Shown here piece by piece: positions 1-64,000 of a stretch of 64,000 nucleotides of DNA. Origin of the DNA: Archangium gephyra (GTDB taxonomy: Bacteria > Myxococcota > Myxococcia > Myxococcales > Myxococcaceae); the NCBI RefSeq assembly GCF_001027285.1, contig NZ_CP011509.1:1248501-1312500 (forward strand), written 5' to 3'. The notes beneath the pieces are model-generated. The model saw only the letters and a list, made by a program, of their open reading frames with translations. It ran no database searches and was not told the origin of the DNA. Each line of letters begins with the position of its first letter. Position 1 is the first letter of the stretch. A program made the translations under genes and the position numbers.

Positions 1-303
1 CGGGGGGAACGTCTTGATGGCGCTGAAGAGGACGCCGAAGCCCAGCGCGGCCCACACCACCCGGTGCACGGCGACGCGGGCCACCGGGCTCGGCCGCACG
101 AGCATCCACAGCTCCGCGACGAGCAGCGGCGCGAAGTAGAGGCCCGCGAAGTCGGACAGCTTCCCGGTGAGCCAGCCGGGCAGCAGCCCCGCGCCCTTGA
201 GCACGTGGTCGTTGAGCGCCACCAGCACCATGGCGGCCACCGGTGGCACCCGCGTGAAAAGCGCGGGCCGGGTGTCCAGCGTCTCAGTGGCCGTTGCCAC
301 CAT
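1..303 (-). CDS. Membrane protein, N-terminal part (runs off left edge)
   Basis: Only the first 101 codons are in the window; the gene continues beyond base 1. The visible part is hydrophobic, with probable membrane helices near residues 20-30, 52-69 and 82-97, and a motif LPGWLTGKLSDFAGL at residues 41-55. That Gly/Asp-containing loop between helices suggests an integral inner-membrane protein, but I do not recognise the function. The ATG at 301-303 lies inside the end of the upstream gene (20-nt overlap, different frame), so the two are translated from one message together with the pair of secreted proteins at 284-1461. Confidence 0.6.
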   Translation of the reverse strand, partial: MVATATETLDTRPALFTRVPPVAAMVLVALNDHVLKGAGLLPGWLTGKLSDFAGLYFAPLLVAELWMLVRPSPVARVAVHRVVWAALGFGVLFSAIKTFPP

Positions 304-856
304 CGGTGCCTCCCGGGGGACGCTCGGGCCAGCGGTGCAGACTCCGCACCTCGGCCTCGACGCGGCAGTCACACCGGAACTGCATGGCGCCCACACCGAA
401 GCCGAGCTCCACGTCCACCGGTCCATCCGGCGCGTACAGCGTGAGGAAGCCCGTCCCGGGCGCGGGCATCAGCGACGGCTGGGCCCGCTCCTTGTCGTCG
501 AAGAGTTGCTCCTGTGGCGCGAAGAGCACGAAGGCGACCGTGCCGAGCGCTTCCAGCTGCTCGCCCACCACGTACGAGGCGCTGGGGGAGAGCGTGGTGA
601 GCGCTTCGGGTGGTGGCGCGGTGGGCGAGAGGATGCCCACCACCCGGCCCGAGCGAGACCAGGTCCGCACGTACGTGTGGGAGGCGAAGTGCTTCCCCGA
701 ATCGCCCCGGATGAAGAACTCGAGCAGCTCGGCGCCTCCACCGGGCAACTGGACGGGGTGGGTGACGTAGGTGGGGGGATAGGGCCGGGCGAGCGTGGTG
801 GCCAGCATCACCGAACACCCCACGGCGAGCAGCAGGACACGGGCAAGAGGACGCAT
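284..856 (-). CDS. Secreted protein, paralogue of the 880-1461 product
   Basis: 190 residues. The N-terminus is a signal peptide (MRPLARVLLLAVGCSVMLAT...A). The mature part is not a family I recognise. It shares a clear core with its upstream neighbour at 880-1461: a VGILSP..PP.EA block, then an AS..VG.QLE.LGTV.FV block, and a C-terminal double-cysteine motif (RCDCRV here, QCQCKV there). The start is the ATG at 854-856 because the signal peptide begins there; the open frame upstream codes for nothing plausible. It lies 23 nt downstream of its paralogue and overlaps the membrane protein gene at 1-303, so all three look like one operon read leftwards. Function unknown; probably periplasmic or surface exposed. 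Confidence 0.8.
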   Translation of the reverse strand: MRPLARVLLLAVGCSVMLATTLARPYPPTYVTHPVQLPGGGAELLEFFIRGDSGKHFASHTYVRTWSRSGRVVGILSPTAPPPEALTTLSPSASYVVGEQLEALGTVAFVLFAPQEQLFDDKERAQPSLMPAPGTGFLTLYAPDGPVDVELGFGVGAMQFRCDCRVEAEVRSLHRWPERPPGGTDGGNGH

Positions 857-879
857 GCGCGGTGACGTTACCGTGAGCC

Positions 880-1461
880 TCAGCCGCCGTCGCGGCCGCC
901 CGTGCCCGCATCCGGCGGGGGGGGCTCGTAGTGATGGACGATGCTGGGGTACGTCTCCGCCACCTTGCACTGGCACTGCTCCTCCATCTGCGGGACGGCC
1001 AGGTTCATCGACACCCCCACGTTCAGGTCCGGGGAGAAGACGGTGAGGAAGAGGTTCTCATGCTCGGGAAGCGGCAGCGGGTCCGGCTCCAGGATGCTGG
1101 GATTCGAGGAAGAGGGGAGCTGCTGCACGAAGACCACCGTGCCGAGACCCTCGAGCTGCTGACCCACCGTGAAGGAAGCCTTCGGGTCGAGCTGGGGGTA
1201 GGCCTCGGCTGGCGGCTTCTCCGGCGAGAGGATGCCCACGAGCCGGGCCCCGGGAGCGACGCCATCACCCGCCGAGGAATCGACGTGGAGGAGCGGCTTC
1301 ACCTGCCGCTTCCCGTCGGTACTCTTCACCTGGAAATCGACGGTCTGGGCTCCTCTGGCGTGGACGAACAGGGAGATGGTGAAGGGAATGGGGGCTGGGG
1401 ACGTGGCCACCATGACGGCGAAGCCGGTGGCGAGCAGCAGGGCTCGAAGCGCCAGACGCAT
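880..1461 (-). CDS. Secreted protein, paralogue of the 284-856 product
   Basis: 193 residues with a signal peptide at residues 1-21 (MRLALRALLLATGFAVMVAT). The start at 1461 has a good ribosome site (AGGAG about 8 nt upstream). The mature domain carries the blocks shared with the next gene (VGILSPEKPPAEAY, ASFTVGQQLEGLGTVVFV) and a QCQCKV cysteine pair near the C-terminus, then a short tail rich in Pro, Gly and Asp. It is the first gene of a leftward three-gene operon. The conserved blocks suggest a small all-beta extracytoplasmic domain produced by tandem duplication; no enzymatic motif is visible, so no function is assigned. Confidence 0.8.
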   Translation of the reverse strand: MRLALRALLLATGFAVMVATSPAPIPFTISLFVHARGAQTVDFQVKSTDGKRQVKPLLHVDSSAGDGVAPGARLVGILSPEKPPAEAYPQLDPKASFTVGQQLEGLGTVVFVQQLPSSSNPSILEPDPLPLPEHENLFLTVFSPDLNVGVSMNLAVPQMEEQCQCKVAETYPSIVHHYEPPPPDAGTGGRDGG

Positions 1462-1623
1462 GCGGATAGCTCCTGGGTGGAAGGGCGGGGGCAGGCCAAG
1501 GCAAGCCGGATGCCAGGGACAACCCCCGGGAATCGTTGGCGAGCACCCGAGGCCCACTCTCCACTTCCCGGTGGAGGTAGGGCAGCGCTGTCAGGCTCGG
1601 TGGGGAGAGTGTATGGAGGATGG

Positions 1624-2088
1624 GTGCGTCCCCCTGGCCCGAGAACGTCCATCCCCCAGTTCGGCAAGCGAGTCCCAGGCAGGGCCTATATCGAACGGCC
1701 CGGCGCCTACGCCGTCATCGTCAACACTCGGGGTGAAGTGGCGCTGATTCGCGTTCCCCAGGGCTACTTCCTCCCCGGCGGCGGAATCGATCCCCACGAG
1801 GACGCCCTCTCCGCCCTGGCTCGCGAGGTGCGCGAGGAGACGGGGCACGAGGTGCAGGTGGTGCGAGAGCTCGGATGGGCCGCGCAGTTCCTCATGGCCC
1901 GTCACGAGGAGCTCTACCTGAACAAGGTGGGCCAGTTCTTCGTCGCCCGGCTGGGGCCCAAGACGCAGGAGGCCCATGAGGTGGACCACTCGCTCGAGTG
2001 GCTTCCCCTGGCCGAAGCCAAGAAGCGGCTCCGGCACGAGTTCCAGGCGTGGGCCCTCGAGCAGTTCGAGCTGGCCAAGGACACGTGA
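1624..2088 (+). CDS. Nudix hydrolase
   Basis: 154 residues. A complete Nudix box is present at about residues 52-74: the pattern G-x5-E-x7-R-E-V-x-E-E-x-G reads GGIDPHEDALSALAREVREETGHEV. Nudix enzymes hydrolyse nucleoside diphosphates linked to another moiety, with the box glutamates binding divalent metal; the substrate cannot be told from the box. I take the GTG at 1624 as start because GGAGG lies 4 nt upstream (1615-1619); a GTG at 1609 is an alternative with a poorly placed ribosome site. It ends 9 nt before a second, unrelated-looking Nudix gene, so the two are probably co-transcribed. Confidence 0.85.
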   Translation: MRPPGPRTSIPQFGKRVPGRAYIERPGAYAVIVNTRGEVALIRVPQGYFLPGGGIDPHEDALSALAREVREETGHEVQVVRELGWAAQFLMARHEELYLNKVGQFFVARLGPKTQEAHEVDHSLEWLPLAEAKKRLRHEFQAWALEQFELAKDT

Positions 2089-2097
2089 GCGGCTTCC

Positions 2098-2643
2098 ATG
2101 ACCATCCGAACCCTGTCCTCCCGTGACGTGTACCGCAACCCGTGGATGACGGTCCGCGAGGACGCCGTGCAGCGGCAGGACGGCTCGACGGGCATCTACG
2201 GCGTCGTCCTCAAGCCGGACTTCTCCATCGTCATCCCCTATGAGCAGGGGGCGTTCCACCTCGTGGAGCAGTACCGCTACCCGGTCCAGGGGCGCTACCT
2301 GGAGTTCCCCATGGGCTCCTGGGAGACCCAGGCGGACGCCTCGCCGGAGACCGTGGCCGCGGGCGAACTGAAGGAAGAGACCGGGCTCGTGGCGGGCCGG
2401 ATGACGTACCTGGGCCATCTCTTCATCGCCTACGGCTACTCAAACCAGGGCATGCACGTCTTCCTGGCCGAGGACCTCACCCCGGGGCCCCAGACGCTGT
2501 CCCCCGAGGAGTCCGATCTCGTCTGCAAGAAGGTGACGGTCGCGGAGTTCGAGGCCCTCATCCAGGGCGGCCACATCAAGGACTCCGCGACGCTCTCGGC
2601 CTATTGCCTGCTGCGTATGCAGCGGCGCATCCCGGGCCTCTGA
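2098..2643 (+). CDS. Nudix hydrolase, ADP-ribose pyrophosphatase-like
   Basis: 181 residues. The N-terminal half matches the ADP-ribose/NDP-sugar pyrophosphatase type (VVLKPDFSIVIPYEQG, then VEQYRYPVQGRYLEFPMGSWE). The Nudix box is a variant: AAGELKEETGL has Gly where the canonical Arg stands, preceded by GSWETQADASPE. Subfamilies with a GSWE...GELREETG box are known from actinobacteria, so the enzyme may well be active. The catalytic E-E pair is intact. It lies 9 nt after the other Nudix gene, so the pair forms a small operon for nucleotide or metabolite housekeeping. Substrate unknown. Confidence 0.85.
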   Translation: MTIRTLSSRDVYRNPWMTVREDAVQRQDGSTGIYGVVLKPDFSIVIPYEQGAFHLVEQYRYPVQGRYLEFPMGSWETQADASPETVAAGELKEETGLVAGRMTYLGHLFIAYGYSNQGMHVFLAEDLTPGPQTLSPEESDLVCKKVTVAEFEALIQGGHIKDSATLSAYCLLRMQRRIPGL

Positions 2644-2729
2644 CGGGTCCTGACTGTCGTGGAATGAAAAGACAGAGGCGCTGGAGTCCCTGTCGGCGTC
2701 CGCTGGAGGCGTGTCCACCTCTGGCGTTC

Positions 2730-3521
2730 ATGGAAACTCTGACGCAAAGGGGCCTCGGGATTGTCGTCCTGGATTGTGCCTATGACATCCTCGCCCAGCC
2801 CCTGGCGCAAACGCTCTTCTCCCGGTTCGCGGCGGCCAAGCTCGAGGCCTACCAAGCGGTATACCCGCACGGTGTCCTTCCGCTGGGCGTTCATGACTTC
2901 ATCGCGACGCTGATCATGGTCGGAGAGGGCAGCGACGAGGAGTTCAAGCCCTTGGGGTCGTTCAAATCCATTTCGCTCGAGCGCTGCGAACGCTTCAGGG
3001 TTCCGTTCGAGCTCCTGACGCTCCTGGAGGGCGAACACAGGGCGCCGCATCGCGAGGCCGCTCACTCCCTCATCCAGGATGCACGAGGGAGCAATGGGGA
3101 GATGTTCTACGTCGGTTCCTGGTCCATTCGGCCCTCCGTCCGCCAGGACACCCGGCTGCGGAACGCGGTGCGCGACCTGTTGCTGACGGCGCTGTGCTTC
3201 CATCATCTCGAGAGTGGATTCTCAAAGCTCACGGCCGTCGCGAATCCGAGGCTCAAGACCGATGCGTTCCTCAAGGCGAGCGGCTTCCAGGAACTCGAGC
3301 TGAATGGCCAGCCACTTCCTCCGCTCACCTGTGATTTCACCTTTGGAGAGAAGGCCATCGCACTCCACGCCTCCAGCTTCCGTGCGGATTTCCTCGAGAG
3401 GCTCAACCCCTTCAGGCACGCCTGGGATGAACGACGGGTGCTCTCCGCGAAGGGTGATTCACGCCCCCTCCCCAAGGTGAATGAGCCGGAGAGTGGGGAA
3501 ATGATGCACACGATCCACTGA
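2730..3521 (+). CDS. Conserved hypothetical protein, possibly GNAT-like
   Basis: 263 residues from the ATG at 2730; an ATG at 2664 would add 22 basic residues and neither start has a good ribosome site. No signal peptide or membrane segment. The middle part (FKSISLERCERFRVPFELL, then GSWSIRPSVRQ and a helix leading to ESGFSKLTAVANPRL, then FLKASGFQEL) resembles the strand-helix-strand order of acyltransferase-fold proteins, including an A..NPR..AF....GF pattern typical of the end of a GNAT domain. This is a fold-level guess only. It sits 86 nt downstream of the Nudix pair on the same strand and converges on the LysR gene. Confidence 0.65.
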   Translation: METLTQRGLGIVVLDCAYDILAQPLAQTLFSRFAAAKLEAYQAVYPHGVLPLGVHDFIATLIMVGEGSDEEFKPLGSFKSISLERCERFRVPFELLTLLEGEHRAPHREAAHSLIQDARGSNGEMFYVGSWSIRPSVRQDTRLRNAVRDLLLTALCFHHLESGFSKLTAVANPRLKTDAFLKASGFQELELNGQPLPPLTCDFTFGEKAIALHASSFRADFLERLNPFRHAWDERRVLSAKGDSRPLPKVNEPESGEMMHTIH

Positions 3522-3542
3522 CACGAAGCAGTCCGAGGCCGC

Positions 3543-4403
3543 TCACGGGGGCGCGTCGCTCAGGACGCTTCCGAGCCACCCCATCAGTGCCCGCACCCTG
3601 GGCACGTGCTGCTTCGAGCGGTGGACGACCATCCAGATATCGCGCGAGGGAAGCCGGTCGCTGATCCGGGCTCCAATCCGCCGCGGAGCCACCTCCACGA
3701 CGCCATGCAGCCTCGCGACGAGCCCCCGGGGCAGCAGCGCCACGCCGAGCCCTGCTTCCACCGCGAGCCCGAGGGACTCGAGATCCTCGACGAGCAGTCG
3801 TGGGGGACGGGTGGCGAAGGCCTGCTCGGCGTAGCGCTGCTCGGGGATGCCGCCAACCGAGCCCGCCAGGCCCAGCCAGGGGAGCTCGGAGTGCAGCTCC
3901 AAGGAGGAAGCCGCGAAGAAGGCATAGGACGTCGTGCCCACCTTCCGCGCGACGAGCTCGCCACGCTCGGGGCGGAACATCCGGAGCGCCACGTCGGCTT
4001 CTCCGGCCGCGAGGCTGCTGATCTGGTTGTTCGCCAGCAGGCGCAGGCGCAGGTGGGGAAAGGCCCGGTAGAACTCGGGCAGGCGAGGGGTCAGCTTCCA
4101 GCGCACCAGCTCGCCGATGGTGCTCAGCGTGAGCTCGCCGCGAAGCTCCAGCGTGTCTTCCAGCGCGGACCGTGCCGCCAGCGCGGCCTCCACCATGGGC
4201 CGCACCGCCGCCAGCAACGAGGACCCACGCTCCGTCAGCCGCGGCGGCGCTTCGCGCAGCAGCAATGGGGAACCGGCGCTCTCCTCGAGCCGCGCCAGGT
4301 GTCTGCTGACGGTCGACTGGCTCACGCCCAGGGCTTTCGCCGCGGCCGTCAGGCTCCCCAGGCGCGCGACCGCCTCGAACGTGCGCAACAGATCCCACTC
4401 CAT
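3543..4403 (-). CDS. LysR-family transcriptional regulator
   Basis: 286 residues. The N-terminal winged helix-turn-helix is typical: MEWDLLRTFEAVARLGSLTA followed by AAKALGVSQSTVSRHLARLE (recognition helix SQSTVSRHLARLE). The rest is a periplasmic-binding-protein-like effector domain with ELTLSTIGELV at its start. I choose the second ATG (4403) because a G-rich ribosome site lies just before it; the ATG at 4415 adds four residues. It is transcribed divergently from the metallo-hydrolase gene at 4510, the usual arrangement for a LysR regulator and its target, so it probably controls the 4510-6073 pair from the 106-bp intergenic region. The inducer is unknown. Confidence 0.9.
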   Translation of the reverse strand: MEWDLLRTFEAVARLGSLTAAAKALGVSQSTVSRHLARLEESAGSPLLLREAPPRLTERGSSLLAAVRPMVEAALAARSALEDTLELRGELTLSTIGELVRWKLTPRLPEFYRAFPHLRLRLLANNQISSLAAGEADVALRMFRPERGELVARKVGTTSYAFFAASSLELHSELPWLGLAGSVGGIPEQRYAEQAFATRPPRLLVEDLESLGLAVEAGLGVALLPRGLVARLHGVVEVAPRRIGARISDRLPSRDIWMVVHRSKQHVPRVRALMGWLGSVLSDAPP

Positions 4404-4509
4404 TCGGACCCCCATGCAAAAACGGATGCCTGGCTTCCGAATCTAGCGATTTCCATCCATTCGTGCGGTCCCTAGGTTGTGTGGAGATTCCTTCTCACCG
4501 GAGCGCTCC

Positions 4510-5301
4510 ATGAAGATCCACCACCTGCGCAATGCCACCACCCTGCTGACGCTGGGAGAGCACCGTCTGTTGATCGACCCGATGCTCGCCAGGCCCGGGG
4601 CGTTTACGGGCTTCAAGTTCTTTGGAGGCGGCCGCCGCCCCAATCCCCTGGTCCCCCTGCCGCCCGACACGTTCTCGTGGCTGGAGGAGGCGACGGGCGT
4701 GCTCGTCACCCACCCCCACCCGGATCATCTGGACACGGCGGGCCTCCGATGGATCCAGAAGCGCCAGTTGCCCGTGTGGACGAGCCGGAAGGACGCACCG
4801 AGCCTCAGGAAGAGGGGACTCACCGTTCACGAGCTGGAGGACGGTGCGCTCGGGATGAGGGTGGAGCGCATCCCGGTCCGGCACGGCCGCGGGCTGCTCG
4901 CGTGGCTGCTGGGTTCCGTCTCGGGCTTCTACCTGGCGCACCCGGACGAGCCGAGCGTGTTCCTCACGTCGGACGCCGTGCTCACGCCGGAGCTCCTGGA
5001 GGCCGTGGAGCGCCTCCAGCCCGATGTCATCATCGCCCCGGCGGGCGCGGCCAACTTCGGGGTGGGCGGCGATATCCTGTTCTCCGTCGACGAGCTCGTG
5101 ACGCTCGTCAGGCGGGCGCCCGGACGGGTGGTGCTCAATCACCTGGAGGCGCTCGACCACTGCCCGACCACGCGCGACGGGCTGCGCGAGCGGATGAAGG
5201 CCGAGGGGCTGCTCGAGAAGGTGCTCGTTCCCGGAGACGGCGAGGCGCTGTTCTTCGAGCGGCCACAGCGGGAGGTTAGAGTGCGCGCGTCAACCGCATG
5301 A
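4510..5301 (+). CDS. Metallo-beta-lactamase-fold hydrolase (UlaG-like)
   Basis: 263 residues, cytosolic. The metal-binding motif HxHxDH appears as THPHPDHLD at about residues 66-74, preceded by the NATTLLTLGEHRLLIDPML start typical of the UlaG-like branch of the superfamily. Later ligand-like positions are PVRHGRG, LTSDAVL and NHLEALDH. Such enzymes are Mn- or Zn-dependent phosphodiesterases or lactonases; the substrate is not deducible here. The first methionine of the conserved domain (4510) is the start. It is followed after 10 nt by an SDR gene and faces the LysR gene, so the pair is a likely LysR-regulated operon. Confidence 0.85.
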   Translation: MKIHHLRNATTLLTLGEHRLLIDPMLARPGAFTGFKFFGGGRRPNPLVPLPPDTFSWLEEATGVLVTHPHPDHLDTAGLRWIQKRQLPVWTSRKDAPSLRKRGLTVHELEDGALGMRVERIPVRHGRGLLAWLLGSVSGFYLAHPDEPSVFLTSDAVLTPELLEAVERLQPDVIIAPAGAANFGVGGDILFSVDELVTLVRRAPGRVVLNHLEALDHCPTTRDGLRERMKAEGLLEKVLVPGDGEALFFERPQREVRVRASTA

Positions 5302-5311
5302 GGAGTTCCAC

Positions 5312-6073
5312 ATGAGTCGTTTGCTTTCCGGCCAGGTCGCCCTGGTCACCGGCGGCGCCGCGGGCATCGGCCGCGCCACGGCCCTCGCCTTCGCGCGCGA
5401 GGGCTTGAAGGTGGTGGTCTCCGACATCGACGTGGCTGGTGGCGAGGGCACCGTCGAGCAGATCCGCTCGGCCCAGGGCGAGGCCCGTTTCATCCGCTGC
5501 GACGTCACCCGCGATGCCGAGGTGCGAGCGCTGATCGAGGGCACGGTGGCGGCCTACGGCCGGCTCGACTACGCCTTCAACAACGCCGGCATCGAAATCG
5601 AGAAGGGCAAGCTGGCCGACGGCACCGAGTCCGAGTTCGACGCCATCCTGGGCGTGAACGTGAAGGGTGTCTGGCTGTGCATGAAGTACCAGATTCCCCA
5701 GATGCTCGCCCAGGGCGGCGGAGCCATCGTCAACACGGCCTCGGTGGCGGGCCTGGGCGCGGCGCCGAAGATGAGCATCTACTCGGCCTCCAAGCACGCG
5801 GTGCTCGGCCTGACGAAGTCGGCGGCGGTCGAGTACGCGAAGAAGAACGTGCGCATCAACGCGGTGTGCCCGGCGGTGATCGACACGGACATGTTCCGCC
5901 GTGCCGCCGAGGCCGATCCGCGCAAGGCCCAGTTCGCCGTCTCCGTGCATCCGATGGGCCGCATCGGCAAGGTGGAGGAGGTGGCCGCGGCGGTGCTCTA
6001 TCTCTGCAGCGATGGCGCCGGCTTCACCACCGGCCTCGCGCTGCCGGTGGATGGCGGCTCCCGGGCGTACTGA
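5312..6073 (+). CDS. Short-chain dehydrogenase/reductase (SDR)
   Basis: 253 residues, the usual length for classical SDRs. The cofactor loop TGGAAGIG (TGxxxGIG) is at residues 12-19, the structural motif NNAG near residue 90, the catalytic Ser in NTASVAG, and the catalytic pair Y-x3-K in IYSASKHAV near residue 153. The C-terminus (YLCSDGAGFTTGLALPVDGG) is the standard end. An acidic residue after the second strand (VVSDID) suggests NAD rather than NADP. A GGAG ribosome site lies before the ATG. It follows the metallo-hydrolase gene by 10 nt, so both probably act on the same small molecule. Substrate unknown. Confidence 0.9.
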   Translation: MSRLLSGQVALVTGGAAGIGRATALAFAREGLKVVVSDIDVAGGEGTVEQIRSAQGEARFIRCDVTRDAEVRALIEGTVAAYGRLDYAFNNAGIEIEKGKLADGTESEFDAILGVNVKGVWLCMKYQIPQMLAQGGGAIVNTASVAGLGAAPKMSIYSASKHAVLGLTKSAAVEYAKKNVRINAVCPAVIDTDMFRRAAEADPRKAQFAVSVHPMGRIGKVEEVAAAVLYLCSDGAGFTTGLALPVDGGSRAY

Positions 6074-6088
6074 CGCGCGGGGACTGAC

Positions 6089-7384
6089 TCACAGCCGCAC
6101 GAGCAGCTCGCGGAGGATGGAGAAGCCCTGCCGGAAGTCCTCCAGCCGGGCCTGCTCGTTGGGCGCGTGGTAGTACGCCATCTCCCCGAAGCCGGTGATC
6201 TGCACGTCACAACCCTGGCGTTGCAGATCCCTCACCAGCGGCAGCGAGCCGGTGAGGGAGAAGGGCGTGGGCGCCACGCCGCGCACCGCCTGCATCGCCT
6301 CGTTCAACGCCTGGAGGCCCGGCGAGTCCAGCCGGCAGGCAATGCCTTCCATGCCACCGCCCTGGAAGCGGAACTCGAGCGAGCCACGCTTGCCCGCCGC
6401 CGTGCGGGTGCGCGGGAAGCCGGGGATGACCTCGTCGCGTTCGAGGCGGGCATCCAGCTCGCGCATGAAGGCGGTCAGCTCCTCGCGCACGGCCTTCAGG
6501 TCGTAGAAGGGCGTGAGGCGGAGGTCCCCACGCACGGTGACGTCGGCGGGAATCTTCGTCTCCTTGGTATTGGAGCCCTCCACCACGGTGGCCTTGAGGC
6601 TGGACGAGGACATGAAGCCGTATTTCTTCTCGTCCTCGGTGGAGGGGCAGCGCGCGTGGAACCAGCGGGCCAACTCCAGCGACGCGGCCATGGCGAGCTC
6701 CAGCGCGTTGACGCAGTTCTGTGGCATCCCCGAGTGCCCACCCACTCCCGACACCTTCAGCTCCCACAGCGAGATGCCGCCCGTGCCCAGCGTGGGGCCG
6801 AAGTTGGCGCTGTCCAGCCAATACACCGGCTGGCCCGCCAGGTCCTTCAACCGCCCCTGCTCGGCCACGTAGCCCAGGCCCAGGCCCGGCAGGTCCGAGG
6901 ACTCCTCGTTGGAGATGAGCACCACCTTGAGGGTCCGGCGCGGGCGCACGCCGCGCTCGGCGAGCTGCGCCAGCAGGTCCGTCAGCACCGCCACGTGGCC
7001 CAGGCAGTCGGTGACGCCACGCCCGTAGAGGACGCCACCGGGACCCTCCCACAGCGCGAAGGGATTGCGCTCCCAGCCCTCGCCCTTCTCGTCCGCGGGG
7101 ACGACGTCGAAGTGCGCGCCCACGAAGCCGAGTGCGCCCTCGCTCGTGCCCTTCACGGTGAGCACCAGACTTGGCCGTGACTCCTTGCCCGGAGCCGCCA
7201 GCGACTCGGCCTGGATGAAGCCGCTCTGGATATGCGGCGCCAGCGTCTCCAGCACGACCTGCGCTGCGAGCCGCTCCTCGGGCACCAGCCCCGCGCCCGG
7301 GTTGTTCTGCAGCCTCGGAGTCAGGGCGATGAGACGCCGGAGCACTTCCAGGAAGCGGTCTTCACGGAGCGAGAGCGTGTTCAT
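6089..7384 (-). CDS. M20-family metallopeptidase / deacylase
   Basis: 431 residues, no signal peptide. Metal-site motifs of the M20 family are visible: FVGAHFDVVP (His and Asp), RGVTDCLGHVA (bridging Asp), SNEESSD (catalytic Glu pair) and a late His in EMAYYHAPNE. The lid domain contains GVGGHSGMPQNCVNALE. Members are aminoacylases, acetylornithine or succinyl-diaminopimelate deacetylases, or dipeptidases; which one cannot be read from sequence. The start codon overlaps the stop of the upstream giant TolB/TPR gene (ATGA), making this the last gene of the 15109-6089 operon, an odd companion for envelope genes. It converges with the SDR gene, leaving 15 nt between. Confidence 0.85.
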   Translation of the reverse strand: MNTLSLREDRFLEVLRRLIALTPRLQNNPGAGLVPEERLAAQVVLETLAPHIQSGFIQAESLAAPGKESRPSLVLTVKGTSEGALGFVGAHFDVVPADEKGEGWERNPFALWEGPGGVLYGRGVTDCLGHVAVLTDLLAQLAERGVRPRRTLKVVLISNEESSDLPGLGLGYVAEQGRLKDLAGQPVYWLDSANFGPTLGTGGISLWELKVSGVGGHSGMPQNCVNALELAMAASLELARWFHARCPSTEDEKKYGFMSSSSLKATVVEGSNTKETKIPADVTVRGDLRLTPFYDLKAVREELTAFMRELDARLERDEVIPGFPRTRTAAGKRGSLEFRFQGGGMEGIACRLDSPGLQALNEAMQAVRGVAPTPFSLTGSLPLVRDLQRQGCDVQITGFGEMAYYHAPNEQARLEDFRQGFSILRELLVRL

Positions 7385-10300
7385 GGGCGCGGATTGGACC
7401 CCAGCCCTCTGGAGAAGTCACCCTGTTCGGGCTGGGCGGGCAGCAGCAGTGCGTCCCGGACTTCCGCTGCCGGCGGGTTCGCGTTGAGCGCCAGATAGAT
7501 CTCGAACCACGCCAGGTAGGCGCGCCAGGAAGGATCCCGCTGGTCGATGAGGGAGCGTTGCGCCTGGCCCAGACGCTTGGGCACGTCGAAAGGCACCCGC
7601 GTGTTCCCATCCGAGTGCAATTGCGCCGCGAACCAGAGCACGTCCAGCTGGCCGGCATCGACCGGTGCGTGGGTGCGATCGATCAGGGTGTCGGCATGCT
7701 CGAGCGCCTCGCCCAACCAGCGGGCCGCCCGCGCCGTGTCCCGGCGATCCACGGCGTTCTCGGCCAGCCGCATCTCCGCCAGCGTCACCGCGCGGATGTC
7801 CTCATCGCGATCCGAATCGGCGAACCTTTCCAGGAACAGCGCGCGCCGCTGCTCGAGTGCGTGGGCGGCGGCGTCCAGGTTCCCGAGCCGGGTCTCCGCA
7901 TTGGCGCGCAGCCCCGCGGCGATGATGCGATAGGAGCGCTGAACGTGCTGGGGCGTGGCGTGTGCCTGTTTCAGCGTGGCTTGCACGGCTGGGTTGTCCA
8001 GGTCGCGATCCACTCTGTCCAGGTCCTCCAAGGCCCGCTGGGGCTGACCCGCCCCCAACTCCGCCGCGCAGCGGGCCAGCCGCACCACCAGCCGGTTGCG
8101 CAGCCCCTCCGCGTCGCTGGGGCCCGCTTCCACGGTGGGCAGCTCGCGGTCGTAGAGCGCCAACGCCCGCTCGAACTGGCCCGCGGCGAGGTTGTAGAGC
8201 GCCGCGCGATCCAGTGCCAGGGTGACGAACCGGGCCAGCTTCGGGGTGGCGTCCACCATGGCCAGGGCCTTGTCCGCCGCCTGCGCTGCCTCTGCCTCGC
8301 GGCCGACGTGCAGGAGCGCCCGGGCACGTGCGAGGGACACCGCCAGCCCCGCCGCGTTGTCCACGTAGGGCAACTTGTCCCGTTGCTCGAGGTAGCCCAG
8401 GGCGATGTGGAAGTTGCCCACCTGCGTGTGCAACAGCCCCAACGCGCCGAGGAGCATCGCCCGGTAGCGGACGTTGTTGCGCACCAGGTCCAGGGCAATC
8501 AAGTAGTGCCGGTTGGCGCGCTCCGCGGCGGCGGGCGCGTGGCCGCGCAGGAAGTCCTCGTGATGAATGGCTCCCGAGAGGGCATGCACCGCGCGCTGGT
8601 TCTTGAGCTCCTGCCACGAGGAGCGCAGCTCCTTCACGGCCGACTCCACCGCCTGGGCGTGGGCACGGTCGTCCTCCAGCTTGGGCAGCTGGCGCGCCGT
8701 GAGGTAGGCCTTCACGAAGTGCGCGAGCGGCCTGGCCATCTTCGTGGAGCTGGTGGTGACTTCCTTCTCCACCACCTCGGGGCTGACGCCGGCACGCAAC
8801 CGCAGGCTCATGGCTTCGACAGCACTCTCCAGGAAGCCCGTCCGTTGCGTCACGAGGTCGAAGTCGGCACGGGCTTCGTCCAGGCGCTGCCTCCCCAACC
8901 GGCGGTAGGCGCGGCCCATCATCGCGCGGCGGAACAACCGTTCGGCCCGGCGGCGCTCCTCGGTGCCGGGCGGGGCGTCGTCGACGTAGACCGTCGCCAA
9001 GGCCTCCAGCACGCCGTCGGCACCGAGGCCCGCCGCGCGCTCGACGGCGTCTTGCACCAGGGCTCGCCGGCGAAGGGGATCCGTCTGCTGACGGTAGAAG
9101 GCGATCAACGCGTCCCGGACGGGGCGGGGAGGCCGCTCTTCGTGCAACGCGTTGACGTGCCGGCCCAGCTCCAGGGCGAACGCATAGGCCGAGCCGGCGG
9201 GCGCCGAGGCGAGTGCCTGGGCCATGGCGGCATCCGCCTCGTCGTAGGGGCGTCCCCGGTACAGGGCGCGGACGGCGGCGCGAGCGAAGTCGAGCTGGTC
9301 GTCGTCCTTGAACACCTTGTTCGTGGAGAGCCGGCGGCCGGCGTCGACCAGGGCCTCGCGATCGTCGAGCTCGCGGTACAGCGCGTCCGCTTGTTCGTAC
9401 CAGGCTTCCAGCACCGCACGCGGTGTGGTGTCGGTCACCTGGGCGGCCTCCAGCTCCTGCCGCGCCAGCGTGAAGTCTCCGGCGGCCTGCGCCAGCTCAC
9501 TGCGCACCACGTGTTGAAAGACGGCGGAAGGAGGACTCGGCGCGGCCGAGGGATCCAACGCGGCCATGCGTTGCCGTTCGGCGTCAGCTGGCTCGCCCAC
9601 CAGGCGGCCGTGTTCGCGCTCCTTCATGGCGCGCCGATGGCCGATGAGGAGCCGCAGGGGCTCCGCCAGTCCCGCGGTGGCGGGATCGTCCACCGAACGC
9701 ATGTGGGCGGCGTAGAACTCCGCCGCATCGAAGTCCTCGAACGCCAGGTGCATCTGGCTCAGGCGCATCATCAGCAGCCGGCGCAGTTTGGGCCGGTCTT
9801 CGCGCAGCAGACGTTGGCGGTAGAGCAGGAGGAGATCCGCGCGTCGGCCGGCCATCTTCAATTCCTCGTTGAGACGAGGAACGTCCCAGGTGCTGAGAAC
9901 CTGGCCATCCAGCGGCAACTGATACACATCCAGCGATTGATCGCGCGAACAGGTCGCGATGAGTGTCGCGGCCGCGGGCGCCGGGTACTCGCAGCTCCAG
10001 GACGCACTGGTGAGCTGGTCCGGACTGGAGGCGGCGGCCAACTGGGGGGCGTCCTCGCGCTCCGCGGCGAAAGGCACCCGGAACAGCACACCCTTGTCGC
10101 TGGCGTCGATCACCCCGTCCACATTGGAGTCGGTGAAGAACTGCACCACGTACAGGGAACGCCCATCGAGCGCGAACACCGGCTGCCCGGTCTGTCCCGG
10201 CAGATTGAGCTCCAGCGGGATGGGGGCCGCACCGGGGCGATCCAGCCGGAGTGCCTCCAGATGGGACGAGGCGCGCGCGGCGAAGCCGGGGCCCACCTGC

Positions 10301-10896
10301 TGCACGGAGCGTTCGACCGGGACGTACACCAGCCAGCGCCCATCGGGTGAGAGGGTGGGACTGGTCAGGTTGCGCTCGAGCAGGGGACTCGCGCTCAACT
10401 CGCGCGCCACCGCGACCCGCGACAATCGCAGATCTCCCTGGATGGTGGCCCGGCTCACCAGCGCGATATGCGAGGCATCCATCCACTCCGCCTGCAGCGC
10501 GCTGGTCTCTTCCTCGAGGCAGCGGCGGCCTTCTCCACCCGGCAGCTTCCGCACACACAGCTGGCCGCTGGCCTGGTTCCGGAACGAGATGTAGAGCAGG
10601 TGTTTGCCATCGGGACTGATCCGCGGCCAGGTCACGTCCGCGCCTTCGTCGAAGAGGCGGCGCTCGCGGCCCTGTTCCACATCCTGGAGGTAGATCTCCG
10701 TCGCGATGTTGCGGTTGGACACGAAGATCAACGTGTTCCCATCGGGCGCCAACTGCCCCAGGAATTGATCTCCCATGCCCACGGTGAGCCGTGAGAGCGT
10801 GCGCAAGCCGCCGTCGTTCTCATCGTCCTGCGCCCAGGCGCTGCCCACCCTGAGCACGGCCAGGAGCAGCAAGCACCGGCCACGGAGCGTCAGCAC
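7381..10896 (-). CDS. TolB-like beta-propeller / TPR protein, exported
   Basis: 1171 residues. A signal peptide (MLTLRGRCLLLLAVLRVGSAWA) is followed by a propeller of PD40/TolB-type blades in residues 45-330: LAPDGNTLIFVSNR, ISPDGKHLLYISFR, LSPDGRWLVYVPV, FALDGRSLYVVQF. The remaining ~800 residues are almost entirely helical with repeated Ala/Leu/Arg pairs (for example AAEFYAAHMRS, QFERALALYDRELP, DAAAHALEQRRALF), that is, a long array of degenerate TPR-like hairpins. It starts at a GTG overlapping the stop of the lipoprotein gene by 7 nt. Propeller plus TPR suggests a periplasmic scaffold; its place after YdbH- and YdbL-like genes suggests a partner of that envelope bridge. Function not established. 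Confidence 0.85.
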   Translation of the reverse strand: MLTLRGRCLLLLAVLRVGSAWAQDDENDGGLRTLSRLTVGMGDQFLGQLAPDGNTLIFVSNRNIATEIYLQDVEQGRERRLFDEGADVTWPRISPDGKHLLYISFRNQASGQLCVRKLPGGEGRRCLEEETSALQAEWMDASHIALVSRATIQGDLRLSRVAVARELSASPLLERNLTSPTLSPDGRWLVYVPVERSVQQVGPGFAARASSHLEALRLDRPGAAPIPLELNLPGQTGQPVFALDGRSLYVVQFFTDSNVDGVIDASDKGVLFRVPFAAEREDAPQLAAASSPDQLTSASWSCEYPAPAAATLIATCSRDQSLDVYQLPLDGQVLSTWDVPRLNEELKMAGRRADLLLLYRQRLLREDRPKLRRLLMMRLSQMHLAFEDFDAAEFYAAHMRSVDDPATAGLAEPLRLLIGHRRAMKEREHGRLVGEPADAERQRMAALDPSAAPSPPSAVFQHVVRSELAQAAGDFTLARQELEAAQVTDTTPRAVLEAWYEQADALYRELDDREALVDAGRRLSTNKVFKDDDQLDFARAAVRALYRGRPYDEADAAMAQALASAPAGSAYAFALELGRHVNALHEERPPRPVRDALIAFYRQQTDPLRRRALVQDAVERAAGLGADGVLEALATVYVDDAPPGTEERRRAERLFRRAMMGRAYRRLGRQRLDEARADFDLVTQRTGFLESAVEAMSLRLRAGVSPEVVEKEVTTSSTKMARPLAHFVKAYLTARQLPKLEDDRAHAQAVESAVKELRSSWQELKNQRAVHALSGAIHHEDFLRGHAPAAAERANRHYLIALDLVRNNVRYRAMLLGALGLLHTQVGNFHIALGYLEQRDKLPYVDNAAGLAVSLARARALLHVGREAEAAQAADKALAMVDATPKLARFVTLALDRAALYNLAAGQFERALALYDRELPTVEAGPSDAEGLRNRLVVRLARCAAELGAGQPQRALEDLDRVDRDLDNPAVQATLKQAHATPQHVQRSYRIIAAGLRANAETRLGNLDAAAHALEQRRALFLERFADSDRDEDIRAVTLAEMRLAENAVDRRDTARAARWLGEALEHADTLIDRTHAPVDAGQLDVLWFAAQLHSDGNTRVPFDVPKRLGQAQRSLIDQRDPSWRAYLAWFEIYLALNANPPAAEVRDALLLPAQPEQGDFSRGLGSNPRP

Positions 10897-11429
10897 TTCT
10901 TTTCTCCCCAGGTGCCGTCATCGGCTTCCACCCAGCCGCCGCAGATGACTCCCTTCGCGTGCACCTGTTGCCAGCTCCGGCGCACCGACTCCTCGGGCAC
11001 GTCGGGGCGGACCGTCCGCATCCACTGCCACAGGTGCACCCGGGCCCGGTTCACCCGCTCCACCAGGGCGGCGTCATCGGCTGACATGCGTCCGGCCTGG
11101 CACTGGCGCCGGGTGTCCACCAGCAGCCCGTCCCGCCCTTCGCCCACGCAGTGGCGCCGCAGCAGCTCGTCGACGCGGTCCGCCTGCGTCCTGCCGAGGT
11201 TCTCGATCAACGGCGTGGGCTGGATGCCCAGATCCTCCAGTTGGTTGGGCGTGAGAGGCACCGGCGTCGGGCTCATGCCCGCGCGAGCGAGACGCCGTTC
11301 CACGTCCTTGAACGAGCCTGAGGCCTGTTCCTCGAGCGCCGTCGCACGATCGACCATGACGATCTCAGGGGCGCGGATGCACCCGGGAAGGGCGAGGGCG
11401 GCGAGCAGCAGCAACCCGCGGCTTTTCAT
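10890..11429 (-). CDS. YdbL-like (DUF1318) lipoprotein
   Basis: 179 residues. Lipoprotein signal MKSRGLLLLAALALPGC, with the lipobox Cys at residue 17. The C-terminal third resembles the YdbL/DUF1318 pattern: LVERVNRARVHLWQ...V..ESVRR....V.AKG..CGGWVEADDGTWGEKK, compared with the E. coli YdbL order of LV..IN.ER, then V.....A...V, then G..V....G.W.RK. The conserved segment IVMVDRATALEEQASGSF follows the lipid anchor, where E. coli has the separate lipoprotein YnbE. Four Cys in the mature part may form disulfides. It overlaps the upstream YdbH-like gene (ATGA) and the downstream propeller gene, so the three are tightly coupled. The family call is moderately sure; it rests on pattern and neighbourhood. 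Confidence 0.7.
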   Translation of the reverse strand: MKSRGLLLLAALALPGCIRAPEIVMVDRATALEEQASGSFKDVERRLARAGMSPTPVPLTPNQLEDLGIQPTPLIENLGRTQADRVDELLRRHCVGEGRDGLLVDTRRQCQAGRMSADDAALVERVNRARVHLWQWMRTVRPDVPEESVRRSWQQVHAKGVICGGWVEADDGTWGEKKC

Positions 11430-14400
11430 GGTGTGGCCTCCGGAGGGGACATGGAGTCGATGGCACGGTCGACGATGGGGCCCATGGGGATGCCCCGGAT
11501 CTCGTCGATGCTGAGGAACCGGGCCAGGCCACCCATGGTGATGCGAATGCGGCCGAAGCCCTGGTTGAAGCTCACCCGCACGTTTTCCGGGTAGCCCACT
11601 CCCAACGCGTAGCGGACGCGGTTGGTGGCGGGATCCGTGTGGCGCGGATCCTCGAGGTCGAGCAGATCGAGCAGATGGCGGTTGCCAATGCGCAGGATCT
11701 CCGCGCGCCCGTTGACGCTGCGATCCTTGCCCGAGATGACCACGGCGGCATTGCCATCGAAGGGCTCGCCCCGGGACGATTTCACGCCGGTGGCCCGCAC
11801 GCGTGCTTCCAGGGTGGAGTGCTTTCCCTGCCAGTTCAACACGCACTGTCCGGTGATGCGCCCACCGCGGACGCCCATCTCCAGCTGACTCATGGAGAAG
11901 ACGTTCTGGTTGATGGACAGGTTGCCGGCCAGGGGCGCGATGGAGATGAGCGGCGTGGTGATGCTGCCCACCGACATGAAGCCGCTGCGCGAGAGCAGGG
12001 GATGTTGGTCGGCGAAACGCAGCATCGAATACGGGTTCATGTCGATGTCGCCCAGCAGCTTCACCTGTCCTTCGGTGAGCTCCACGTTCTCGTTCAACGG
12101 CACGTTGCCATCGAGCGCCTCGAGGGTGACCCCCGACTCGGGCAGCCGCAGGTTCACGTTGTGGAGGAGCACGTTGGACAGGGTTCGGAAGATCACCAGG
12201 TTGGGCGAAGCCACCTGGAAATCGAGCGTGACCTTGCCGCTGCTCTCGACGAGGCCGGGCTTCGTGAGTCTGGACAGGTCCTGCATCAGCTCACCCCGGA
12301 CCGCCAGGCGGCGCCGGTCGTCGCCGAGCTCGAGCCGGCCTTCGGCTTTCAGCTGGGTGCTCGTCCCCGCGTTGGACAGGTGCAGGTCGGGGATGTGGAT
12401 GAGGCCATCGGGCTCACGGCGAGCGGAGAACGACCCTTCCAGGTCCTGGACCGGATAGGGCAGCGCCGGCTTCTGCTCGAGGGAGCGCACCTTCAGGTGT
12501 TGTTTCAGTCCGAGCTCGTCCGCTTCCCACTTCTCGGTGAAGGTGGCGGTGGTGTCGCTGGACACCTCGGCGAACGACAGCCGGCGATCGGGCAGGCCCA
12601 CGTTGAGTTTGTCCACCGTCAGGTGGCTGTGGACGATGCGTCGTGGCCCCTCGGCGCGCGACTCGACCTGCCACTGCAAGGCGGGGAGGTTGATCGACCG
12701 GGCATCCTCTCGCCAGCGGATGCCGCGCGCGTCCACCATCGCCTTTCCCTCGAAGAGGGCGGTCCGCAGCGGGGCGGGGGTCAGGCTCGGGGTTCCATCG
12801 GCGGCGATGTCCGTGAGCACACCGAGCAGCGTTCCATGCAGCTCCACGTTCAGCGCGAGGCGCGAGGGCTCCAGCTCCGCGGGCACCCCGGCCCTGGCCA
12901 GGAGCGGTGTCAGCGCACCCAGGGGCGGAAGGGCGCCCGTGACATCACAGCGAAGTGCGCGGGCCTTCCGGTCGAACTCCAGCGCGGCATCGAGTGCGAG
13001 CTTCAGTCCTGCCTGGCTGGTGAGCCCGAGCCGAAGCGACGGCTTGCGGCGATCGAGGTCCAGCGTCAGCGTCTGGTGCTGGGGACCCGCGTCGTTCTCA
13101 CCCACGCGCAGCCCTTCGAGCTGGAACTCTAGCTCGCCCTTGTGCCGCCAGGCATCTCCTCGCGAACGCATCACGATTGCGGCGTTGCTGGCCGACACGT
13201 CGTCCCATCCCGGCCGCTGCAGGCGCAACTCCGTGCGGTGCTCCAACCGGGGCGAGGAGGAAAAGAGCGCCGCCAGTCTGCCCGTAGAGGCCAGATTCAC
13301 GGCCAGGTTCTTCCAGGGAAAACGAGCGGCGACCGGGTCGGGGATGAAGGGCCGTGCGGCGGCGAGGTCCGGAGTCTGGGCGGACAGGGTGTACGTCACC
13401 TCGTCGCTTCCCTTGGTGGCATCCATCGACGCGTGCATCGTGCCCACGTCGAGCTCCAGACGGGCACGGGCCCGGCTCAGCTGCGGCTCGTCCATCCGGG
13501 GGAACGCCTCCGACACGTCGAGCTTCACGTGCACGGGACCCTTCAGCACTTCGCGTCCATCCGCCGTGACGACCTGGAGGGCCCGCACGGGCAGGTCCGC
13601 TTTCAGTGCGAAGGGCGGCTCACCCGCCAGGGGAGCATGGAGATGAAAGCCCAGACGTTCAGCGTTCGCACGGAGCCCGGAAGCACGGACGTCCAGTGCC
13701 TCCACCATTCCGGACAGGGACGCATCCCCCGCGACCTGGAGGGGCGAGGAGGGGTCTGGCCGCAGCTGGTGACCCTTCAGCTCGCCGGAGGCCTTCGGAA
13801 CACGCAGTGGGGTGGGTCCACTGACCTCGAGCCCCTGGAGCGCGAAGGCGAGTCGAGCAGCCAGCCCCTTCTGGGGATCAGGGGTCGCCACCAGGGAGAC
13901 GCGTCCACCGCCGAGTGCCACCCGAAGTGCGTCCTGGACGAACTGGAGCGCCGCGACGTCGACTTCCAGCCCGAGTTGGCCTTGGGCTCCCAACTGCGGC
14001 ATGGCGCTGAGGGTGAGCTCCTGGGCATCCAGATGCACCTTGCCGCGCTCGATGGAGAACGGACGCAGATCGGCGGGGACCTGTTGCAGCAGCCGTCCGA
14101 GATCGACATCCACCAGGGCACGTGTCACGACGGGTGGAACCTCCGCCGCATCCGGGAGCACCAGCTGGGCCTGCACTTCGGCGCTGTCGGTCAGCTGGGT
14201 GCGGTCCAGCTCGAGGGCGATGTGCCGCTTCTCGCCATCGAACTTCGCGGAGACCGTGCCGTGCAGCAGTGTGCGGACCGTGAAACGAGGATCGAAGGAC
14301 TGCCGCGCGACATCGAGGTCCACCCGCGCACGAGCGGCCGATGCTCCCGCCTCCGCGGAGAGGGTCAGTTCCAACTGAGCCAGGGCGGACGGAATGGCAG

Positions 14401-15109
14401 GGCCTTCACGGTTCAACTCCAGGGGAAGCGGCTTGCCGGTCTGGCCCATGTCCGCGAAGAGCTTCCATCCACCGTCCTGCTGTTTCGCTTCGACTGCGGC
14501 CGCGAGCCCCCGGAGGGACCAGCGATCGAGCACTTCACCGTTCCGGACGCGGACGTAGCTCAACGACACGCCCGACACGTCGACCTTCCCGACGGGAGGC
14601 GCGGAGGCGAGGAGGGCGGCGAGCTGCTGAGAGGCTCCGAGGGGCGCTTCAACGGGCGGCGGCGCGGGGGCGTCCGGCCCCGTCAATCCCGTGAGAGACG
14701 TGGGCCCCGCATCGTCGGCCACCAGGACAAAGGCCACGTCCCGCACCGCCACCCGCTCGACCCGGGTGGGCCCGCGCAGCAGGGCGCCGGGCGACCATTG
14801 CGCCTCCAGCGTGCCGACGCGCAGCAGCTCGGGCGCGATGCTTTGAAACGGCGGCGGGGTCCGCACCACCAGCCCTTCCAGTCGCAGACCCGAGAGCACG
14901 GAGACCCGGGCCGTCTGGTAGTCCAGCCGCAGGCCCGTAGCCGCTTCCACCCGGGAGACGATGCGCTGTTTCAACCAGGGGCGGTCGAGGTTGTGCAGCG
15001 CAGCCACCGCCGCGACCAGTACCAGCGCGAGGGTCGCGACGAGAACCAGGAGCACGCCTGCGATGATTCGAGCCAACCGTTGGCGAGGTCGTGCTCCGGG
15101 GGATTCCAT
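11426..15109 (-). CDS. AsmA/YdbH-like envelope bridge protein
   Basis: 1227 residues. One N-terminal membrane helix (residues 13-37) leads directly into an AsmA-type start, LDRPWLKQRIVSRVEAATG, then RVSVLSGLRLEGLVV. The remainder is a very long run of beta-rich repeats with amphipathic strands, the hallmark of AsmA-like/TamB/YhdP/YdbH proteins that form a hydrophobic groove across the periplasm. The C-terminus (INQNVFSMSQLEMGVRGG, then HLLDLLDLEDPRHTDPA) resembles the YdbH end. E. coli YdbH works with the lipoprotein YnbE and with YdbL in phospholipid transport to the outer membrane; here a YdbL-like lipoprotein gene overlaps the stop. It heads a four-gene operon. The superfamily is sure, the YdbH branch likely. 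Confidence 0.85.
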   Translation of the reverse strand: MESPGARPRQRLARIIAGVLLVLVATLALVLVAAVAALHNLDRPWLKQRIVSRVEAATGLRLDYQTARVSVLSGLRLEGLVVRTPPPFQSIAPELLRVGTLEAQWSPGALLRGPTRVERVAVRDVAFVLVADDAGPTSLTGLTGPDAPAPPPVEAPLGASQQLAALLASAPPVGKVDVSGVSLSYVRVRNGEVLDRWSLRGLAAAVEAKQQDGGWKLFADMGQTGKPLPLELNREGPAIPSALAQLELTLSAEAGASAARARVDLDVARQSFDPRFTVRTLLHGTVSAKFDGEKRHIALELDRTQLTDSAEVQAQLVLPDAAEVPPVVTRALVDVDLGRLLQQVPADLRPFSIERGKVHLDAQELTLSAMPQLGAQGQLGLEVDVAALQFVQDALRVALGGGRVSLVATPDPQKGLAARLAFALQGLEVSGPTPLRVPKASGELKGHQLRPDPSSPLQVAGDASLSGMVEALDVRASGLRANAERLGFHLHAPLAGEPPFALKADLPVRALQVVTADGREVLKGPVHVKLDVSEAFPRMDEPQLSRARARLELDVGTMHASMDATKGSDEVTYTLSAQTPDLAAARPFIPDPVAARFPWKNLAVNLASTGRLAALFSSSPRLEHRTELRLQRPGWDDVSASNAAIVMRSRGDAWRHKGELEFQLEGLRVGENDAGPQHQTLTLDLDRRKPSLRLGLTSQAGLKLALDAALEFDRKARALRCDVTGALPPLGALTPLLARAGVPAELEPSRLALNVELHGTLLGVLTDIAADGTPSLTPAPLRTALFEGKAMVDARGIRWREDARSINLPALQWQVESRAEGPRRIVHSHLTVDKLNVGLPDRRLSFAEVSSDTTATFTEKWEADELGLKQHLKVRSLEQKPALPYPVQDLEGSFSARREPDGLIHIPDLHLSNAGTSTQLKAEGRLELGDDRRRLAVRGELMQDLSRLTKPGLVESSGKVTLDFQVASPNLVIFRTLSNVLLHNVNLRLPESGVTLEALDGNVPLNENVELTEGQVKLLGDIDMNPYSMLRFADQHPLLSRSGFMSVGSITTPLISIAPLAGNLSINQNVFSMSQLEMGVRGGRITGQCVLNWQGKHSTLEARVRATGVKSSRGEPFDGNAAVVISGKDRSVNGRAEILRIGNRHLLDLLDLEDPRHTDPATNRVRYALGVGYPENVRVSFNQGFGRIRITMGGLARFLSIDEIRGIPMGPIVDRAIDSMSPPEATP

Positions 15110-15285
15110 GATGTTCGGTCGGGCGCGGGCGCTCCCCGGTGTCCTACCACGCGGCGAAATCGGGTTTCAATCGCCGGTACCCGGCTGGCTCGCCCGGCCG
15201 CCCCCGAGACGGTGCGGAGCGGATCAATTGGACGGGGGCCAGGATTTCCTGAAACGCTTCGCGGCCTTCCACGAGGAGTTCGACA

Positions 15286-15768
15286 ATGCGTTCTTTCATC
15301 AAGGTGGGCATGGTGACCGCGCTGCTGGGCCTGGGCGCGTGTGGTGGCGAGTCTCTGGAGACGGAGCCCGGGCAGGACACGCCTGGCTCCACCGGCTCGC
15401 CGCTCACGGTCTACCAGGATCTCGGCCAGCGAACGGGCTATCGCGTCATGAACACCATCACGTGTGGTGCCCCCAACCAGGTCACTCCCTGGTGCTCGTC
15501 GAGCTCCACTGCGTCCGAGCGCCTCTATTCCTGGACGGCGCCGACCGGGGGCACCTACCGCATCAACACCACGGGCAGCGGCTTCAACACCGTCCTGGCC
15601 ATCTATGACCAGTGGGGTAATCCCCTCAGCGCGTGCAACGACGACGCGAACGGGACCCTACAGTCCGAGGTGCTCGTGACCCCGGGCTACATGCAGAAGA
15701 TCATCATTTCCGTGGATGGCAACGGCTCGAGCTGCGGCTATTTCGAGATCAACATCCATCCCGTATAG
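15286..15768 (+). CDS. Lipoprotein with pre-peptidase-like beta domain
   Basis: 160 residues. Lipobox signal MRSFIKVGMVTALLGLGAC at residues 1-19, then a short linker rich in Thr, Ser and Gly. The C-terminal domain has the pattern of bacterial pre-peptidase C-terminal (PPC) domains: ERLYSWTAPTGGTYRINTTGSGFNT.LAIYD, then CNDDANG, then PGYMQKIIISVDG. Such domains often accompany secreted proteases or act as surface modules. The mature part has five cysteines. A GGAG ribosome site lies 8 nt before the ATG. The gene faces the YdbH-like operon across 176 bp that must hold both promoters. Function unknown; probably displayed on the cell surface. Confidence 0.8.
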   Translation: MRSFIKVGMVTALLGLGACGGESLETEPGQDTPGSTGSPLTVYQDLGQRTGYRVMNTITCGAPNQVTPWCSSSSTASERLYSWTAPTGGTYRINTTGSGFNTVLAIYDQWGNPLSACNDDANGTLQSEVLVTPGYMQKIIISVDGNGSSCGYFEINIHPV

Positions 15769-16013
15769 CCCTCGTCGCACGGAAATGGCCGGGGCGCCAT
15801 GACGTCATCACCGCCTCGGCCCATCACCCCCCCCGAGAGGGTGTCCAAGAATTCCCCGTTCGAGCTTACCCAGTATCGTGACGCCCGACTGAGGGCACGC
15901 GTGTTTTCGTCATGGTGGAGGCGCGCGGAGTGATAGTGATACGGCTCGAGCGGCTGTGAGGACCAGGCGCGCGTGGCGCCGTGCCTCCTACCAGAGCCGC
16001 CAGAGGGGGAAAC

Positions 16014-17357
16014 ATGCCGGGATCGAGCGGGCTCGCAGGTCTGAGGGCGGTGCTGTGTGTTGTGTGGGTGGGGGCGTGGGGCTGTGCCACGGGCAACCAC
16101 GCGGCCGCATCCCCCAGCACACTCTCAACAGCCTGCGAGCAGGGGACTGCCCACAGTTGTTTCCTTCTCGGCTTGCGCTACGAGGACGGCACCGGAGTGG
16201 CGAAGGACGAGCGCCGGGCCGCCGCATTGTATGAGCAGGCCTGCACCGGTGGCGTGGCGGAGGGGTGCTACAACCTCGGCTTGCTCTACATGAATGGCTG
16301 GGGAGTGGCGAAGGAGCAACGCCGCGCCACCGAGCTGTTCGAGCAGGCCTGCACCGGTGGCGTGGCACGGGGATGCCACAACCTCGGCGTGCGCTACGAG
16401 CAGGGCCGCGAAGTGCCCAGGGACGAGCGCCGGGCCGCCGCATTGTATGAGCAGGCCTGCACCGGTGGCGTGGTGGAGGGGTGCTTCAGCCTCGGCGTGC
16501 TCCACAACGATGGGCGCGGAGTGACGAAGGACGAGCGCCGCGCCGCCACGCTGTTCGAGCAGTCCTGCAGCGGCGGAGATGCCAATGGATGCTCCAACCT
16601 CGGCGTGCTCCACGCCGAGGGCCGCGGAGTGGCGAAGGACGAGCGCCGCGCCGCCGAACTGTATGAGCGGGCCTGCACCGGTGGACAGGCGATGGCGTGC
16701 TTCAACCTCGGCGCGCTCTACCGGGATGGGCTCGGAGTGGCGAAGGACGAGCGCCGGGCCGCCGCGCTGTATGAGCAGGCCTGCACGGGAGGAGATGCCG
16801 GGGGGTGCCACAGCCTGGGCTGGCGCTATGCGGAGGGCCGGGGCGTGGAGAAGGACGAGCACCGCGCCGCCGCGCTGTATGAGCAGGCCTGCGCGGGAGG
16901 AGAGGCCAGGGGGTGCTCCGACCTCGGCTTGCTCTACCTGCGAGGCCGGGGCGTGGAGAAGGACGAGCGCCGCGCCGTCACGCTGGTGGAGCAGGCCTGC
17001 TCCCTGGGACTGGCACAGGCGTGCTTCAACCTCGGCATGTTCTATCTTGAGGGTCTGGGGGTAGCGAAGGACGAGCGCCGCGCGGCCGCGCTGTTAGAGC
17101 AGGCCTGTACTGGCGGGGATGGCAAGGCGTGCGCCAACCTCGGCGTGCTCTACCTGCGAGGCCTGGGCGTGGAAAAGGATGAGAGCCGCGCCGCTGCGTT
17201 CTATACGCAGGCCTGCGACAGTGAAGAGGCCCAGGCGTGTGCGAACCTCGGCATGCTCTACAAGGCGGGCGTGGGAGTTCCCAAGGACGAGCGCCGCGCC
17301 GCCGCCCTCCTGGACAAGGCTTGCCGAGCCGGTAACTCCAAGGCCTGCGCTCGCTGA
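16014..17357 (+). CDS. Cys-rich Sel1-repeat lipoprotein (Hcp-like)
   Basis: 447 residues from the ATG at 16014, preceded by AGGGGGA. A lipoprotein-type signal ends at WGC (residue 24). The rest is a half repeat plus about 11 Sel1-like repeats of exactly 36 residues, consensus GVAKDERRAAALYEQACTGG.A.GC.NLG.LY..GR. Each unit carries two Cys (EQAC and GC) placed as in Helicobacter cysteine-rich proteins, where each alpha-alpha hairpin is locked by a disulfide. This suits a secreted, oxidised solenoid that binds proteins. The gene has its own upstream region of about 245 bp and no clear operon partner. Confidence 0.9.
   Translation: MPGSSGLAGLRAVLCVVWVGAWGCATGNHAAASPSTLSTACEQGTAHSCFLLGLRYEDGTGVAKDERRAAALYEQACTGGVAEGCYNLGLLYMNGWGVAKEQRRATELFEQACTGGVARGCHNLGVRYEQGREVPRDERRAAALYEQACTGGVVEGCFSLGVLHNDGRGVTKDERRAATLFEQSCSGGDANGCSNLGVLHAEGRGVAKDERRAAELYERACTGGQAMACFNLGALYRDGLGVAKDERRAAALYEQACTGGDAGGCHSLGWRYAEGRGVEKDEHRAAALYEQACAGGEARGCSDLGLLYLRGRGVEKDERRAVTLVEQACSLGLAQACFNLGMFYLEGLGVAKDERRAAALLEQACTGGDGKACANLGVLYLRGLGVEKDESRAAAFYTQACDSEEAQACANLGMLYKAGVGVPKDERRAAALLDKACRAGNSKACAR
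16197..17356 (+). repeat. 108-bp tandem DNA repeat inside the Sel1 gene
   Basis: The coding sequence repeats every 108 bp, matching the 36-residue protein unit; for example GTGGCG(A)AGGA recurs at 16197 and 16305. Neighbouring units are similar at the DNA level (GACGAGCGCCG(C/G)GCCGCC recurs almost unchanged), so unit gain or loss by recombination is plausible. Sequence diverges more in the last three units. Confidence 0.85.
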
Positions 17358-17402
17358 GACCTCAATTGCTTCCAACCACTTCCACCTGCTTCGCCCGTCA
17401 GG

Positions 17403-17720
17403 TCACCAATCCCGCGGCCACGGGTACGCCTCGAGCTTCTCGGCGAGCGCATCGCGCGTCGGCGCTTCGATGAACACGCGCCCGGTGGGCTTGCCGAGCG
17501 CGTAGTGCTGCTCCGGCGTCCAGAGGCCGCGTTCATCCATCGATGCCTTGGCGGCCACTTCGGCTTCGGTGGGCTCCACGACCAGCTCTCGCACCCGGAA
17601 GACGCCGTCTTGCTCGACGACGGCGATGGTGGGATGCGGTGAGCCAAAGGTGAACGGCAGCTTCCCGGCGCGCAGGAGCGCGAGCGCGCGAGGCTTGCCA
17701 AGCGGAGCGATGGGGGCCAT
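17403..17720 (-). CDS. Hypothetical protein
   Basis: 105 residues, soluble, with no signal peptide or recognised domain. The N-terminal half looks like a small beta-sheet (FTFGSPHPTIAVVEQDGVFRVRELV), followed by a helix (EPTEAEVAAKASMDERG) and a C-terminal helix (TRDALAEKLEAYPWPRDW). I take the ATG at 17720 because the reading frame further upstream is implausible. Codon use (high G/C third positions) fits a real gene. It is convergent with the Sel1 gene (45-nt gap) and divergent from the alpha/beta hydrolase gene. Function unknown. Confidence 0.6.
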   Translation of the reverse strand: MAPIAPLGKPRALALLRAGKLPFTFGSPHPTIAVVEQDGVFRVRELVVEPTEAEVAAKASMDERGLWTPEQHYALGKPTGRVFIEAPTRDALAEKLEAYPWPRDW

Positions 17721-17846
17721 GGACCCCGCATCTAAGCACCAAAGACCCCAGGTTCCGAAGAGCCTGGAGCCCGCCTGGCTCCTCTGCCCATGTCCCGGCA
17801 CCGTGGCTACCGGCTCCTGTACAATGAAGTCTCGGGAGGAACACCC

Positions 17847-18851
17847 ATGGAGCGAGCCCTCCGGAGAGCCGGGTTCACCGAGCGCACGTTCGACACCGGA
17901 GAGGTGAAGCTCAACTACGCCGAGGGCCCTGCCTCGGGCCCTCCGTTGCTGCTCATCCCCGGCCAGTCGATGCCCTGGCAGAGCTACCAGCGCGTGTTAC
18001 CGGAACTGTCCCGCCGCTTCCGCGTCTTCGCCGTGGACGTGCGGGGCCATGGCCGTTCCGGGTGGACGCCGGGCCGGTACACCTTCCAGAACATGGGCCG
18101 GGATTTCGCCGCGCTGCTGCGAGACGTCATCCGTGCGCCCGCGATCGTTTCGGGCAACTCGTCCGGTGGCGTCATCGCGGTGTGGCTCGCGGCGTACGCA
18201 CCGGATCTGGTGCGCGGCATCATCCCCGAGGACCCTCCGCTCTTCAGTTGCGAGTGGCCGCGCCTGCGCGACGACACGTGGGTCTACAAGTTCTTCGAGG
18301 TCTGCGTGGAGACGCTCGCGCGCCCGGAAGGAAAGGACCTCGCGGGCTTCTTCTCGCGTCTGGAGATTCCCGTCCAGGGCGACGGCCGCCTCATGAAGTT
18401 CCCGAGGCCCCTGGCCGTGCTCGTGGGGGCGCTCATCCGCGGGTATCGCCTGCTGCGCCCCACGGGGCCGGTGGAGCTGCCTTTCCTGCCGCTGCAGGTC
18501 CGGCTCTTCGTGAAGGGACTCTCGGAGTATGACCCGGAGTTCACCCGCGCCTTCCTGGATGGCAGTCCCGGCGAGGGCTTCAGCCATGAGGAGGCACTGA
18601 AGCGGGTGAAGTGCCCCCTGCTGCTGCTCCAGGCCCACTCCTTCCGGCATCCCACGCTGGGGCTCGTCGGAGCCATGGACGACGCGGACGTGCGGCGCGT
18701 GCTCTCGCTCGTGCCCCATGCCGAGCACGTGTTGCTCTCGGCGGCCCACCAGATTCATGTGGATCAGCCGAAGCGGTTCATCGCCGAGGTCGTCCGTTTC
18801 GCGTCGGCGCTCGAGAGCGCGGACCGGCGGCGCGAGCCCCCGGCTGCCTGA
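17847..18851 (+). CDS. Alpha/beta-fold hydrolase
   Basis: 334 residues, cytosolic. The fold is clear: oxyanion region PPLLLIPGQSMPW, conserved VDVRGHGRSGWTPGRY, nucleophile elbow GNSSGG (G-x-S-x-G), a cap domain in the middle, an acid-bearing strand near LLQAHS, and the catalytic His in SAAHQIHVDQP close to the C-terminus. Members include esterases, epoxide hydrolases and C-C bond hydrolases; the substrate is not predictable. The ATG at 17847 has GGAGG about 5 nt upstream. The gene stands alone on its strand, so it is probably monocistronic. Confidence 0.85.
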   Translation: MERALRRAGFTERTFDTGEVKLNYAEGPASGPPLLLIPGQSMPWQSYQRVLPELSRRFRVFAVDVRGHGRSGWTPGRYTFQNMGRDFAALLRDVIRAPAIVSGNSSGGVIAVWLAAYAPDLVRGIIPEDPPLFSCEWPRLRDDTWVYKFFEVCVETLARPEGKDLAGFFSRLEIPVQGDGRLMKFPRPLAVLVGALIRGYRLLRPTGPVELPFLPLQVRLFVKGLSEYDPEFTRAFLDGSPGEGFSHEEALKRVKCPLLLLQAHSFRHPTLGLVGAMDDADVRRVLSLVPHAEHVLLSAAHQIHVDQPKRFIAEVVRFASALESADRRREPPAA

Positions 18852-18925
18852 GTCTCCCCTGGGGTCAACGGCGGAGCCACCGGGCCTCGTCCACTTCGGC
18901 GAGGTCCGGCGGCTTCAGCTCCCTG

Positions 18926-19291
18926 CTAGCAGAGCCCGGCCCAGCGGACGTACATGTCGCCGATGTTGCTGCAGGTATAGCCACTGGGGCAGGTGGGATA
19001 GCCACGAACCCAGTACTCGCCATTCGACCAGAACACCTGGCTGTTCGTGTCGAAGTGGTTGCCGTAATGCAGCGTCTTGATGAGGATGCTGGACGTGGAC
19101 GGCGCCGAGTAGAGGCCGAGATCGCCCCAGCACACCATGTAGACGGCCTGCTGGCGGACTCCACGCTCCGGCTCGGCCGAGGGCTGCTGCTCCGCCTCCG
19201 CCGTCATCTCCTCGGGCGCGCCACCGCACCCCAGACCGAACAGCGTGGCACCCCCAACAAGACACACGAGCCTTCGCAGGTTCTTCTTCAT
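18926..19291 (-). CDS. Small SH3-like lipoprotein
   Basis: 121 residues. Signal MKKNLRRLVCLVGGATLFGLGC with the lipobox Cys at about residue 22, an acidic Glu/Gln linker, then a compact domain of about 70 residues: VCWGDLGLYSAPSTSSILI, HYGNHFDTNSQVFWSNG, YWVRGY, DMYVRWAGLC. The order resembles a bacterial SH3 domain, with paired cysteines. Such domains bind cell-wall peptides or act as surface modules. The start is fixed by the signal peptide. It is divergent from the M57 protease gene; the 227-bp region between them is AT-richer than its surroundings and probably holds both promoters. Function otherwise unknown. Confidence 0.75.
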   Translation of the reverse strand: MKKNLRRLVCLVGGATLFGLGCGGAPEEMTAEAEQQPSAEPERGVRQQAVYMVCWGDLGLYSAPSTSSILIKTLHYGNHFDTNSQVFWSNGEYWVRGYPTCPSGYTCSNIGDMYVRWAGLC

Positions 19292-19518
19292 CGGATGTTC
19301 TCTCCGTGGGTGAGAATGACGCCCCGTGTCGTGAGCGGCCCAGGGCTCCCACGCGAAGGGATTGATCCGACGCGAACCTCTTGGATCTCCGCACCACACC
19401 GCCCACGAGGGCGTTCTTCCATTTTTATTGGTTAATCCGGTCTCACTGGTATTCCCGAGTGGAATCTTCTAGAAAGTCGATCGTGGGAGAACCGCTTCAG
19501 GGCTGGAAGGAAACGAGC

Positions 19519-20295
19519 ATGTTCAAGAGAGCGGCAGTCCTCGTGGTGAGCTGTGGCGCGGTGCTGGCTGGCTGCGGTGCCGACCCGCGGGCCGAGAACC
19601 AGGAGATCATCTCCAACCTGGTCGAGGCCGGGTTTCAGGCCGGCGACATCATGGTCGTCGAGGATGATGTGTACGTGGGGCGCGACGCTCACGTGACGCT
19701 CCAGGCGTCCCGCGAGATGCTCCAGCCCGGCGAGGGGAGCGCGGAGCAATACAGGACGACCAATCTCGTCAGCACCTCCCTCGTGACGAAGATCTGCGTC
19801 AACCCCACCTCCACGTTCAACAGCTTCAGCCGGCTCAGCCAGGGGCTCGATCTGGCGCTCCAGAACTACAATGAATTGGGGCTCTGCTTCACCATGGCGC
19901 GGGGACCGGCCACCGGCTGCAGCGCGACCATCACCATGCAGACCGTCTCCGGCACCGGTGGCTCCTCGGGATACCCCTCGGGTGGCAAGCCCTACGGTAC
20001 CGTCAATATCGGCACCGGGCTGGTGAACTACCCCGTTGACGTGGCCGAGCACGTCATCACCCACGAGCTGGGCCACGCGCTCGGTCTCCGCCACTCGGAC
20101 TACTACAACCAGGTCATCAGCTGCGGCAGCGGCACCAACGAAGGCACCGCCGGTGTGGGGGCCATCCTCATCCCTGGCACGCCGAGCACGTCCACGGTGG
20201 GCCAGTCGCTCATGAACGCCTGCTTCCGCACGACCGAGACCGGCGAGCTCACCAGCACCGATATCATTGCGTTGAGATACCTCTACGGTTGCTGA
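19519..20295 (+). CDS. HEIGH-type metalloprotease (M57-like) lipoprotein
   Basis: 258 residues. Lipoprotein signal MFKRAAVLVVSCGAVLAGC (Cys 19). The zinc site HELGHALGLRHSD (HExxHxxGxxHxD, metzincin type) is near residues 182-194, followed by a Met-turn-like SLMNAC. The propeptide-like N-terminal region (EIISNLVEAGFQAGDIMVVED, VYVGRDAHVT) is typical of the myxobacterial dual-action HEIGH metallopeptidases. The mature domain has six cysteines. It is probably a secreted, lipid-anchored protease, possibly used in predation or fruiting. The start is set by the signal peptide; longer in-frame starts give no export signal. Monocistronic as far as can be seen. Confidence 0.9.
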   Translation: MFKRAAVLVVSCGAVLAGCGADPRAENQEIISNLVEAGFQAGDIMVVEDDVYVGRDAHVTLQASREMLQPGEGSAEQYRTTNLVSTSLVTKICVNPTSTFNSFSRLSQGLDLALQNYNELGLCFTMARGPATGCSATITMQTVSGTGGSSGYPSGGKPYGTVNIGTGLVNYPVDVAEHVITHELGHALGLRHSDYYNQVISCGSGTNEGTAGVGAILIPGTPSTSTVGQSLMNACFRTTETGELTSTDIIALRYLYGC

Positions 20296-20349
20296 GCGGA
20301 GTGCGTCACCGGGGGCCGCGGCCGAGGCCCCGCTCAACGGGCTGGAGCG

Positions 20350-21597
20350 CTAGACGTCCCAGGCGACCTCGAGGCTCTCGTGCCTGCGGACGGTGACGTT
20401 CTTCAGGAAGCCCGGCTTCTGCCCCGGCACGAGCCGGAGCCCCGGGAGACTCCGGAGCAGGGCCTCCAAGGCCAGGCGTGCCTCGAGCCGTGCGAGCGGC
20501 GCACCGATGCAGAAATGGAGGCCCTGGCCGAAGGCGAGGTGCTTCTTGACGTCGGGCCGCCGCGGGTCGAAACGCTCCGGCTCGTGGAACCGGGCCTCGT
20601 CGCGGTTGGCCGACGCGTAGACGATCCGGATGTGGGCTCCCTTGGGAATGGAGACTCCTCCAAGCTCCACCGCCTCCAGCGCCGTGCGGAACATGGCATG
20701 CACGGGAGAGGTCATCCGCAGCGCCTCCTCGACCGCGCCCGCGATGAGGCCCGGGTCGTCCCGAAGTGCCCGCAGCTGCTCCGGATGGTGGAGCAGGAGC
20801 TCCACCGCTCCCACGATGAGGCCCGCGGTCGTCTCGTGACCCGCGAAGTGCACCTGCATCAGCAGGCTCACGAGCTCCGCCATGCTCATGGGCGGCGTCA
20901 TCCCCTGCGCCCCGGTGACGATGTCGCTCAGCAGATCCTCCCGGGGAGCCGTCTTCCGCTCCTCGAGCGCCGAGGCGAGGTAGCGCTGGAAGTCGACCAC
21001 GCCTCGCGCGCACGCGACCTGGTGCTCGACGGGGCCATGCGCCGCGAGGACCGTGGACAAGTCGTCGGACCAGCGCCGGAACCTGTGGATGTCCGAGCGG
21101 GGGATGCCGAGAATCTCCGCGATGATGCTGGACGACAGCGGATGGGCGAACCGGAGGAACAGGTCCGCCCGCCCCTCGTGCCTGAAGGAGTGGAGGAGCT
21201 CGTCCACGCGCGTGCGGATGAAGGGCTCCAGCTCCGTGAGGCGCCGCCCGGTGAAGGCCTTGCTGACGAGGCTCCGGAAGCGCGTATGCGCTGGCGGATC
21301 ATTGTCGACGAGGCTGGGCACCAGGGGGTAGCCACCCATCAGCACGGTGACCACCTCCGGCGGCATCGTCGCGGCTCCCACCGTGATGGACTCGGCGGAC
21401 GAGAAGCGCGCGGTATCGGCGACCACGGCGCTGATGTCCGCATGGCGCGTCACCACCCACGAGCTCAGCGCCGGGCTGAAGAACACCGGCTCCTCCCGCC
21501 GTGCACGCGCGAGGAACGGGTGGGGCTCCTCGAGCTGGGGAGAGTCGAGCGGGTGGTACTCGGACCCGAGTCCTGAAGGGGCGTTGGTCTTGGACAT
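20350..21597 (-). CDS. Cytochrome P450
   Basis: 415 residues, soluble bacterial type. The heme-binding signature FGQGLHFCIGAPLARLEARL (FxxGxHxCxG) is near residues 345-364, the I-helix oxygen motif AGHETTAG near residue 238, and the K-helix ExxR in EEALRMTSP. ASANRDEARFHEPERFD is the usual PERF-type segment. The enzyme is a haem monooxygenase that needs ferredoxin and reductase partners; none is adjacent. It lies 57 nt downstream of the RCC1 lipoprotein gene on the same strand, without an obvious functional link. Substrate unknown. It lies 11 kb from the VioB-like pair, too far to claim one pathway. Confidence 0.95.
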   Translation of the reverse strand: MSKTNAPSGLGSEYHPLDSPQLEEPHPFLARARREEPVFFSPALSSWVVTRHADISAVVADTARFSSAESITVGAATMPPEVVTVLMGGYPLVPSLVDNDPPAHTRFRSLVSKAFTGRRLTELEPFIRTRVDELLHSFRHEGRADLFLRFAHPLSSSIIAEILGIPRSDIHRFRRWSDDLSTVLAAHGPVEHQVACARGVVDFQRYLASALEERKTAPREDLLSDIVTGAQGMTPPMSMAELVSLLMQVHFAGHETTAGLIVGAVELLLHHPEQLRALRDDPGLIAGAVEEALRMTSPVHAMFRTALEAVELGGVSIPKGAHIRIVYASANRDEARFHEPERFDPRRPDVKKHLAFGQGLHFCIGAPLARLEARLALEALLRSLPGLRLVPGQKPGFLKNVTVRRHESLEVAWDV

Positions 21598-21654
21598 ACG
21601 TGCGATGACCTCGAAGGTTCGTGGAGCGGGGAGATCATCGCGCGGTCTTCCGGC

Positions 21655-23397
21655 TCAGGGCAGGGCGACCTTCAAGGGAGCGCAGTTGCCCGTGCCCCCC
21701 TGGTCCGTGCCTTTCTGGTAGATGACGCCGTCTCCCCAACCCCAGACCGTGCCATCCAGGAGGAAGACCTGGGCGTACCGTTCGCCGATGCTCACCCCCG
21801 ACACACCCGTGAGGCCACTGATCGGAGCCGGCAGGGCGCCGTAGTTCACCGTCGGAGACGTGCAGTTGGGTTGGAAGTTGAAGTCTCCCCAGCTCCAGGC
21901 CGTGCCCTGGGTTCGCTCGAGCGCCACCGCATGGGCCGGGCCCGCGAAGACGGAGAAGGTCCCCGTGCTCCACAGGTACGTCCGCGCCGGCGTCGGATGG
22001 TGGCTCCCGAGGGCATCACCCAGCGGTCCAAAGCCCCAGCCCCACAGCTCCCGCGTGCCGCGAATCGCCAGGGAGAAGGAGTCGCTCGCGGCGATGGAGG
22101 TCACTCCCGTCATCGCCGCCACCTTGATGGGAACGGAGCTCGCAATGGTCGTCCCGTTGCCCAGGCACCCCATGGAGTTGTCACCCCAGGTCCATACCGT
22201 GCCGTCGTTCCTGAGCACGAGCGAGTGGTTCCTGCCCGCGGCGAGCGCCGTCACGCCCGTCAGGGTCCCCACCCGCACCGGGCGGGTCCGGTTGATGCGC
22301 GTGCCGTCGCCGAGCTGCCCGCGGGAGTTGTCCCCCCAGGCCCAGACCGTGCCGTCACTCCTGAGCGCCAGGACATGGCTCCTGCCCGCGGCGAGCGCCG
22401 TCACGCTCGTCAGGCCAGACACCTGGACGGGGTTCGCGCTCGTGGTGGTGGTCCCGTTGCCGAGCACTCCCGTGCTGTTGCCACCCCACGCCCACACGGT
22501 CCCATCCGTGCGCAGCGCCAGGGAGGAGTCGCTCGTCGCATGCACCGACTTCACGCCGGAGAGGAGCGTGGCCTGGACGGGAAGCGTGCTCACATACATC
22601 GAGGCGCCCGCGCCCAGCTGCGAGGAGTAGTTGTCACCCCAGCCCCAGAGGGTCCCGTCCGCGCGCAAGGCGAGCGAGTGCATGCTCCCCGACGCGACGC
22701 TGGTGGCCTTGGCGCCGCTCACGTACGGCGGGGCCGGCGTGAAGACGAGATCATCGCGATCATCGTAGCCCCCGAGGGTGCAAGGACTCGCGGTTCCGCC
22801 CCGGCGCAGCGCGGCGCGGACGGCCTGCACCTTCGAGCCCGCCGGAACCGTGAAGGTGGCCTTGAGGGTCTGTAGCGAGCGGGCGGCGCCCGTTGGCGTC
22901 AGGGTGGTGAGCAACGTCCAGGAAGGGCTGGTCACGGACGAGGAGGCGTAGAGGTCCAGGAAGTTGGCTTGCGGCGTCACGGGCATCTGGACCGTGACTT
23001 CGATGCTCGCCGGCCGGCCCTGGGTCAACGGCGTCTGGTCCTCGGTGAAGACGCGCACCTTGCTGATCCACTCGTCGTCCATATACGAGCCCAGCTCGCC
23101 ATCCAGGCACGTCCCGCCCAGGGTGCTGGGCGCGTAGTACTCGGTGATGACCTGACCGCGGCCATCTAGATACTTGTACGGGTCGCAGTTCCAGGTCAGG
23201 CCGTCGCACTTGAAGGCCTTCAGGGTGGAGTCGTAGGCCGCGGAGATGGTGTCGGTGATCGGCGCCCGGGCCACGCCGGGCAGCTCCTCGCCCACGCCCG
23301 GAGCCGCGGGGTCCGGCGCGCCACAGGCCGCCAGGAGGAGGGTTCCCAGCAGCCCGGCCCACTTCTTCTTCACAATGCCATTCCCAATCGACTGCAT
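21655..23397 (-). CDS. RCC1-repeat lipoprotein with jelly-roll-like domain
   Basis: 580 residues. Lipoprotein signal with lipobox LLAAC near residue 25. Residues ~45-220 form a beta domain (AAYDSTLKAFKC ... GGTCLDGELGSYMDDEW ... NFLDLYASSSV ... YDDRDDLVF) that is also present in the divergent neighbour at 23646. Residues ~225-580 hold about seven RCC1-type propeller blades such as ALAAGRSHVLALRSDGTVWAWGDNSRGQLGDGT. RCC1 propellers of myxobacteria are usually surface or secreted binding proteins. The ATG at 23397 gives the signal peptide a basic N-region (IVKKKW). It is followed by the P450 gene. Ligand unknown. Confidence 0.88.
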   Translation of the reverse strand: MQSIGNGIVKKKWAGLLGTLLLAACGAPDPAAPGVGEELPGVARAPITDTISAAYDSTLKAFKCDGLTWNCDPYKYLDGRGQVITEYYAPSTLGGTCLDGELGSYMDDEWISKVRVFTEDQTPLTQGRPASIEVTVQMPVTPQANFLDLYASSSVTSPSWTLLTTLTPTGAARSLQTLKATFTVPAGSKVQAVRAALRRGGTASPCTLGGYDDRDDLVFTPAPPYVSGAKATSVASGSMHSLALRADGTLWGWGDNYSSQLGAGASMYVSTLPVQATLLSGVKSVHATSDSSLALRTDGTVWAWGGNSTGVLGNGTTTTSANPVQVSGLTSVTALAAGRSHVLALRSDGTVWAWGDNSRGQLGDGTRINRTRPVRVGTLTGVTALAAGRNHSLVLRNDGTVWTWGDNSMGCLGNGTTIASSVPIKVAAMTGVTSIAASDSFSLAIRGTRELWGWGFGPLGDALGSHHPTPARTYLWSTGTFSVFAGPAHAVALERTQGTAWSWGDFNFQPNCTSPTVNYGALPAPISGLTGVSGVSIGERYAQVFLLDGTVWGWGDGVIYQKGTDQGGTGNCAPLKVALP

Positions 23398-23632
23398 GTG
23401 CCGTCCTCGGTGATACGGCGGGCGTTCCAGGAACAACCCGCCATCGTGTTGAGATGGGAAACAACGGGAAGTCCGACGGGATATTCATCCACCGCGGAGT
23501 TCTGGCCCGTGCCTCCCGGGCACGCTGATTTTCCGAGAACCCGGGAAATGTCAGTCCCCTCCCTATAACCGTCACGCCCGGGACCGGGTGTTGGCACCGC
23601 GACCTCATGGCCGCGGCCAACGACGACAACGA

Positions 23633-23648
23633 AGGGGGACATCATTTG
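23633..23648 (+). promoter_or_regulatory. Ribosome site and TTG start deciding the 23646 gene
   Basis: AGGGGG at 23633-23638 stands 7 nt before a TTG at 23646-23648. Starting there gives a clean lipoprotein signal (NKRFSRNVSALALGAGLAVGC). The upstream in-frame ATG at 23607 would put an acidic stretch (DDNEGGHH) in front of the signal peptide, which is unlikely for an exported protein. Confidence 0.6.
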
Positions 23649-26600
23649 AACAAGAGATTCAGTCGGAACGTGAGCGCGTTGGCGCTGGGCGCGGGGCTGG
23701 CCGTGGGTTGTGGCAACACGGAGCAGGAGGCCGGTTCCCGAGGGCCACCGGAGCCATACACCGAGGCCACGGCCGAGCAGGCCCTCAGCACGTCCTGCGC
23801 GCAGAACCTGGCGCTCGGCAAGCCGGTGACGTCCAGCGGCTACTGGGCCGACGGCACGCCCGAGAGGGCTGTCGACGGCGACACCGCCACGACCTGGCGC
23901 ACCAACCAGTCCACCGGGGCGTGGCTCCGCGTGGACCTGGGCGGGGTGCGCGCCATCAACCGGGCCATGGTGATGTGGGTCTGGGACAAGAACTACGGGA
24001 CCTCCGCCCAGAGCGTCCTGGAGGGCAGCACGGATGGCACCAGCTGGACGCTGCTGAAGACGCTTGGTCACACCGGCGCGGACAATGGCTTCGCGCAGTA
24101 CGTGAGCTTCCCCACCACCTCCGCCCGTTACGTCCGCTTCCGTGGCACCCAGTGGAACGGGGGTTGGGGGCACATGAACGAGCTCCAGGTCTTCGGCCCG
24201 GAGAGCACGTGCACCGCGCCCACGGTGGAGGCCGCCTATGACGCCACGCTCAAGGCGCCCCGGTGCGGCGGGACCTTCGCCGTCTGTGACACGGGCACGC
24301 TGGTCACCGGCCGCGCCCAGCTCGGCCCCGAGCTCAACGCGCCCAACACCCTCCAGGGCTCCTGCGCCGATGGCACCGCGGGCGCCTACCACTCCGACGA
24401 GTCGCTGGACCGGCTGGTGGTGTCCACCGTGGACGGTGGGCCCATCGCTCCTGGCAAGCAGGTGCGGATCTCCGCCACCGCCTGGGTCTGGGGCAGCAGC
24501 GCCGACTGGCTGGACCTCTACTCCACGACGAATCCCCACGCCCCCACCTGGCAGCACCTCGCCACGCTGACGCCGGTGGCGAGCGGCCTCCAGACGCTCT
24601 CCACCACCTTCGTGCTGCCGTCCTCCGGCGGCCTGCAGGCCATCCGCGGGCAGTTCCGCTACTCCGGGAGCAACGCCTCGCCGTGCGGCGGCGGCGCCTA
24701 CGATGACCGGGACGACCTCGTCTTCTCCGTGGCCTGCCCCGTCTGGTACGCGGACGCGGACGGTGACGGCCGCGGAGATGCGTCCACCGCGATGGTCTCC
24801 TGCACCCAGCCCGCGGGCTATGTGGCGGCGGCCAACGACAACTGCCCCTCCGTGTCCAACCCGGACCAGGCGGACGCCGACGGCGATGGCGTGGGCGACG
24901 TGTGCGCGGCCTCGGGCCGTGACTGCGGAGACCTCACCGAGTCCAACATCCTGCAGCGCTGGACGGCCTGGTCCTCCGACAACGCGCAGACGGCCCTGAG
25001 CGTGCTCGACGCCAGCGACTCCGTGCGCGGGAGCAAGGCGCTGCGCGCGGTCACCCAGTCCGGGTTCGACTTCGCGGTGCGCTTCACCCCGGCCGCTGGC
25101 GCCTCGCTGGATGTCTTCGGCTACGAGCAGCTCCGGCTGGCGGTGCGCGGCAAGAACACCACCCCGATTGGCTGGCAGGGCAACTTCCCCGTGGTGGTGC
25201 TCCAGGACGCGGCGGGCCGGCGGCGCACCTATACGCCCAACCAGCAGTTCCTCACCAAGGACGGTCTTACCTGGACGCCCGTCACCGTTCCGCTCGCGGG
25301 CAACGCCACCTGGAGCGTCTCCGGGGACGTGGTGGACCTGCACACCGTGAAGCAGGTGGAGGTCCACGCGGACACGTGGGACTCCGGCTTCACGCTGGAC
25401 GTGGACGCGGTGAGCTTCGAGCACCCGCAGACGGTCTGCGGCGTGCAATGCCCCGGCGGGTGCAGTGGCCGCGGGACGTGTGACTCCGCCACGCTCGCCT
25501 GCACGTGCGACCTGGGTTACGGCGGCTCCGCGTGCAACAGCTGCGCGCCGGGCTTCGTCCAGCAGGGCACCCAGTGCGTGCTGCCCGCCGACGGCAACTA
25601 CACCGAGTGGCCCAACGCCGTCAGCCGCGCCAACAGTGACGCGTGGCTCGCGGTGCACCACGCTCGAATCCAGACGCTGCGCCCGAAGGTGCTCGCCCTC
25701 AACTTCGTCAACCCGAGCGACCCCACCCAGGTGTCCCAGCTCGTCGATCGTGTCATCAACGCCTTCGCCGAGGGCTCCAAGGTCCAGGGCTACAAGAACG
25801 CGGCGGCCCCGGCGCAGCTCCAGTACCAGCTCGCCAAACCCATCATCGACCTGCGCGATGGCGCCAACGGCCGTCCGCCGCCGCCCGCGGGCTTCCCGTA
25901 CCAGAACAGCACCCTCTACCCGCGCCGCCCCTCGAGCGAGTCCGGCTACTGGCGCTTCGACTACGCCACCCTCTTCGAGCAGGGCTTCGCGCAGAACTAC
26001 GGCTACGTGGACCCCGCCAACCCGGCCCGCTACCTGACGCTGTGCGAGCTGGTGGAGCGCGGCGACCTCCACGAGCTGTGGCTCATCGGCTCGGGGGACG
26101 TGGCCTCGGATGTGAACGCGGCGGAGGTGCTGGAGGCCAAGCCGCGCTACACGGCCACGGGCAACCAGATTCCCAACTCGGTGGAGCGCTGCGCGGGTAA
26201 CGGGTGCTTCGACGCGGATGTGCCCGCCTGCGCCCGCAGCGTGCGCATCGGCTTCGTGAACTACAACCGCGGCCCCGGCTGCTACGTGCACTCGCACGGC
26301 CATGGCCTGGAGTCCACCTCCAACAACAAGGTGGTGCCCGCTCTGACGGAGTGGTTCACGCCGCTGGCGAAGTTCGACCTGAACACGCGCCACAACCTGC
26401 CCATCCGGGACTGGTACGGCCTGAGCTGCTCGAGCCCGCCCTGCCTGAGCTTCCCCACGGACTCGAGCGCCCAGGCGGTGCACCAGGGCCTCAACTACAG
26501 CGTGAACCCGTATGACGGCGTGTGCGGCAACGTGCACTTCCCGCCCAATGGCCGGGACCACTACGACTACGGCAGCGCGGCGTATGTGCGCAGCTCCTGC

Positions 26601-26810
26601 ACCGGCTTCGGCCGGCACCAGGGCGGCGGCGGCGCGGACGCGTCCGAGCTGGTCAACAAGGACTCCTGGTCGCGCTACCTGAGCGTGGCGCCGGACTGTG
26701 GCGGCGAGTTCCTGGTGTGGTGGTTCCAGAACATGCCGGGCTACGGCTCGGGACAGACGTACGCGGACGGGCGGCCCATGCCGTCCCTGTGGCCGTACTT
26801 CTTCTACTGA
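23646..26810 (+). CDS. Large exported discoidin / TSP3 / EGF lipoprotein
   Basis: 1054 residues from the TTG at 23646. Order of parts: lipoprotein signal (VGC near residue 22); F5/8-type C (discoidin) domain ~45-190 with NLALGKPVTSSG, AVDGDTATTW and YVRFRGTQWNGGWGHMNELQVFG; a beta domain ~195-370 shared with the RCC1 neighbour (AAYDATLKAPRC ... YDDRDDLVF); thrombospondin type-3 calcium repeats ~375-425 (NDNCPSVSNPDQADADGDG); a second beta domain; an EGF-like Cys cluster ~600-650; and an unrecognised C-terminal ~400 residues containing YVHSHGHGLES and several Cys. The discoidin and TSP3 parts suggest calcium-dependent glycan or cell-surface binding; the C-terminal domain may be the catalytic or effector part. 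Divergent from the RCC1 gene across about 250 bp. Confidence 0.88.
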   Translation: MNKRFSRNVSALALGAGLAVGCGNTEQEAGSRGPPEPYTEATAEQALSTSCAQNLALGKPVTSSGYWADGTPERAVDGDTATTWRTNQSTGAWLRVDLGGVRAINRAMVMWVWDKNYGTSAQSVLEGSTDGTSWTLLKTLGHTGADNGFAQYVSFPTTSARYVRFRGTQWNGGWGHMNELQVFGPESTCTAPTVEAAYDATLKAPRCGGTFAVCDTGTLVTGRAQLGPELNAPNTLQGSCADGTAGAYHSDESLDRLVVSTVDGGPIAPGKQVRISATAWVWGSSADWLDLYSTTNPHAPTWQHLATLTPVASGLQTLSTTFVLPSSGGLQAIRGQFRYSGSNASPCGGGAYDDRDDLVFSVACPVWYADADGDGRGDASTAMVSCTQPAGYVAAANDNCPSVSNPDQADADGDGVGDVCAASGRDCGDLTESNILQRWTAWSSDNAQTALSVLDASDSVRGSKALRAVTQSGFDFAVRFTPAAGASLDVFGYEQLRLAVRGKNTTPIGWQGNFPVVVLQDAAGRRRTYTPNQQFLTKDGLTWTPVTVPLAGNATWSVSGDVVDLHTVKQVEVHADTWDSGFTLDVDAVSFEHPQTVCGVQCPGGCSGRGTCDSATLACTCDLGYGGSACNSCAPGFVQQGTQCVLPADGNYTEWPNAVSRANSDAWLAVHHARIQTLRPKVLALNFVNPSDPTQVSQLVDRVINAFAEGSKVQGYKNAAAPAQLQYQLAKPIIDLRDGANGRPPPPAGFPYQNSTLYPRRPSSESGYWRFDYATLFEQGFAQNYGYVDPANPARYLTLCELVERGDLHELWLIGSGDVASDVNAAEVLEAKPRYTATGNQIPNSVERCAGNGCFDADVPACARSVRIGFVNYNRGPGCYVHSHGHGLESTSNNKVVPALTEWFTPLAKFDLNTRHNLPIRDWYGLSCSSPPCLSFPTDSSAQAVHQGLNYSVNPYDGVCGNVHFPPNGRDHYDYGSAAYVRSSCTGFGRHQGGGGADASELVNKDSWSRYLSVAPDCGGEFLVWWFQNMPGYGSGQTYADGRPMPSLWPYFFY

Positions 26811-26871
26811 CGGCCGCTCCGAAGGGCCCCTCCTCCGTGACGGACGGGGGAGGGGTCCGTGACGAGCAGCC

Positions 26872-27372
26872 CTACGCCCTCGACCCCTTGCTCTTCGGCA
26901 CCGAGTGCGTGGTGTTGTAATCCACCGCCGCGCGCAGCAACGCCTTGAAGGCGGTCGTGTCGAGCTTGTCTCCCTCGCGAAGGTCGATCGCCCGCCACTT
27001 GCCCCCATCGAGCCCCGCGTTGAAGATCTTCTTGGGGTCGGGGAGCCGGGCTCCGTGGAAGAACGTGATCTTCACCTTGGCCTTGAGCGGGTTGGCGAGA
27101 ACGTACATCCCGTTGTGCGACCACACGGGAGTACCCATCCACTTCCAGTCTTCGACCACCTCGGGGTCGGCCTCGTGGATGAGCTTGCGGATTCCGGCCA
27201 ACCGCTCTCCTCGCCAATCGCCCAGGCTCGCGATCATCTGGGTGATCCGCTCGGATGCGCTCAGGGGAGCTGGTGACCCGGTGACAGCCTTGCCCGGTCT
27301 TGCCGCCTTCGTCGCAACACGCCTGGCGGCCGTCTTCTTCGCCGCGGCCTTCTTCGCCGTCTTGACGGGCAT
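26872..27372 (-). CDS. DUF1801-type protein with basic Lys/Ala tail
   Basis: 166 residues. Residues 1-30 are a Lys/Ala/Arg-rich tail (MPVKTAKKAAAKKTAARRVA), the kind found on nucleic-acid-associated bacterial proteins. The main domain (ERITQMIASLGDWRGERLA, VEDWKWMGTPVWSHNGMYV, KVKITFFHGARLPDPKKIFN) matches the DUF1801/YdhG pattern, an all-round fold without assigned chemistry. It lies 5 nt after the small membrane protein gene in an ArsR-led operon. Its partners (an AHSA1-type protein and an ArsR regulator) are often found with DUF1801 proteins in stress-responsive cassettes. The start is the methionine before the basic tail. Confidence 0.8.
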   Translation of the reverse strand: MPVKTAKKAAAKKTAARRVATKAARPGKAVTGSPAPLSASERITQMIASLGDWRGERLAGIRKLIHEADPEVVEDWKWMGTPVWSHNGMYVLANPLKAKVKITFFHGARLPDPKKIFNAGLDGGKWRAIDLREGDKLDTTAFKALLRAAVDYNTTHSVPKSKGSRA

Positions 27373-27377
27373 CGCCT

Positions 27378-27638
27378 TCACTCGTTCCTGACCGCCGGTG
27401 CGCCGGCCCTGCGCCACCTGGTCACATACGGCAGCGCAAACAAATACAGACCGGTGAACAGCAGCACAATGAGTGGGAACAGCGCCATCAGGCCCACCAG
27501 CATGGCGGACTGATCTTGTCCCGCCGCCGCCGAGCCAGGCTTCTGGGTGAACATGGCGACGATGTTGGCGATGACGGCCACCGTGAAGGCAATGGACAGC
27601 CAACGATGGGTTCCTCGAATCAATCGGGTCCAGTTCAT
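27378..27638 (-). CDS. Small two-helix membrane protein
   Basis: 86 residues with two hydrophobic helices, about 12-29 (HRWLSIAFTVAVIANIVAMF) and 47-69 (LVGLMALFPLIVLLFTGLYL), joined by a Gln/Gly/Ala loop and ending in a basic tail (TRWRRAG). No catalytic motif. The ATG overlaps the stop of the AHSA1 gene (ATGA), so it is translationally coupled. Small membrane proteins of this type recur in ArsR-SRPBCC operons of proteobacteria and actinobacteria; their job is unknown. Confidence 0.8.
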   Translation of the reverse strand: MNWTRLIRGTHRWLSIAFTVAVIANIVAMFTQKPGSAAAGQDQSAMLVGLMALFPLIVLLFTGLYLFALPYVTRWRRAGAPAVRNE

Positions 27639-28078
27639 GAGCTCCTCGCGAGCAGGTCGACGAGCTTCCCGCCCATCATCTTCCAGCCGTAGCGCGCACC
27701 GCCGAAGTTCTGCTTCTGGTCAGGCTTGAAGCCCGACTGCTCCAAGAACAACCGGGTGCCCGACGCCGTGGGCGTCAGGGTGAAGGTCACGACGGTGTCG
27801 ATGAAGTCGCCGACAACCCACGCGTAGCTGAGCTTCTTGTGCTTCTCGAGCTCGAGGAACCGGCAGTTCACGGTCCCGTCCCAGCCGGGCTGCGGCTGCG
27901 TCTTGAAGGCGAAGGTCGCCCCAGGTTCGAGCTTGAGCTCGACGATGGGCAGAAGCCACTCGGTGAGCAGCTCGGGGATGGTCAGCGCTCGCCACACCTT
28001 CTCCGGCGGATGCTGCAAATCGAACTCGAAGGAGATGGCTGCGGTTTGTGATGGGGCGGTCTTGTCAGTGGAGCTCAT
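27635..28078 (-). CDS. SRPBCC / AHSA1-family protein
   Basis: 147 residues. The START-like pattern of the AHSA1 branch is clear: ISFEFDLQHPPEKVWRALTI, then PELLTEWLLPI, LEPGATFAFKT, a central WDGTVNCRFLELE, and the C-terminal helix GGARYGWKMMGGKLVDLLAR. Members bind hydrophobic ligands in a deep cavity. It overlaps the ArsR gene before it (ATGA) and the membrane protein gene after it. The ArsR-AHSA1 pairing is common; the ArsR protein normally represses the operon. The ligand is unknown. Confidence 0.9.
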   Translation of the reverse strand: MSSTDKTAPSQTAAISFEFDLQHPPEKVWRALTIPELLTEWLLPIVELKLEPGATFAFKTQPQPGWDGTVNCRFLELEKHKKLSYAWVVGDFIDTVVTFTLTPTASGTRLFLEQSGFKPDQKQNFGGARYGWKMMGGKLVDLLARSS

Positions 28079-28404
28079 TGGTCCATTTTCTCGAGCAGTT
28101 GTTCGAGGCGATCCACGCGCTCCGTCCAGAAGGCGCGGTAGTGAGAGATCCAGTCGATGAGGGGCTTCATCCCGCGCGGCTCCACCCGGTAGTAGACGCA
28201 GCGTCCCTCGCGCCGGCCGTTCACCAGACCGGCGTCCTTCAGCGCGGCGAGGTGCTGCGAGACCGCCGGCTGCGAGATGTCGAAACGCGCCGTGAGATCC
28301 TTCACCGCGGCTTCGCCACGCGTGAGCGACTCGAAGATCGCCCGGCGGCTGGGGTCCGCCAGCGCCTGGAAGATCTTGTCTTCGAGTGTGGCCTCGCTCT
28401 TCAT
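28075..28404 (-). CDS. ArsR-family transcriptional regulator
   Basis: 109 residues. Winged helix-turn-helix with LADPSRRAIFESLTRGEAAV, then the recognition region DISQPAVSQHLAALKDAGLV and the wing GRREGRCVYYRVEP. The metal-binding ELCVC motif of ArsR/SmtB sensors is absent, so it belongs to the metal-independent group that accompanies AHSA1 proteins. A TTG at 28422 would add six residues, but the ATG at 28404 is the sounder start. First gene of the leftward operon that ends at 26872; an autorepressor site is expected in 28405-28509. Confidence 0.9.
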   Translation of the reverse strand: MKSEATLEDKIFQALADPSRRAIFESLTRGEAAVKDLTARFDISQPAVSQHLAALKDAGLVNGRREGRCVYYRVEPRGMKPLIDWISHYRAFWTERVDRLEQLLEKMDQ

Positions 28405-28509
28405 GCCCGATAGATAAGCCAACGCTTATGGGTCGTCAAGTCCTCAGGCGGGGCCGTGCCGGGCCGGCCGTGGTATCACGGTGCCGTGAACCGCACAGGA
28501 GGGGAGCCC

Positions 28510-29058
28510 GTGCCCGCCAGCGTCAGCCCCGACATCGACACCGAGCGCCTCACCCTGCGCTGCTCGAGACTCGAGGACCTCGAGGATTCCCACTCGCTGT
28601 GGGGGGACCCGCAGGTCGTCCGATACATCACCGGCAAGCCGTCCACTCCCGAGGAGACGTGGTTCCGCCTGTTGCGCAACGTGGGCCACTGGCAGTTGCT
28701 GGGGTACGGGTACTGGGTGGTGCGCGAGAAGCGCACGGGCCGGTTCGTTGGCGAGGTGGGTCTCGCGGACTTCCGGCGGGACATCACGCCCTCGCTCGGC
28801 GGGTCCAAGGAGGCGGGATGGGTGCTGGCTCCTTGGGCGCAGGGAAGGGGTTTCGCCACGGAGGCCGTGCACGCGGTGCTGCGGTGGGCGGAGGAGCGGT
28901 TCGGCCCGGAGCGCGTGGTGTGCCTCATCGACCCGAAGAACGAGGCCTCGATCAAGGTCGCGCACAGGTGCGGCTTCCACGAGTTCGCACGCGGTACGTA
29001 CAAGGGCGAGCCGAGCTTGATGCTCGAGCGGCTTCCCGGAGGCCGTGGAGCGTCATGA
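28510..29058 (+). CDS. GNAT-family N-acetyltransferase (RimJ/RimL type)
   Basis: 182 residues. Pattern of the RimJ/RimL-like GNATs: DTERLTLRCSRLEDLEDSHSLW, then VREKRTGRFVGEVGLADF, the acetyl-CoA segment WAQGRGFATEAVHAVLRWA (Q/RxxGxA type), and the C-terminal DPKNEASIKVAHRCGFHEFAR. The GTG at 28510 is chosen as start because AGGAGGGG lies just upstream; longer in-frame starts lack support. Acceptor unknown: could be a protein N-terminus, an antibiotic or a metabolite. A thioesterase-like gene follows on the same strand after 64 nt. Confidence 0.88.
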   Translation: MPASVSPDIDTERLTLRCSRLEDLEDSHSLWGDPQVVRYITGKPSTPEETWFRLLRNVGHWQLLGYGYWVVREKRTGRFVGEVGLADFRRDITPSLGGSKEAGWVLAPWAQGRGFATEAVHAVLRWAEERFGPERVVCLIDPKNEASIKVAHRCGFHEFARGTYKGEPSLMLERLPGGRGAS

Positions 29059-29122
29059 CGGCTGGGCCTTCGCGGCCAAAGCCGGTAGCCTCCGTCCCCT
29101 TCGCGCCGGACGAGGGCCATCC

Positions 29123-29617
29123 ATGGAAACCGCATCTTTGCAGGAGATCGCCGCGCCAGAGGGCATCTGCTACGGCTGTGGCTGCAGCAATCCGCACGGT
29201 CTGCACATCAAGAGCTACTGGCATGACGACGGCATCCACGTCATCACCGAGCACACGCCCGAGGGCAAGTACACGGGGTGGCCCCAGCTGGTGTATGGCG
29301 GGCTGATCGCCATGCTGGTCGACTGCCACTCGAACTGGACCGCGATGGCCTACCACTACCGCGCCGAGGGCCGCGCACCCGGCGGTCTGCCGCGAATCGA
29401 GTGCGTCACCGGCAACCTCGGCGTCAAGTTCCTCAAGCCCACGCCCATGGGGGTGAAGCTGACCCTCCGCGCGCGTGTCGAGGGCGAGGTCGGCCGCAAG
29501 AGCCGGGTCCTCTGCGAGGTCTACGCTGGCGAGGTGCTGACCGCGGTGGGCGATTCGATCTTCGTCCGCGTCGATACCTCGCAACTGACAGCGGCGGCGC
29601 ACGGCCGTCCGACCTGA
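29123..29617 (+). CDS. Hotdog-fold thioesterase (PaaI-like)
   Basis: 164 residues. Hotdog pattern: a helix region with VYGGLIAMLVDCHSNWTAMA in place of the usual HGG-D motif (here Y-G-G and D), then KFLKPTPMGVKLTLRARV and KSRVLCEVYAGEVLTAVGDSIFV. The N-terminal part has a Cys-rich segment CYGCGCSNPHGLHI, found in the subgroup whose members often start with C..CG..NP.GL. Such proteins hydrolyse acyl-CoA thioesters. Start at 29123; a GTG upstream at 29045 would overlap the GNAT gene without a domain to match. Confidence 0.85.
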   Translation: METASLQEIAAPEGICYGCGCSNPHGLHIKSYWHDDGIHVITEHTPEGKYTGWPQLVYGGLIAMLVDCHSNWTAMAYHYRAEGRAPGGLPRIECVTGNLGVKFLKPTPMGVKLTLRARVEGEVGRKSRVLCEVYAGEVLTAVGDSIFVRVDTSQLTAAAHGRPT

Positions 29618-29710
29618 GGCCCCGAGCCAGCACGGCTCGCGACACCTGCGCGGGAGGGCCCAGGAGGCTCTCCGCGCCCACGCACGCGCTCAGCTCCGCC
29701 ACGGGCGGCT

Positions 29711-31270
29711 TCAAGCGTTTGGCTGGGCGTGAAGCCTCTCCCGCGCACGCCACCGCCGGATCAGCCCTCCCACGATGGCCTGGCCCACCCACCCCAGCGT
29801 GACCAGGCCCGAGAGCAGCCCCACGGAATCGCCGATGCGCGCGTAGAGCGTGGGCACCCGCCCCACCGGCAGCTCCGCGCGCAACACCCGATCCTCCGTC
29901 ATGAAGTGATCCAGCTCGCCATACACGCGCCCGTAGCCATCCACCGCCACCGACACGCCCTGGTTCGCCTGCCGCACCATGCTGAAGCCCTGCTCCACCG
30001 CGCGGAACACCGCCTGCCGCATGTGCATGGAGCTGATGGCTCGCCAGTCGCTCGCGGGCAGCAGGAGCAGCTCGAGTCCACGCGACGTGGGGCTGGCGAA
30101 ATCCGCCGGGAAGTCCCCATCGAAGCAGATGGCGCCCCCCAGGTTCCCCACGCCCGCGCCGCGCAGCACCGGCACCTCCGGGCTCCCCGCGATGGAGTGG
30201 TCCGCTTCCCACCCCGGGACCGGCCGCGCCTTCACGTAGCGCCAGGCCACGTTCCCATCCGGCCCCACCAGGATGAGCTCGTTGCGCAACATGCGCTCCG
30301 CCGAGGGCTCGAAGCTCGCCACCGCCATGCCGAGCCACACGCTCCGCTCGCGCGCCAGGGCACTCCCCCGGGCGAGCAGCGCCGGCAGTTGCCCGGCCAG
30401 CACCACCGCGTTGCCCTCGGACCAGAGGATGAGCTTCGCCCCTCGCCCGGCCTCGCGCTCCGACAGGCGCAACAACTCCTCGTTCACCGCCCCCGAGGCC
30501 TCGGCGAAGGCACGCCAGTCCTCGCCACCAAAGGCCCCTCCCTGGATGAGCCGGGACAGCCCCGCCTCGCGTCCCGCGGCCACCTCTCCCGCCACCGTGA
30601 GGCCCGCGACCCGCACGCGCTCGCCCACGCTCCCCGCCCTCGCGAGCCGCAGCGCGCCGAAGGCGAGGATGACCCCGAGCACGCCCGCGAACACCGCGAC
30701 GCCTGGCAGCACGCGGCGCCCCTCGTCCCGGTGCTCGAAGGCCCAGTTGGCCACGGAGGCGAACCACACCAGCAGGAACGTCAGGCCCCACAGTCCCGTC
30801 ACCGACACGAGCTGCACCAGCACGGGCGCGCCCGCCTGGGTGTAGGCCAGCGAGCCCCAGGTGCCGAACGGGCTGCCCTGACTGCTGAAGAGCTCCAGCC
30901 CCGTCATCGCCGCCGGCAGGAAGAGCGTCCCCGCGAAGGACGCCCTCGGCCCCACGATGAGCCGGTCCGCCAGGAACACCAGCGCCATGAAGAGCGCGCC
31001 CCCAAAGGCCATCCCGAAATTGCCCGCGACGGACCCGGGGAACACCTCCAGGTTCACCAGGCCCGTGGCGACGGTGTTCACGCAGAGGATGCCGGCGAAG
31101 CCCACCCCTGGCCGCTGCTGGCGGACGAAGAAGAGCAGCAGGGCCCCCATCAACCAGCCGGGCAGCAGCGAGCCCCGCGAGTTCAAGAGCATCGACATGC
31201 CGGCCCCGCCCACCAGGGCGAGCCAGGGCAGGAACACCTGCACGCGCCGCGAGCCTTCTGCACCGCTCAT
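29711..31270 (-). CDS. Apolipoprotein N-acyltransferase-like protein (Lnt family)
   Basis: 519 residues. The first ~220 residues contain six to seven hydrophobic segments. They are followed by a nitrilase-superfamily domain with the Glu-Lys-Cys triad in order: LILWSEGNAVV (Glu), WRYVKARPVPG (Lys) and GGAICFDGDFP (Cys), and another helix at the end. This is the Lnt layout: transfer of a fatty acid from phospholipid to the N-terminal Cys of lipoproteins. It may be a second, specialised Lnt, because it is controlled by its own PadR regulator, with which it overlaps (ATGA). It could alternatively be a membrane carbon-nitrogen hydrolase of different specificity. Confidence 0.85.
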   Translation of the reverse strand: MSGAEGSRRVQVFLPWLALVGGAGMSMLLNSRGSLLPGWLMGALLLFFVRQQRPGVGFAGILCVNTVATGLVNLEVFPGSVAGNFGMAFGGALFMALVFLADRLIVGPRASFAGTLFLPAAMTGLELFSSQGSPFGTWGSLAYTQAGAPVLVQLVSVTGLWGLTFLLVWFASVANWAFEHRDEGRRVLPGVAVFAGVLGVILAFGALRLARAGSVGERVRVAGLTVAGEVAAGREAGLSRLIQGGAFGGEDWRAFAEASGAVNEELLRLSEREAGRGAKLILWSEGNAVVLAGQLPALLARGSALARERSVWLGMAVASFEPSAERMLRNELILVGPDGNVAWRYVKARPVPGWEADHSIAGSPEVPVLRGAGVGNLGGAICFDGDFPADFASPTSRGLELLLLPASDWRAISSMHMRQAVFRAVEQGFSMVRQANQGVSVAVDGYGRVYGELDHFMTEDRVLRAELPVGRVPTLYARIGDSVGLLSGLVTLGWVGQAIVGGLIRRWRARERLHAQPNA

Positions 31271-31854
31271 CCCACTTCCCCCTTCTTCTTCGAGTCCTTC
31301 GTGTGCGCCAGACGCTGGAGCGCCTCCTGGGCCTCGTCGCACCAGCGCAGGTGTGCTTCCAGGCCGAGCAACCCCGCGCGAATGGACAGGTGCCAGTAGG
31401 GCAGCTCCGGGTGTCTCTCGCGCGAGCGGCGGACGTCCTCGTCGATGAGCCGCAGCGCGGCCAGCAGCCCCTCGGCCTCGGCCCGGCTGCGCTCCACGTG
31501 CGCCAGCGAGTCCTCCGGCCCTACGCGGGCCCCGAAGAAGAGCTTGAGCAGCAGCTCGTTGCGCTCCACGTGGGGCACCACCGGCCGCCGCAGCCACTCC
31601 GCGAGCTCCCGCCGCCCTTCCGCCGTCACCCGGTACACCTTGCGCACCCGCCCGCCGGGCGAATGCTCCTCCCGGTCGAGCGTGACCAGCCCCTCCGCCT
31701 CCATCCGCTCCAGCGTCGGGTACAGGTTGCCGTAGCTCTCCTGCCAGAAGTGCCCCACCGTCCGCTCGATGGTCTGGCGCAGGCCGTAACCGCTCATGGG
31801 CTCCCGGCACAGCATCCCCAGGATGGCGAACTGGCAGGTGTTCTCTCTGGCCAC
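31267..31854 (-). CDS. PadR-family transcriptional regulator
   Basis: 195 residues. N-terminal PadR winged helix: FAILGMLCREPMSGYGLRQTIERTVGHFW, then NLYPTLERMEAEGLV and a wing with RKVYRVTAEGRRELAEWL. The C-terminal ~90 residues are the helical dimerisation domain of the larger PadR subfamily (Vir_act_alpha_C type). It overlaps the Lnt-like gene downstream, so both form an autoregulated operon. A perfect inverted repeat (31879-31891) stands 25 bp before the start codon and is the likely operator. The inducing ligand is unknown; many PadR proteins sense phenolics or drugs. Confidence 0.9.
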   Translation of the reverse strand: MARENTCQFAILGMLCREPMSGYGLRQTIERTVGHFWQESYGNLYPTLERMEAEGLVTLDREEHSPGGRVRKVYRVTAEGRRELAEWLRRPVVPHVERNELLLKLFFGARVGPEDSLAHVERSRAEAEGLLAALRLIDEDVRRSRERHPELPYWHLSIRAGLLGLEAHLRWCDEAQEALQRLAHTKDSKKKGEVG

Positions 31855-31878
31855 GGTGGACCTCCTGCTTCCCCTATA

Positions 31879-31891
31879 TATCAGTCTGATA
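31879..31891. promoter_or_regulatory. Candidate PadR operator
   Basis: TATCAGTCTGATA is a perfect 6-bp inverted repeat around a central T, in an AT-rich patch (TATATATCAGTCTGATACA) that stands out in this GC-rich DNA. It is 25 bp upstream of the PadR start codon, where an autorepressor would cover the promoter. It also lies 112 bp upstream of the VioB-like gene on the other strand. Confidence 0.6.
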
Positions 31892-32003
31892 CAACCGCGC
31901 TACGCCTTCCCAGCGCCGAAACAAGCTTGCTTTTACGTTTCCGGGTGGTTGAGGATTGGCCGCCCATCGCCTTTCATCGGATGGGGTGAATCCTGGAGGG
32001 GAC

Positions 32004-33038
32004 ATGATCCGCCTGCAGTTGAAGCCCATCGCGACGCTCGACGACGCGTATTCGATGCTGCAGACGGCGATCGGGGTCGAGTTCGGCACCCTGCCGCCTT
32101 ACCTCTACGCTCTTTTCTCGATACCGCCCGGAGAGAACCCGGAGGCCGCCAGCCGGATACGGTCGGTGGTGCTCGAGGAAATGATCCACATGTGCCTGGC
32201 GTGCAACATCCTCAACGCCATTGGCGGCAATCCCGTGCTGACGCCTCCGCGCTATCCGGGGCCGCTCCCGGGTGACATCGGCAGCGGCGGGAAGGTGCTG
32301 ACCGTCCACCTGCTGCCCTTCTCCGAGGCCGCCATGGCCCAGGCGATGAGCATCGAGCAGCCGGAGGATCCGCTCGTATTTCCGGTACAGAGTCTCTTCC
32401 TGGCGGAGGGCGCACCGACCGCGGTGACGATCGGCCAGTTCTACCATCACCTCGATGCCTTCCTGGCGACGCTCCCGGACTCCGCCTGGGCCACGCAGGG
32501 GCGCAACCAGATCGACGATTCGCAATTCTTCGCGGGCCAGCTCTTCCGCATCACCAGCTATGCGGATGCGCACAAGGCCATCGAGCAGATCGTCTCCGAA
32601 GGGGAGGGCTCGTCCATCAGCCCCCTCGATTTCGAGGACGAGCTCGCCCATTACTACCGGTACGAGGAGATCTACCGGAACAGGGTCCTGACCAAGGCCG
32701 ACAACCCGGAGGGCTTTGTCTGGGGCGGGCCGCTGGGGGTGGACTGGCGCGCCGTCTATCCGGCGATCGCCAACCCGGGAGAGCATGATTTCTCAGCCGA
32801 CCCACCGGCGGCCCGAGCGGCGCAGGCGGCCTGCGACATGGCCTACTCGCGCATGATCGACGAGTTGCAGCGGGCGGTGACGGGTGAGCCGGGCCGGCTG
32901 GGCAACGCGGTGCAGGCGATGTTCGATCTGCGCATGGCGACCCTCACCGCCTTCCGTTCGCCGCTCGCGGATCCCACCCAGGTCGCGGGGCCCAGCTTCC
33001 GCTACCAGCCAACCCCCAGCCCCGGAGCATCGTTATGA
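32004..33038 (+). CDS. Ferritin-like protein, VioB C-terminal-domain type
   Basis: 344 residues. Residues ~10-230 match the ferritin-like domain of iminophenylpyruvate dimer synthases (VioB/RebD C-terminal half): LDDAYSMLQTAIGVEFGTLPPYLYALFSI, VVLEEMIHMCLACNILNAIGGNP (ExxH diiron-type helix), LPFSEAAMAQAMSIEQPE and a later helix EDELAHYYRYEEIY. The remaining residues include the DMAYSRMIDELQRAVTG helix. In violacein and rebeccamycin pathways this domain couples two oxidised amino-acid imines. GGAGGGG precedes the ATG at 32004. The stop overlaps the next gene (ATGA), which looks like the missing N-terminal half of VioB. No amino-acid oxidase partner is in the window. Confidence 0.8.
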   Translation: MIRLQLKPIATLDDAYSMLQTAIGVEFGTLPPYLYALFSIPPGENPEAASRIRSVVLEEMIHMCLACNILNAIGGNPVLTPPRYPGPLPGDIGSGGKVLTVHLLPFSEAAMAQAMSIEQPEDPLVFPVQSLFLAEGAPTAVTIGQFYHHLDAFLATLPDSAWATQGRNQIDDSQFFAGQLFRITSYADAHKAIEQIVSEGEGSSISPLDFEDELAHYYRYEEIYRNRVLTKADNPEGFVWGGPLGVDWRAVYPAIANPGEHDFSADPPAARAAQAACDMAYSRMIDELQRAVTGEPGRLGNAVQAMFDLRMATLTAFRSPLADPTQVAGPSFRYQPTPSPGASL

Positions 33039-34819
33039 GCGTTCTCGAGACGCCGCGGATTCTGTTTCGCGGGCAGATCGCATGGGATCCGATCGTCACC
33101 AACAACTACGAGTCGTTCTACAACGAGTGCACGAGTCAGACGGTGCTCTCGCCGGGAGAGACGGTCCAGGCGTTCCGCCAGGCCGCGATCCAGTCCGTGA
33201 AGAGCGGCAACTGGAACCCGCACGGCACGCATCGCTCCGTCATGTTCGAGACCGCCGTCTCGGGCGTCGATCTGGGCAATGGCGTCGTCCTGGATGATCC
33301 GTTCGTCACGGCTCCGGTGGCTTTCAGCGGAATGCTGGTCGACCTCGAGCCTTACGGCACCTTCACCTCCCAGCTCTTCTTCGACACGATGAACTTCGGC
33401 ATCGCCGGGGGCTGCCGGATCGTCGCGCCTCGCACCAGCCGCTTCACGGACCGCTACATCAACTTCAGCCGCAACCTCACCTACAAGGTCATCGCCGGCG
33501 TCGCCTCGGTCGTCTGGCAGACCTCCTTCGCGAAGACCCAGGGGCTGCGCATCGACGCGCACGGCTCCACGGCGTTGCAGGCGCTCTCCAAGGCGCTGGA
33601 GGACGATGATGTGCTGGGGCTGACCGTGCGCTGGAACGCCTACCGGACGCTCTATTACAACACGCAGGACAAGGCCGCGCTGCCGGGCCTCCAGAGCCAG
33701 TTGGTGGAGAGGCTCGAGGGCGGCGGCTTCCAGCCCAATCCCTCGCGAAGCATGCTGGTCGGAGTGGTGGGCCTGTGGCGGCGCGGAGAGCCCGCCCACG
33801 AGCCTGGCGACCGCGCACTGCTGAGCACGGAGGCCCAGACGGGCCCGGTGGTGGCGACGGCGCACGCACGCCTGAGCGGCTCCCGGCTGACGCTGGACCT
33901 GTCCAACAGCGTCAGCGAGACCGGTGTCGATCTGGTCAAGCAGCCTCTCGGCGACCTGTCGGTGGTCGCGGTCGATCCCGCCTCCGGGAAGGACCTCGCG
34001 ACGCTCGGGACCTTTGACTATTCGCAGTATGACCGTGCCGCCTATGAGCGGAGCTCCGGCATCGTCACGCTGCCGGTCGACCCGGGGGTGGCGAGCCAGG
34101 CCGCGAAGGCCAATCTCGAGCTGCGCCAGGCCAACGGGACGGTGCTCCTCCGGGAGGAGGCGCTGCGGGCCCTTCCCACCGCGCCCAACACCTATCTCGA
34201 TGAGGGCCAGAGCACGACCGTGCAGGTCCAGGTGTTCGACCGCGGTGCGCCGGCGCCAGCGGGGGTGGATGTGACGGTGGCGACGCTGAGTGCCGACGGC
34301 GGCACCGTCGTGGAGACAAGCGTGGTCCAGACCGGCGAGGGTGGACTGGCCGATGTGAATATCTCGAGCACGAAGGGGGGCGGCGTCGTCGGGTACATGC
34401 TGGTGCCTGGCTCCAACCCGACGATCCCCGACGGCATCGATCCGCAGCTCACCACGTATATGTATGTCCGCACCCTGCCGGCGGATGCGGACATCGCCCA
34501 GCTTCCCGCCACCTGGGAGAATGTCTACGCCAAGGTGCTGTCCAACTGGAACGCGATGGCGCCGTGCATGGACAACTGGCTGCGCCTGGACGACGCGGAG
34601 CAGGTCAGGGCCTACGGCCCGGTGCTCAAGCGCCTCACGGATCCCTCCCAGTTCGAGTCGTTCCGCTTCATGCCGGTCACCCGGGACATGACGGCGGGTG
34701 AGCGGACCCTGCTCTACGCCTTCCTCGATGGCACCAAGGCGCTGCACGCCATGAGCGAGGCGGCGGAGCCCGAGCAGAAGGACAACGTGAAGTTGAGCCG
34801 GGCGATGCGCTCTCACTAG
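33035..34819 (+). CDS. VioB N-terminal-domain-like protein
   Basis: 594 residues, no signal peptide. It begins like VioB (MSVLETPRILFRGQIAWDP against MSILDFPRIHFRG...) and carries the conserved ALEDDDVLGLTVRWN and MLVGVVGLWRRGEPA motifs and a later PLGDLSVVAVDPASGKDLATL segment, in the same order as in VioB. Near residues 388-470 there is an Ig-like insert (DEGQSTTVQVQVFDRGAPAP ... TGEGGLADVNISS). The C-terminal part (NVYAKVLSNWNAMAPCM, SFRFMPVTRDMTAGERTLLY) corresponds to the linker before the ferritin domain of VioB. It overlaps the ferritin-like gene, so the two probably form one enzyme from two chains. The link to VioB rests on remembered sequence; reaction unproven. Confidence 0.75.
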   Translation: MSVLETPRILFRGQIAWDPIVTNNYESFYNECTSQTVLSPGETVQAFRQAAIQSVKSGNWNPHGTHRSVMFETAVSGVDLGNGVVLDDPFVTAPVAFSGMLVDLEPYGTFTSQLFFDTMNFGIAGGCRIVAPRTSRFTDRYINFSRNLTYKVIAGVASVVWQTSFAKTQGLRIDAHGSTALQALSKALEDDDVLGLTVRWNAYRTLYYNTQDKAALPGLQSQLVERLEGGGFQPNPSRSMLVGVVGLWRRGEPAHEPGDRALLSTEAQTGPVVATAHARLSGSRLTLDLSNSVSETGVDLVKQPLGDLSVVAVDPASGKDLATLGTFDYSQYDRAAYERSSGIVTLPVDPGVASQAAKANLELRQANGTVLLREEALRALPTAPNTYLDEGQSTTVQVQVFDRGAPAPAGVDVTVATLSADGGTVVETSVVQTGEGGLADVNISSTKGGGVVGYMLVPGSNPTIPDGIDPQLTTYMYVRTLPADADIAQLPATWENVYAKVLSNWNAMAPCMDNWLRLDDAEQVRAYGPVLKRLTDPSQFESFRFMPVTRDMTAGERTLLYAFLDGTKALHAMSEAAEPEQKDNVKLSRAMRSH

Positions 34820-34942
34820 ACGCGTGGGGGGCGCTGGGCCCCTCCCGCTGGATCCCCCGGCCGCTGAGCGAGCAGGCCTCAGCGGCGGGGCCGCCCCGGG
34901 CTCCGGGTTGTTCACCGTCCGGGCCGGGCCCAGCTTTCCTGC

Positions 34943-36034
34943 ATGAAACTGCCCGTCATGCCTCCGGTGTCGCCCATGCTCGCCAGGCTGGTGCGAGAGC
35001 TGCCGGGGGAAGGCGAGGTGCTCTACGAGCCGAAATGGGACGGCTTCCGCGCCATCGTCTATCGCGACGGGGACGAGGTCATCCTCGGCAGCCGCAACGA
35101 GCGGCCGATGACGCGCTACTTCCCCGAGCTCGTCGAGTCCATCCGCACGCATCTGCCGCGCCGCTGCGTCGTGGACGGTGAGATCGTCATCGTGGGCGAG
35201 GACGGCGGGCTGGATTTCGACGCGCTGTTGCAACGCATCCACCCGGCGGCTTCACGCATCCGGAAGCTCGCGGTGGAGACGCCCGCCTCGTTCGTGGCGT
35301 TCGACCTGCTCGCGCTCGACAAGCGGGACCTCCGGCCGCGGCCCTTCCACGAGCGCAGGACGTTGCTCCAGAAAGCGCTCGCGGGTGTCCGTGCGCCCAT
35401 CCACCTCACGCCCGCCACGCGCAGCCGCGAGGTGGCCGAGGCCTGGTTCAGCCGCTTCGAGGGCGCCGGGCTCGATGGGGTCGTCGTCAAGCCGCTCGGC
35501 CTGCCGTACCTCGAAGGCAAGCGCGAGATGTACAAGGTGAAGCACGAGCGCACCGCGGACTGCGTCGTCGGGGGCTTTCGCTGGCACAAGGACGGCCAGG
35601 GCATCGGCTCCTTGGTGCTCGGCCTCTACGATGAGCACGGCACGCTGCAGCACGCGGGCGTCGCCACGGGGTTCGCCGCGAAGCAACGGGTGGAGCTCGC
35701 CAAGAAGCTCGAGCCGTACCGGAAGCGGGCGATGGAGACGCACCCCTGGCGGGAGGGGGCGGAGGTGGCGGACGACGCGGTCCGGATGCCGGGGGCCCAG
35801 AGCCGCTGGAGCGCGCAGCGCGACCCGAGTTGGGAGCCCGTGCGCCCGGAGCTCGTCGTCGAGGTGGCGTATGACCACCTGCAGGGCATGCGCTTCCGTC
35901 ACGCCACGCACTTCCGGCGGTGGCGCCCGGACCGGACGCCGCGCTCGTGCACCTACGCGCAATTGGAGCGCTCGGTGCCGGCCGAGCTCGCCGATGTCTT
36001 CGCCTCCGAGTCCGAGGGCGCCACGGCCCACTGA
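34943..36034 (+). CDS. ATP-dependent DNA ligase (LigC/LigD-ligase type)
   Basis: 363 residues. Adenylation motif I is EPKWDGFRAI (nucleophile Lys in KWDG). Further motifs: RNERPMTRYFPELVE, VVDGEIVIVGEDG (III), FVAFDLLALDKRDLR, EGAGLDGVVVKPLG (IV) and YKVKHERTADC (V), followed by an OB-fold domain with PELVVEVAYDHLQGMRFRH. It has no N-terminal extra domain, like LigC of mycobacteria or the isolated ligase part of LigD. It converges on a separate polymerase-domain gene (19-nt gap), so the two LigD activities sit in separate genes. Used in non-homologous end joining or long-patch repair. Confidence 0.93.
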   Translation: MKLPVMPPVSPMLARLVRELPGEGEVLYEPKWDGFRAIVYRDGDEVILGSRNERPMTRYFPELVESIRTHLPRRCVVDGEIVIVGEDGGLDFDALLQRIHPAASRIRKLAVETPASFVAFDLLALDKRDLRPRPFHERRTLLQKALAGVRAPIHLTPATRSREVAEAWFSRFEGAGLDGVVVKPLGLPYLEGKREMYKVKHERTADCVVGGFRWHKDGQGIGSLVLGLYDEHGTLQHAGVATGFAAKQRVELAKKLEPYRKRAMETHPWREGAEVADDAVRMPGAQSRWSAQRDPSWEPVRPELVVEVAYDHLQGMRFRHATHFRRWRPDRTPRSCTYAQLERSVPAELADVFASESEGATAH

Positions 36035-36053
36035 AGGCGCCGTTCCCGCCAGC

Positions 36054-37118
36054 TCAACGGCTCTTGCTCCCGCGCGGCTGCCGCTTCGCACGGGCCGCGA
36101 GCGCCGGTTTCGCGCGCAGAGCGCCCTCGCGGGGCGGCGCACGGAGCGGCTCGTCCTTCTGCTTCTCGAAGTGAGGAGGGAAGGGGGCTTCACCGAGCCC
36201 CGCGGCCTTCTGCCGCTCGAAGAGCTCGAGAAGGCTGTCGAGCGCGAAGGCCCGCGCATCCATCTCTCCCCAGACGTCGCCGAGCTTCTTGTAGCGCCGG
36301 GGTACCGTGGCGAGCGTGAGCTCCTCGGGCTCCACGTCCGCGACCTCGTCCCAGCGCAGCGGGCAGGACACGCGCGCTTCGGGGTTGGCCCGCACGGAAT
36401 AGACAGACGCGATGGTCCTGTCCTTCGCATTCTGGTTGAAGTCCACGAACACCCGCCGGCCGCGCTCCTTCTTCCACCAGGCGCTCGTGGCCTTGCGCGG
36501 CATGCGCCGCTCCACCTCCCGCGCGAGCGCGAGCGCGGCGTGGCGGACCTGGGGGAACTCCCAGTGCGGGGCGATCCGGACATAGACGTGCATGCCTCGG
36601 GACCCGGACGTCTTCGGGTAGCCCACGAGCCCGTGCTCCTCGAGCACCTCGCGCACGCACAGGGCGACCTCGCGCACGGAGGAGAAGCGCACGCCCGGCT
36701 GCGGGTCGAGGTCGATGCGGAGCTCGTCCGGGTGCGAGAGGTCGCCGCGGCGGACCGGATGCGGGTTGAAGTCCAGGCAGCCGAGGTTCACCGCCCAGAC
36801 GACGTGGGCCAGGTCCACCGGGCAGAGCTCGTCCGCGCTCCGGCCGCTGGGGAAGGTCACCTCGGCGGTCTGGAGCCACTCGGGCGCACCGGCCGGAACC
36901 CGCTTCTGGAAGAAGAATGAGCCTTCGGCGCCGTCCGGGTAGCGCTTGAGGGCACATGGGCGCTCGCGGACGCCGCGAAGCATGCCTTCACCGACGGCCA
37001 GGTAGTATTCGATGAGGTCGAGCTTCGTCTCGCCGCGCGCGGAGAAGAAGACCTTGTCCGGCCGGCTGATGCGCACGGGACGACCCGCGACCTCCAGGTG
37101 GGTGGATGCGTCGGACAT
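36054..37118 (-). CDS. LigD-type polymerase/primase (PolDom)
   Basis: 354 residues. Archaeo-eukaryotic primase-like domain of bacterial NHEJ: RISRPDKVFF start, FFFQKRVPAGAPEWL, the metal-binding DLDP (LRIDLDPQPGVRF), SGSRGMHVYVRI with the conserved SGxxGxH, and FVDFNQNAKDRT. The C-terminus is a basic Pro/Arg tail. The enzyme adds nucleotides at DNA ends before ligation. Start at the ATG at 37118. It is convergent with the ATP-dependent ligase gene; no Ku gene is in the window, so the end-bridging factor must lie elsewhere. Confidence 0.92.
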   Translation of the reverse strand: MSDASTHLEVAGRPVRISRPDKVFFSARGETKLDLIEYYLAVGEGMLRGVRERPCALKRYPDGAEGSFFFQKRVPAGAPEWLQTAEVTFPSGRSADELCPVDLAHVVWAVNLGCLDFNPHPVRRGDLSHPDELRIDLDPQPGVRFSSVREVALCVREVLEEHGLVGYPKTSGSRGMHVYVRIAPHWEFPQVRHAALALAREVERRMPRKATSAWWKKERGRRVFVDFNQNAKDRTIASVYSVRANPEARVSCPLRWDEVADVEPEELTLATVPRRYKKLGDVWGEMDARAFALDSLLELFERQKAAGLGEAPFPPHFEKQKDEPLRAPPREGALRAKPALAARAKRQPRGSKSR

Positions 37119-37249
37119 GCCCTCAAGGTAGGTCCACACCTTGGACGGGTGACCCGAGTGAGGGGCGGCGCCCCCGGCTGCTCGGCCGTTGAGCGAGCTC
37201 TGGCGTTCAAGTGCCGGAATCGAGGCACGCACCGGCCATCACCAGGCCG

Positions 37250-38002
37250 TCAGGCCGGGCTGCCCATGACGCGCAGGGTCTTGATGAGGTCGCCCTCGAA
37301 GTGGAAGTGGTTGGTGTTGAATGGCATGACGACGCGGGTACCGTCGGGCTTGACGATCGTCATCCGTTGCTCGGTGACAGCGCGGTCGCCGTCGATGATG
37401 ACCGAGAGGAGCTCGGGCTCGATGTGGGGGAAATCGCGGAACAGCTGCGCGTAGAACCCGCGGATGGCCTCCTTGCCGTGGAAGGGCTCCGGCGCGACCA
37501 CGAAGCTGGCGAAGGCGTCGGCGGTGAACATCGCGACGACTTCTTCCAGCCGGTTGCCGTGCGCGTACTCGAAGTACTTCGTCACGAGTGCGGCGTAGTG
37601 GTCCCGGCCGGCCTTCGTGACGTACTGGTCGAGCGGCTTGGGATTCCAGTAGTAGGGCCGGAGCTCGACAATCTCGTGGTGGCGCAGGGTCCAGCATTCC
37701 GCGACGTCGACGGGGATGGGCGCGCCGCCGTCTTGGGGGACGAACTGGCCCCTGACGAGCGCGATCACGCGATCCCCCGCGTCCACGATCTCCTCGACGT
37801 GGATGTTCAAATGGAAGAGGCCGGTGGCCCGCTGCAGGAGTTGCTTGAAGCCCTCGGGGCCGCGGTACACGCCGCCGAACGGTAGCGCGTCGGACTCGTA
37901 GGCGACGAAGTCGGGAGCCAGGTGCGCGAGCATCGCGGGCAGATCGCCGCGCGCGCCCTCCTCGTAGAAGGCCTGAACGATTCGAACGTTGTCCTGCGAC
38001 AT
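37250..38002 (-). CDS. Tandem SnoaL-like (NTF2-fold) protein
   Basis: 250 residues made of two SnoaL-like domains. The first (1-125) shows VRIVQAFYEEGARGDLPAMLAHLAPDFV and RVIALVRGQFVP; the second (~130-250) shows KYFEYAHGNRLEEVVAMFTADAFASFVV, KEAIRGFYAQLFRDFP and VTEQRMTIVKPDGTRV. Single SnoaL domains are ~130 residues, so this is a duplication-fusion. Such folds serve as hydroxysteroid/polyketide cyclases or ligand-binding proteins; no catalytic residues can be assigned. It starts at 38002 with AGGAGG upstream and stands divergent from the STAS-like gene. Confidence 0.85.
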   Translation of the reverse strand: MSQDNVRIVQAFYEEGARGDLPAMLAHLAPDFVAYESDALPFGGVYRGPEGFKQLLQRATGLFHLNIHVEEIVDAGDRVIALVRGQFVPQDGGAPIPVDVAECWTLRHHEIVELRPYYWNPKPLDQYVTKAGRDHYAALVTKYFEYAHGNRLEEVVAMFTADAFASFVVAPEPFHGKEAIRGFYAQLFRDFPHIEPELLSVIIDGDRAVTEQRMTIVKPDGTRVVMPFNTNHFHFEGDLIKTLRVMGSPA

Positions 38003-38121
38003 GCTTCCTCCTTGAAGGTGGCGGTTCCTGGACGCAGCCTACGTGAATCCAACCCGAGGGAGTCGTCCTGTCGTGCCCGTGACCCTTGGAGCCATTGCCA
38101 GGACGTGCCTACCATCACCTC

Positions 38122-38541
38122 ATGTATCAAGTGACCAACCAGGTGGGCCGACTCGTGGAGATCGCTATCTGGTCGCCCGTGTCGCTCGAGGAGGCCGGGC
38201 AGTGGGGCCGGGAGCATGAGCGAGTCGTGGACTCGGTCGGCCAGCCCTACGTGTGCTTCGTGGATCTGCGGGGAGCCAAGGTGTTCCCTCCGGAGATCGT
38301 CGCGGCCTACGTGTCGACGATGAAGGCCGAGCAGCAGCTGGTGCGCACGGCGACGATGCTGCCCGAGTCGGCGCTCGTGGCCCTGCAGATCCACCGGATG
38401 ATCCGCGAGGCCGGTCATCCCGAGCGACGGGCCTTCTCCAACGCCGACGAGCTGCGCCAATGGCTCGGGGAGGTCCTCGACGAGAAGGAGCGGGCACGCC
38501 TGGAGCAGCGCCTCGCCCGGCCCGCTCATTGCGAGCCGTGA
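38122..38541 (+). CDS. STAS-like hypothetical protein
   Basis: 139 residues, soluble. The layout (MYQVTNQVGRLVEIAIWSPV, then VGQPYVCFVDLRGAKVFPPEI, then a helix and MLPESALVALQIHRMIREAG) resembles the alpha/beta STAS or SpoIIAA-like fold with a central DLRG strand-turn, common as small regulatory proteins in myxobacteria. No phosphorylatable Ser in the usual DSSG position is seen. The ATG at 38122 lacks a good ribosome site, so translation may be weak. Function unknown. Confidence 0.6.
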   Translation: MYQVTNQVGRLVEIAIWSPVSLEEAGQWGREHERVVDSVGQPYVCFVDLRGAKVFPPEIVAAYVSTMKAEQQLVRTATMLPESALVALQIHRMIREAGHPERRAFSNADELRQWLGEVLDEKERARLEQRLARPAHCEP

Positions 38542-38564
38542 CGGGCGTGGCGGCCCCCAGGGCC

Positions 38565-39818
38565 TCAGCAGCCGTACTGGTTGAGGGAGACCCTGCCCTC
38601 CACCAGGCCGCCGTTGCCGTCGAAGACGTGGATGACGAAATCGGGGCTGACCCACAGGCCCGAGTTGGCCGGAGTGCCCCAGCCCGTGTTGTCCACGTCT
38701 TCCGTCTGTGAGCCGATGCGCACCTGCTGACCGGAGGTGAGCTGCAGCCACACCGGGGCCTGCGTGCTCGTGAGCCTCCGTCGCATGCAGGCGTCGCTGC
38801 CGCAGGCCCAGACCTCCGGCTTTCCCTTCTCGAAGAGGTAGACCCCCCCCGAGATGTTGAGCTCGATGAAGCGGCCCGGCGGGGTGAAGACCCGAAGCTC
38901 GTGCACCGGCGAGGGGAGGCGGGCGACGTACCGGGCCAGCTCGGCGCCAGAGAACGTGGCGTCCTGCTCCCTCTTGAGCGGCGCGGAGACGAAGACGTGG
39001 GCATTGAACACCGACACCTCTCCCCGGAGCTGTGGGCAGGGCCCGAGCTCGATGCGGGTCCGCGCCGTCTCGGTAACGTCCACCTCCGTCACCACCCGTG
39101 GCTGCACGAGGTAGCCGGTGTCGAGCATGCCGGGCCTGAACAGGGAGAAGCGGAGCGTGGTGAGCTCCAGCGCCCGCGCACGAAGCCGGGCCTCGGAGGC
39201 CCGCACCTCGGGCGAGTCCCGCGTCGTGTTGTCATGGCTCTCGACGAGCGGCTCGAGCTTGTTGCCCACGAGCTGGGCGAGGATGGACACCCGGCCCTGG
39301 AAGCAGACGCCCATCACCGTGGGCGGGGGCTCCTCCAGGCGCTTGGCGTGCGCCAGCCACTCCTTGTTCCCCGACTCCTGTGCGAGCGTGCGCATCCGCT
39401 CCTTGTCGGCCTCCGAGCCCCGGAGTGCCATGAGGCGCTCGAGCCACATCCACTGCTCCTGGGGGGAGCGCGCGGAGCCGAGCTGGTCCTCCAGCATCTT
39501 CTCGGTCTGACGCTTGCCGAGCATGTCGGCCCGGACAAAGCCTTTCACCTCATCCTGGTCGGAGGGGGTGATGACCTCCTGGTTCCTGACCCGGACTTCG
39601 ACGAAGCCCTCCGCCGTGGGCGCGCCAACGACCCGTACGGGATGGTTGATGGGAAGCCGGGTGAGGATGCTCGCGTCCGCTGACGCCGACGCCCGCACCC
39701 GCAGCACGTCCGGCTGGACATGGGCGTCGTACTCCTCGAACTCGCTGACCGAGGCGGCCAGCGCCCGCGCGCTCAGGACCAGGACGAGCAGTGCGTACCT
39801 GCCGGGAGACGTTCTCAT
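38565..39818 (-). CDS. Exported SH3-domain-containing protein
   Basis: 417 residues. Signal peptide at 1-21 (MRTSPGRYALLVLVLSARALA). A bacterial SH3 domain follows (residues ~33-100): LRVRASASADASILTRLPINHPVRVVG, EVRVRNQEV, GFVRADMLGK. The central part is helical and charged; the last third is beta-rich with four Cys (GVCFQGRVS, LGPCPQL, ACGSDACMRR). No enzyme motif is visible. Such SH3-led proteins are typical myxobacterial envelope proteins. It lies 108 nt downstream of a membrane-protein gene on the same strand and converges with the STAS-like gene. Function unknown. Confidence 0.8.
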   Translation of the reverse strand: MRTSPGRYALLVLVLSARALAASVSEFEEYDAHVQPDVLRVRASASADASILTRLPINHPVRVVGAPTAEGFVEVRVRNQEVITPSDQDEVKGFVRADMLGKRQTEKMLEDQLGSARSPQEQWMWLERLMALRGSEADKERMRTLAQESGNKEWLAHAKRLEEPPPTVMGVCFQGRVSILAQLVGNKLEPLVESHDNTTRDSPEVRASEARLRARALELTTLRFSLFRPGMLDTGYLVQPRVVTEVDVTETARTRIELGPCPQLRGEVSVFNAHVFVSAPLKREQDATFSGAELARYVARLPSPVHELRVFTPPGRFIELNISGGVYLFEKGKPEVWACGSDACMRRRLTSTQAPVWLQLTSGQQVRIGSQTEDVDNTGWGTPANSGLWVSPDFVIHVFDGNGGLVEGRVSLNQYGC

Positions 39819-39926
39819 GGGGAATCACCTTTCCGCGCAGCAGGTGTGCAACGGCCATGCCCCCTCCGGAGGCCGGTCTGGGCGGGTCCACCGTGCACGG
39901 GCCGTGGTTGCCGTGCAGCAGCTGTG

Positions 39927-40550
39927 TCACCGCGACCGCGACCGCGTCCGACGAGACGCTTCCCCCTTGGGCTCTGGAGGGGTGGCAGCGGGTCCACTTC
40001 GAAGCAACTGCCGGATGGTCAGCGCGGCCCCAGGCGAGGCGGTCATGACGGCGCTCGGGAGCCCCTTCACGGCCGCGGCGGCGAAGGTGGCCCCGTTCAG
40101 AAGACGAAGCGAGACGGACATGCGCCCCCCGCTCCACGTGAGCACGACGGCGTCTTTGTTGTGGTTCATTCCGATGCGACTCACCTCCACCCAGCGCACA
40201 CGCTTCACGCCGAGCAAGCTCACCCGGGTGAGGTGCTCCTCGTGGACCTCGAACCGGGTGCCGAGGCTCTCGAAGGCCATCCATGCCCCCGAGAATCCGA
40301 GCATCCCGCTGACCCACAGGACAGCGGGGGTAGCGCTCGATGGAATCGCGTGGGTCAGCGAGGCCCCGAGCAGGCCCAGGGCCATGGCGAGGATCGTGAG
40401 CCCCGCCACCTTCAGCCGGAGCGGATACACCATGCGCGAGCTTCCACTCACGGGCCCCGGGTCCGGAGGCGCGAGCATCGTGACTTTGACGAGCCACGCG
40501 GTCAGGAACGTGGCTGCCAGGGCCAGGGTCTTCCAGAGCACTGCCGGCAC
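39927..40550 (-). CDS. Membrane protein with PH-like cytoplasmic part
   Basis: 207 residues. Hydrophobic helices at about 7-25, 48-66 and 72-93. Then comes a soluble part with TRFEVHEEHLTRVSLLGVKRVRWVEVSRIGM, the pattern of bacterial PH-like domains, and a basic Arg/Ser tail. I do not recognise a specific family. It precedes the SH3-domain gene on the same strand (108-nt gap) and may share its transcript. Start at the first Met of the hydrophobic N-terminus. Confidence 0.65.
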   Translation of the reverse strand: MPAVLWKTLALAATFLTAWLVKVTMLAPPDPGPVSGSSRMVYPLRLKVAGLTILAMALGLLGASLTHAIPSSATPAVLWVSGMLGFSGAWMAFESLGTRFEVHEEHLTRVSLLGVKRVRWVEVSRIGMNHNKDAVVLTWSGGRMSVSLRLLNGATFAAAAVKGLPSAVMTASPGAALTIRQLLRSGPAATPPEPKGEASRRTRSRSR

Positions 40551-40681
40551 TTCCTCCGATGGATGGGCGTCCGAGGTTACTCGAGCGCGAAGCTGCAGTC
40601 AGGCCAGCCCCGCGAATCCGACCGCCGCCAGGGTGACCCTCACCGTCAATTCGGAGAGAATGGTGAGGCAGCCCACCGCGC

Positions 40682-41182
40682 ATGTCCTCCAATCCCGAGC
40701 CACCGCCAGCGGTTCCTCCTCGCCCCACGCCGCCCCAGCCCAAGCCGCCCCGGAGCTGGCTGCTGGTTCGCTTCGTGGGCGCCTGCATGAGCGGGCTGCT
40801 GTTCATCCATGGGGCGTTTGCTTGGATGTATTACCCCCTGCCCATCGAGGAGTACGTGGGCGTGCTCGGGGCCGTTGCCGGGTCCGCCGTGGTTTCGTTT
40901 CTGGTCTGGATGCCGTTCTGTGCGTGGGTGTTCTACGTGTGCATGGAGGGCCGGCCACCCACCTGGCGCTCCGTGACAGCCGCCTATCTGGAGATGCTGG
41001 GCGAGGGCGCGTTCTGGCTCATGGAACTCCCCGCGCGGATGTTCGTGCGCCTGGTGCGCGCCATCCGCCCGTTCGGACTGGGACTCCGGCCGCGGCTCCA
41101 GGACCTCGAGGACCGCTTGGAGGAGGGTATCGCTCGCCGCATCCGGGGCCGTCGCAACTGGCTGCGCTCCCTCGTGCGCTGA
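40682..41182 (+). CDS. Proline-rich membrane protein
   Basis: 166 residues. A Pro-rich N-terminus (residues 5-24), then two hydrophobic helices (~28-50, SWLLVRFVGACMSGLLFI; ~59-86, VGVLGAVAGSAVVSFLVWM), a short loop, and an amphipathic basic C-terminal region (LRPRLQDLEDRLEEGIARRI). It looks like a small inner-membrane protein with cytosolic tails; no known domain. Codon use fits the neighbourhood. Function unknown. Confidence 0.65.
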   Translation: MSSNPEPPPAVPPRPTPPQPKPPRSWLLVRFVGACMSGLLFIHGAFAWMYYPLPIEEYVGVLGAVAGSAVVSFLVWMPFCAWVFYVCMEGRPPTWRSVTAAYLEMLGEGAFWLMELPARMFVRLVRAIRPFGLGLRPRLQDLEDRLEEGIARRIRGRRNWLRSLVR

Positions 41183-41201
41183 CGGTGAGCAGGCCTCACC
41201 T

Positions 41202-41223
41202 GACGCACCGGGTACCTCCTGGA
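41202..41223 (+). repeat. Dispersed repeat, copy 1
   Basis: GACGCACCGGGTACCTCCTG plus GA occurs here and again at 41821-41842. The ~17 bases before both copies are also related (GTGAG.AGGCC...ACC), so the shared unit is roughly 38 bp. Copies lie 3' of the 40682 gene and in the leader of the 41904 gene. Confidence 0.8.
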
Positions 41224-41383
41224 GCGCAGGTATGGGAAATCCACGATGGCGGACACGCGTCACCTTCGGACTCGCGCACCATTTGCGCAGGGCCGATCCG
41301 GTGAGGTCCATTTCCTTCCACCTGGGGCAGGCTGCCTCGCTTAACGTGGCCCGCGCAGTGCCCACCCAGGAGACACATCACGT

Positions 41384-41674
41384 ATGCGCAGCGCAATCAT
41401 CGCAGGGTTGATGGCAGTGGGGATGCTGGCAGGTTGTGGGGGCACCACGACCGATAGAAGCGGAGAGGTGCACCTCGTGTGCGCCGACGGCACCGCGTGC
41501 ACCGGTTCCGCCGACGAGTGTGCGGCGATGAAGTGCGGCGAGTCCGAGGGCACGAAGCACGCTCAAGAGTTCAGCATGATTTGTTGCGACGGCAGCGAAT
41601 GCTACACCCCCGGCGCTCCTTCCATCTGCATCGACTACTGCAACAGGTACGGCGACGGCAGCTGGTGCGGGTAA
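41384..41674 (+). CDS. Small cysteine-rich lipoprotein
   Basis: 96 residues. Lipoprotein signal MRSAIIAGLMAVGMLAGC with the lipobox Cys at 18. The 78-residue mature part contains ten further cysteines (for example TACTGSADEC, MKCGES, MICCDGSEC, SICIDYC, SWCG), which could form five disulfides, giving a knottin-like or defensin-like fold. Such small Cys-rich lipoproteins are species- or genus-restricted. An AGGAG ribosome site precedes the ATG, and a perfect 11-bp hairpin follows the stop. Function unknown. Confidence 0.75.
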   Translation: MRSAIIAGLMAVGMLAGCGGTTTDRSGEVHLVCADGTACTGSADECAAMKCGESEGTKHAQEFSMICCDGSECYTPGAPSICIDYCNRYGDGSWCG

Positions 41675-41696
41675 CACCGCTCGTTTTGTCCATATG

Positions 41697-41728
41697 GCGG
41701 CCCGCCCCGAGCTTTCAGGGCGGGCCGC
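41697..41728 (+). terminator. Hairpin after the Cys-rich lipoprotein gene
   Basis: GCGGCCCGCCC / GGGCGGGCCGC form a perfect 11-bp stem around a 10-nt loop, 22 nt after the stop codon, followed by TGTGTTT. A strong stem with a weak T-run, probably an intrinsic terminator. Confidence 0.65.
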
Positions 41729-41758
41729 TGTGTTTCGATGGGTGGTGTCATGGGTGGT

Positions 41759-41842
41759 GTCAGACGATTCGAGAGACGAGGGACATCTTCTCCGGCGTAC
41801 CCGTGAGTAGGCCCCCACCCGACGCACCGGGTACCTCCTGGA
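41759..41842 (+). repeat. Dispersed repeats, copies near 41759 and 41821
   Basis: 41759-41781 (GTCAGACGATTCG, one base, GAGACGAGG) recurs at 42775-42799 with a three-base spacer. 41821-41842 is the second copy of the 41202 repeat. Just upstream, ATGGGTGGTGTC occurs twice head-to-tail (41738-41749, 41750-41761). Confidence 0.7.
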
Positions 41843-41903
41843 AGTAGGGGGCGGTCCATGCGAACAAGAGCACCTGGCCCGGGGAGGCCAGGGAGGAGCA
41901 AGC

Positions 41904-42677
41904 ATGGACGAGGAGAAGAAGTCCGAAGAGAGCGAGGAGGGAGCGGAGCGGGTAGGGCCGTACCTGCTTCAGGAGCAGGTGGAGCAGGGCGACGACAGCC
42001 AGGAGGAGCTCTACCTGGCCACGAACGAGATGAGCGGGGCCACGGCCCTGGTGCGCAAGCACGCCGCCGAGGAGAGCAAGGCACCGCGGAGGGATTGGCG
42101 GGTGTACCTCGGCTCCTGGGCCTCACGAGGCTACTCGGCCATGGAAGTGGAGCACACCGACTGGGCCAGGGCCCAGGACAGGCAGACGGCGGAGTCGTTG
42201 CTGCTCACGTTGGAAGGTGTGCTCGAGGAAGCGCGGCGCATGGTCCGCGCCGTGTCTGGCCCCCACGAGTCCAGCCTCCGGTGGCGTCTGGGATGGGGCG
42301 TGGCGAGCGCCGTCACGGTCTGCGCCCTGCTCCTGGCGCTGGTGTGTCTGGCCCCCGTGTCCCATCCCCCGAGCGCCCATCCAGCGCCCCTGAGCCACGA
42401 AGTGCCCACGGCAGTCGAGACGCCGGACTTCGACGCGTGGCTCTCGGACACCACCCCCGAGGGGCAAACCGTGCTCGCCCGGCCTCTGCCGAAAGAGCCT
42501 TTCAAAGGACAGAAGCGCCCGCCCTGCACCCGCTACACCGAGGTCGAGCTCGTCGGCGCCTGCTGGGCGCCTCACAAACTCAAGGCCCCGTGTCCGGAGA
42601 CCCTCTTCGAGTACCAGGGGGAGTGCTATCTGCCCTCGTTCAGTGCCCGGCCGCCGCCCTCGTCGCTCGGGCAGTAA
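41904..42677 (+). CDS. Membrane protein with myxobacterial kinase-type Cys tail
   Basis: 257 residues. The N-terminal part (VGPYLLQEQVEQGDDSQEELYLATNEMSGATALVRK) looks like a truncated Ser/Thr-kinase N-lobe start with no catalytic loop. One membrane helix spans about 131-152 (ASAVTVCALLLALVCLAPV). The periplasmic C-terminus (RPPCTRYTEVELVGACWAPH ... CPETLFEYQGECY) is the Cys-containing tail typical of myxobacterial membrane kinases. The protein therefore looks like a kinase from which the catalytic domain has been lost, or an adaptor sharing the sensor tail. GGGAGGAG precedes the ATG. Function unknown. Confidence 0.7.
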   Translation: MDEEKKSEESEEGAERVGPYLLQEQVEQGDDSQEELYLATNEMSGATALVRKHAAEESKAPRRDWRVYLGSWASRGYSAMEVEHTDWARAQDRQTAESLLLTLEGVLEEARRMVRAVSGPHESSLRWRLGWGVASAVTVCALLLALVCLAPVSHPPSAHPAPLSHEVPTAVETPDFDAWLSDTTPEGQTVLARPLPKEPFKGQKRPPCTRYTEVELVGACWAPHKLKAPCPETLFEYQGECYLPSFSARPPPSSLGQ

Positions 42678-42774
42678 GGGGCGCGGGGCCGCTCGCGTCT
42701 GGCCCCGGTTTCGCTCGTCGTCCCGCCCCCCGCGAGCCTCGGCCGTGCATGCTGAGTCGTAGGCCAGCAAGGAG

Positions 42775-42799
42775 GTCAGACGATTCGTAGGAGACGAGG
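42775..42799 (+). repeat. Dispersed repeat, second copy
   Basis: GTCAGACGATTCG, spacer TAG, GAGACGAGG; matches 41759-41781 except for the spacer length. It lies between the 41904 gene and the histidine-kinase remnant. Confidence 0.7.
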
Positions 42800-42832
42800 T
42801 GTCGGAACAAGTCCTTTGACACCTCCCCCCCC

Positions 42833-42922
42833 CTGACGGTCCACAGTGACGGACTCGGGCGTGGCGCCACGTTCACGCTGGAACTGCCCTATCAGTCCAT
42901 CGAGGAGCCCGCACGAGGACTA
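42833..42922 (+). pseudogene. Remnant of a histidine-kinase ATPase domain
   Basis: Thirty codons read LTVHSDGLGRGATFTLELP followed by YQSIEEPARGL. The first 19 residues match the very end of a histidine-kinase HATPase domain (H-S-x-G-x-G-x-G-A-T-F-T-x-x-L-P, the G2 box and last strand). Nothing upstream in frame continues the domain: it is preceded by a C-rich run and intergenic repeats. This appears to be the 3' end of a lost kinase gene, cut off by a deletion or by arrival of the neighbouring 42920-45220 module. Confidence 0.6.
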
Positions 42923-44101
42923 CAGGATCTTCGGCTCGCGGACCGTGATGTGCAGGTGGTGGGCGTGGAGCGTCTCATTGCTATTGCTCTGCATGTTGGG
43001 TTTCGCGGCGACGGCGTCTTGCGTGTTGTCGTCCATGAACCATGGGTCGAACAGCTGCGAGACGCAGGAACTCGCCGCGAGGGCTTCCCGGTAGGCCTTC
43101 ACGCGTGCGGGCTCGTTCTTGTCGCGCTCTTCCTCCCATTTCTTCTTGGCCTCTTTCTTCTCCTCTCCCTTCGCCGCCTGGTATTCCGCGAACAGCTTCT
43201 TCTCCTCGTCGCTGACGTTGGTGGTATCGACAGCGCCCTTCTTCCGGAGTTCCTCGCGGTTCATGCGGGTTCCGGCGACATAGTTCACGTCCAGGCCGAG
43301 CCCGGCGCGATGGGCGATGGAACCCAGGATGGGTCTCCACGCCGAACTCATCGTGATGCTGGCGACGCCGGCCTCGAGGGCCGCGTTGAAGAGGGCCGCA
43401 TACCCACCCGGGTGGACTCGTGGCAGTCCGTCGGCGAGCAGCTCGTATTTGACGATGTTCTGCTTGGGGTTGTCCGAGTCCGCGAACGTCACCGTGAGCG
43501 TCGCCGCGGGCTTCTTCCCTGCCTCCGGGGTCGAGATGACCAGTTTCTTCTCGGTCAACCCGTTGTAGATGCTCTTGATGGCAGCCGTGACCTCCGCGCT
43601 GGTGCCCTTGGGCATCAAGGCATCGACCTCGGTGTCCGTGTACTTGTGAGAGATCTTCAGCCAGATGTCGCCGGTGAGCAGGGCCGTGTAGTTGTCTGAT
43701 TTCGCGTCCTTGCTCTCGGTCTTCGTCGGCGTGTCGCTGTCCTTGTGCTTGCCCTTCTTCTCGGTGACCGTCACCATGACGTCGAGTTCGGCGGGCGTGA
43801 CCTCGTACACAGGCTCCTTCCGGTACGAGGGATGCGCGTCGCTGTTGAGATACAGCGCCACCTTCTGTCCGGGTTCGGCGAACGTGATGATCTTTCCGCC
43901 TGCTCCGTTGACCCGCTTGGGCTTGTCTTTGTACTCCGCCAGGACGTTGCCGTTGATGGCCACTGCGTACGGAATGTTCAGGTTCTTCGCCCCGCCCTTG
44001 AAGACATAGGTGACCTTCCGCTTGCCATCGACCTTCGAGTCCGTCGTCCCCTCGTGGCCCGGCTTGGTCTGGGTAGTAGACGCTGGTTTCGGCCCGCTCA
44101 C
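42920..44101 (-). CDS. LAS-type metallopeptidase, putative T6SS effector
   Basis: 393 residues, no signal peptide. The C-terminal region has the LAS (M15/M74) zinc-peptidase layout: SAWRP, then GSIAHRAGLGLDVNYV (H-x6-D) and, near the end, HAHHLHITV (HxH). These enzymes cut peptidoglycan peptide bonds. The N-terminal ~120 residues (VTYVFKGGAKNLNIPYAVAI, YLNSDAHPSYRKEPVYEVTP) form a beta domain, then a charged Lys/Glu-rich linker. A GTG start sits 1 nt after the previous stop. It is preceded by two genes of the type that accompany VgrG effectors, so I infer a wall-degrading cargo. Host secretion genes are outside the window. Confidence 0.72.
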   Translation of the reverse strand: MSGPKPASTTQTKPGHEGTTDSKVDGKRKVTYVFKGGAKNLNIPYAVAINGNVLAEYKDKPKRVNGAGGKIITFAEPGQKVALYLNSDAHPSYRKEPVYEVTPAELDVMVTVTEKKGKHKDSDTPTKTESKDAKSDNYTALLTGDIWLKISHKYTDTEVDALMPKGTSAEVTAAIKSIYNGLTEKKLVISTPEAGKKPAATLTVTFADSDNPKQNIVKYELLADGLPRVHPGGYAALFNAALEAGVASITMSSAWRPILGSIAHRAGLGLDVNYVAGTRMNREELRKKGAVDTTNVSDEEKKLFAEYQAAKGEEKKEAKKKWEEERDKNEPARVKAYREALAASSCVSQLFDPWFMDDNTQDAVAAKPNMQSNSNETLHAHHLHITVREPKIL

Positions 44102-44102
44102 G

Positions 44103-44420
44103 TCAGCAGCCCTCCGCGAATTCAGTGTCAGACGCCTTCTCTGGCAACTCCACCTCCCAGAAGACCTTCACGCCCTGGGGGCTCGTGGTGACGACCTGCT
44201 CCGTTTTTCCTTCCTCGTCCGTCCTGCCGAACAGGACGCGGCCATCTTGCAACTCGATGCGGTAGGGCAGGTCGGAGACCGGTTTGCCGCTGACCGAGTC
44301 GAGCGCGCGGAAGCGCTCCTTGAAGCCCATGGAACACTGCTGGATGGCGCTGTCCACCGGCGTCGCATCCATTTGACTGGAATTGGGATTGGTGGGCCTG
44401 GGCCCACGGTTCCTGGTCAT
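44103..44420 (-). CDS. Small effector-associated beta-domain protein
   Basis: 105 residues, no signal peptide. The core DSVSGKPVSDLPYRIELQDG, then RVLFGRTDEEGKTEQVVTTSP, is the carboxypeptidase-regulatory-like pattern (..G.P....PY.I.L.DGR...G.TD..G.T) found in many type VI effectors and VgrG-linked proteins. It overlaps the upstream gene (ATGA) and ends 1 nt before the metallopeptidase start, so the three are translationally coupled. It probably acts as a delivery adaptor or chaperone for the peptidase. The exact role is inferred. Confidence 0.7.
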   Translation of the reverse strand: MTRNRGPRPTNPNSSQMDATPVDSAIQQCSMGFKERFRALDSVSGKPVSDLPYRIELQDGRVLFGRTDEEGKTEQVVTTSPQGVKVFWEVELPEKASDTEFAEGC

Positions 44421-45220
44421 GGAGGTGCCTCTCCGCTGTAATAGGCGAGTATGTGATCGAACCAGGCCAGCGACTGCATCTCCAGAAGCCCGACGCGCTC
44501 CGTGGAATCGAAGAGGGTGGCATCGCTCAGGAGCCGGGCGATCCATGGGTACAGCGGATCCTCTGCGCACCCGTGACCCAACGCCATCATGAGCACGATG
44601 AGCAGGGCGCGGATCCGAAGGGTGGAGAGCCCGTGCCGCGACGCGACCTGGAGACCACGATGGATCAGCGCCCGGAGCCCCTCCTCACCGATGTACTCCG
44701 CTTTGCGTGGGTGGGCCTGCGTGAGCTGCCGCAGCATGTCGGCGACGAAGCGCTCGGACCCGGAGGACGACGAGGGCATTGGACCGACAAAGTCGCGGCT
44801 GCGCTGCACCAGGGACTTGAGGTGGTGAAGCGTGTCCAGCGCGTGGACATCCTCGGGACCGGAGATCGCCTCTTGATACTCAAGGATCTTCACGTAGAGC
44901 CAATCGGCGCGCTGCTGCTGGGTGCCCGCGTCCGGGTGGCTCAGGAGCTCGGTCGCCCACGGATATTGGGGATCGGTGTCGAAATGACTGCCAAACAGCA
45001 GCATCGACTCGAGGTACAGCCGGACGGGTCCGCGAAAGGTGAGTCCACGGCTGGCGGCACGGGCGACGCCGAGGCGAATGGTTTCGCGCAGTTGCTCCGC
45101 CCCGGCTGCCTCGACGAGCGGCGGGAAGAACTGGCCGAGATGGACGGCCATCTCGTTCTCGAAGACGCGGCTCATCGCCGCACCCAGTCCTTCCAACTGC
45201 TGCCTTCCAAGTCTCAGCAT
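44417..45220 (-). CDS. Duplicated helical protein of a T6SS-like cassette
   Basis: 267 residues, mostly alpha-helical. Two related halves are visible: FENEMAVHLGQFFP ... YLESMLLFGSHFDTDPQYPW ATELL, and FVADMLRQLTQAHP ... LIVLMMALGHGCAEDPLYPW IARLL. The motif G..(F/C)..DP.YPW appears in both. Proteins of this type, usually with one copy, sit beside PAAR/VgrG/effector genes in many proteobacteria; their function is unknown. It heads the three-gene module with a GAGGGAGA ribosome site, and an inverted repeat at 45355-45379 separates it from the AmrS gene. Confidence 0.7.
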   Translation of the reverse strand: MLRLGRQQLEGLGAAMSRVFENEMAVHLGQFFPPLVEAAGAEQLRETIRLGVARAASRGLTFRGPVRLYLESMLLFGSHFDTDPQYPWATELLSHPDAGTQQQRADWLYVKILEYQEAISGPEDVHALDTLHHLKSLVQRSRDFVGPMPSSSSGSERFVADMLRQLTQAHPRKAEYIGEEGLRALIHRGLQVASRHGLSTLRIRALLIVLMMALGHGCAEDPLYPWIARLLSDATLFDSTERVGLLEMQSLAWFDHILAYYSGEAPP

Positions 45221-45354
45221 GCGGGATGATCTCCCTCGGGCCCGGAGCCGCATGGGGTGGATGCGCCAGTTCAGGGGCAGGAAACTGACATCGTGGGCTA
45301 CTTCACACCCCGTGAAGGAGCGGAGTCAATCGCCGTTCTGCCTTCGGATTGGGT

Positions 45355-45379
45355 CCACCCCACCTGGCGGATGGGGTGG
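45355..45379 (-). terminator. Hairpin downstream of the AmrS gene
   Basis: CCACCCCA / TGGGGTGG, an 8-bp perfect stem around CCTGGCGGA, just after the AmrS stop (the gene reads leftward) and before the effector-like module. Probably ends the AmrS transcript; no T-run. Confidence 0.5.
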
Positions 45380-45390
45380 GAGCAGCGGCG

Positions 45391-46464
45391 CTACATCACA
45401 GCGACGGGGCGCCGGCGGCGGCCGAAGTCTCCCGGTTTCGCATCGAAGTGGCCCGGAATCTTCGCTCCACAGTCCGGGCAGTTACCTTCCTCCGTCAGCC
45501 GGTACGTGAGGATGTCGTGCCAGTCCCGCACGATGAGCTCTCCGCCGCAGTCCGGGCACAGCGTCGTCTCGCCCGCGGGGTCGTGCGTGTTCCCCGTGTA
45601 CACGTACCGCAGCCCCGCCTTGCGCGCGATCTCCCTCGCCCTCCTCAGCGTCTCCGGTGGCGTCGGCGGGATGTCCCTCAGCTTGTAGTCCGGGTGGAAC
45701 GCCGTGAAGAACAACGGCACGTCCGGACCCAGGTGCTTCAGCAACCACTCGCTCATCGCCCCCACCTCCGCGTCCGAGTCGTTCTTCCCCGGAATCAGCA
45801 GCGTGGTGAGCTCCAGCCACGTCTTCGTCTCGTGCCGCAGATACTCGAGCGTCTCCAGCACCGGCTTCAGGTGCGCCGCCGTCAGCTGGAAGTAGAAGTC
45901 CTCCGTGAACGCCTTCAGGTCCACGTTCGCCGCGTCCATCTTCGCGTAGAACTCGCGGCGCGGCTCGGCGTGCATGTACCCCGCCGTCACCGCCACCGTC
46001 TTGATTCCTCGCGCATGGCACGCGTCCGCCACGTCCATGGCGTACTCGGCGAAGATGACCGGGTCGTTGTACGTGAAGGCCACGCTCCGGCAGCCGTACG
46101 CCTCTGCCGCCCGCGCAATTCCCTCGGGGCTCGCCTCGTCGGTGAGCCGGTCCATCTCACGGGACTTGGAGATGTCCCAGTTCTGGCAGAACCGGCACGC
46201 CAGGTTGCACCCCGCCGTCCCGAACGACAGCACGCTGCTGCCCGGGTGGAAGTGCGCCAGCGGCTTCTTCTCGATGGGGTCCACGCAGAACCCCGACGAG
46301 CGCCCATACGTCGCCAGCACCATCCGGTCGCCCGTGCGCTGGCGCACGAAACACATGCCCCGCTGGCCCTCGTGCAGCTTGCAGTCGCGCGGGCACAGGT
46401 CGCACTGGAGGCGCCCGTCCTCCAGCGCATGCCACCACCTCGCGGGATGTTCGCTCTCTCGCAT
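45391..46464 (-). CDS. amrS: AmmeMemoRadiSam-system radical SAM enzyme
   Basis: 357 residues. A Cys-rich N-terminal segment (LQCDLCPRDCKLHEGQRGMC) leads to the radical SAM motif CNLACRFC (CxxxCxxC) at about residues 83-90, with the GTAG... lead-in and QNWDISKSREM after it, the PflA-like pattern of AmrS. The C-terminus has two zinc-ribbon-like knuckles (CPDCGGEL ... CPDCGAKIP). The partner genes of the system (AmmeMemo proteins) are not in this window. GGAGGGAGA precedes the ATG at 46464. The substrate is unknown. Confidence 0.88.
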   Translation of the reverse strand: MRESEHPARWWHALEDGRLQCDLCPRDCKLHEGQRGMCFVRQRTGDRMVLATYGRSSGFCVDPIEKKPLAHFHPGSSVLSFGTAGCNLACRFCQNWDISKSREMDRLTDEASPEGIARAAEAYGCRSVAFTYNDPVIFAEYAMDVADACHARGIKTVAVTAGYMHAEPRREFYAKMDAANVDLKAFTEDFYFQLTAAHLKPVLETLEYLRHETKTWLELTTLLIPGKNDSDAEVGAMSEWLLKHLGPDVPLFFTAFHPDYKLRDIPPTPPETLRRAREIARKAGLRYVYTGNTHDPAGETTLCPDCGGELIVRDWHDILTYRLTEEGNCPDCGAKIPGHFDAKPGDFGRRRRPVAVM

Positions 46465-46476
46465 GTCTCCCTCCCT

Positions 46477-46500
46477 GGGTGGCGGAACGTCCCGCCACCC
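46477..46500. other. Inverted repeat upstream of amrS
   Basis: GGGTGGCGG / CCGCCACCC, a perfect 9-bp stem with loop AACGTC, lying 13 bp before the amrS start codon. It may terminate the ferritin-like transcript or act in the amrS leader. Confidence 0.45.
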
Positions 46501-46540
46501 GGCTGAACATGGGGAAACACGCCGAGGGTGTCCGGCTGTC

Positions 46541-46580
46541 CCGCCCGGCACCGCTCCTTCCTGGGCGGGCCGCCGGGCGG
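46541..46580 (-). terminator. Hairpin downstream of the ferritin-like gene
   Basis: CCGCCCGGC / GCCGGGCGG, a 9-bp stem with a 22-nt loop that can fold further, placed 14 nt beyond the stop of the leftward ferritin-like gene. Probable terminator. Confidence 0.5.
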
Positions 46581-46593
46581 TCAGGGTTCCGCC

Positions 46594-47061
46594 CTACGGC
46601 TGCACCGGCGTCTGCTCCCAGATGCGGTTGCGCAGTGCGCCCTCGATGAAGGCCAGGTGCCGCTGCTCGTCCGAGTAGTTGCGCTCGATGATGGCGCGCG
46701 TCTCGTCGCTCCACTCCTCTTCCAGCGCCATGCGGTAGGTGCGGTTGGTGAGCAGCTCGTTGCCCCGCATCGCCTGGAGCGCGGCCTCGTTGCCCCTCAT
46801 CGACGTCACCGCCGTGAAGCCCTTGAGGACGACTCCCATCGCGTCTGGCTTCGTCCTCGGCGTACCGCCCAGGCTCACCACCACCCGCGTCAGGTCCTGG
46901 ATGTGGCGCTCATGGTCCGCCTGGAACGCCCGCAGGCTCATGCGCAGCGACTCCACGTCGATCCGGTTGATCGCCGCCTCGTACGCCCCCACCGCGTCGT
47001 GGTCGAGTGCGATCAGGTCATTGAGCCGCTCGATCATCCTGTTCAGATCCATCGCCGCCAT
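46594..47061 (-). CDS. Ferritin-like four-helix protein (DUF2383 type)
   Basis: 155 residues, four long helices. LNDLIALDHDAVGAYEAAINRI (helix 1 with conserved Asp/Glu/His), LRAFQADHERHIQDL (E/DxxH-like), a long GNELLTNRTYRMALEEEW helix and NYSDEQRHLAFIEGAL at the end resemble the PA2169/DUF2383 and rubrerythrin-like proteins, which bind a metal pair or act as stress proteins. GGAGGAGG lies before the ATG at 47061. Upstream of amrS in the same direction but with hairpins between, so probably a separate transcript. Confidence 0.8.
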   Translation of the reverse strand: MAAMDLNRMIERLNDLIALDHDAVGAYEAAINRIDVESLRMSLRAFQADHERHIQDLTRVVVSLGGTPRTKPDAMGVVLKGFTAVTSMRGNEAALQAMRGNELLTNRTYRMALEEEWSDETRAIIERNYSDEQRHLAFIEGALRNRIWEQTPVQP

Positions 47062-47281
47062 GCCGTCCTCCTCCTGTGCCACGCGGGAGCTCCCGCGCCG
47101 CGCAAAGCTGGGCAGGCGGGTGGGGCGCCTCAAGGGGCCCTGGCGGACAATTCCCTACTTCCTGGACGCCCGCTCACCCCGCGAGCGGGCAACCTGGGCG
47201 GCTCTGATCCTGGCCCGTACTCGGGGTATGAGTTGCGCCGGGATGGAAACTTCCGGACGGATTTCGCGATAATCGGAAATC

Positions 47282-48025
47282 ATGAGGATTCAACGCCCGG
47301 GGAGCTCCCCCACCCGGACCCAGGCCGCCCAGACGGAGCCCACGGTCGCGCAGAAGAACACCGTCCGCTCGCCCGCCACCGCCTCGCCCGCCGCCCCGGC
47401 GCGTCCCAGCGATGCCTTCGAGACCACCACCCGCGCCACCGCCCGGGCGCTGACTCCCGGCCGCACCAACGCCGCCCGCAACCTCCCCGCCGAGGTTCCC
47501 ACCGGCACCCGGGACTACTACAAGAAGCGCTACGACGACTTCGTCCGCCGCAACCCCGGCATGAAGCCGCCCGACTACTACATGGAGTACGGCCAGAAGT
47601 ACTGCGACCGCTTCTCCAGCCTCGGGCCCAAGGATCTGACCCCCCAGGGCCTCGAGTGGCGTGACCGCTGCCTCAAGTCCCTCCAGGAGGCCATCGAGAC
47701 CAAGCGGATGGAGGACCCCGTCGGCTTCGCCCAGCTCGAGCGCGACCCCGAGGCCTTCAAGAAGTTCGCCTACGACTCGCACCCGGACGCCTACGTGCAG
47801 TCCGGCCTCTACGATCTGCCCGCGCAGGACCTGCTGAAGATCGGCACCACGCCGGACCTCAAGGACCTGTTCACCAAGGACGGCGTCCGGCAGATCTTCG
47901 TCGCGCTGGGCAAGATGCGGCCCGGAGACGTGGCGGACGTGGCCAAGGAGTCCGTCAAGGAGGCGTGGAAGGACGTCAAGAGCACGTTCACCGACCTCAT
48001 CAAGCTGCCCAAACTTCCCTGGTAG
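47282..48025 (+). CDS. Conserved hypothetical protein, possible cargo or toxin-associated
   Basis: 247 residues. Residues 1-70 are a disordered Pro/Ala/Thr/Arg leader without a signal peptide. The conserved part begins at about 76: TRDYYKKRYDDFVRRNPGMK, PDYYMEYGQKYCDRFSSLG, KDLTPQGLEWRDRCLKSLQE, then a helical C-terminus. I have seen similar YYMEYG..Y..RF..L....L..W blocks in myxobacterial proteins of unknown function. Leaders like this occur on proteins delivered by contractile injection systems, but that is speculation. Followed after 49 nt by an Asp-box protein on the same strand. Confidence 0.6.
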   Translation: MRIQRPGSSPTRTQAAQTEPTVAQKNTVRSPATASPAAPARPSDAFETTTRATARALTPGRTNAARNLPAEVPTGTRDYYKKRYDDFVRRNPGMKPPDYYMEYGQKYCDRFSSLGPKDLTPQGLEWRDRCLKSLQEAIETKRMEDPVGFAQLERDPEAFKKFAYDSHPDAYVQSGLYDLPAQDLLKIGTTPDLKDLFTKDGVRQIFVALGKMRPGDVADVAKESVKEAWKDVKSTFTDLIKLPKLPW

Positions 48026-48074
48026 CGCGAGGGCTGGCATCTTCGCGCCGGATTCGAGCTTCCGAGGTTGACGC

Positions 48075-48998
48075 GTGCCGGAGAAAGACTGGGAGAAGCT
48101 GGGAGAGCTGTCCGAGGGACTGAAGGCCGGAGCGGTGGCCGCGAGCCGTGAGGGCTTCGGCCTCATCGGCGCCGTGGCGGAGCCGCCCGGCATCAGCCTG
48201 CTGGAGCGGATGAAGGCCCGCCGCGCCTGGATTCATCGCGCCGCCGCCGGGGCCGTGACGAAGACCTGGGAGGGGCCGGGCTGGATTCAAGCCATGGACT
48301 GCCACGGGGCACTGGCCGTCGCCATTGGCGGCTCGCTCAAGCCCTCGGGCTCGGGCTCGGACTACCACCTGCTGGTGTCCACGGATGGCGGCCAGCAGTG
48401 GCAGGGCCGCGGGCTGGTGGGCGCGCCGAGCCTCGGCCAGGTGCTCGCCGTCAGCGAGCGCGAAGTCTGGGTGCTGGGCGCCTTCTTCCTGGGCCGCACC
48501 ACTGACGGCGGCGCCTCGTGGATGGAGCTGGAGCTGGAGGGCGAGCGCAACCCGCACACCGAGCGGCTCCGGCGCGTGGAGGGCGGCGTGGCCCTGCTGG
48601 GCAGGACGCTCTCCGTCAGCACGGATGGTGGCGCCACGTGGAGCCGGCTGAACGTGGGCGCGGCCCGCGTGGTGGACGTGGACGGGGCCTTCGTGGCCGC
48701 GGTGGTGGACGGACAGGCCCGCGTGGGCGAGCGCCAGGGCTCCGAGGTGCGCTGGCTGGAGCCGCTGCCCCAGGGCCGTGAGCCGCTGCGCCTGGTGGCC
48801 TCCGACGGCGTGCTGCGCCTGCTCACCCGGGGCGTGGACCCTTCCAAGGGCGCGGATCCGGCGCTGCACGTGAGCGAGGACGGGGGCCGCACGTGGGCGA
48901 GCTACTCGCTGCCGCTCGGGCCCCAGGTGGACATCGCCGGCCGCGAGTGGGGCCTCGGCGTGGACCTCCGCGGTGGCGTCTACGGCCGCGTGGGGTGA
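48075..48998 (+). CDS. Asp-box (BNR) repeat propeller protein
   Basis: 307 residues, no signal peptide. Four Asp-box motifs (S-x-D-x-G-x-x-W) are clear: STDGGQQW, TTDGGASW, STDGGATW and SEDGGRTW, spaced as blades of a beta-propeller like sialidases or YCF48/Vps10-type proteins. The N-terminal ~60 residues are helical and charged. No sialidase Arg triad or catalytic Tyr/Glu can be claimed, so a binding or assembly role is as likely. GTG start at 48075; it follows the previous gene by 49 nt and probably shares its transcript. Confidence 0.78.
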   Translation: MPEKDWEKLGELSEGLKAGAVAASREGFGLIGAVAEPPGISLLERMKARRAWIHRAAAGAVTKTWEGPGWIQAMDCHGALAVAIGGSLKPSGSGSDYHLLVSTDGGQQWQGRGLVGAPSLGQVLAVSEREVWVLGAFFLGRTTDGGASWMELELEGERNPHTERLRRVEGGVALLGRTLSVSTDGGATWSRLNVGAARVVDVDGAFVAAVVDGQARVGERQGSEVRWLEPLPQGREPLRLVASDGVLRLLTRGVDPSKGADPALHVSEDGGRTWASYSLPLGPQVDIAGREWGLGVDLRGGVYGRVG

Positions 48999-49031
48999 GA
49001 GGGTCTCCGGACCGCGAGACCCTCCGTCCCG

Positions 49032-49056
49032 CCCCTCTCCTCGATGAGGAGAGGGG
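49032..49056. terminator. Hairpin between convergent genes
   Basis: CCCCTCTCCTC / GAGGAGAGGGG, a perfect 11-bp stem with a 3-nt loop between the Asp-box gene and the convergent SUFU gene. Likely a bidirectional terminator; no T-run. Confidence 0.6.
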
Positions 49057-49080
49057 GCTGGAGGTGGAGCAGCGGGGGGA

Positions 49081-49767
49081 CTAGAGCGGCACCTGCTCCC
49101 GGTCCGGGTGGGTGATGTAGCCGGTGCCCGCGGCCACCAGCTTCGCCATCAGCCGATCCATGCCGTTGGAGCGCGAGAAGGCCATCTCGTTCTTCGTCAC
49201 GCCCACCAGGGTGAGCAGCTGCACCTTCCCCGACTCCAGCTGGAAGTGCGAGGGGCGCGAGGGGTCGGTCACGAAGACGAAGCCGTTGAGCTTGGACTCA
49301 CCGCCCGTCAGCGTGCCCTCCACCGGGTAGCGGTGCCCCACCGCGAAGGCCCGCATGCACACCAGGTTGTAGGCCATCATGTCCAACAGCCGGAGCACGG
49401 GCCACTTCGCCTCCTCCGTCGTGTGGATGACCATCTCGTACCCGACCCCGCTGGGGGAGTTGGGGTCGACTTCCTCCCCCGGCGCCAGCGTGATGGGGTT
49501 GGACAGGCCACTCGTCACGTACGTCCAGTAGGGATACTCGGGACTCGGCGGCGCCACGCGCACGCCCATGCCTCCCCAGTTGGGATCCAGCTCCTTCACC
49601 TCGGCCAGCTCGCTCTCGAGCCAGGCCTCCAACGCACCAGTCTGCTCCAGCGTGTAGACCTCTTCGCTGATGGTCCCGAAGAGCTTCGGGTACTCCACCT
49701 CGTCTCGATCCGCCCAGCAGTCCTCATACCACTGGCAGAAGGCCTCATCCGTCTCAGGCGCTTTCAT
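49081..49767 (-). CDS. SUFU-domain protein, possible immunity protein
   Basis: 228 residues. The C-terminal ~130 residues match the Suppressor-of-fused domain: GYEMVIHTTEEAKWPVLRLLDMMA, AFAVGHRYPVEG, KLNGFVFVTDPS, VQLLTLVGVTKNEMAFSRSNG. Bacterial SUFU proteins are frequent immunity factors in polymorphic-toxin systems. Here it stands convergent to the unknown and Asp-box genes, one of which could be linked to it. The N-terminal segment (FCQWYEDCWADRDEVEYPKLFG) is the usual lead-in. Toxin partner not identified. Confidence 0.75.
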   Translation of the reverse strand: MKAPETDEAFCQWYEDCWADRDEVEYPKLFGTISEEVYTLEQTGALEAWLESELAEVKELDPNWGGMGVRVAPPSPEYPYWTYVTSGLSNPITLAPGEEVDPNSPSGVGYEMVIHTTEEAKWPVLRLLDMMAYNLVCMRAFAVGHRYPVEGTLTGGESKLNGFVFVTDPSRPSHFQLESGKVQLLTLVGVTKNEMAFSRSNGMDRLMAKLVAAGTGYITHPDREQVPL

Positions 49768-50034
49768 AGCCAGGGGACTCTAACGGGTTGTTCCCTCGCG
49801 ATTCACTTTTCCTTCATGTGGAACTGTTCGGTCCCATGGTGGGCAACCCTCTTCCCACTCCGTGGCGCACCGCTTCCCAACCCCGGGCAGGCAGGCAAGC
49901 ACCCCTGTCGCACGCTGTACCCACGGGGCGACTTCCGGTGGACGAAGTGGGTGGTTGGGCGCCCGGTATGGGTCGTGAAGGGGAAGGGAGGGACGAGCAG
50001 CCAGGGCGCTCGGGTCCACACCTGGAGGAGCGAC

Positions 50035-51018
50035 ATGCAGAGGGGATGGAAGGCCGCGGCCATGGCCGTGGTGCTGGCGGGAGCGGGGGCGGCGAGTGCT
50101 CACGAGTTCACCTGTGACAAGCGCGTCCAGGTGAAGGGCGAGGGGCAGGGCACCCCGGGGGTGGCGCCCCGGGTGACGAAGTTCCCGGCCACGCTGCGCT
50201 TCCACTACAAGCTGAGGAACGTCCACCCCAAGGGGGAGTCGGTGGCGGACCTGGTGGAGGACCCGCTGCTGGCGCGCTACGGCTTCGGCACCCCGTTCCC
50301 CACGCCGATGGCGGTGGGGGTGGGGGATTCCCGCGACGCCACCTTCGAGCTGAAGCTGGACACGCCCGAGGCCTGCCAGGCGCTGGCGGCCAGTGATGGG
50401 CGGGTGGATGACAGCTTCGACAGCGCGCTCCGGGTGAAGTGGGCGCTGGGCGAGACGCAGTGCGCCGCGCGCGTCACCTGCTGCGAGCCCTTCGTGGACT
50501 GCGAGCTGACGTGTCCGCCGGACGACCCGGGCTGCGTGGAGACGCCGAGCCCGGTGGCGCCGGGGCCCTCGCGCAACGCGGGCTTCTTCAAGGTGCACGA
50601 GCAGGCGCTCCAGCAGTGCCTGGCGGGGGGAGGCCTGGACCTGGGCGTGGCGCGGGTGGAGTCGCTGGAGCAGGCGCTGGGCCTGCTGTGGGCGAGCCCC
50701 GGCCTGGACCGCAATGGCGGGGTGCGCACCGAGACGGACGCCCGCCGCTTCGAGCTGGCGCGCGAGGCGCTGGTGTCCACCTGCAACGAGCGGCTCTTCG
50801 GCGCCAGTGAGAAGCGGGGCCGGGCGCTGGACGAGGCCCTGCGCACCCTGCGGGGCGCCTCGGAGGAGGGCGCACTGGAGCGGCTGGTGCGGGAGCTGGG
50901 CCGCCACAATGACGCGGGGCTGGGCAAGCCGCTGCCCGGGGGCTTCGACGCGGGGCGGGCCACGCCGGCGCACGCGGCCGGCATCGCCACGGACCCGCTG
51001 GAGCCGGGCCGTCCGTAG
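50035..51018 (+). CDS. Exported hypothetical protein
   Basis: 327 residues with a signal peptide (MQRGWKAAAMAVVLAGAGAASA) and GGAGGAG before the ATG. The first half is beta-rich (FPATLRFHYKLRNVHPKGES) and contains a cysteine cluster (CAARVTCCEPFVDCELTCPPDDPGC). The second half is helical (EQALQQCLAG, RFELAREALVSTC). I do not recognise the family. It is followed after 39 nt by a lipoprotein gene, and the two are probably one operon. The upstream gap (49768-50034) holds the promoter and nothing else recognisable. Confidence 0.75.
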   Translation: MQRGWKAAAMAVVLAGAGAASAHEFTCDKRVQVKGEGQGTPGVAPRVTKFPATLRFHYKLRNVHPKGESVADLVEDPLLARYGFGTPFPTPMAVGVGDSRDATFELKLDTPEACQALAASDGRVDDSFDSALRVKWALGETQCAARVTCCEPFVDCELTCPPDDPGCVETPSPVAPGPSRNAGFFKVHEQALQQCLAGGGLDLGVARVESLEQALGLLWASPGLDRNGGVRTETDARRFELAREALVSTCNERLFGASEKRGRALDEALRTLRGASEEGALERLVRELGRHNDAGLGKPLPGGFDAGRATPAHAAGIATDPLEPGRP

Positions 51019-51057
51019 GGCCACTGCCTTCACACACCTTCCAGGAGAACACTCACC

Positions 51058-51594
51058 ATGAAGAAGCGGATGCTGTCGGTGTTGGGCGCGGTGGCGCTCG
51101 GGCTCGGGGGTTGCGGTGGGGCGTCCCGGACGGAGACGACGGGAGCGCGCCCGGACTTCCCCGAGGGCGTACAGGGGCAGCGCTTCGAGCTGCGCCTCAA
51201 GGGGGTGAACAATCCCGGGTATGATTCGGCGCTGGTGCAGGTGCGCCGCATCTCCGTCACCACGGTGGAGGGCGAGGCGCTGCCGGTGCGCCTCAAGTCC
51301 CGCTTCCCCATGGAGCTCACGCACCCGGAGCAGGCGCACCTGGTGGGCCTCTTCCTGGTGCCCGAGGGCGTGGAGCGGGTGAAGGTGGAGGTGACGTTCG
51401 ACGACTTCGGCGGCTACGAGGCGGCGTCGAGCGGTGGAGTCATCGACACGCGGGTGGCGCCGCTGCGCTTCGAGGCGCCGCTGGCGTACCTGAATGAGCA
51501 CGGCCGCGCGGTGGTGCACCTGGACCTGAACCAGTCGCTCCAGACGCACGGCGAGGCGAAGCTGCTGCTGCCGAGCCTGGACGTGCGTTATTGA
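51058..51594 (+). CDS. Lipoprotein of unknown function
   Basis: 178 residues. Lipoprotein signal MKKRMLSVLGAVALGLGGC (Cys 19). The mature part is a beta-sandwich-like sequence: FELRLKGVNNPGYDSALVQVRRISVTTVEG, LPEGVERVKVEVTFDD, APLRFEAPLAYLNEHGRAVVHLDL. The ALVQV..I.V...G pattern resembles the DUF4382-type envelope domain, but this is tentative. It follows the exported protein gene by 39 nt, so both may work together at the envelope. A MITE-like repeat follows. Confidence 0.72.
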   Translation: MKKRMLSVLGAVALGLGGCGGASRTETTGARPDFPEGVQGQRFELRLKGVNNPGYDSALVQVRRISVTTVEGEALPVRLKSRFPMELTHPEQAHLVGLFLVPEGVERVKVEVTFDDFGGYEAASSGGVIDTRVAPLRFEAPLAYLNEHGRAVVHLDLNQSLQTHGEAKLLLPSLDVRY

Positions 51595-51612
51595 TTCTCT
51601 TTGGATAGCCAA

Positions 51613-51778
51613 TATCCCCTCTCCCCTCGGGAGAGGGTCAGGGTGAGGGTGTCCGGGTCCGTACTTCCACCCGTGGCTCGCAGTGGGGACAGAGGGTTCA
51701 ACCCGGGTTCACCCAATACCCTCACCCCGTCCCTCTCCCGGAGGGCGAGGGGATAGGTCCGCGAGGATAGGTCCGCGA
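51613..51778. mobile_element. MITE- or BIME-like inverted-repeat element
   Basis: Two arms of about 37 bp, near 51614-51650 and 51718-51754, are inverted copies with only a few mismatches (ATCCCCTC...GGGAGAGGG...GGGTGAGGGT). Each arm can itself fold (CCCTCTCCC / GGGAGAGGG). The spacer is about 67 bp and there is no open frame. A perfect 14-bp tandem repeat GGATAGGTCCGCGA (51751-51764, 51765-51778) sits at the right edge. It fits a non-autonomous repeat element inserted after the lipoprotein gene. Confidence 0.65.
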
Positions 51779-51808
51779 GCAAATGGCCGCGGGGACGTTG
51801 TCAGTACA

Positions 51809-52987
51809 TCAGCCCGTGGCGCGGCCCTGCGGGGGCCACGGTTTGAGGCCGGCGAGCTGCTCGGCCTGCTCGACGGCGGGCTTCAGGTGCGCGTGCTCGC
51901 GGCGCAGGAAGTCGCGCACCGCCTTGTCCAGCGTCTCGTCGAAGAGCAGGTGGGCGCTGTGCACCGCCGTGGGCTCGAAGCCGCGGGAGACCTTGTGCTC
52001 GCCGCCCGCGCCCGGCTCGAACACCTTGCGCCCCGCCTGGATGCACTCGTCCACCGAGTGGTACAGGCACACGTGGAAGTGCAGGAACGGGTGCTCCTCG
52101 TGGCACCCCCAGTACCGCCCATAGAGCCGCTCGGGCGTGACGAGGTTGAACGCCCCGGCGATCACCTTCCCCTGGTGCTCGGCCTGCACCAGCTCCACCG
52201 TCTCCGGCAGCGAGCGGAAGGCACGCACGAAGAAGTCCTGGTTGAGCTGCACCTGGCCCCAGGGCCCCCGGCTCGCGCACGTGGCCTCGTAGAAGCCATA
52301 GGCGCGTCGGGCGTGCTCGGGGCCCAGCTCCTGGCCCCGCACCGTGCGGATGAGGATGCCCTGCTGGGCCGCCGCCCCGCGCTCACGCTTGAGCTGCGAG
52401 CGGCGCTTGGAGTCGAACCGCGCCAGGTAGTCGTCGTAGCCGCGATAGCCCGGGTTCTTCCAGTGGAACTGCAGCGTGATGCGGCGGGCCAGCCCCTGCT
52501 CCTCGAGCAGCTCCGCCTCGTCCTCACGGGGGTAGAGGAAGTGGACGGAGGAGCAGCCCCCCTCGCGAGCGCTCTCGATGGCGGCCTGGATGAGCGCGAG
52601 GCGCAGCGGGGCCACGTCCTCCCCGGCGGCGACGAGGAAGCGCGGGCTGGTGGCGGGGGAGAGCGGGGCGCCCACGACGAGCTTGGGGTAGTACTCGATG
52701 CCGAGCCGCTCGGCGGCGCTGGCCCAGGAGAAGTCGTAGATGTACTCGCCCATGCTGTGGTGCTTGCGGTAGGCGGGCGAGGCGGCGACCAGCTGTTTCC
52801 CTCGCCAGAGCGTCAGGTGCTGGGGCTCCCAGCCCGTCTCCAGCCGGGCGCTGCCACTCTCCTCCATGGCGCACAGCCACGCATGGCGGATGAAGGGAGG
52901 CGCATCGGGTCCGGCGAGGGCGTCCCAGGCGGCGGCGGGGACGTCGGTAATGGACTCGAGGATTCGGAGACGGAGGTCGGCGGCCAC
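51809..52987 (-). CDS. FemAB/GNAT-fold protein (DUF482-like)
   Basis: 392 residues from a GTG with AGGAG 6-7 nt upstream. The pattern (PPFIRHAWLCAMEESGS, GKQLVAASPAYRKHHSMGEYIYDFSW, YYPKLVVGAPLSPATSPR, HFLYPREDEAELL, ITLQFHWKNPGYRGYDDYLAR, KRRSQLKRERGAA, and a C-terminal YGRYWGCHEE plus FEPGAGGEHKVSRGFEP) is the PF04339/DUF482 family, an acetyltransferase-fold group often annotated as peptidoglycan biosynthesis or recognition. No specific substrate is known. It reads away from the multikinase gene. Confidence 0.88.
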   Translation of the reverse strand: MAADLRLRILESITDVPAAAWDALAGPDAPPFIRHAWLCAMEESGSARLETGWEPQHLTLWRGKQLVAASPAYRKHHSMGEYIYDFSWASAAERLGIEYYPKLVVGAPLSPATSPRFLVAAGEDVAPLRLALIQAAIESAREGGCSSVHFLYPREDEAELLEEQGLARRITLQFHWKNPGYRGYDDYLARFDSKRRSQLKRERGAAAQQGILIRTVRGQELGPEHARRAYGFYEATCASRGPWGQVQLNQDFFVRAFRSLPETVELVQAEHQGKVIAGAFNLVTPERLYGRYWGCHEEHPFLHFHVCLYHSVDECIQAGRKVFEPGAGGEHKVSRGFEPTAVHSAHLLFDETLDKAVRDFLRREHAHLKPAVEQAEQLAGLKPWPPQGRATG

Positions 52988-53108
52988 GAGGACTCCTTCT
53001 AACGCGGGCACGGCGCGCTCGCCGTGCAACCTTACCTGGAGGGCAAGGGAGCGTACGGAGTGTTGATTCGGATGACCGCTTCCGGGGAATCCAATAGAGA
53101 ACTCCCTC

Positions 53109-56100
53109 ATGAGGCAGTCCTCCGATGGCGTGGCTCCCCCGGCACTCGTCCCCTCCGTTCCCGGCTACCAGGTGGGAGCCCTGCTCCACGCGAGCGCGAG
53201 ATCCCTCCTCTACCGGGGACGCCGGCTGAGCGACGGCGCCCCCGTCATCCTCAAGCTGCTGCGCGCCGAGCGGCCCTCGTTCTCCGAGCTGCTCCAGTTC
53301 CGCAACCAGTACTCCATCGCGCGGAGCCTCCAGCTGCCGGGGGTCGTCACGCCCCTGGCGCTCGAGCGCTGCCACAACGGCTTCGCCATCATCATGGCGG
53401 ATGGCGGGTATGTCTCCCTGGAGGACTTCCGCGAGACCCACCCGCTCACCGTGCGGCAGGTGCTGGAGATCGGCGTCTCCCTGGCCGAGACGCTGGAGGG
53501 GCTCTACCAGCACCGGGTCATCCACAAGGACCTCAAGCCCCACAACATCCTCATCCACCCCGAGACGCGCGACGTCCAGCTGACGGACTTCAGCATCGCC
53601 TCGCGGCTGCCCCGGGAGGCCCAGACGCTCGACAGCCCGGAGCTGCTCGAGGGCACGCCGGCCTATATGTCCCCCGAGCAGACCGGACGGATGAACCGGG
53701 GCATCGACTACCGCACCGACTTCTACTCGCTCGGCGTGACGCTCTACGAGCTGCTCACGGACCAGCTTCCCTTCCAGGCCACCCATCCGCTGGAGCTCGC
53801 CCACTGCCATCTGGCGCGCCTCCCCCTCGCGCCACGGGAGCTCAATCCCGCCATCCCCGAGGTGGTCGAGCGCATCGTGCTCAAGCTCATGGCCAAGACG
53901 GCCGAGGAGCGTTACGCGAGCGCGTACGGGCTCCGGCACGACCTGCGCACCTGTCTCGACGCCCTGCGCGAGCACGGAAGCGTCCCCTCCTTCGAGCTGG
54001 CGCGGCGCGATGTCTCCGATCGCTTCCTCCTCCCGGAAAAGCTCTACGGCCGGCGCGAGGAGGTCCGCACCCTGCTCCAGGCGTTCGACCGGGTGTGCCA
54101 GGGGCGCATGGAGCTGTTGCTGGTGGCGGGCTCCTCGGGCGTCGGCAAGACGGCCGTGGTCCACGAGCTCCACAAGCCCGTCGTCCGCTCCCGGGGCTTC
54201 TTCGTCTCGGGCAAGTTCGATCAGCTCGGGCGGAGCATCCCGTACTCGGCCCTGGTGCAGGCCCTCTCCAGCCTGGCGCGGCAGCTCCAGTCGGAGAGCG
54301 GCGAGCGGCTCGAGTCCTGGAAGCAGCGGCTCCTGGAGGCCCTGGACGGGGAGGGGCGGGTGGTGGTGGACGTGCTGCCGGAGCTGGAGTGCATCCTCGG
54401 CCCCCAGCCCGAGCTGGAGGAGCTGGCGCCCGCCGCCGTGCAGCAGCGCTTCCACCGGCTCTTCCTCCGGCTCTTCCGCGTGTTCGCCACGGAGGAGCAC
54501 CCGCTCGTGGTGTTCCTCGATGACCTGCAGTGGGCGGACTCGGCCTCGCTCAAGATGCTGCACCTGCTGGCCACCGAGCCAGGCTCCGCGCGGATGCTGG
54601 TGATTGGCGCCTACCGGGACAACGAGGTGACCCCGGCCCATCCCCTCATGCGGACGCTGGAGGAGATCCTCCAGGCCGGCGTGCCGGTGCACCCGATGAT
54701 GCTGGCGCCGCTGACGGAGGGCGCGGTGAACGAGCTGGTGTCGGAGACGCTCTCGTGTTCGCTGGAGCGGGCCCGGCCCCTGACGGAGCTGCTCTACCAG
54801 AAGACCCTGGGCAATCCCTTCTTCACCTCCCAGTACCTCCGGCTCCTCTTCCAGCAGGGCCTGGTGAGCTACGACGCCGCGGCGCACATGTGGCAGTGCG
54901 ACCTCGCGCAGGTGCGCGCGCTCTCCGTGTCCTCGGACGTGGTGGAGGTCCTCGCCGGCCAGCTCCAGCTCCTGCCGGAGGAGACGCGGAAGGTGCTCGA
55001 GCTCGCCGCGTGCATCGGCAACCGCTTCGAGCTGGCGACGCTCTCGCGGGTGCATGGGTGCTCCGAGCCGGAGACGGCCGTGGCGTTGTGGCACGCGCTC
55101 CTGGAGGGCTTCATCCTCCCCACGTCGGAGGTCTACAAGTTCTACCAGGAGCCCCTGGACCTGGAGTCGGCGGGCGTGGAGCCCCGCTCGGCGCGCTACC
55201 GCTTCCTGCACGACCGGGTGCAGCAGGCGGCCTACTCGCTCATCCCGGAGGCGGAGCGGCGGCGCACCCACCTGGAGATCGGCCGGCGCCTGCTGGAGAC
55301 GGCCTCCGCGCAGGAGCGGGAGGAGCAGCTCTTCGACATCGTGAACCACCTGAACCTCGCCCGCGGGCTGCTGGTGGAGACGGGGGAGCGTCACGAGCTC
55401 GCCCGGCTGGACCTGCGGGCCGGCCGCAGGGCCCTGGCGTCCACCGCGTATGACGTGGCCCGGGAGTACCTGGAGGCGGGCCTGTCGCTCCTGGCGCCGG
55501 AGAGCTGGCGCACGGACTACGCGCTGACACTCGCCCTTCACGAGGAGGCGGCGAGCGCGGCGTGGCTCAGCAAGCGCTTCTCCCGTCAGGACGAGCTGGT
55601 GGACGCCGTGCTGTCCCACGCGCACTCGGTGCTGGACCGCGTGCGGGTGTACGAGATCCGCATCCAGACGGCCGTGGCCCAGGAGCGGCTCGCCTACGCG
55701 CTCGAGACCGGGCTGCACGTGCTCAAGGAGCTGGGGGTGGAGTTCCCGGCCGCGCCCCGGTCCGAGGATGTCCAGCGGGCGCTCGAGGAGGTGCGTGCCG
55801 TGGTGGGGGACGGCCCGCCGGAGCGCTTCCTCTCCCTGCCCGAGATGACGGATGCCGGACTGCTCGCGGCGGTGCGGCTCATGACCCTGCTGGCGCCCCC
55901 CGCGTACCAGACGAAACCCGAGCTGCTGCCGTTGCTCGTCTTCCGCACGGTGGTGCTGACCATGCGGCATGGCGTCGCGCCCATCGCGGCCTCCACCTTC
56001 GCGATGTTCGGGCTCATCCTCTGCGGGGTGTTCGACGAGCTCGACGCGGGCTACCAGGCCGGCCAGCTGGCGTTGAAGATCCTGGAGCGCTTCGACGCCC

Positions 56101-58523
56101 GGGAGCCCCGCGCGAAGACGCTCTACGTGGTCAACGCGAAGACGATCCACTGGAAGCGCCATGTGCGCGAGACGTTGAAGCCCCTGCTCGACGCGCACGC
56201 CAGCGGGCTGGAGACGGGGGACCTCGAGTTCATGGGGTGGGCGGCGGACTTCTACTGCCACCACTCGTTCCTCCTGGGGCGGCCACTCGGCCCGCTCACC
56301 GGGCAGATGGACGAGTACCGCGAGATCCTCGTGCACCATCATCGCGCCGTGACGCTCCGGCAGTACGCGGTGTACCAGCAGGCGGCGTTGAACCTCTCGG
56401 GCGAGGGGGAGACACCGTGGCGCCTGGTGGGGAGGGCCTGGAACGAGGACGAGCTGCTCCCGCGCTACCTGGCGGAGGGCGACGGCACGGCGACCTGCAT
56501 CGCGTACGTCAACAAGCTGATGCTGGCCTACCAGTTCGGGCAGTACCGGCTGGCGGTGGAGAGCGCCGACGCGGCCGAGCCCTTCCTGCCAGCGGTGGCG
56601 GCCCAGCTCCTCGTGCCGCGCTACTTCTTCTTCGACTCCCTGGCGCGGCTCGCCCTGCTGCCCGAGCTGGACGAGCCGGCGCGGCGCACGGCCCTGGAGC
56701 GGGTGGCCGCCAACCAGCGGCGCATGGAGCGCTGGGCCCGCTCGGCTCCCATGAACTTCCTCCACCCCTACCACCTGGTGGAGGCCGAGCGCTGCCGGGT
56801 GCGCGGCGAGCGCGCCGAGGCCCTGGAGCACTACGACCGCGCCATCGCCCTCGCCCGGGAGCACGACTACCCCAACGACGAGGCGCTCGCCCACGAGCTG
56901 GCCGCCCGGTTCTTCCTCGAGTGGGGGCTGGGGCACCGCGCGAGGCCACACCTGCACGATGCGTATGAAGCCTGCTCGCGCTGGGGAGCGCACGCCCTGC
57001 TGCGCCACCTCTCCGCCCGCTACGCCGCGCAGGGCCTGCCCGCCCATGCTCCCGGAAGCCACGAGCCGCACGCCTCGGGCGAGACCCGCACCGACCTGGC
57101 CCTGTTGGATCTCCAGAGCGTCCTGGCGGCCTCGCGGGTGTTCTTCTCGGAGATGAACCTGGAGCGGCTCCTGGAGCGGGTGGTGGTCATCCTCTGCGAG
57201 AACGCCGGTGCCCAGCGCTGTGTCCTGCTCCGGGAGGAGCGGCAGCACCTCTCCCTGGTCATGGAGCACACCGCCCTCACGCGGGAGACCCACCGCTACG
57301 CGGGAGGCACGCCCGCGGGCGCCGAGCACGTGCCGGCCTCGCTCGTGCGCCTCTCCATCCGGGCGCAGCAGCCCATGCTGGTGCAGGACCTGTCGCGCGA
57401 CGACTTCCTGCGCGACGACCCCTACGTCCACCGCCAGTCGCCGCGCTCCGCCCTGTCGATGCCCCTCTTCCACCAGGGCCGGCTGCTGCTCGTCGTCTAC
57501 CTGGAGAACAACCTGGCCCCGGGCGTCTTCACCGCCCGGCACCTGCAGATCCTCACGCTGCTGGCCGCGCAGCTCGCGCTCTCGCTGGAGAACGCGGCGC
57601 TCTACGGCAGCCTGGAGCAGCGCGTCCAGGCGCGCACGAGCGAGCTGGAGGCGGCCCACAAGCAGCTCGTGGACATGGCCCACCGCGCGGGCATGGCGGA
57701 GATCGCCAGCGGGGTGCTGCACAACATCGGCAACTCGCTCAACTCGCTCGTGGTGACCACCGAGAGCCTGACGCACGACGTGGCCCACCTGCCCGTGGAC
57801 CAGTTGAAGAAGAGCGCCCGGTTGCTGATGGAGCGGGAGCAACGCTCCGGCGTGCCGCCCGAGACGGACCCCCGGTTGCGGCTGCTGCCCGAGTACCTCG
57901 ACAAGCTGGGGGACCGGCTGCGGCGGGACGGAGACCTCATGCTCGAGGACCTGCGGTCGATGAAGTCCAACCTCGAGCAGATTGGCGCGACGATCCACGT
58001 GCAACAGGCGTACGCCCATGGCCCGCGGCTCGTGGAGCCGGTGGACGTGGCGGTGCTCGTCGAGGACGCGCTCCGCATGCAGCAGTCCTCGCTGGCCCAG
58101 CACCAGGTGCGCGTCGAGCGGGACATGGCGCGGCTGCCCATCGCCTCGCTCGAGCGGCACAAGGCGCTGCATATCCTGGTCAACCTCATCAGCAACGCGA
58201 AGCAGGCGCTGCAGGAGGAGGAGCGGGAGGACAGGTGCCTGCGCATCGAGACACGCCCGTGCGCGCCGGGGCGCTTCCAGCTGGTGGTGCGCGACAACGG
58301 CGTGGGAATCGCGGCGGAGGACCTGCAGCGCGTCTTCCAGTTCGGTTTCACCACGCGCCCGGGAAGCCTGGGCTACGGGCTGCACTGGGCGGCCAACACC
58401 GCCCGGGAGATGGGCGGCACCCTGGTCGCGGCCAGCGAGGGGCCCGGGCGGGGCTCGAGCTTCACCCTGGAGCTGCCCGTGGCCGGTCCCTCCTCCTCCG
58501 TGCCCCTCCGCGAGACCGCCTGA
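53109..58523 (+). CDS. Giant Ser/Thr kinase-ATPase-GAF-histidine kinase fusion
   Basis: 1804 residues. Domains: Ser/Thr kinase ~20-280 (VILKLLR, HKDLKPHNIL catalytic loop, TDFSIAS instead of DFG, SPEQTGRMNRG activation region); AAA-type STAND ATPase ~310-650 with Walker A GSSGVGKT near residue 343 and VVFLDDLQWAD Walker B; long helical TPR-like region ~650-1330; GAF domain ~1335-1490; HisKA-like phosphoacceptor SGVLHNIGNSLNSL near 1535; HATPase ~1690-1795 with HILVNLISNAKQAL, DNGVGI and FTTRPGSLGYGL. This is the multi-sensor multi-kinase type found in myxobacteria and cyanobacteria. No receiver domain is present, so a partner response regulator must lie elsewhere. Signal and output are unknown. 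Confidence 0.95.
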   Translation: MRQSSDGVAPPALVPSVPGYQVGALLHASARSLLYRGRRLSDGAPVILKLLRAERPSFSELLQFRNQYSIARSLQLPGVVTPLALERCHNGFAIIMADGGYVSLEDFRETHPLTVRQVLEIGVSLAETLEGLYQHRVIHKDLKPHNILIHPETRDVQLTDFSIASRLPREAQTLDSPELLEGTPAYMSPEQTGRMNRGIDYRTDFYSLGVTLYELLTDQLPFQATHPLELAHCHLARLPLAPRELNPAIPEVVERIVLKLMAKTAEERYASAYGLRHDLRTCLDALREHGSVPSFELARRDVSDRFLLPEKLYGRREEVRTLLQAFDRVCQGRMELLLVAGSSGVGKTAVVHELHKPVVRSRGFFVSGKFDQLGRSIPYSALVQALSSLARQLQSESGERLESWKQRLLEALDGEGRVVVDVLPELECILGPQPELEELAPAAVQQRFHRLFLRLFRVFATEEHPLVVFLDDLQWADSASLKMLHLLATEPGSARMLVIGAYRDNEVTPAHPLMRTLEEILQAGVPVHPMMLAPLTEGAVNELVSETLSCSLERARPLTELLYQKTLGNPFFTSQYLRLLFQQGLVSYDAAAHMWQCDLAQVRALSVSSDVVEVLAGQLQLLPEETRKVLELAACIGNRFELATLSRVHGCSEPETAVALWHALLEGFILPTSEVYKFYQEPLDLESAGVEPRSARYRFLHDRVQQAAYSLIPEAERRRTHLEIGRRLLETASAQEREEQLFDIVNHLNLARGLLVETGERHELARLDLRAGRRALASTAYDVAREYLEAGLSLLAPESWRTDYALTLALHEEAASAAWLSKRFSRQDELVDAVLSHAHSVLDRVRVYEIRIQTAVAQERLAYALETGLHVLKELGVEFPAAPRSEDVQRALEEVRAVVGDGPPERFLSLPEMTDAGLLAAVRLMTLLAPPAYQTKPELLPLLVFRTVVLTMRHGVAPIAASTFAMFGLILCGVFDELDAGYQAGQLALKILERFDAREPRAKTLYVVNAKTIHWKRHVRETLKPLLDAHASGLETGDLEFMGWAADFYCHHSFLLGRPLGPLTGQMDEYREILVHHHRAVTLRQYAVYQQAALNLSGEGETPWRLVGRAWNEDELLPRYLAEGDGTATCIAYVNKLMLAYQFGQYRLAVESADAAEPFLPAVAAQLLVPRYFFFDSLARLALLPELDEPARRTALERVAANQRRMERWARSAPMNFLHPYHLVEAERCRVRGERAEALEHYDRAIALAREHDYPNDEALAHELAARFFLEWGLGHRARPHLHDAYEACSRWGAHALLRHLSARYAAQGLPAHAPGSHEPHASGETRTDLALLDLQSVLAASRVFFSEMNLERLLERVVVILCENAGAQRCVLLREERQHLSLVMEHTALTRETHRYAGGTPAGAEHVPASLVRLSIRAQQPMLVQDLSRDDFLRDDPYVHRQSPRSALSMPLFHQGRLLLVVYLENNLAPGVFTARHLQILTLLAAQLALSLENAALYGSLEQRVQARTSELEAAHKQLVDMAHRAGMAEIASGVLHNIGNSLNSLVVTTESLTHDVAHLPVDQLKKSARLLMEREQRSGVPPETDPRLRLLPEYLDKLGDRLRRDGDLMLEDLRSMKSNLEQIGATIHVQQAYAHGPRLVEPVDVAVLVEDALRMQQSSLAQHQVRVERDMARLPIASLERHKALHILVNLISNAKQALQEEEREDRCLRIETRPCAPGRFQLVVRDNGVGIAAEDLQRVFQFGFTTRPGSLGYGLHWAANTAREMGGTLVAASEGPGRGSSFTLELPVAGPSSSVPLRETA

Positions 58524-58565
58524 GCCCCTCTGGACGGGGTGCTCACGGGGGCGATGGAATCGTTC

Positions 58566-58603
58566 AAAACCCTACATCGTGGGTTTTTTCGCGAGATGTA
58601 GGG
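58566..58603 (+). terminator. Two overlapping hairpins after the kinase gene
   Basis: AAAACCC (58566-58572) pairs with GGGTTTT (58581-58587), followed by more T, a good intrinsic terminator. CCCTACATC (58570-58578) can instead pair with GATGTAGGG (58595-58603). The two folds share bases and exclude each other. Confidence 0.65.
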
Positions 58604-58713
58604 ATTGGACCCATCCCCCCTTCGAATGGATAAACCCGGCTTCCCGGGGGGTCGGGAGAAAGCCGACCCGCGGAATCCATTCAGAAGAAGCACCCCCTGC
58701 CGAGGAGCAACAC

Positions 58714-59979
58714 ATGAGGACGACGAAGTTCGGTGCGGTTGCGTTGATGTTGGTGTGTGCCACGCCCGCGTTCGCGGAGGCCCCCGCGAAGGAGAAGGAG
58801 GTGTGGATCTCCATCGGTACGGACGCGCTGGACACGGCGCGCGCCTCGTTCAAGGGGCAGGAGCCGGAGCTGGAGACGGTGGCGCGCGAGAAGGACGGGG
58901 TGGCGGTGCTGCGCGTGCGCGAGTCGCAGCTGGAGAAGCTGTCCAAGGTGATGCACGACAAGCTCAACCGGTGCGCGGGCTTCATCACCCATGACACCGA
59001 GGAGCAGGCGCTGGCGGCGGTGGAGAAGAGCAGCTCGGCGCAGGCGGTGGCGTCGCTCGTCAGCTACACGCTCGACAACGGCACGGCGGTCAACTCGCTG
59101 ATGTCGGCCGTGGCGGAGGCCAACATCCGCGGCACCATCTCCACGCTGTCGACGAGCTGGACGACGCGCCGCTACAACCTGCAGTCGGGCATCGACGCGG
59201 CCACGTGGCTCAAGAGCCGGTGGACGACGCTGGCCGGCAGCCGCACGGACATCACGGTGGCCAACTTCGTGCACCCGACCACCACCTCGCCGCAGCCCTC
59301 CGTCATCCTCACCATCCGGGGCACCACGCTGCCCAACGAGGTGGTGGTGCTCGGCGCGCACCTGGACTCCATCAACGGCAGCGGCTCGTCCTACGCGGCG
59401 CCCGGTGCGGACGATGACGCCTCGGGCGTGGCCGCGCTCACCGAGGTCATCCGCGTGGCGGTGGCCAAGGGCTACCGGCCGGCGCGCACGGTGAAGTTCA
59501 TGGCCTACGCCGCCGAGGAGATTGGCCTCCGGGGCTCGGGGGCGATCGCCGCCAACCACAAGAGCACCGGCGTCAACGTGGTGGGCGTGCTGCAGCTGGA
59601 CATGATCAACTACCGCGGCTCCAGCTACGACATCGTCATGGTGTCCGACTACACCAACGCGGCGCAGAACACCTTCATCCGCAACCTCATCACCAGGTAC
59701 CTGCCGGGCGTGACGGCGACGAGCACGACGTGCGGCTACGGCTGCTCGGACCACGCCTCGTGGCACAACCAGGGCTACGCGGCCTCCATCCCCTTCGAGG
59801 CGCTGATGGGCCAGGACAACCCGTACATCCACACCACGAGCGACACGCTCGCGCAGACGGCTGGCACGGCGACCAACTCGGTGAAGTTCACCAAGCTCGC
59901 CGCCGCCTACATGGCCGAGCTGGCCAAGGGCACCACGTCCATCGCCCTGCAGGCGGAGGACGCCGAGGCCAGCCGGTAG
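58714..59979 (+). CDS. Secreted M28 aminopeptidase
   Basis: 421 residues. Signal peptide at 1-21 (MRTTKFGAVALMLVCATPAFA), a propeptide-like region to about 150, then the M28 catalytic domain. All zinc-site motifs are present: GAHLDSI (His, Asp), GADDDASG (bridging Asp), AAEEIGL (general base Glu then metal Glu), LQLDMI (Asp) and PYIHTTSDT (His). Two Cys in TTCGYGCSD form a likely disulfide as in Vibrio/Aeromonas aminopeptidases. GAGGAG precedes the ATG. Secreted nutrient-scavenging peptidase; possible role in predation. The leader may be regulated by the hairpins at 58566-58603. Confidence 0.93.
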   Translation: MRTTKFGAVALMLVCATPAFAEAPAKEKEVWISIGTDALDTARASFKGQEPELETVAREKDGVAVLRVRESQLEKLSKVMHDKLNRCAGFITHDTEEQALAAVEKSSSAQAVASLVSYTLDNGTAVNSLMSAVAEANIRGTISTLSTSWTTRRYNLQSGIDAATWLKSRWTTLAGSRTDITVANFVHPTTTSPQPSVILTIRGTTLPNEVVVLGAHLDSINGSGSSYAAPGADDDASGVAALTEVIRVAVAKGYRPARTVKFMAYAAEEIGLRGSGAIAANHKSTGVNVVGVLQLDMINYRGSSYDIVMVSDYTNAAQNTFIRNLITRYLPGVTATSTTCGYGCSDHASWHNQGYAASIPFEALMGQDNPYIHTTSDTLAQTAGTATNSVKFTKLAAAYMAELAKGTTSIALQAEDAEASR

Positions 59980-60000
59980 TTGCGTTGAAGAGGTGAACAC

Positions 60001-60040
60001 CACCCCGGTGCCGTGGCTTCACGGGCCGCGGCCCGGGGTG
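60001..60040. terminator. Hairpin between convergent genes
   Basis: CACCCCGG / CCGGGGTG, 8 bp, with further pairing inside a GC-rich loop (GGGCCGCGGCCC). It sits between the M28 peptidase and DUF3565 genes, which converge. Likely bidirectional terminator. Confidence 0.5.
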
Positions 60041-60047
60041 TGCCGTT

Positions 60048-60419
60048 TCAACCCTCCTGGCGCTTGGGGCCGAGTGCGCGCTGGATGGCGGGCGTGAGGT
60101 CCACCGCGCGCATCGCATCCTGGGCGAGCTCCCAGCGGCCCTCGGCGCAGAGGCCGCTCAGGCCGCCGTCCTCGTAGGCCTCCCGGGCCGCCGACAGCAG
60201 GGCTTCACGGACCGCCTGGGCCACGGCGAGGGCCGCCTCGTCGCAGCGTTTGCACTCCAGCTCGATGCCCAGACGGCTGCGCCGGCCCTCTTCGGTGAGG
60301 ATCCACGGGCGCTCCATCCACGGCGGGTCATGGCGCATGTGCTGCCGGTGGCCACACGCGAGGTCGGCCACCCAGTGGTTCTCCTCGTCGAGGTGGAAGC
60401 CGGTGATGGGCTGCTTCAT
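60048..60419 (-). CDS. DUF3565 (pressure-regulated type) protein
   Basis: 123 residues. The signature GFHLDEENHWVADLACGHRQ, then HMRHDPPWMERPWI, then ECKRCDEA is the DUF3565 pattern, with a putative metal site of two His and three Cys (ACGHRQH, C..C). A helical C-terminal extension follows (AQAVREALLSAAREAYED). It is soluble. The ATG overlaps the stop of the cytochrome gene (ATGA), so the two are translated together. Function unknown. Confidence 0.85.
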   Translation of the reverse strand: MKQPITGFHLDEENHWVADLACGHRQHMRHDPPWMERPWILTEEGRRSRLGIELECKRCDEAALAVAQAVREALLSAAREAYEDGGLSGLCAEGRWELAQDAMRAVDLTPAIQRALGPKRQEG

Positions 60420-60895
60420 CTGGGATTGCCGGCCTTGATCCACTGGGCGAGCGCGAGCGCCTCCGCGGTGGAGATGCGGCCGGTGAAGCTGGGCATCAGC
60501 GTCCCGGGTTTGACCTTCTGGGGGTCGAGGATCCACATGGCGACGACCTCCGGTGCCTTGTCGCGGGAGTTGGCGAGGACGGTGGCGTAGGCCCGGCCCG
60601 GTGCATGGCAGGCCGTGCAGCCGAGGGAGGAGAAGAGCTGCTCCGGCGAGCGCGCATCGCCCGCGGGAGGCTCGCTGCCCTCCTGCTGCTGCGCCGTGGG
60701 CGTGGGAGCCGGGGCCGGCGGCTGCGAGGGAGACGCTGGAGCGGGGGAGTCCTTGAAGACGGAGGCCGCGCCAGGGCTCGAAGGGGGCTTCTCCTGCCGC
60801 TCGGAGCAGGCGGAGAGGGCGAGGAGGGCCATCGACAGGGACGCGGTGCGCGCCAGCGGGAGGGAGGGGTGCTTGCGGTTCAAGGTCGTTCCCAT
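60416..60895 (-). CDS. Lipoprotein c-type cytochrome
   Basis: 159 residues. Lipoprotein-type signal ending at ALSAC (Cys ~30), then a Pro/Ala/Gln linker. The cytochrome domain (~residues 80-158) has the haem-binding CTACH and the Met ligand in GTLMPSF, ending with ALAQWIKAGNPR, as in cytochrome c class I. It is attached to a membrane facing the periplasm and probably shuttles electrons. It leads an operon with the DUF3565 gene, and it is divergent from bioA. Confidence 0.88.
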   Translation of the reverse strand: MGTTLNRKHPSLPLARTASLSMALLALSACSERQEKPPSSPGAASVFKDSPAPASPSQPPAPAPTPTAQQQEGSEPPAGDARSPEQLFSSLGCTACHAPGRAYATVLANSRDKAPEVVAMWILDPQKVKPGTLMPSFTGRISTAEALALAQWIKAGNPR

Positions 60896-61016
60896 GCCGT
60901 CTCTCTACCGTCCCATGACCGGGAGCGCCATAGCCGGGTGGGCCCAGGCTCGTCGAAGCTCCAGTCCCCTGACAGTGCGTGATAGGGAGGGCCGCGCATC
61001 GGGAGGAGCAACCAGC

Positions 61017-62354
61017 ATGGAGCGCGCGGACCTCGTCGCGTTGGACAAGCAGTACGTGTGGCACCCGTACACCGCGATGGACGAGTACATCGCGAACACG
61101 GACCCGTTGGTGGTGGTGCGCGCCGAGGGGCCGTACCTCCATGACGCGGACGGCACGCGCTACCTGGACGCGAACGGCTCGTGGTGGGTGTCCACGCTGG
61201 GGCACCGGCACCCGAGGCTGGTGCGCGCGCTCACCGAGCAGGCCGGTACCTTCCCGCACACCTCGCTCGCGGGCGTGACGCACGAGCCGGCGGCGCGGCT
61301 GGCGCAGGAGCTGATCGCGCTGGCGCCGGGGGCCGGGCGTGAGGACGTACCGGCAGGGGAGCGGCTCTCGCGCGTCTTCTACTCGGACAACGGGAGCACG
61401 GCGGTGGAGGTGGCCATCAAGATGGCGGCGCAGTACTGGGCGCAGAACGGCCGGCCCCGGCGCACGCGCTTCATCACGCTCTCGGGCGCCTTCCACGGCG
61501 AGACGATCGGCTCGACGAGCGTGGGCGGGGTGCAGCTGTTCCGCGACATCTTCGGACCGTTGCTCTTCGACGTGGTGCACGTGCCGTCCCCCGCGGAGCC
61601 GGAGGGCTGGGAGCGCGCCTTCGCCCGGGTGGAGGCCGCGCTGCGCGAGCACCCGGACGAGATCGCCGCCGTCATCCTCGAGCCCGTCATCCAGGGCGCG
61701 GCGGGCATGCAGGTGTACGCGCCCGGGTTCGTCCGGGCGGTGCGCGAGGCCACGCGGGCGGTGGACACCTTCCTCATCGCCGACGAGGTCTTCACCGGCC
61801 TGGGGCGCACGGGGGCGCGCTTCGCGTGCGACCTGGCGGGCGTGGTGCCGGACCTGCTGTGCCTGGCGAAGGCGCTGTCCGGAGGGCTGATGCCCTTCGC
61901 GGCGACGCTGGCCACCGAGCGGGTGTTCGCGGGCTTCGGCGGAGGGCGCGAGCGGGCGCTGTATTACGGGCACTCGTACTGCGGCAACCCGCTGGGCGCG
62001 GCGGTGGCGCGCGAGGTGCTCGCGGTGTACCGGGACGAGGACGTGCTGGGGCAGGTGGTGCGCAAGGCGCCCAAGGTGAAGGCCGCCTTCGAGCGGATGG
62101 CGGCGACGATTCCCGGAGTGAAGCAGCCGCGAGCCATCGGCATGGTGGGGGCGGTGGACCTGGGCGGTGGCGGCTACCTGGCGCGGGGAGGCTGGCGCGT
62201 GTACGAGGCCGCCCGGCGCCGCGGGCTGTACCTGCGCCCCCTGGGAGACACGGTATACGTGGCCCCCGCGCTCAACATCCCGGACGCCGCCCTGGACGAG
62301 CTGCTCGCCGGCGTGGAGGCCAGCCTCCGCGAGGTGGCGGCCGGCCGGGCCTGA
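61017..62354 (+). CDS. bioA: Adenosylmethionine-8-amino-7-oxononanoate aminotransferase
   Basis: 445 residues, class-III PLP aminotransferase of biotin synthesis: converts 8-amino-7-oxononanoate to 7,8-diaminononanoate with SAM as amino donor. BioA marks: VWHPYTAM near the start, LDANGSWWVSTLGHRHPRLV, SDNGSTAVEVAIKMA, SGAFHGETIGSTSVGG, DEVFTGLGRTG, and the PLP Lys in LCLAKALSGGLMP. GGAGGAG precedes the ATG. No other bio gene is in the window, so biotin genes are scattered. An inverted repeat follows it at 62365-62387. Confidence 0.92.
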   Translation: MERADLVALDKQYVWHPYTAMDEYIANTDPLVVVRAEGPYLHDADGTRYLDANGSWWVSTLGHRHPRLVRALTEQAGTFPHTSLAGVTHEPAARLAQELIALAPGAGREDVPAGERLSRVFYSDNGSTAVEVAIKMAAQYWAQNGRPRRTRFITLSGAFHGETIGSTSVGGVQLFRDIFGPLLFDVVHVPSPAEPEGWERAFARVEAALREHPDEIAAVILEPVIQGAAGMQVYAPGFVRAVREATRAVDTFLIADEVFTGLGRTGARFACDLAGVVPDLLCLAKALSGGLMPFAATLATERVFAGFGGGRERALYYGHSYCGNPLGAAVAREVLAVYRDEDVLGQVVRKAPKVKAAFERMAATIPGVKQPRAIGMVGAVDLGGGGYLARGGWRVYEAARRRGLYLRPLGDTVYVAPALNIPDAALDELLAGVEASLREVAAGRA

Positions 62355-62364
62355 ACCCTTCCCA

Positions 62365-62387
62365 ACTGGTCCGATTGTCGGACCAGT
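62365..62387. terminator. Perfect 10-bp inverted repeat after bioA
   Basis: ACTGGTCCGA / TCGGACCAGT with loop TTG, 10 nt after the bioA stop and 26 nt before the next start. Either a terminator or an operator; there is no T-run. Confidence 0.55.
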
Positions 62388-62413
62388 CGGAGACCTTCGA
62401 CTCCGGAGACCCC

Positions 62414-63558
62414 ATGTCCCGCTTCTCGCTGCTCCTGCTGCTCACCACGCCGCTCCTCGGGCCGTTCCTCGGGTGTGCGGCGGGCTCGTCCGCCCAGCGG
62501 ACCGAGGCTCCGCCCGCCGCCACCGCTACATCCATGACGGGCACCACCTCGCGCGCCGAGCTGGAGGCGGTCACCATCCCGGCGCTGCCCGACTGGGTGG
62601 ACAAGTACGCGGGCCCGAACGAGGAGGAGCGCCGCTTCTTCAACATCAGCGGCCTGATGGAGCGCTTCCAGCTCGCCCGGGTCCAGGCCGTCGAGCTGCA
62701 GAACCACTACCGCGACCTCATCCGCTCCCAGCCCCCCCCACGCCGGAGGAGGCCTTCACCACCGCCCTCGCGCGCGTCCGCCGCGGTGAGCTCGAGAGCC
62801 GTCTCCAGCCGGAGGCGCTCGGCAAGGCCCGCTTCATCGTCGTCTTCGATCTCGATGAGACGCTGATCAGCCAGTACTACCCCGCCCAGGTGGGCGAGGC
62901 CTGTCACGAGCTCGCCATCCCGCGGAAGGACGGCGTCCGCTACGTGAAGCTCGTCCCCGGCTGGCAGCAGGCCTTCGAGCGCATCCAGGCGCTCGGCGGA
63001 GCCATCGTCCTCTTCTCCGCCAACGTGGATGCGCCCACCCTCGAGCTCCTCGCGCACTGGAAGCTCGGGGGCGTGCCGCTCACCGAGCACCCCGCGATCG
63101 CCGGCATCCTGACCAACAGCTACCTCGTCCTGCAGGAGAAGTCCGAGGGCGTGAGCGATCCGAAGAAGGGCAACCCGGTGCGCGAGCCGTCCAAGGACCT
63201 GCGCGTCTTCGACGAGACGCTGAGCCGGGTCATCATCGTGGACGACAACCCGACGCGCCTCTTCCAGATGCGCAACGCCCGCATCTTCAAGAAGTTCGAG
63301 GCCGAGCCCTTCTGCACCACCAGTGACCCGGCGCTGCGCCGCGCCTTCGAGCAGGCCCTGCCCACCGTCGTCCAGGAGCTCGAGGACTCGGTGCGGGACA
63401 TGGACGCGCGCGGTGTCCCGTTCGCCGAGGCCTACCTGCCCTACACGTCGCTCGGGCAGGTCACCGTGCAGTTCCTCGTGGACAGCGGCGGCTTCGACCG
63501 GGCGCGGGCCATCGAGTACGTCCGCCGCCATCCCAAGGTCGTGGATCCGCGTTACTGA
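62414..63558 (+). CDS. HAD-family phosphatase lipoprotein, frameshifted at a C8 run
   Basis: Two frames together make one protein of about 381 residues. The first frame (62414 to the C-run) encodes a lipoprotein signal (lipobox LGC near residue 21) and a conserved N-terminal region ending DLIRSQPPP. After the run of eight C at 62732-62739 the open frame is the next one, starting TPEEAFTTALARVRRG and continuing with the HAD motifs: VVFDLDETL (DxDxT), VLFSAN (motif II) and VIIVDDNP (motif IV), as in NIF/FCP1-type phosphatases. The frames rejoin if the run had nine C, or by -1 slippage. Either a sequencing error, a phase-variable tract, or genuine slippage. GGAG lies before the ATG. Confidence 0.75.
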
Positions 63559-63636
63559 GCGTCCGTTGCAATGGAGTTCGCCCCGAGGCGTACTTCATGC
63601 AGACTGGGGCCTCATTCCAGAGCAAACGAGGACGGC

Positions 63637-63891
63637 ATGTACAATCTGTGTGGGTGGATCATCATGGGACTGATCGCGGGCCTCATCGCTCGCGCCCTCA
63701 TGCCCGGCCGCCAGTCCATGGGCTTCATCGGGACCACCCTGCTCGGCATCGCCGGCTCGTTCATGGGCGGCTTCCTCGCCTCGATCATCGCGGGGCACGG
63801 CTGGCGCGGGCCGCAGTCCACCGGCTACATCGGCTCCATCCTCGGAGCCATCGTGCTCCTCTGGCTGAGCCGGATGCTGTCCGGACGTTAG
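63637..63891 (+). CDS. GlsB/YeaQ/YmgE-type stress membrane protein
   Basis: 84 residues, nearly all hydrophobic, with three helices and Gly-rich motifs [36 protein letters not shown] and [16 protein letters not shown]. This is the transglycosylase-associated/GlsB family: small stress-induced inner-membrane proteins. The first Met of the family pattern ([11 protein letters not shown]) is the start at 63637. It lies 78 nt after the HAD phosphatase gene, possibly with its own promoter. Confidence 0.9.
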
Positions 63892-63924
63892 CTGCCCTGA
63901 CGTGCCACCCCGAGGCGGCCCCAT

Positions 63925-63940
63925 GTCCCACGCATGGGAC
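63925..63940 (+). terminator. Small hairpin after the GlsB gene
   Basis: GTCCCA / TGGGAC with loop CGCA, 34 nt after the stop of the stress membrane protein gene. Weak terminator candidate. No gene can be called from here to base 64000; an ATG at 63998 could start one beyond the window. Confidence 0.4.
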
Positions 63941-64000
63941 TTGCCCTCTCAGCCGCTGGGAACTTTTCGTCACAAAGAGGTAGGCACACAAGCCGCCATG

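Follow-up and report, generated by a model that had tools for sequence, protein, structure and literature searches.

A conserved three-gene unit of Myxococcota encoding an AsmA-like protein, a DUF1318 lipoprotein and an exported propeller-TPR protein, a candidate envelope system

Related envelope systems and the Archangium locus

The route that phospholipids take to the outer membrane has long been an open problem, and for AsmA-family conduits most partners are, as stated for E. coli, unknown (PMC12977461). In that organism YdbH works with the outer-membrane lipoprotein YnbE (PMC12977461, PMC11784454), and a plasmid carrying ydbH-ynbE-ydbL suppresses a defect of cells without TamB and YhdP (PMC8593681). 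EpaF/PA4735 of P. aeruginosa is one of several additional AsmA-like proteins outside the TamB/YhdP/YdbH set that contribute to outer-membrane integrity (PMC10900882); unlike the unit described below, it is not known to have a dedicated lipoprotein or propeller partner. A combination of TPR and TolB-like propeller is found in PorE/PG1058 of type IX secretion, an outer-membrane-associated periplasmic protein proposed to serve as scaffold of an envelope machine (PMC5053529).

The window, i.e., the whole stretch of 64,000 nucleotides analyzed here, is part of the 12,489,432-bp single-contig genome of Archangium gephyra; Archangium violaceum Cb vi76 is the closest named relative identified. Reading of the open reading frames recovers all four predicted minus-strand genes, with consecutive overlaps of 4, 7, and 4 nt, in agreement with the 4-7 nt of the original prediction. 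Rfam gave no match within the window. The features of the locus are as follows.

11426..15109, minus strand: AsmA-superfamily protein with predicted inner-membrane anchor, 1227 aa, first gene of the unit (PF05170, 4.6e-8; orthologues in 70 Myxococcota genomes)
14996..15073, minus strand: putative N-terminal transmembrane anchor of the AsmA-like protein, residues ~13-38, after basic residues (read by eye from the translation)
11429..12109, minus strand: C-terminal ~230 residues of the AsmA-like protein, predicted outer-membrane-proximal docking end (identity, invariant residues)
10890..11429, minus strand: DUF1318 (YdbL-like) lipoprotein, 179 aa, second gene of the unit (PF07027, hhalign to YdbL, lipobox Cys17)
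11316..11369, minus strand: post-lipobox signature PEIVxVDRxTxLExQxxG, lipoprotein residues 21-38 (near-invariant in alignment A2)
10899..11183, minus strand: DUF1318 domain, lipoprotein residues 83-177 (Pfam, hhalign)
7381..10896, minus strand: exported TolB-type propeller and TPR-like helical protein, 1171 aa, third gene of the unit (PD40, TolB, orthologues)
10831..10896, minus strand: Sec-type signal peptide of the propeller-TPR protein, residues 1-22 (AWA/Q; same pattern in the orthologues)
9892..10788, minus strand: beta-propeller region, residues ~37-335 (PD40/TolB matches; beta structure in a low-confidence model)
10096..10131, minus strand: EF-hand-like acidic loop DSNVDGVIDASD, residues 256-267, candidate Ca2+ site (invariant Asp/Gly positions)
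7447..9882, minus strand: helical-hairpin (TPR-like) region, residues ~339-1150 (low-confidence model; TPR matches in long-form homologues)
6089..7384, minus strand: M20 metallopeptidase (DapE/ArgE-like), 431 aa, neighbor outside the conserved unit (Pfam 3e-24)

Like ydbH-ynbE-ydbL, the locus is a tight operon in which an AsmA-family protein anchored in the inner membrane is encoded together with a lipoprotein and a DUF1318 domain. It differs from the E. coli operon in several respects. The AsmA-like protein is longer than YdbH (1227 vs 879 aa) and does not match the YdbH family, and there is no separate YnbE. Whereas E. coli YdbL is a separate periplasmic protein, here the YdbL domain, with four conserved Cys, sits in the lipid-anchored chain of the lipoprotein. 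In addition, the operon has an extra, fixed propeller-TPR gene.

Conservation and loss of the three-gene unit

The conserved unit comprises three genes, for the AsmA-like protein, the DUF1318 lipoprotein and the propeller-TPR protein, which keep a constant order in the loci sampled, while their flanking genes vary between genera. With start codons taken as those nearest to the window's start, the AsmA-like and lipoprotein genes overlap by exactly 4 nt in 59 of 62 loci, and the lipoprotein and propeller-TPR genes by exactly 7 nt in 56 of 62. As these first two overlaps are exact across a set that includes loci at ~35% protein identity, the gene arrangement does not reflect chance.

The synteny check in Myxococcota thus bears out the predicted order for these three genes and not for the M20 peptidase, which had been counted as a fourth operon member. 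The M20 gene does overlap its upstream neighbor by 4 nt, an overlap created by a C-terminal extension of the propeller-TPR protein that is peculiar to this genome (the closest relatives have 1154-1160 aa), but it follows the propeller-TPR gene in only 1 of the 32 relatives examined, A. violaceum. Its product (Pfam 3e-24) starts without a signal peptide and, by sequence, would be cytosolic. On distribution and lack of a signal peptide it is rejected as a member of the module, and the gene is best read as a neighbor.

Searches with each protein, which covered Myxococcota, place all three genes in their full form in the same 70 of 195 genomes, with none holding only one or two of them; the three genome lists were compared by eye, the lipoprotein being counted by a strong match and the propeller-TPR protein by full length. 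A further AsmA-like match outside the 70, in G009, is of the divergent type of family f11 described below. Presence and absence within one phylum are confounded by descent, and here joint losses within genera help: four genera with the unit each include a genome (G064, G093, G099, and G126) from which all three genes are missing. G064, which belongs to the same genus as the window, still carries a 200-bp, 92%-identical scrap of the 3' end of the propeller-TPR gene (L196:8465-8668). This scrap is direct evidence of secondary loss, indicating that the unit is dispensable.

The three proteins and the long form with a CHAT domain

Residues 19-194 of the AsmA-like protein match the Pfam AsmA family (PF05170, 4.6e-8) above the cut-off, and among 24 diverse members of this group AsmA is matched in 19, DUF748 (PF05359) in 15, YhdP in one and YdbH in none. 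Judged by sequence, the 1227-residue protein is a member of the AsmA superfamily, so the superfamily part of the predicted YdbH likeness holds. The YdbH branch, however, is supported by none of the tests run, i.e., Pfam in the own genome, in the 24 members and in the 195 genomes, and hhalign. The YdbH profile PF11739, which itself does match in E. coli and Caulobacter, has no match in the own genome nor in any of the 24 module members, and among the PF11739 matches listed for the 195 genomes (up to E = 1), none lies at a module locus. In hhalign comparisons, for which the comparators were small (one to four sequences each), the probability is 0.2-0.8% against the enterobacterial YdbH alignment and 28-53% for the N-terminal part against E. 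coli AsmA. The weak PF11739 matches elsewhere in the phylum were considered as the YdbH of the module and rejected, as they lie away from it; the two that were read (L099, L111) are AsmA-type proteins whose tail is helical and charged.

The C-terminal ~230 residues of the AsmA-like protein are its best conserved part, with 40-50% identity to distant orthologues vs 20-32% elsewhere, and its invariant residues cluster there. Such high conservation fits a docking end. Sequence searches for solved structures of the AsmA-like protein and of E. coli YdbH found none. Since the structure predictions are unusable (AlphaFold2 model from two sequences, mean pLDDT 27.8), we infer the conduit fold solely from the N-terminal AsmA match. 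The own genome encodes two further AsmA-matching proteins. In G061, the AsmA-like gene (L051:6557-10242) is apparently frameshifted, with two frames meeting near 8353, and in G146 it reportedly contains an in-frame TGA (L033:459-3980) and lies 5.9 kb from the lipoprotein gene.

The 179-aa lipoprotein begins with a lipobox, LPGC, whose Cys17 is invariant across the family. The signature PEIVxVDRxTxLExQxxG just past it is near-invariant in the family alignment A2 and recognizable in distant relatives, and this N-terminus is the best conserved end of the protein. The DUF1318 domain with its four conserved Cys is C-terminal. Although the window's own match to the Pfam model (6.7e-5, 23.8 bits) lies ~3 bits under the cut-off of 27, PF07027 is present in 19 of 20 lipoprotein members, and matches above the cut-off occur in 29 Myxococcota genomes, mostly in orthologues of the module. 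In hhalign, the lipoprotein aligns with E. coli-type YdbL at an E-value of 1.5e-5, including the GE..DG.L, N.AR, and DG.W positions. These results confirm the predicted YdbL domain. The companion idea that the lipoprotein combines this domain with YnbE-type anchoring found no such backing: hhalign of YnbE against the lipoprotein N-terminus aligns signal peptides only, without PITINMNVKIEHEI strand support, and the YnbE-type family is absent from the Pfam matches of the 20 members. A loose likeness to YnbE directly after the lipoprotein Cys (P-x-I-x-V) is a mere lead. A literature search on DUF1318 found no relevant paper.

The third protein consists of a signal peptide followed by TolB-like propeller blades and then by helical hairpins up to the C-terminus. 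The blades match PD40 (5.7e-17) and the TolB model (6.7e-14, 51.6 bits vs a cut-off of 343); Pfam reports PD40 and a trace of DPPIV_N only, with no match to the TolB N-domain or to CHAT in the window's protein. An exported TolB-propeller and TPR protein is what the original prediction had proposed, and it is conserved with its neighbors in the same 70 genomes. An AlphaFold2 model from two sequences (mean pLDDT 38.5), usable for secondary structure only, displays beta structure in the propeller region and continuous helices after it. The protein resembles TolB of the Tol-Pal system in its blades and in being exported, but it falls far below the family cut-off and has a long helical C-terminal region. 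Compared with PorE/PG1058, the order of the domains is reversed; PorE is much smaller and has CRD and OmpA_C-like domains and a predicted lipoprotein character, none of which is present in the window's form.

Within the propeller, the acidic loop DSNVDGVIDASD has EF-hand spacing, and alignment A3 (24 members) shows no variation at its main Asp and Gly positions. The full pattern recurs in 52 of 63 short-form sequences, a set that includes truncated ones; among long forms it occurs in 7 of 12. The loop can be regarded as a candidate calcium site.

The long forms are found in more distant relatives, which include other classes of the phylum. In families f15, f26-f29, and f31, the order of AsmA-like, DUF1318 lipoprotein and propeller genes is kept and the third gene encodes ~2,500-2,900 residues (the f26 frame is cut by a contig end), with overlapping or abutting gene ends where the starts can be placed. 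The f17 locus showed no AsmA-like match; its lipoprotein gene adjoins the one for the long form. Over its first ~1,100 residues the long form aligns with the window's propeller-TPR protein; extra TPRs follow, and then a C-terminal CHAT domain (PF12770), detected in 10 of the 11 long forms with testable C-termini (6e-33 to 1.9e-64). Each of the 11 aligned long forms, among them one without a Pfam match, retains the CHAT His and Cys. By eye, a lipobox-like segment stands at the N-terminus of most long forms, whereas all inspected short forms have there either a plain signal peptide or no lipobox, and in an unrooted tree short and long forms make up two fully supported groups. Long forms share with TPR-CHAT proteases the terminal TPRs and CHAT domain; unlike them, they open with a propeller preceded by an export or lipidation signal, and they lie beside AsmA-like and DUF1318 genes. 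In the long forms, PADLOC matches were limited to a generic TPR and one hit across the CHAT region. Both the CHAT-bearing long form and the acidic calcium-type loop are new relative to the original prediction. The own genome (G000) contains 22 CHAT-domain matches, while the operon's protein has none.

In f11, the long-form gene is located elsewhere than the AsmA-like and lipoprotein pair, right after a gene with an MCP signaling domain, indicating that the propeller part is separable from the other two. Two f11 genomes additionally hold the short three-gene unit. The f11 AsmA-like and lipoprotein genes are convergent, tail to tail (L134, L135, L136, L140, L142, L189), and the propeller-TPR-CHAT gene is directly downstream of, and overlaps, a methyl-accepting receptor frame, mostly with HAMP (L190:3755-14306, L191, L193, L194).

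Possible roles of the unit

We hypothesize, at about even confidence, that the unit encodes a three-part envelope system of Myxococcota, with an AsmA-type conduit, a DUF1318 lipoprotein as its dock and the propeller-TPR protein as scaffold or regulator. The AsmA-like protein would be held in the inner membrane by its single N-terminal helix and span the periplasm, with lipid as the presumed cargo by analogy with the E. coli locus. The lipoprotein, presumably tethered to the outer membrane through its lipid, would dock on the conserved C-terminus of the AsmA-like protein and may also perform the docking job of YnbE. As a periplasmic scaffold or regulator, the propeller-TPR protein would contact this bridge in a way comparable to TolB and Pal. 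A seemingly lipid-anchored CHAT-protease long form would take its place in distant relatives.

A bolder version of this scheme is that an AsmA-type bridge is regulated by a dedicated propeller-TPR protein, which is an envelope-anchored periplasmic CHAT protease in several lineages and a soluble, protease-less protein in Myxococcales. We consider this version speculative and rather doubtful; if true, it would mean that an intermembrane lipid bridge is under protease control and that a caspase-like protease is exported. The propeller-TPR protein is a concrete candidate partner of an AsmA-family conduit, inherited and lost with the AsmA-like protein and the YdbL-type lipoprotein across the phylum, and the long form would connect the system with an extracytoplasmic caspase-like protease. 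As close relatives of the window genome include culturable and genetically tractable myxobacteria, the unit is directly testable.

The AsmA-like protein might instead move or assemble proteins rather than lipids, the lipoprotein or the propeller-TPR protein being a dedicated client delivered to the surface. Members of the AsmA family with roles in protein export have been published, namely GspN with surface lipoproteins (PMC12802150) and TAM (PMC11014939), TamB being cited for some outer-membrane proteins, and short-form propeller proteins with a plain signal peptide could go further out. The sole NCBIfam match of the AsmA-like protein is to GspN, yet it is weak (E 0.047) and far under the cut-off (13 vs 50 bits). 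The YdbL domain links the operon to the E. coli lipid-transport locus, and no type II secretion genes were recognized in the annotated flanks of the window, so that protein export appears unlikely. A role in envelope sensing or conflict, where the propeller-TPR(-CHAT) protein senses a signal, the long form cleaves a target, and the AsmA-like protein and lipoprotein anchor or trigger it, would suit the conserved His and Cys of the long-form CHAT domain, the position of the f11 long-form gene behind a methyl-accepting receptor gene and the patchy loss of a dispensable module. We find it improbable, given that the window's form has no protease domain, that PADLOC assigns none of the three window proteins to a defence family and that a conduit of 1,200 residues would be an odd anchor.

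That the three genes are merely co-transcribed, with unrelated functions, is already disfavored and seems very remote. Overlapping gene pairs are common in bacteria, which does account for the M20 gene. Joint occurrence and joint loss of the three genes, together with overlaps fixed across several families amid changing flanks, argue against it and speak for the three-part envelope system, our preferred reading. That reading also draws on the conserved ends of the AsmA-like protein and the lipoprotein, on the recurrence of the gene order with the long form and on the f11 loci, where these two genes stay neighbors away from the propeller gene.

Other features of the window include a candidate lipoprotein containing 11 Sel1 repeats (15981-17357, plus strand), encoded immediately upstream of the operon and divergently from it, and a candidate exported RCC1-repeat protein (21655-23436, minus strand) adjoining a cytochrome P450 (20350-21597). 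Between 42001 and 44000, the AT skew is strong (-0.20) relative to the remainder of the window.
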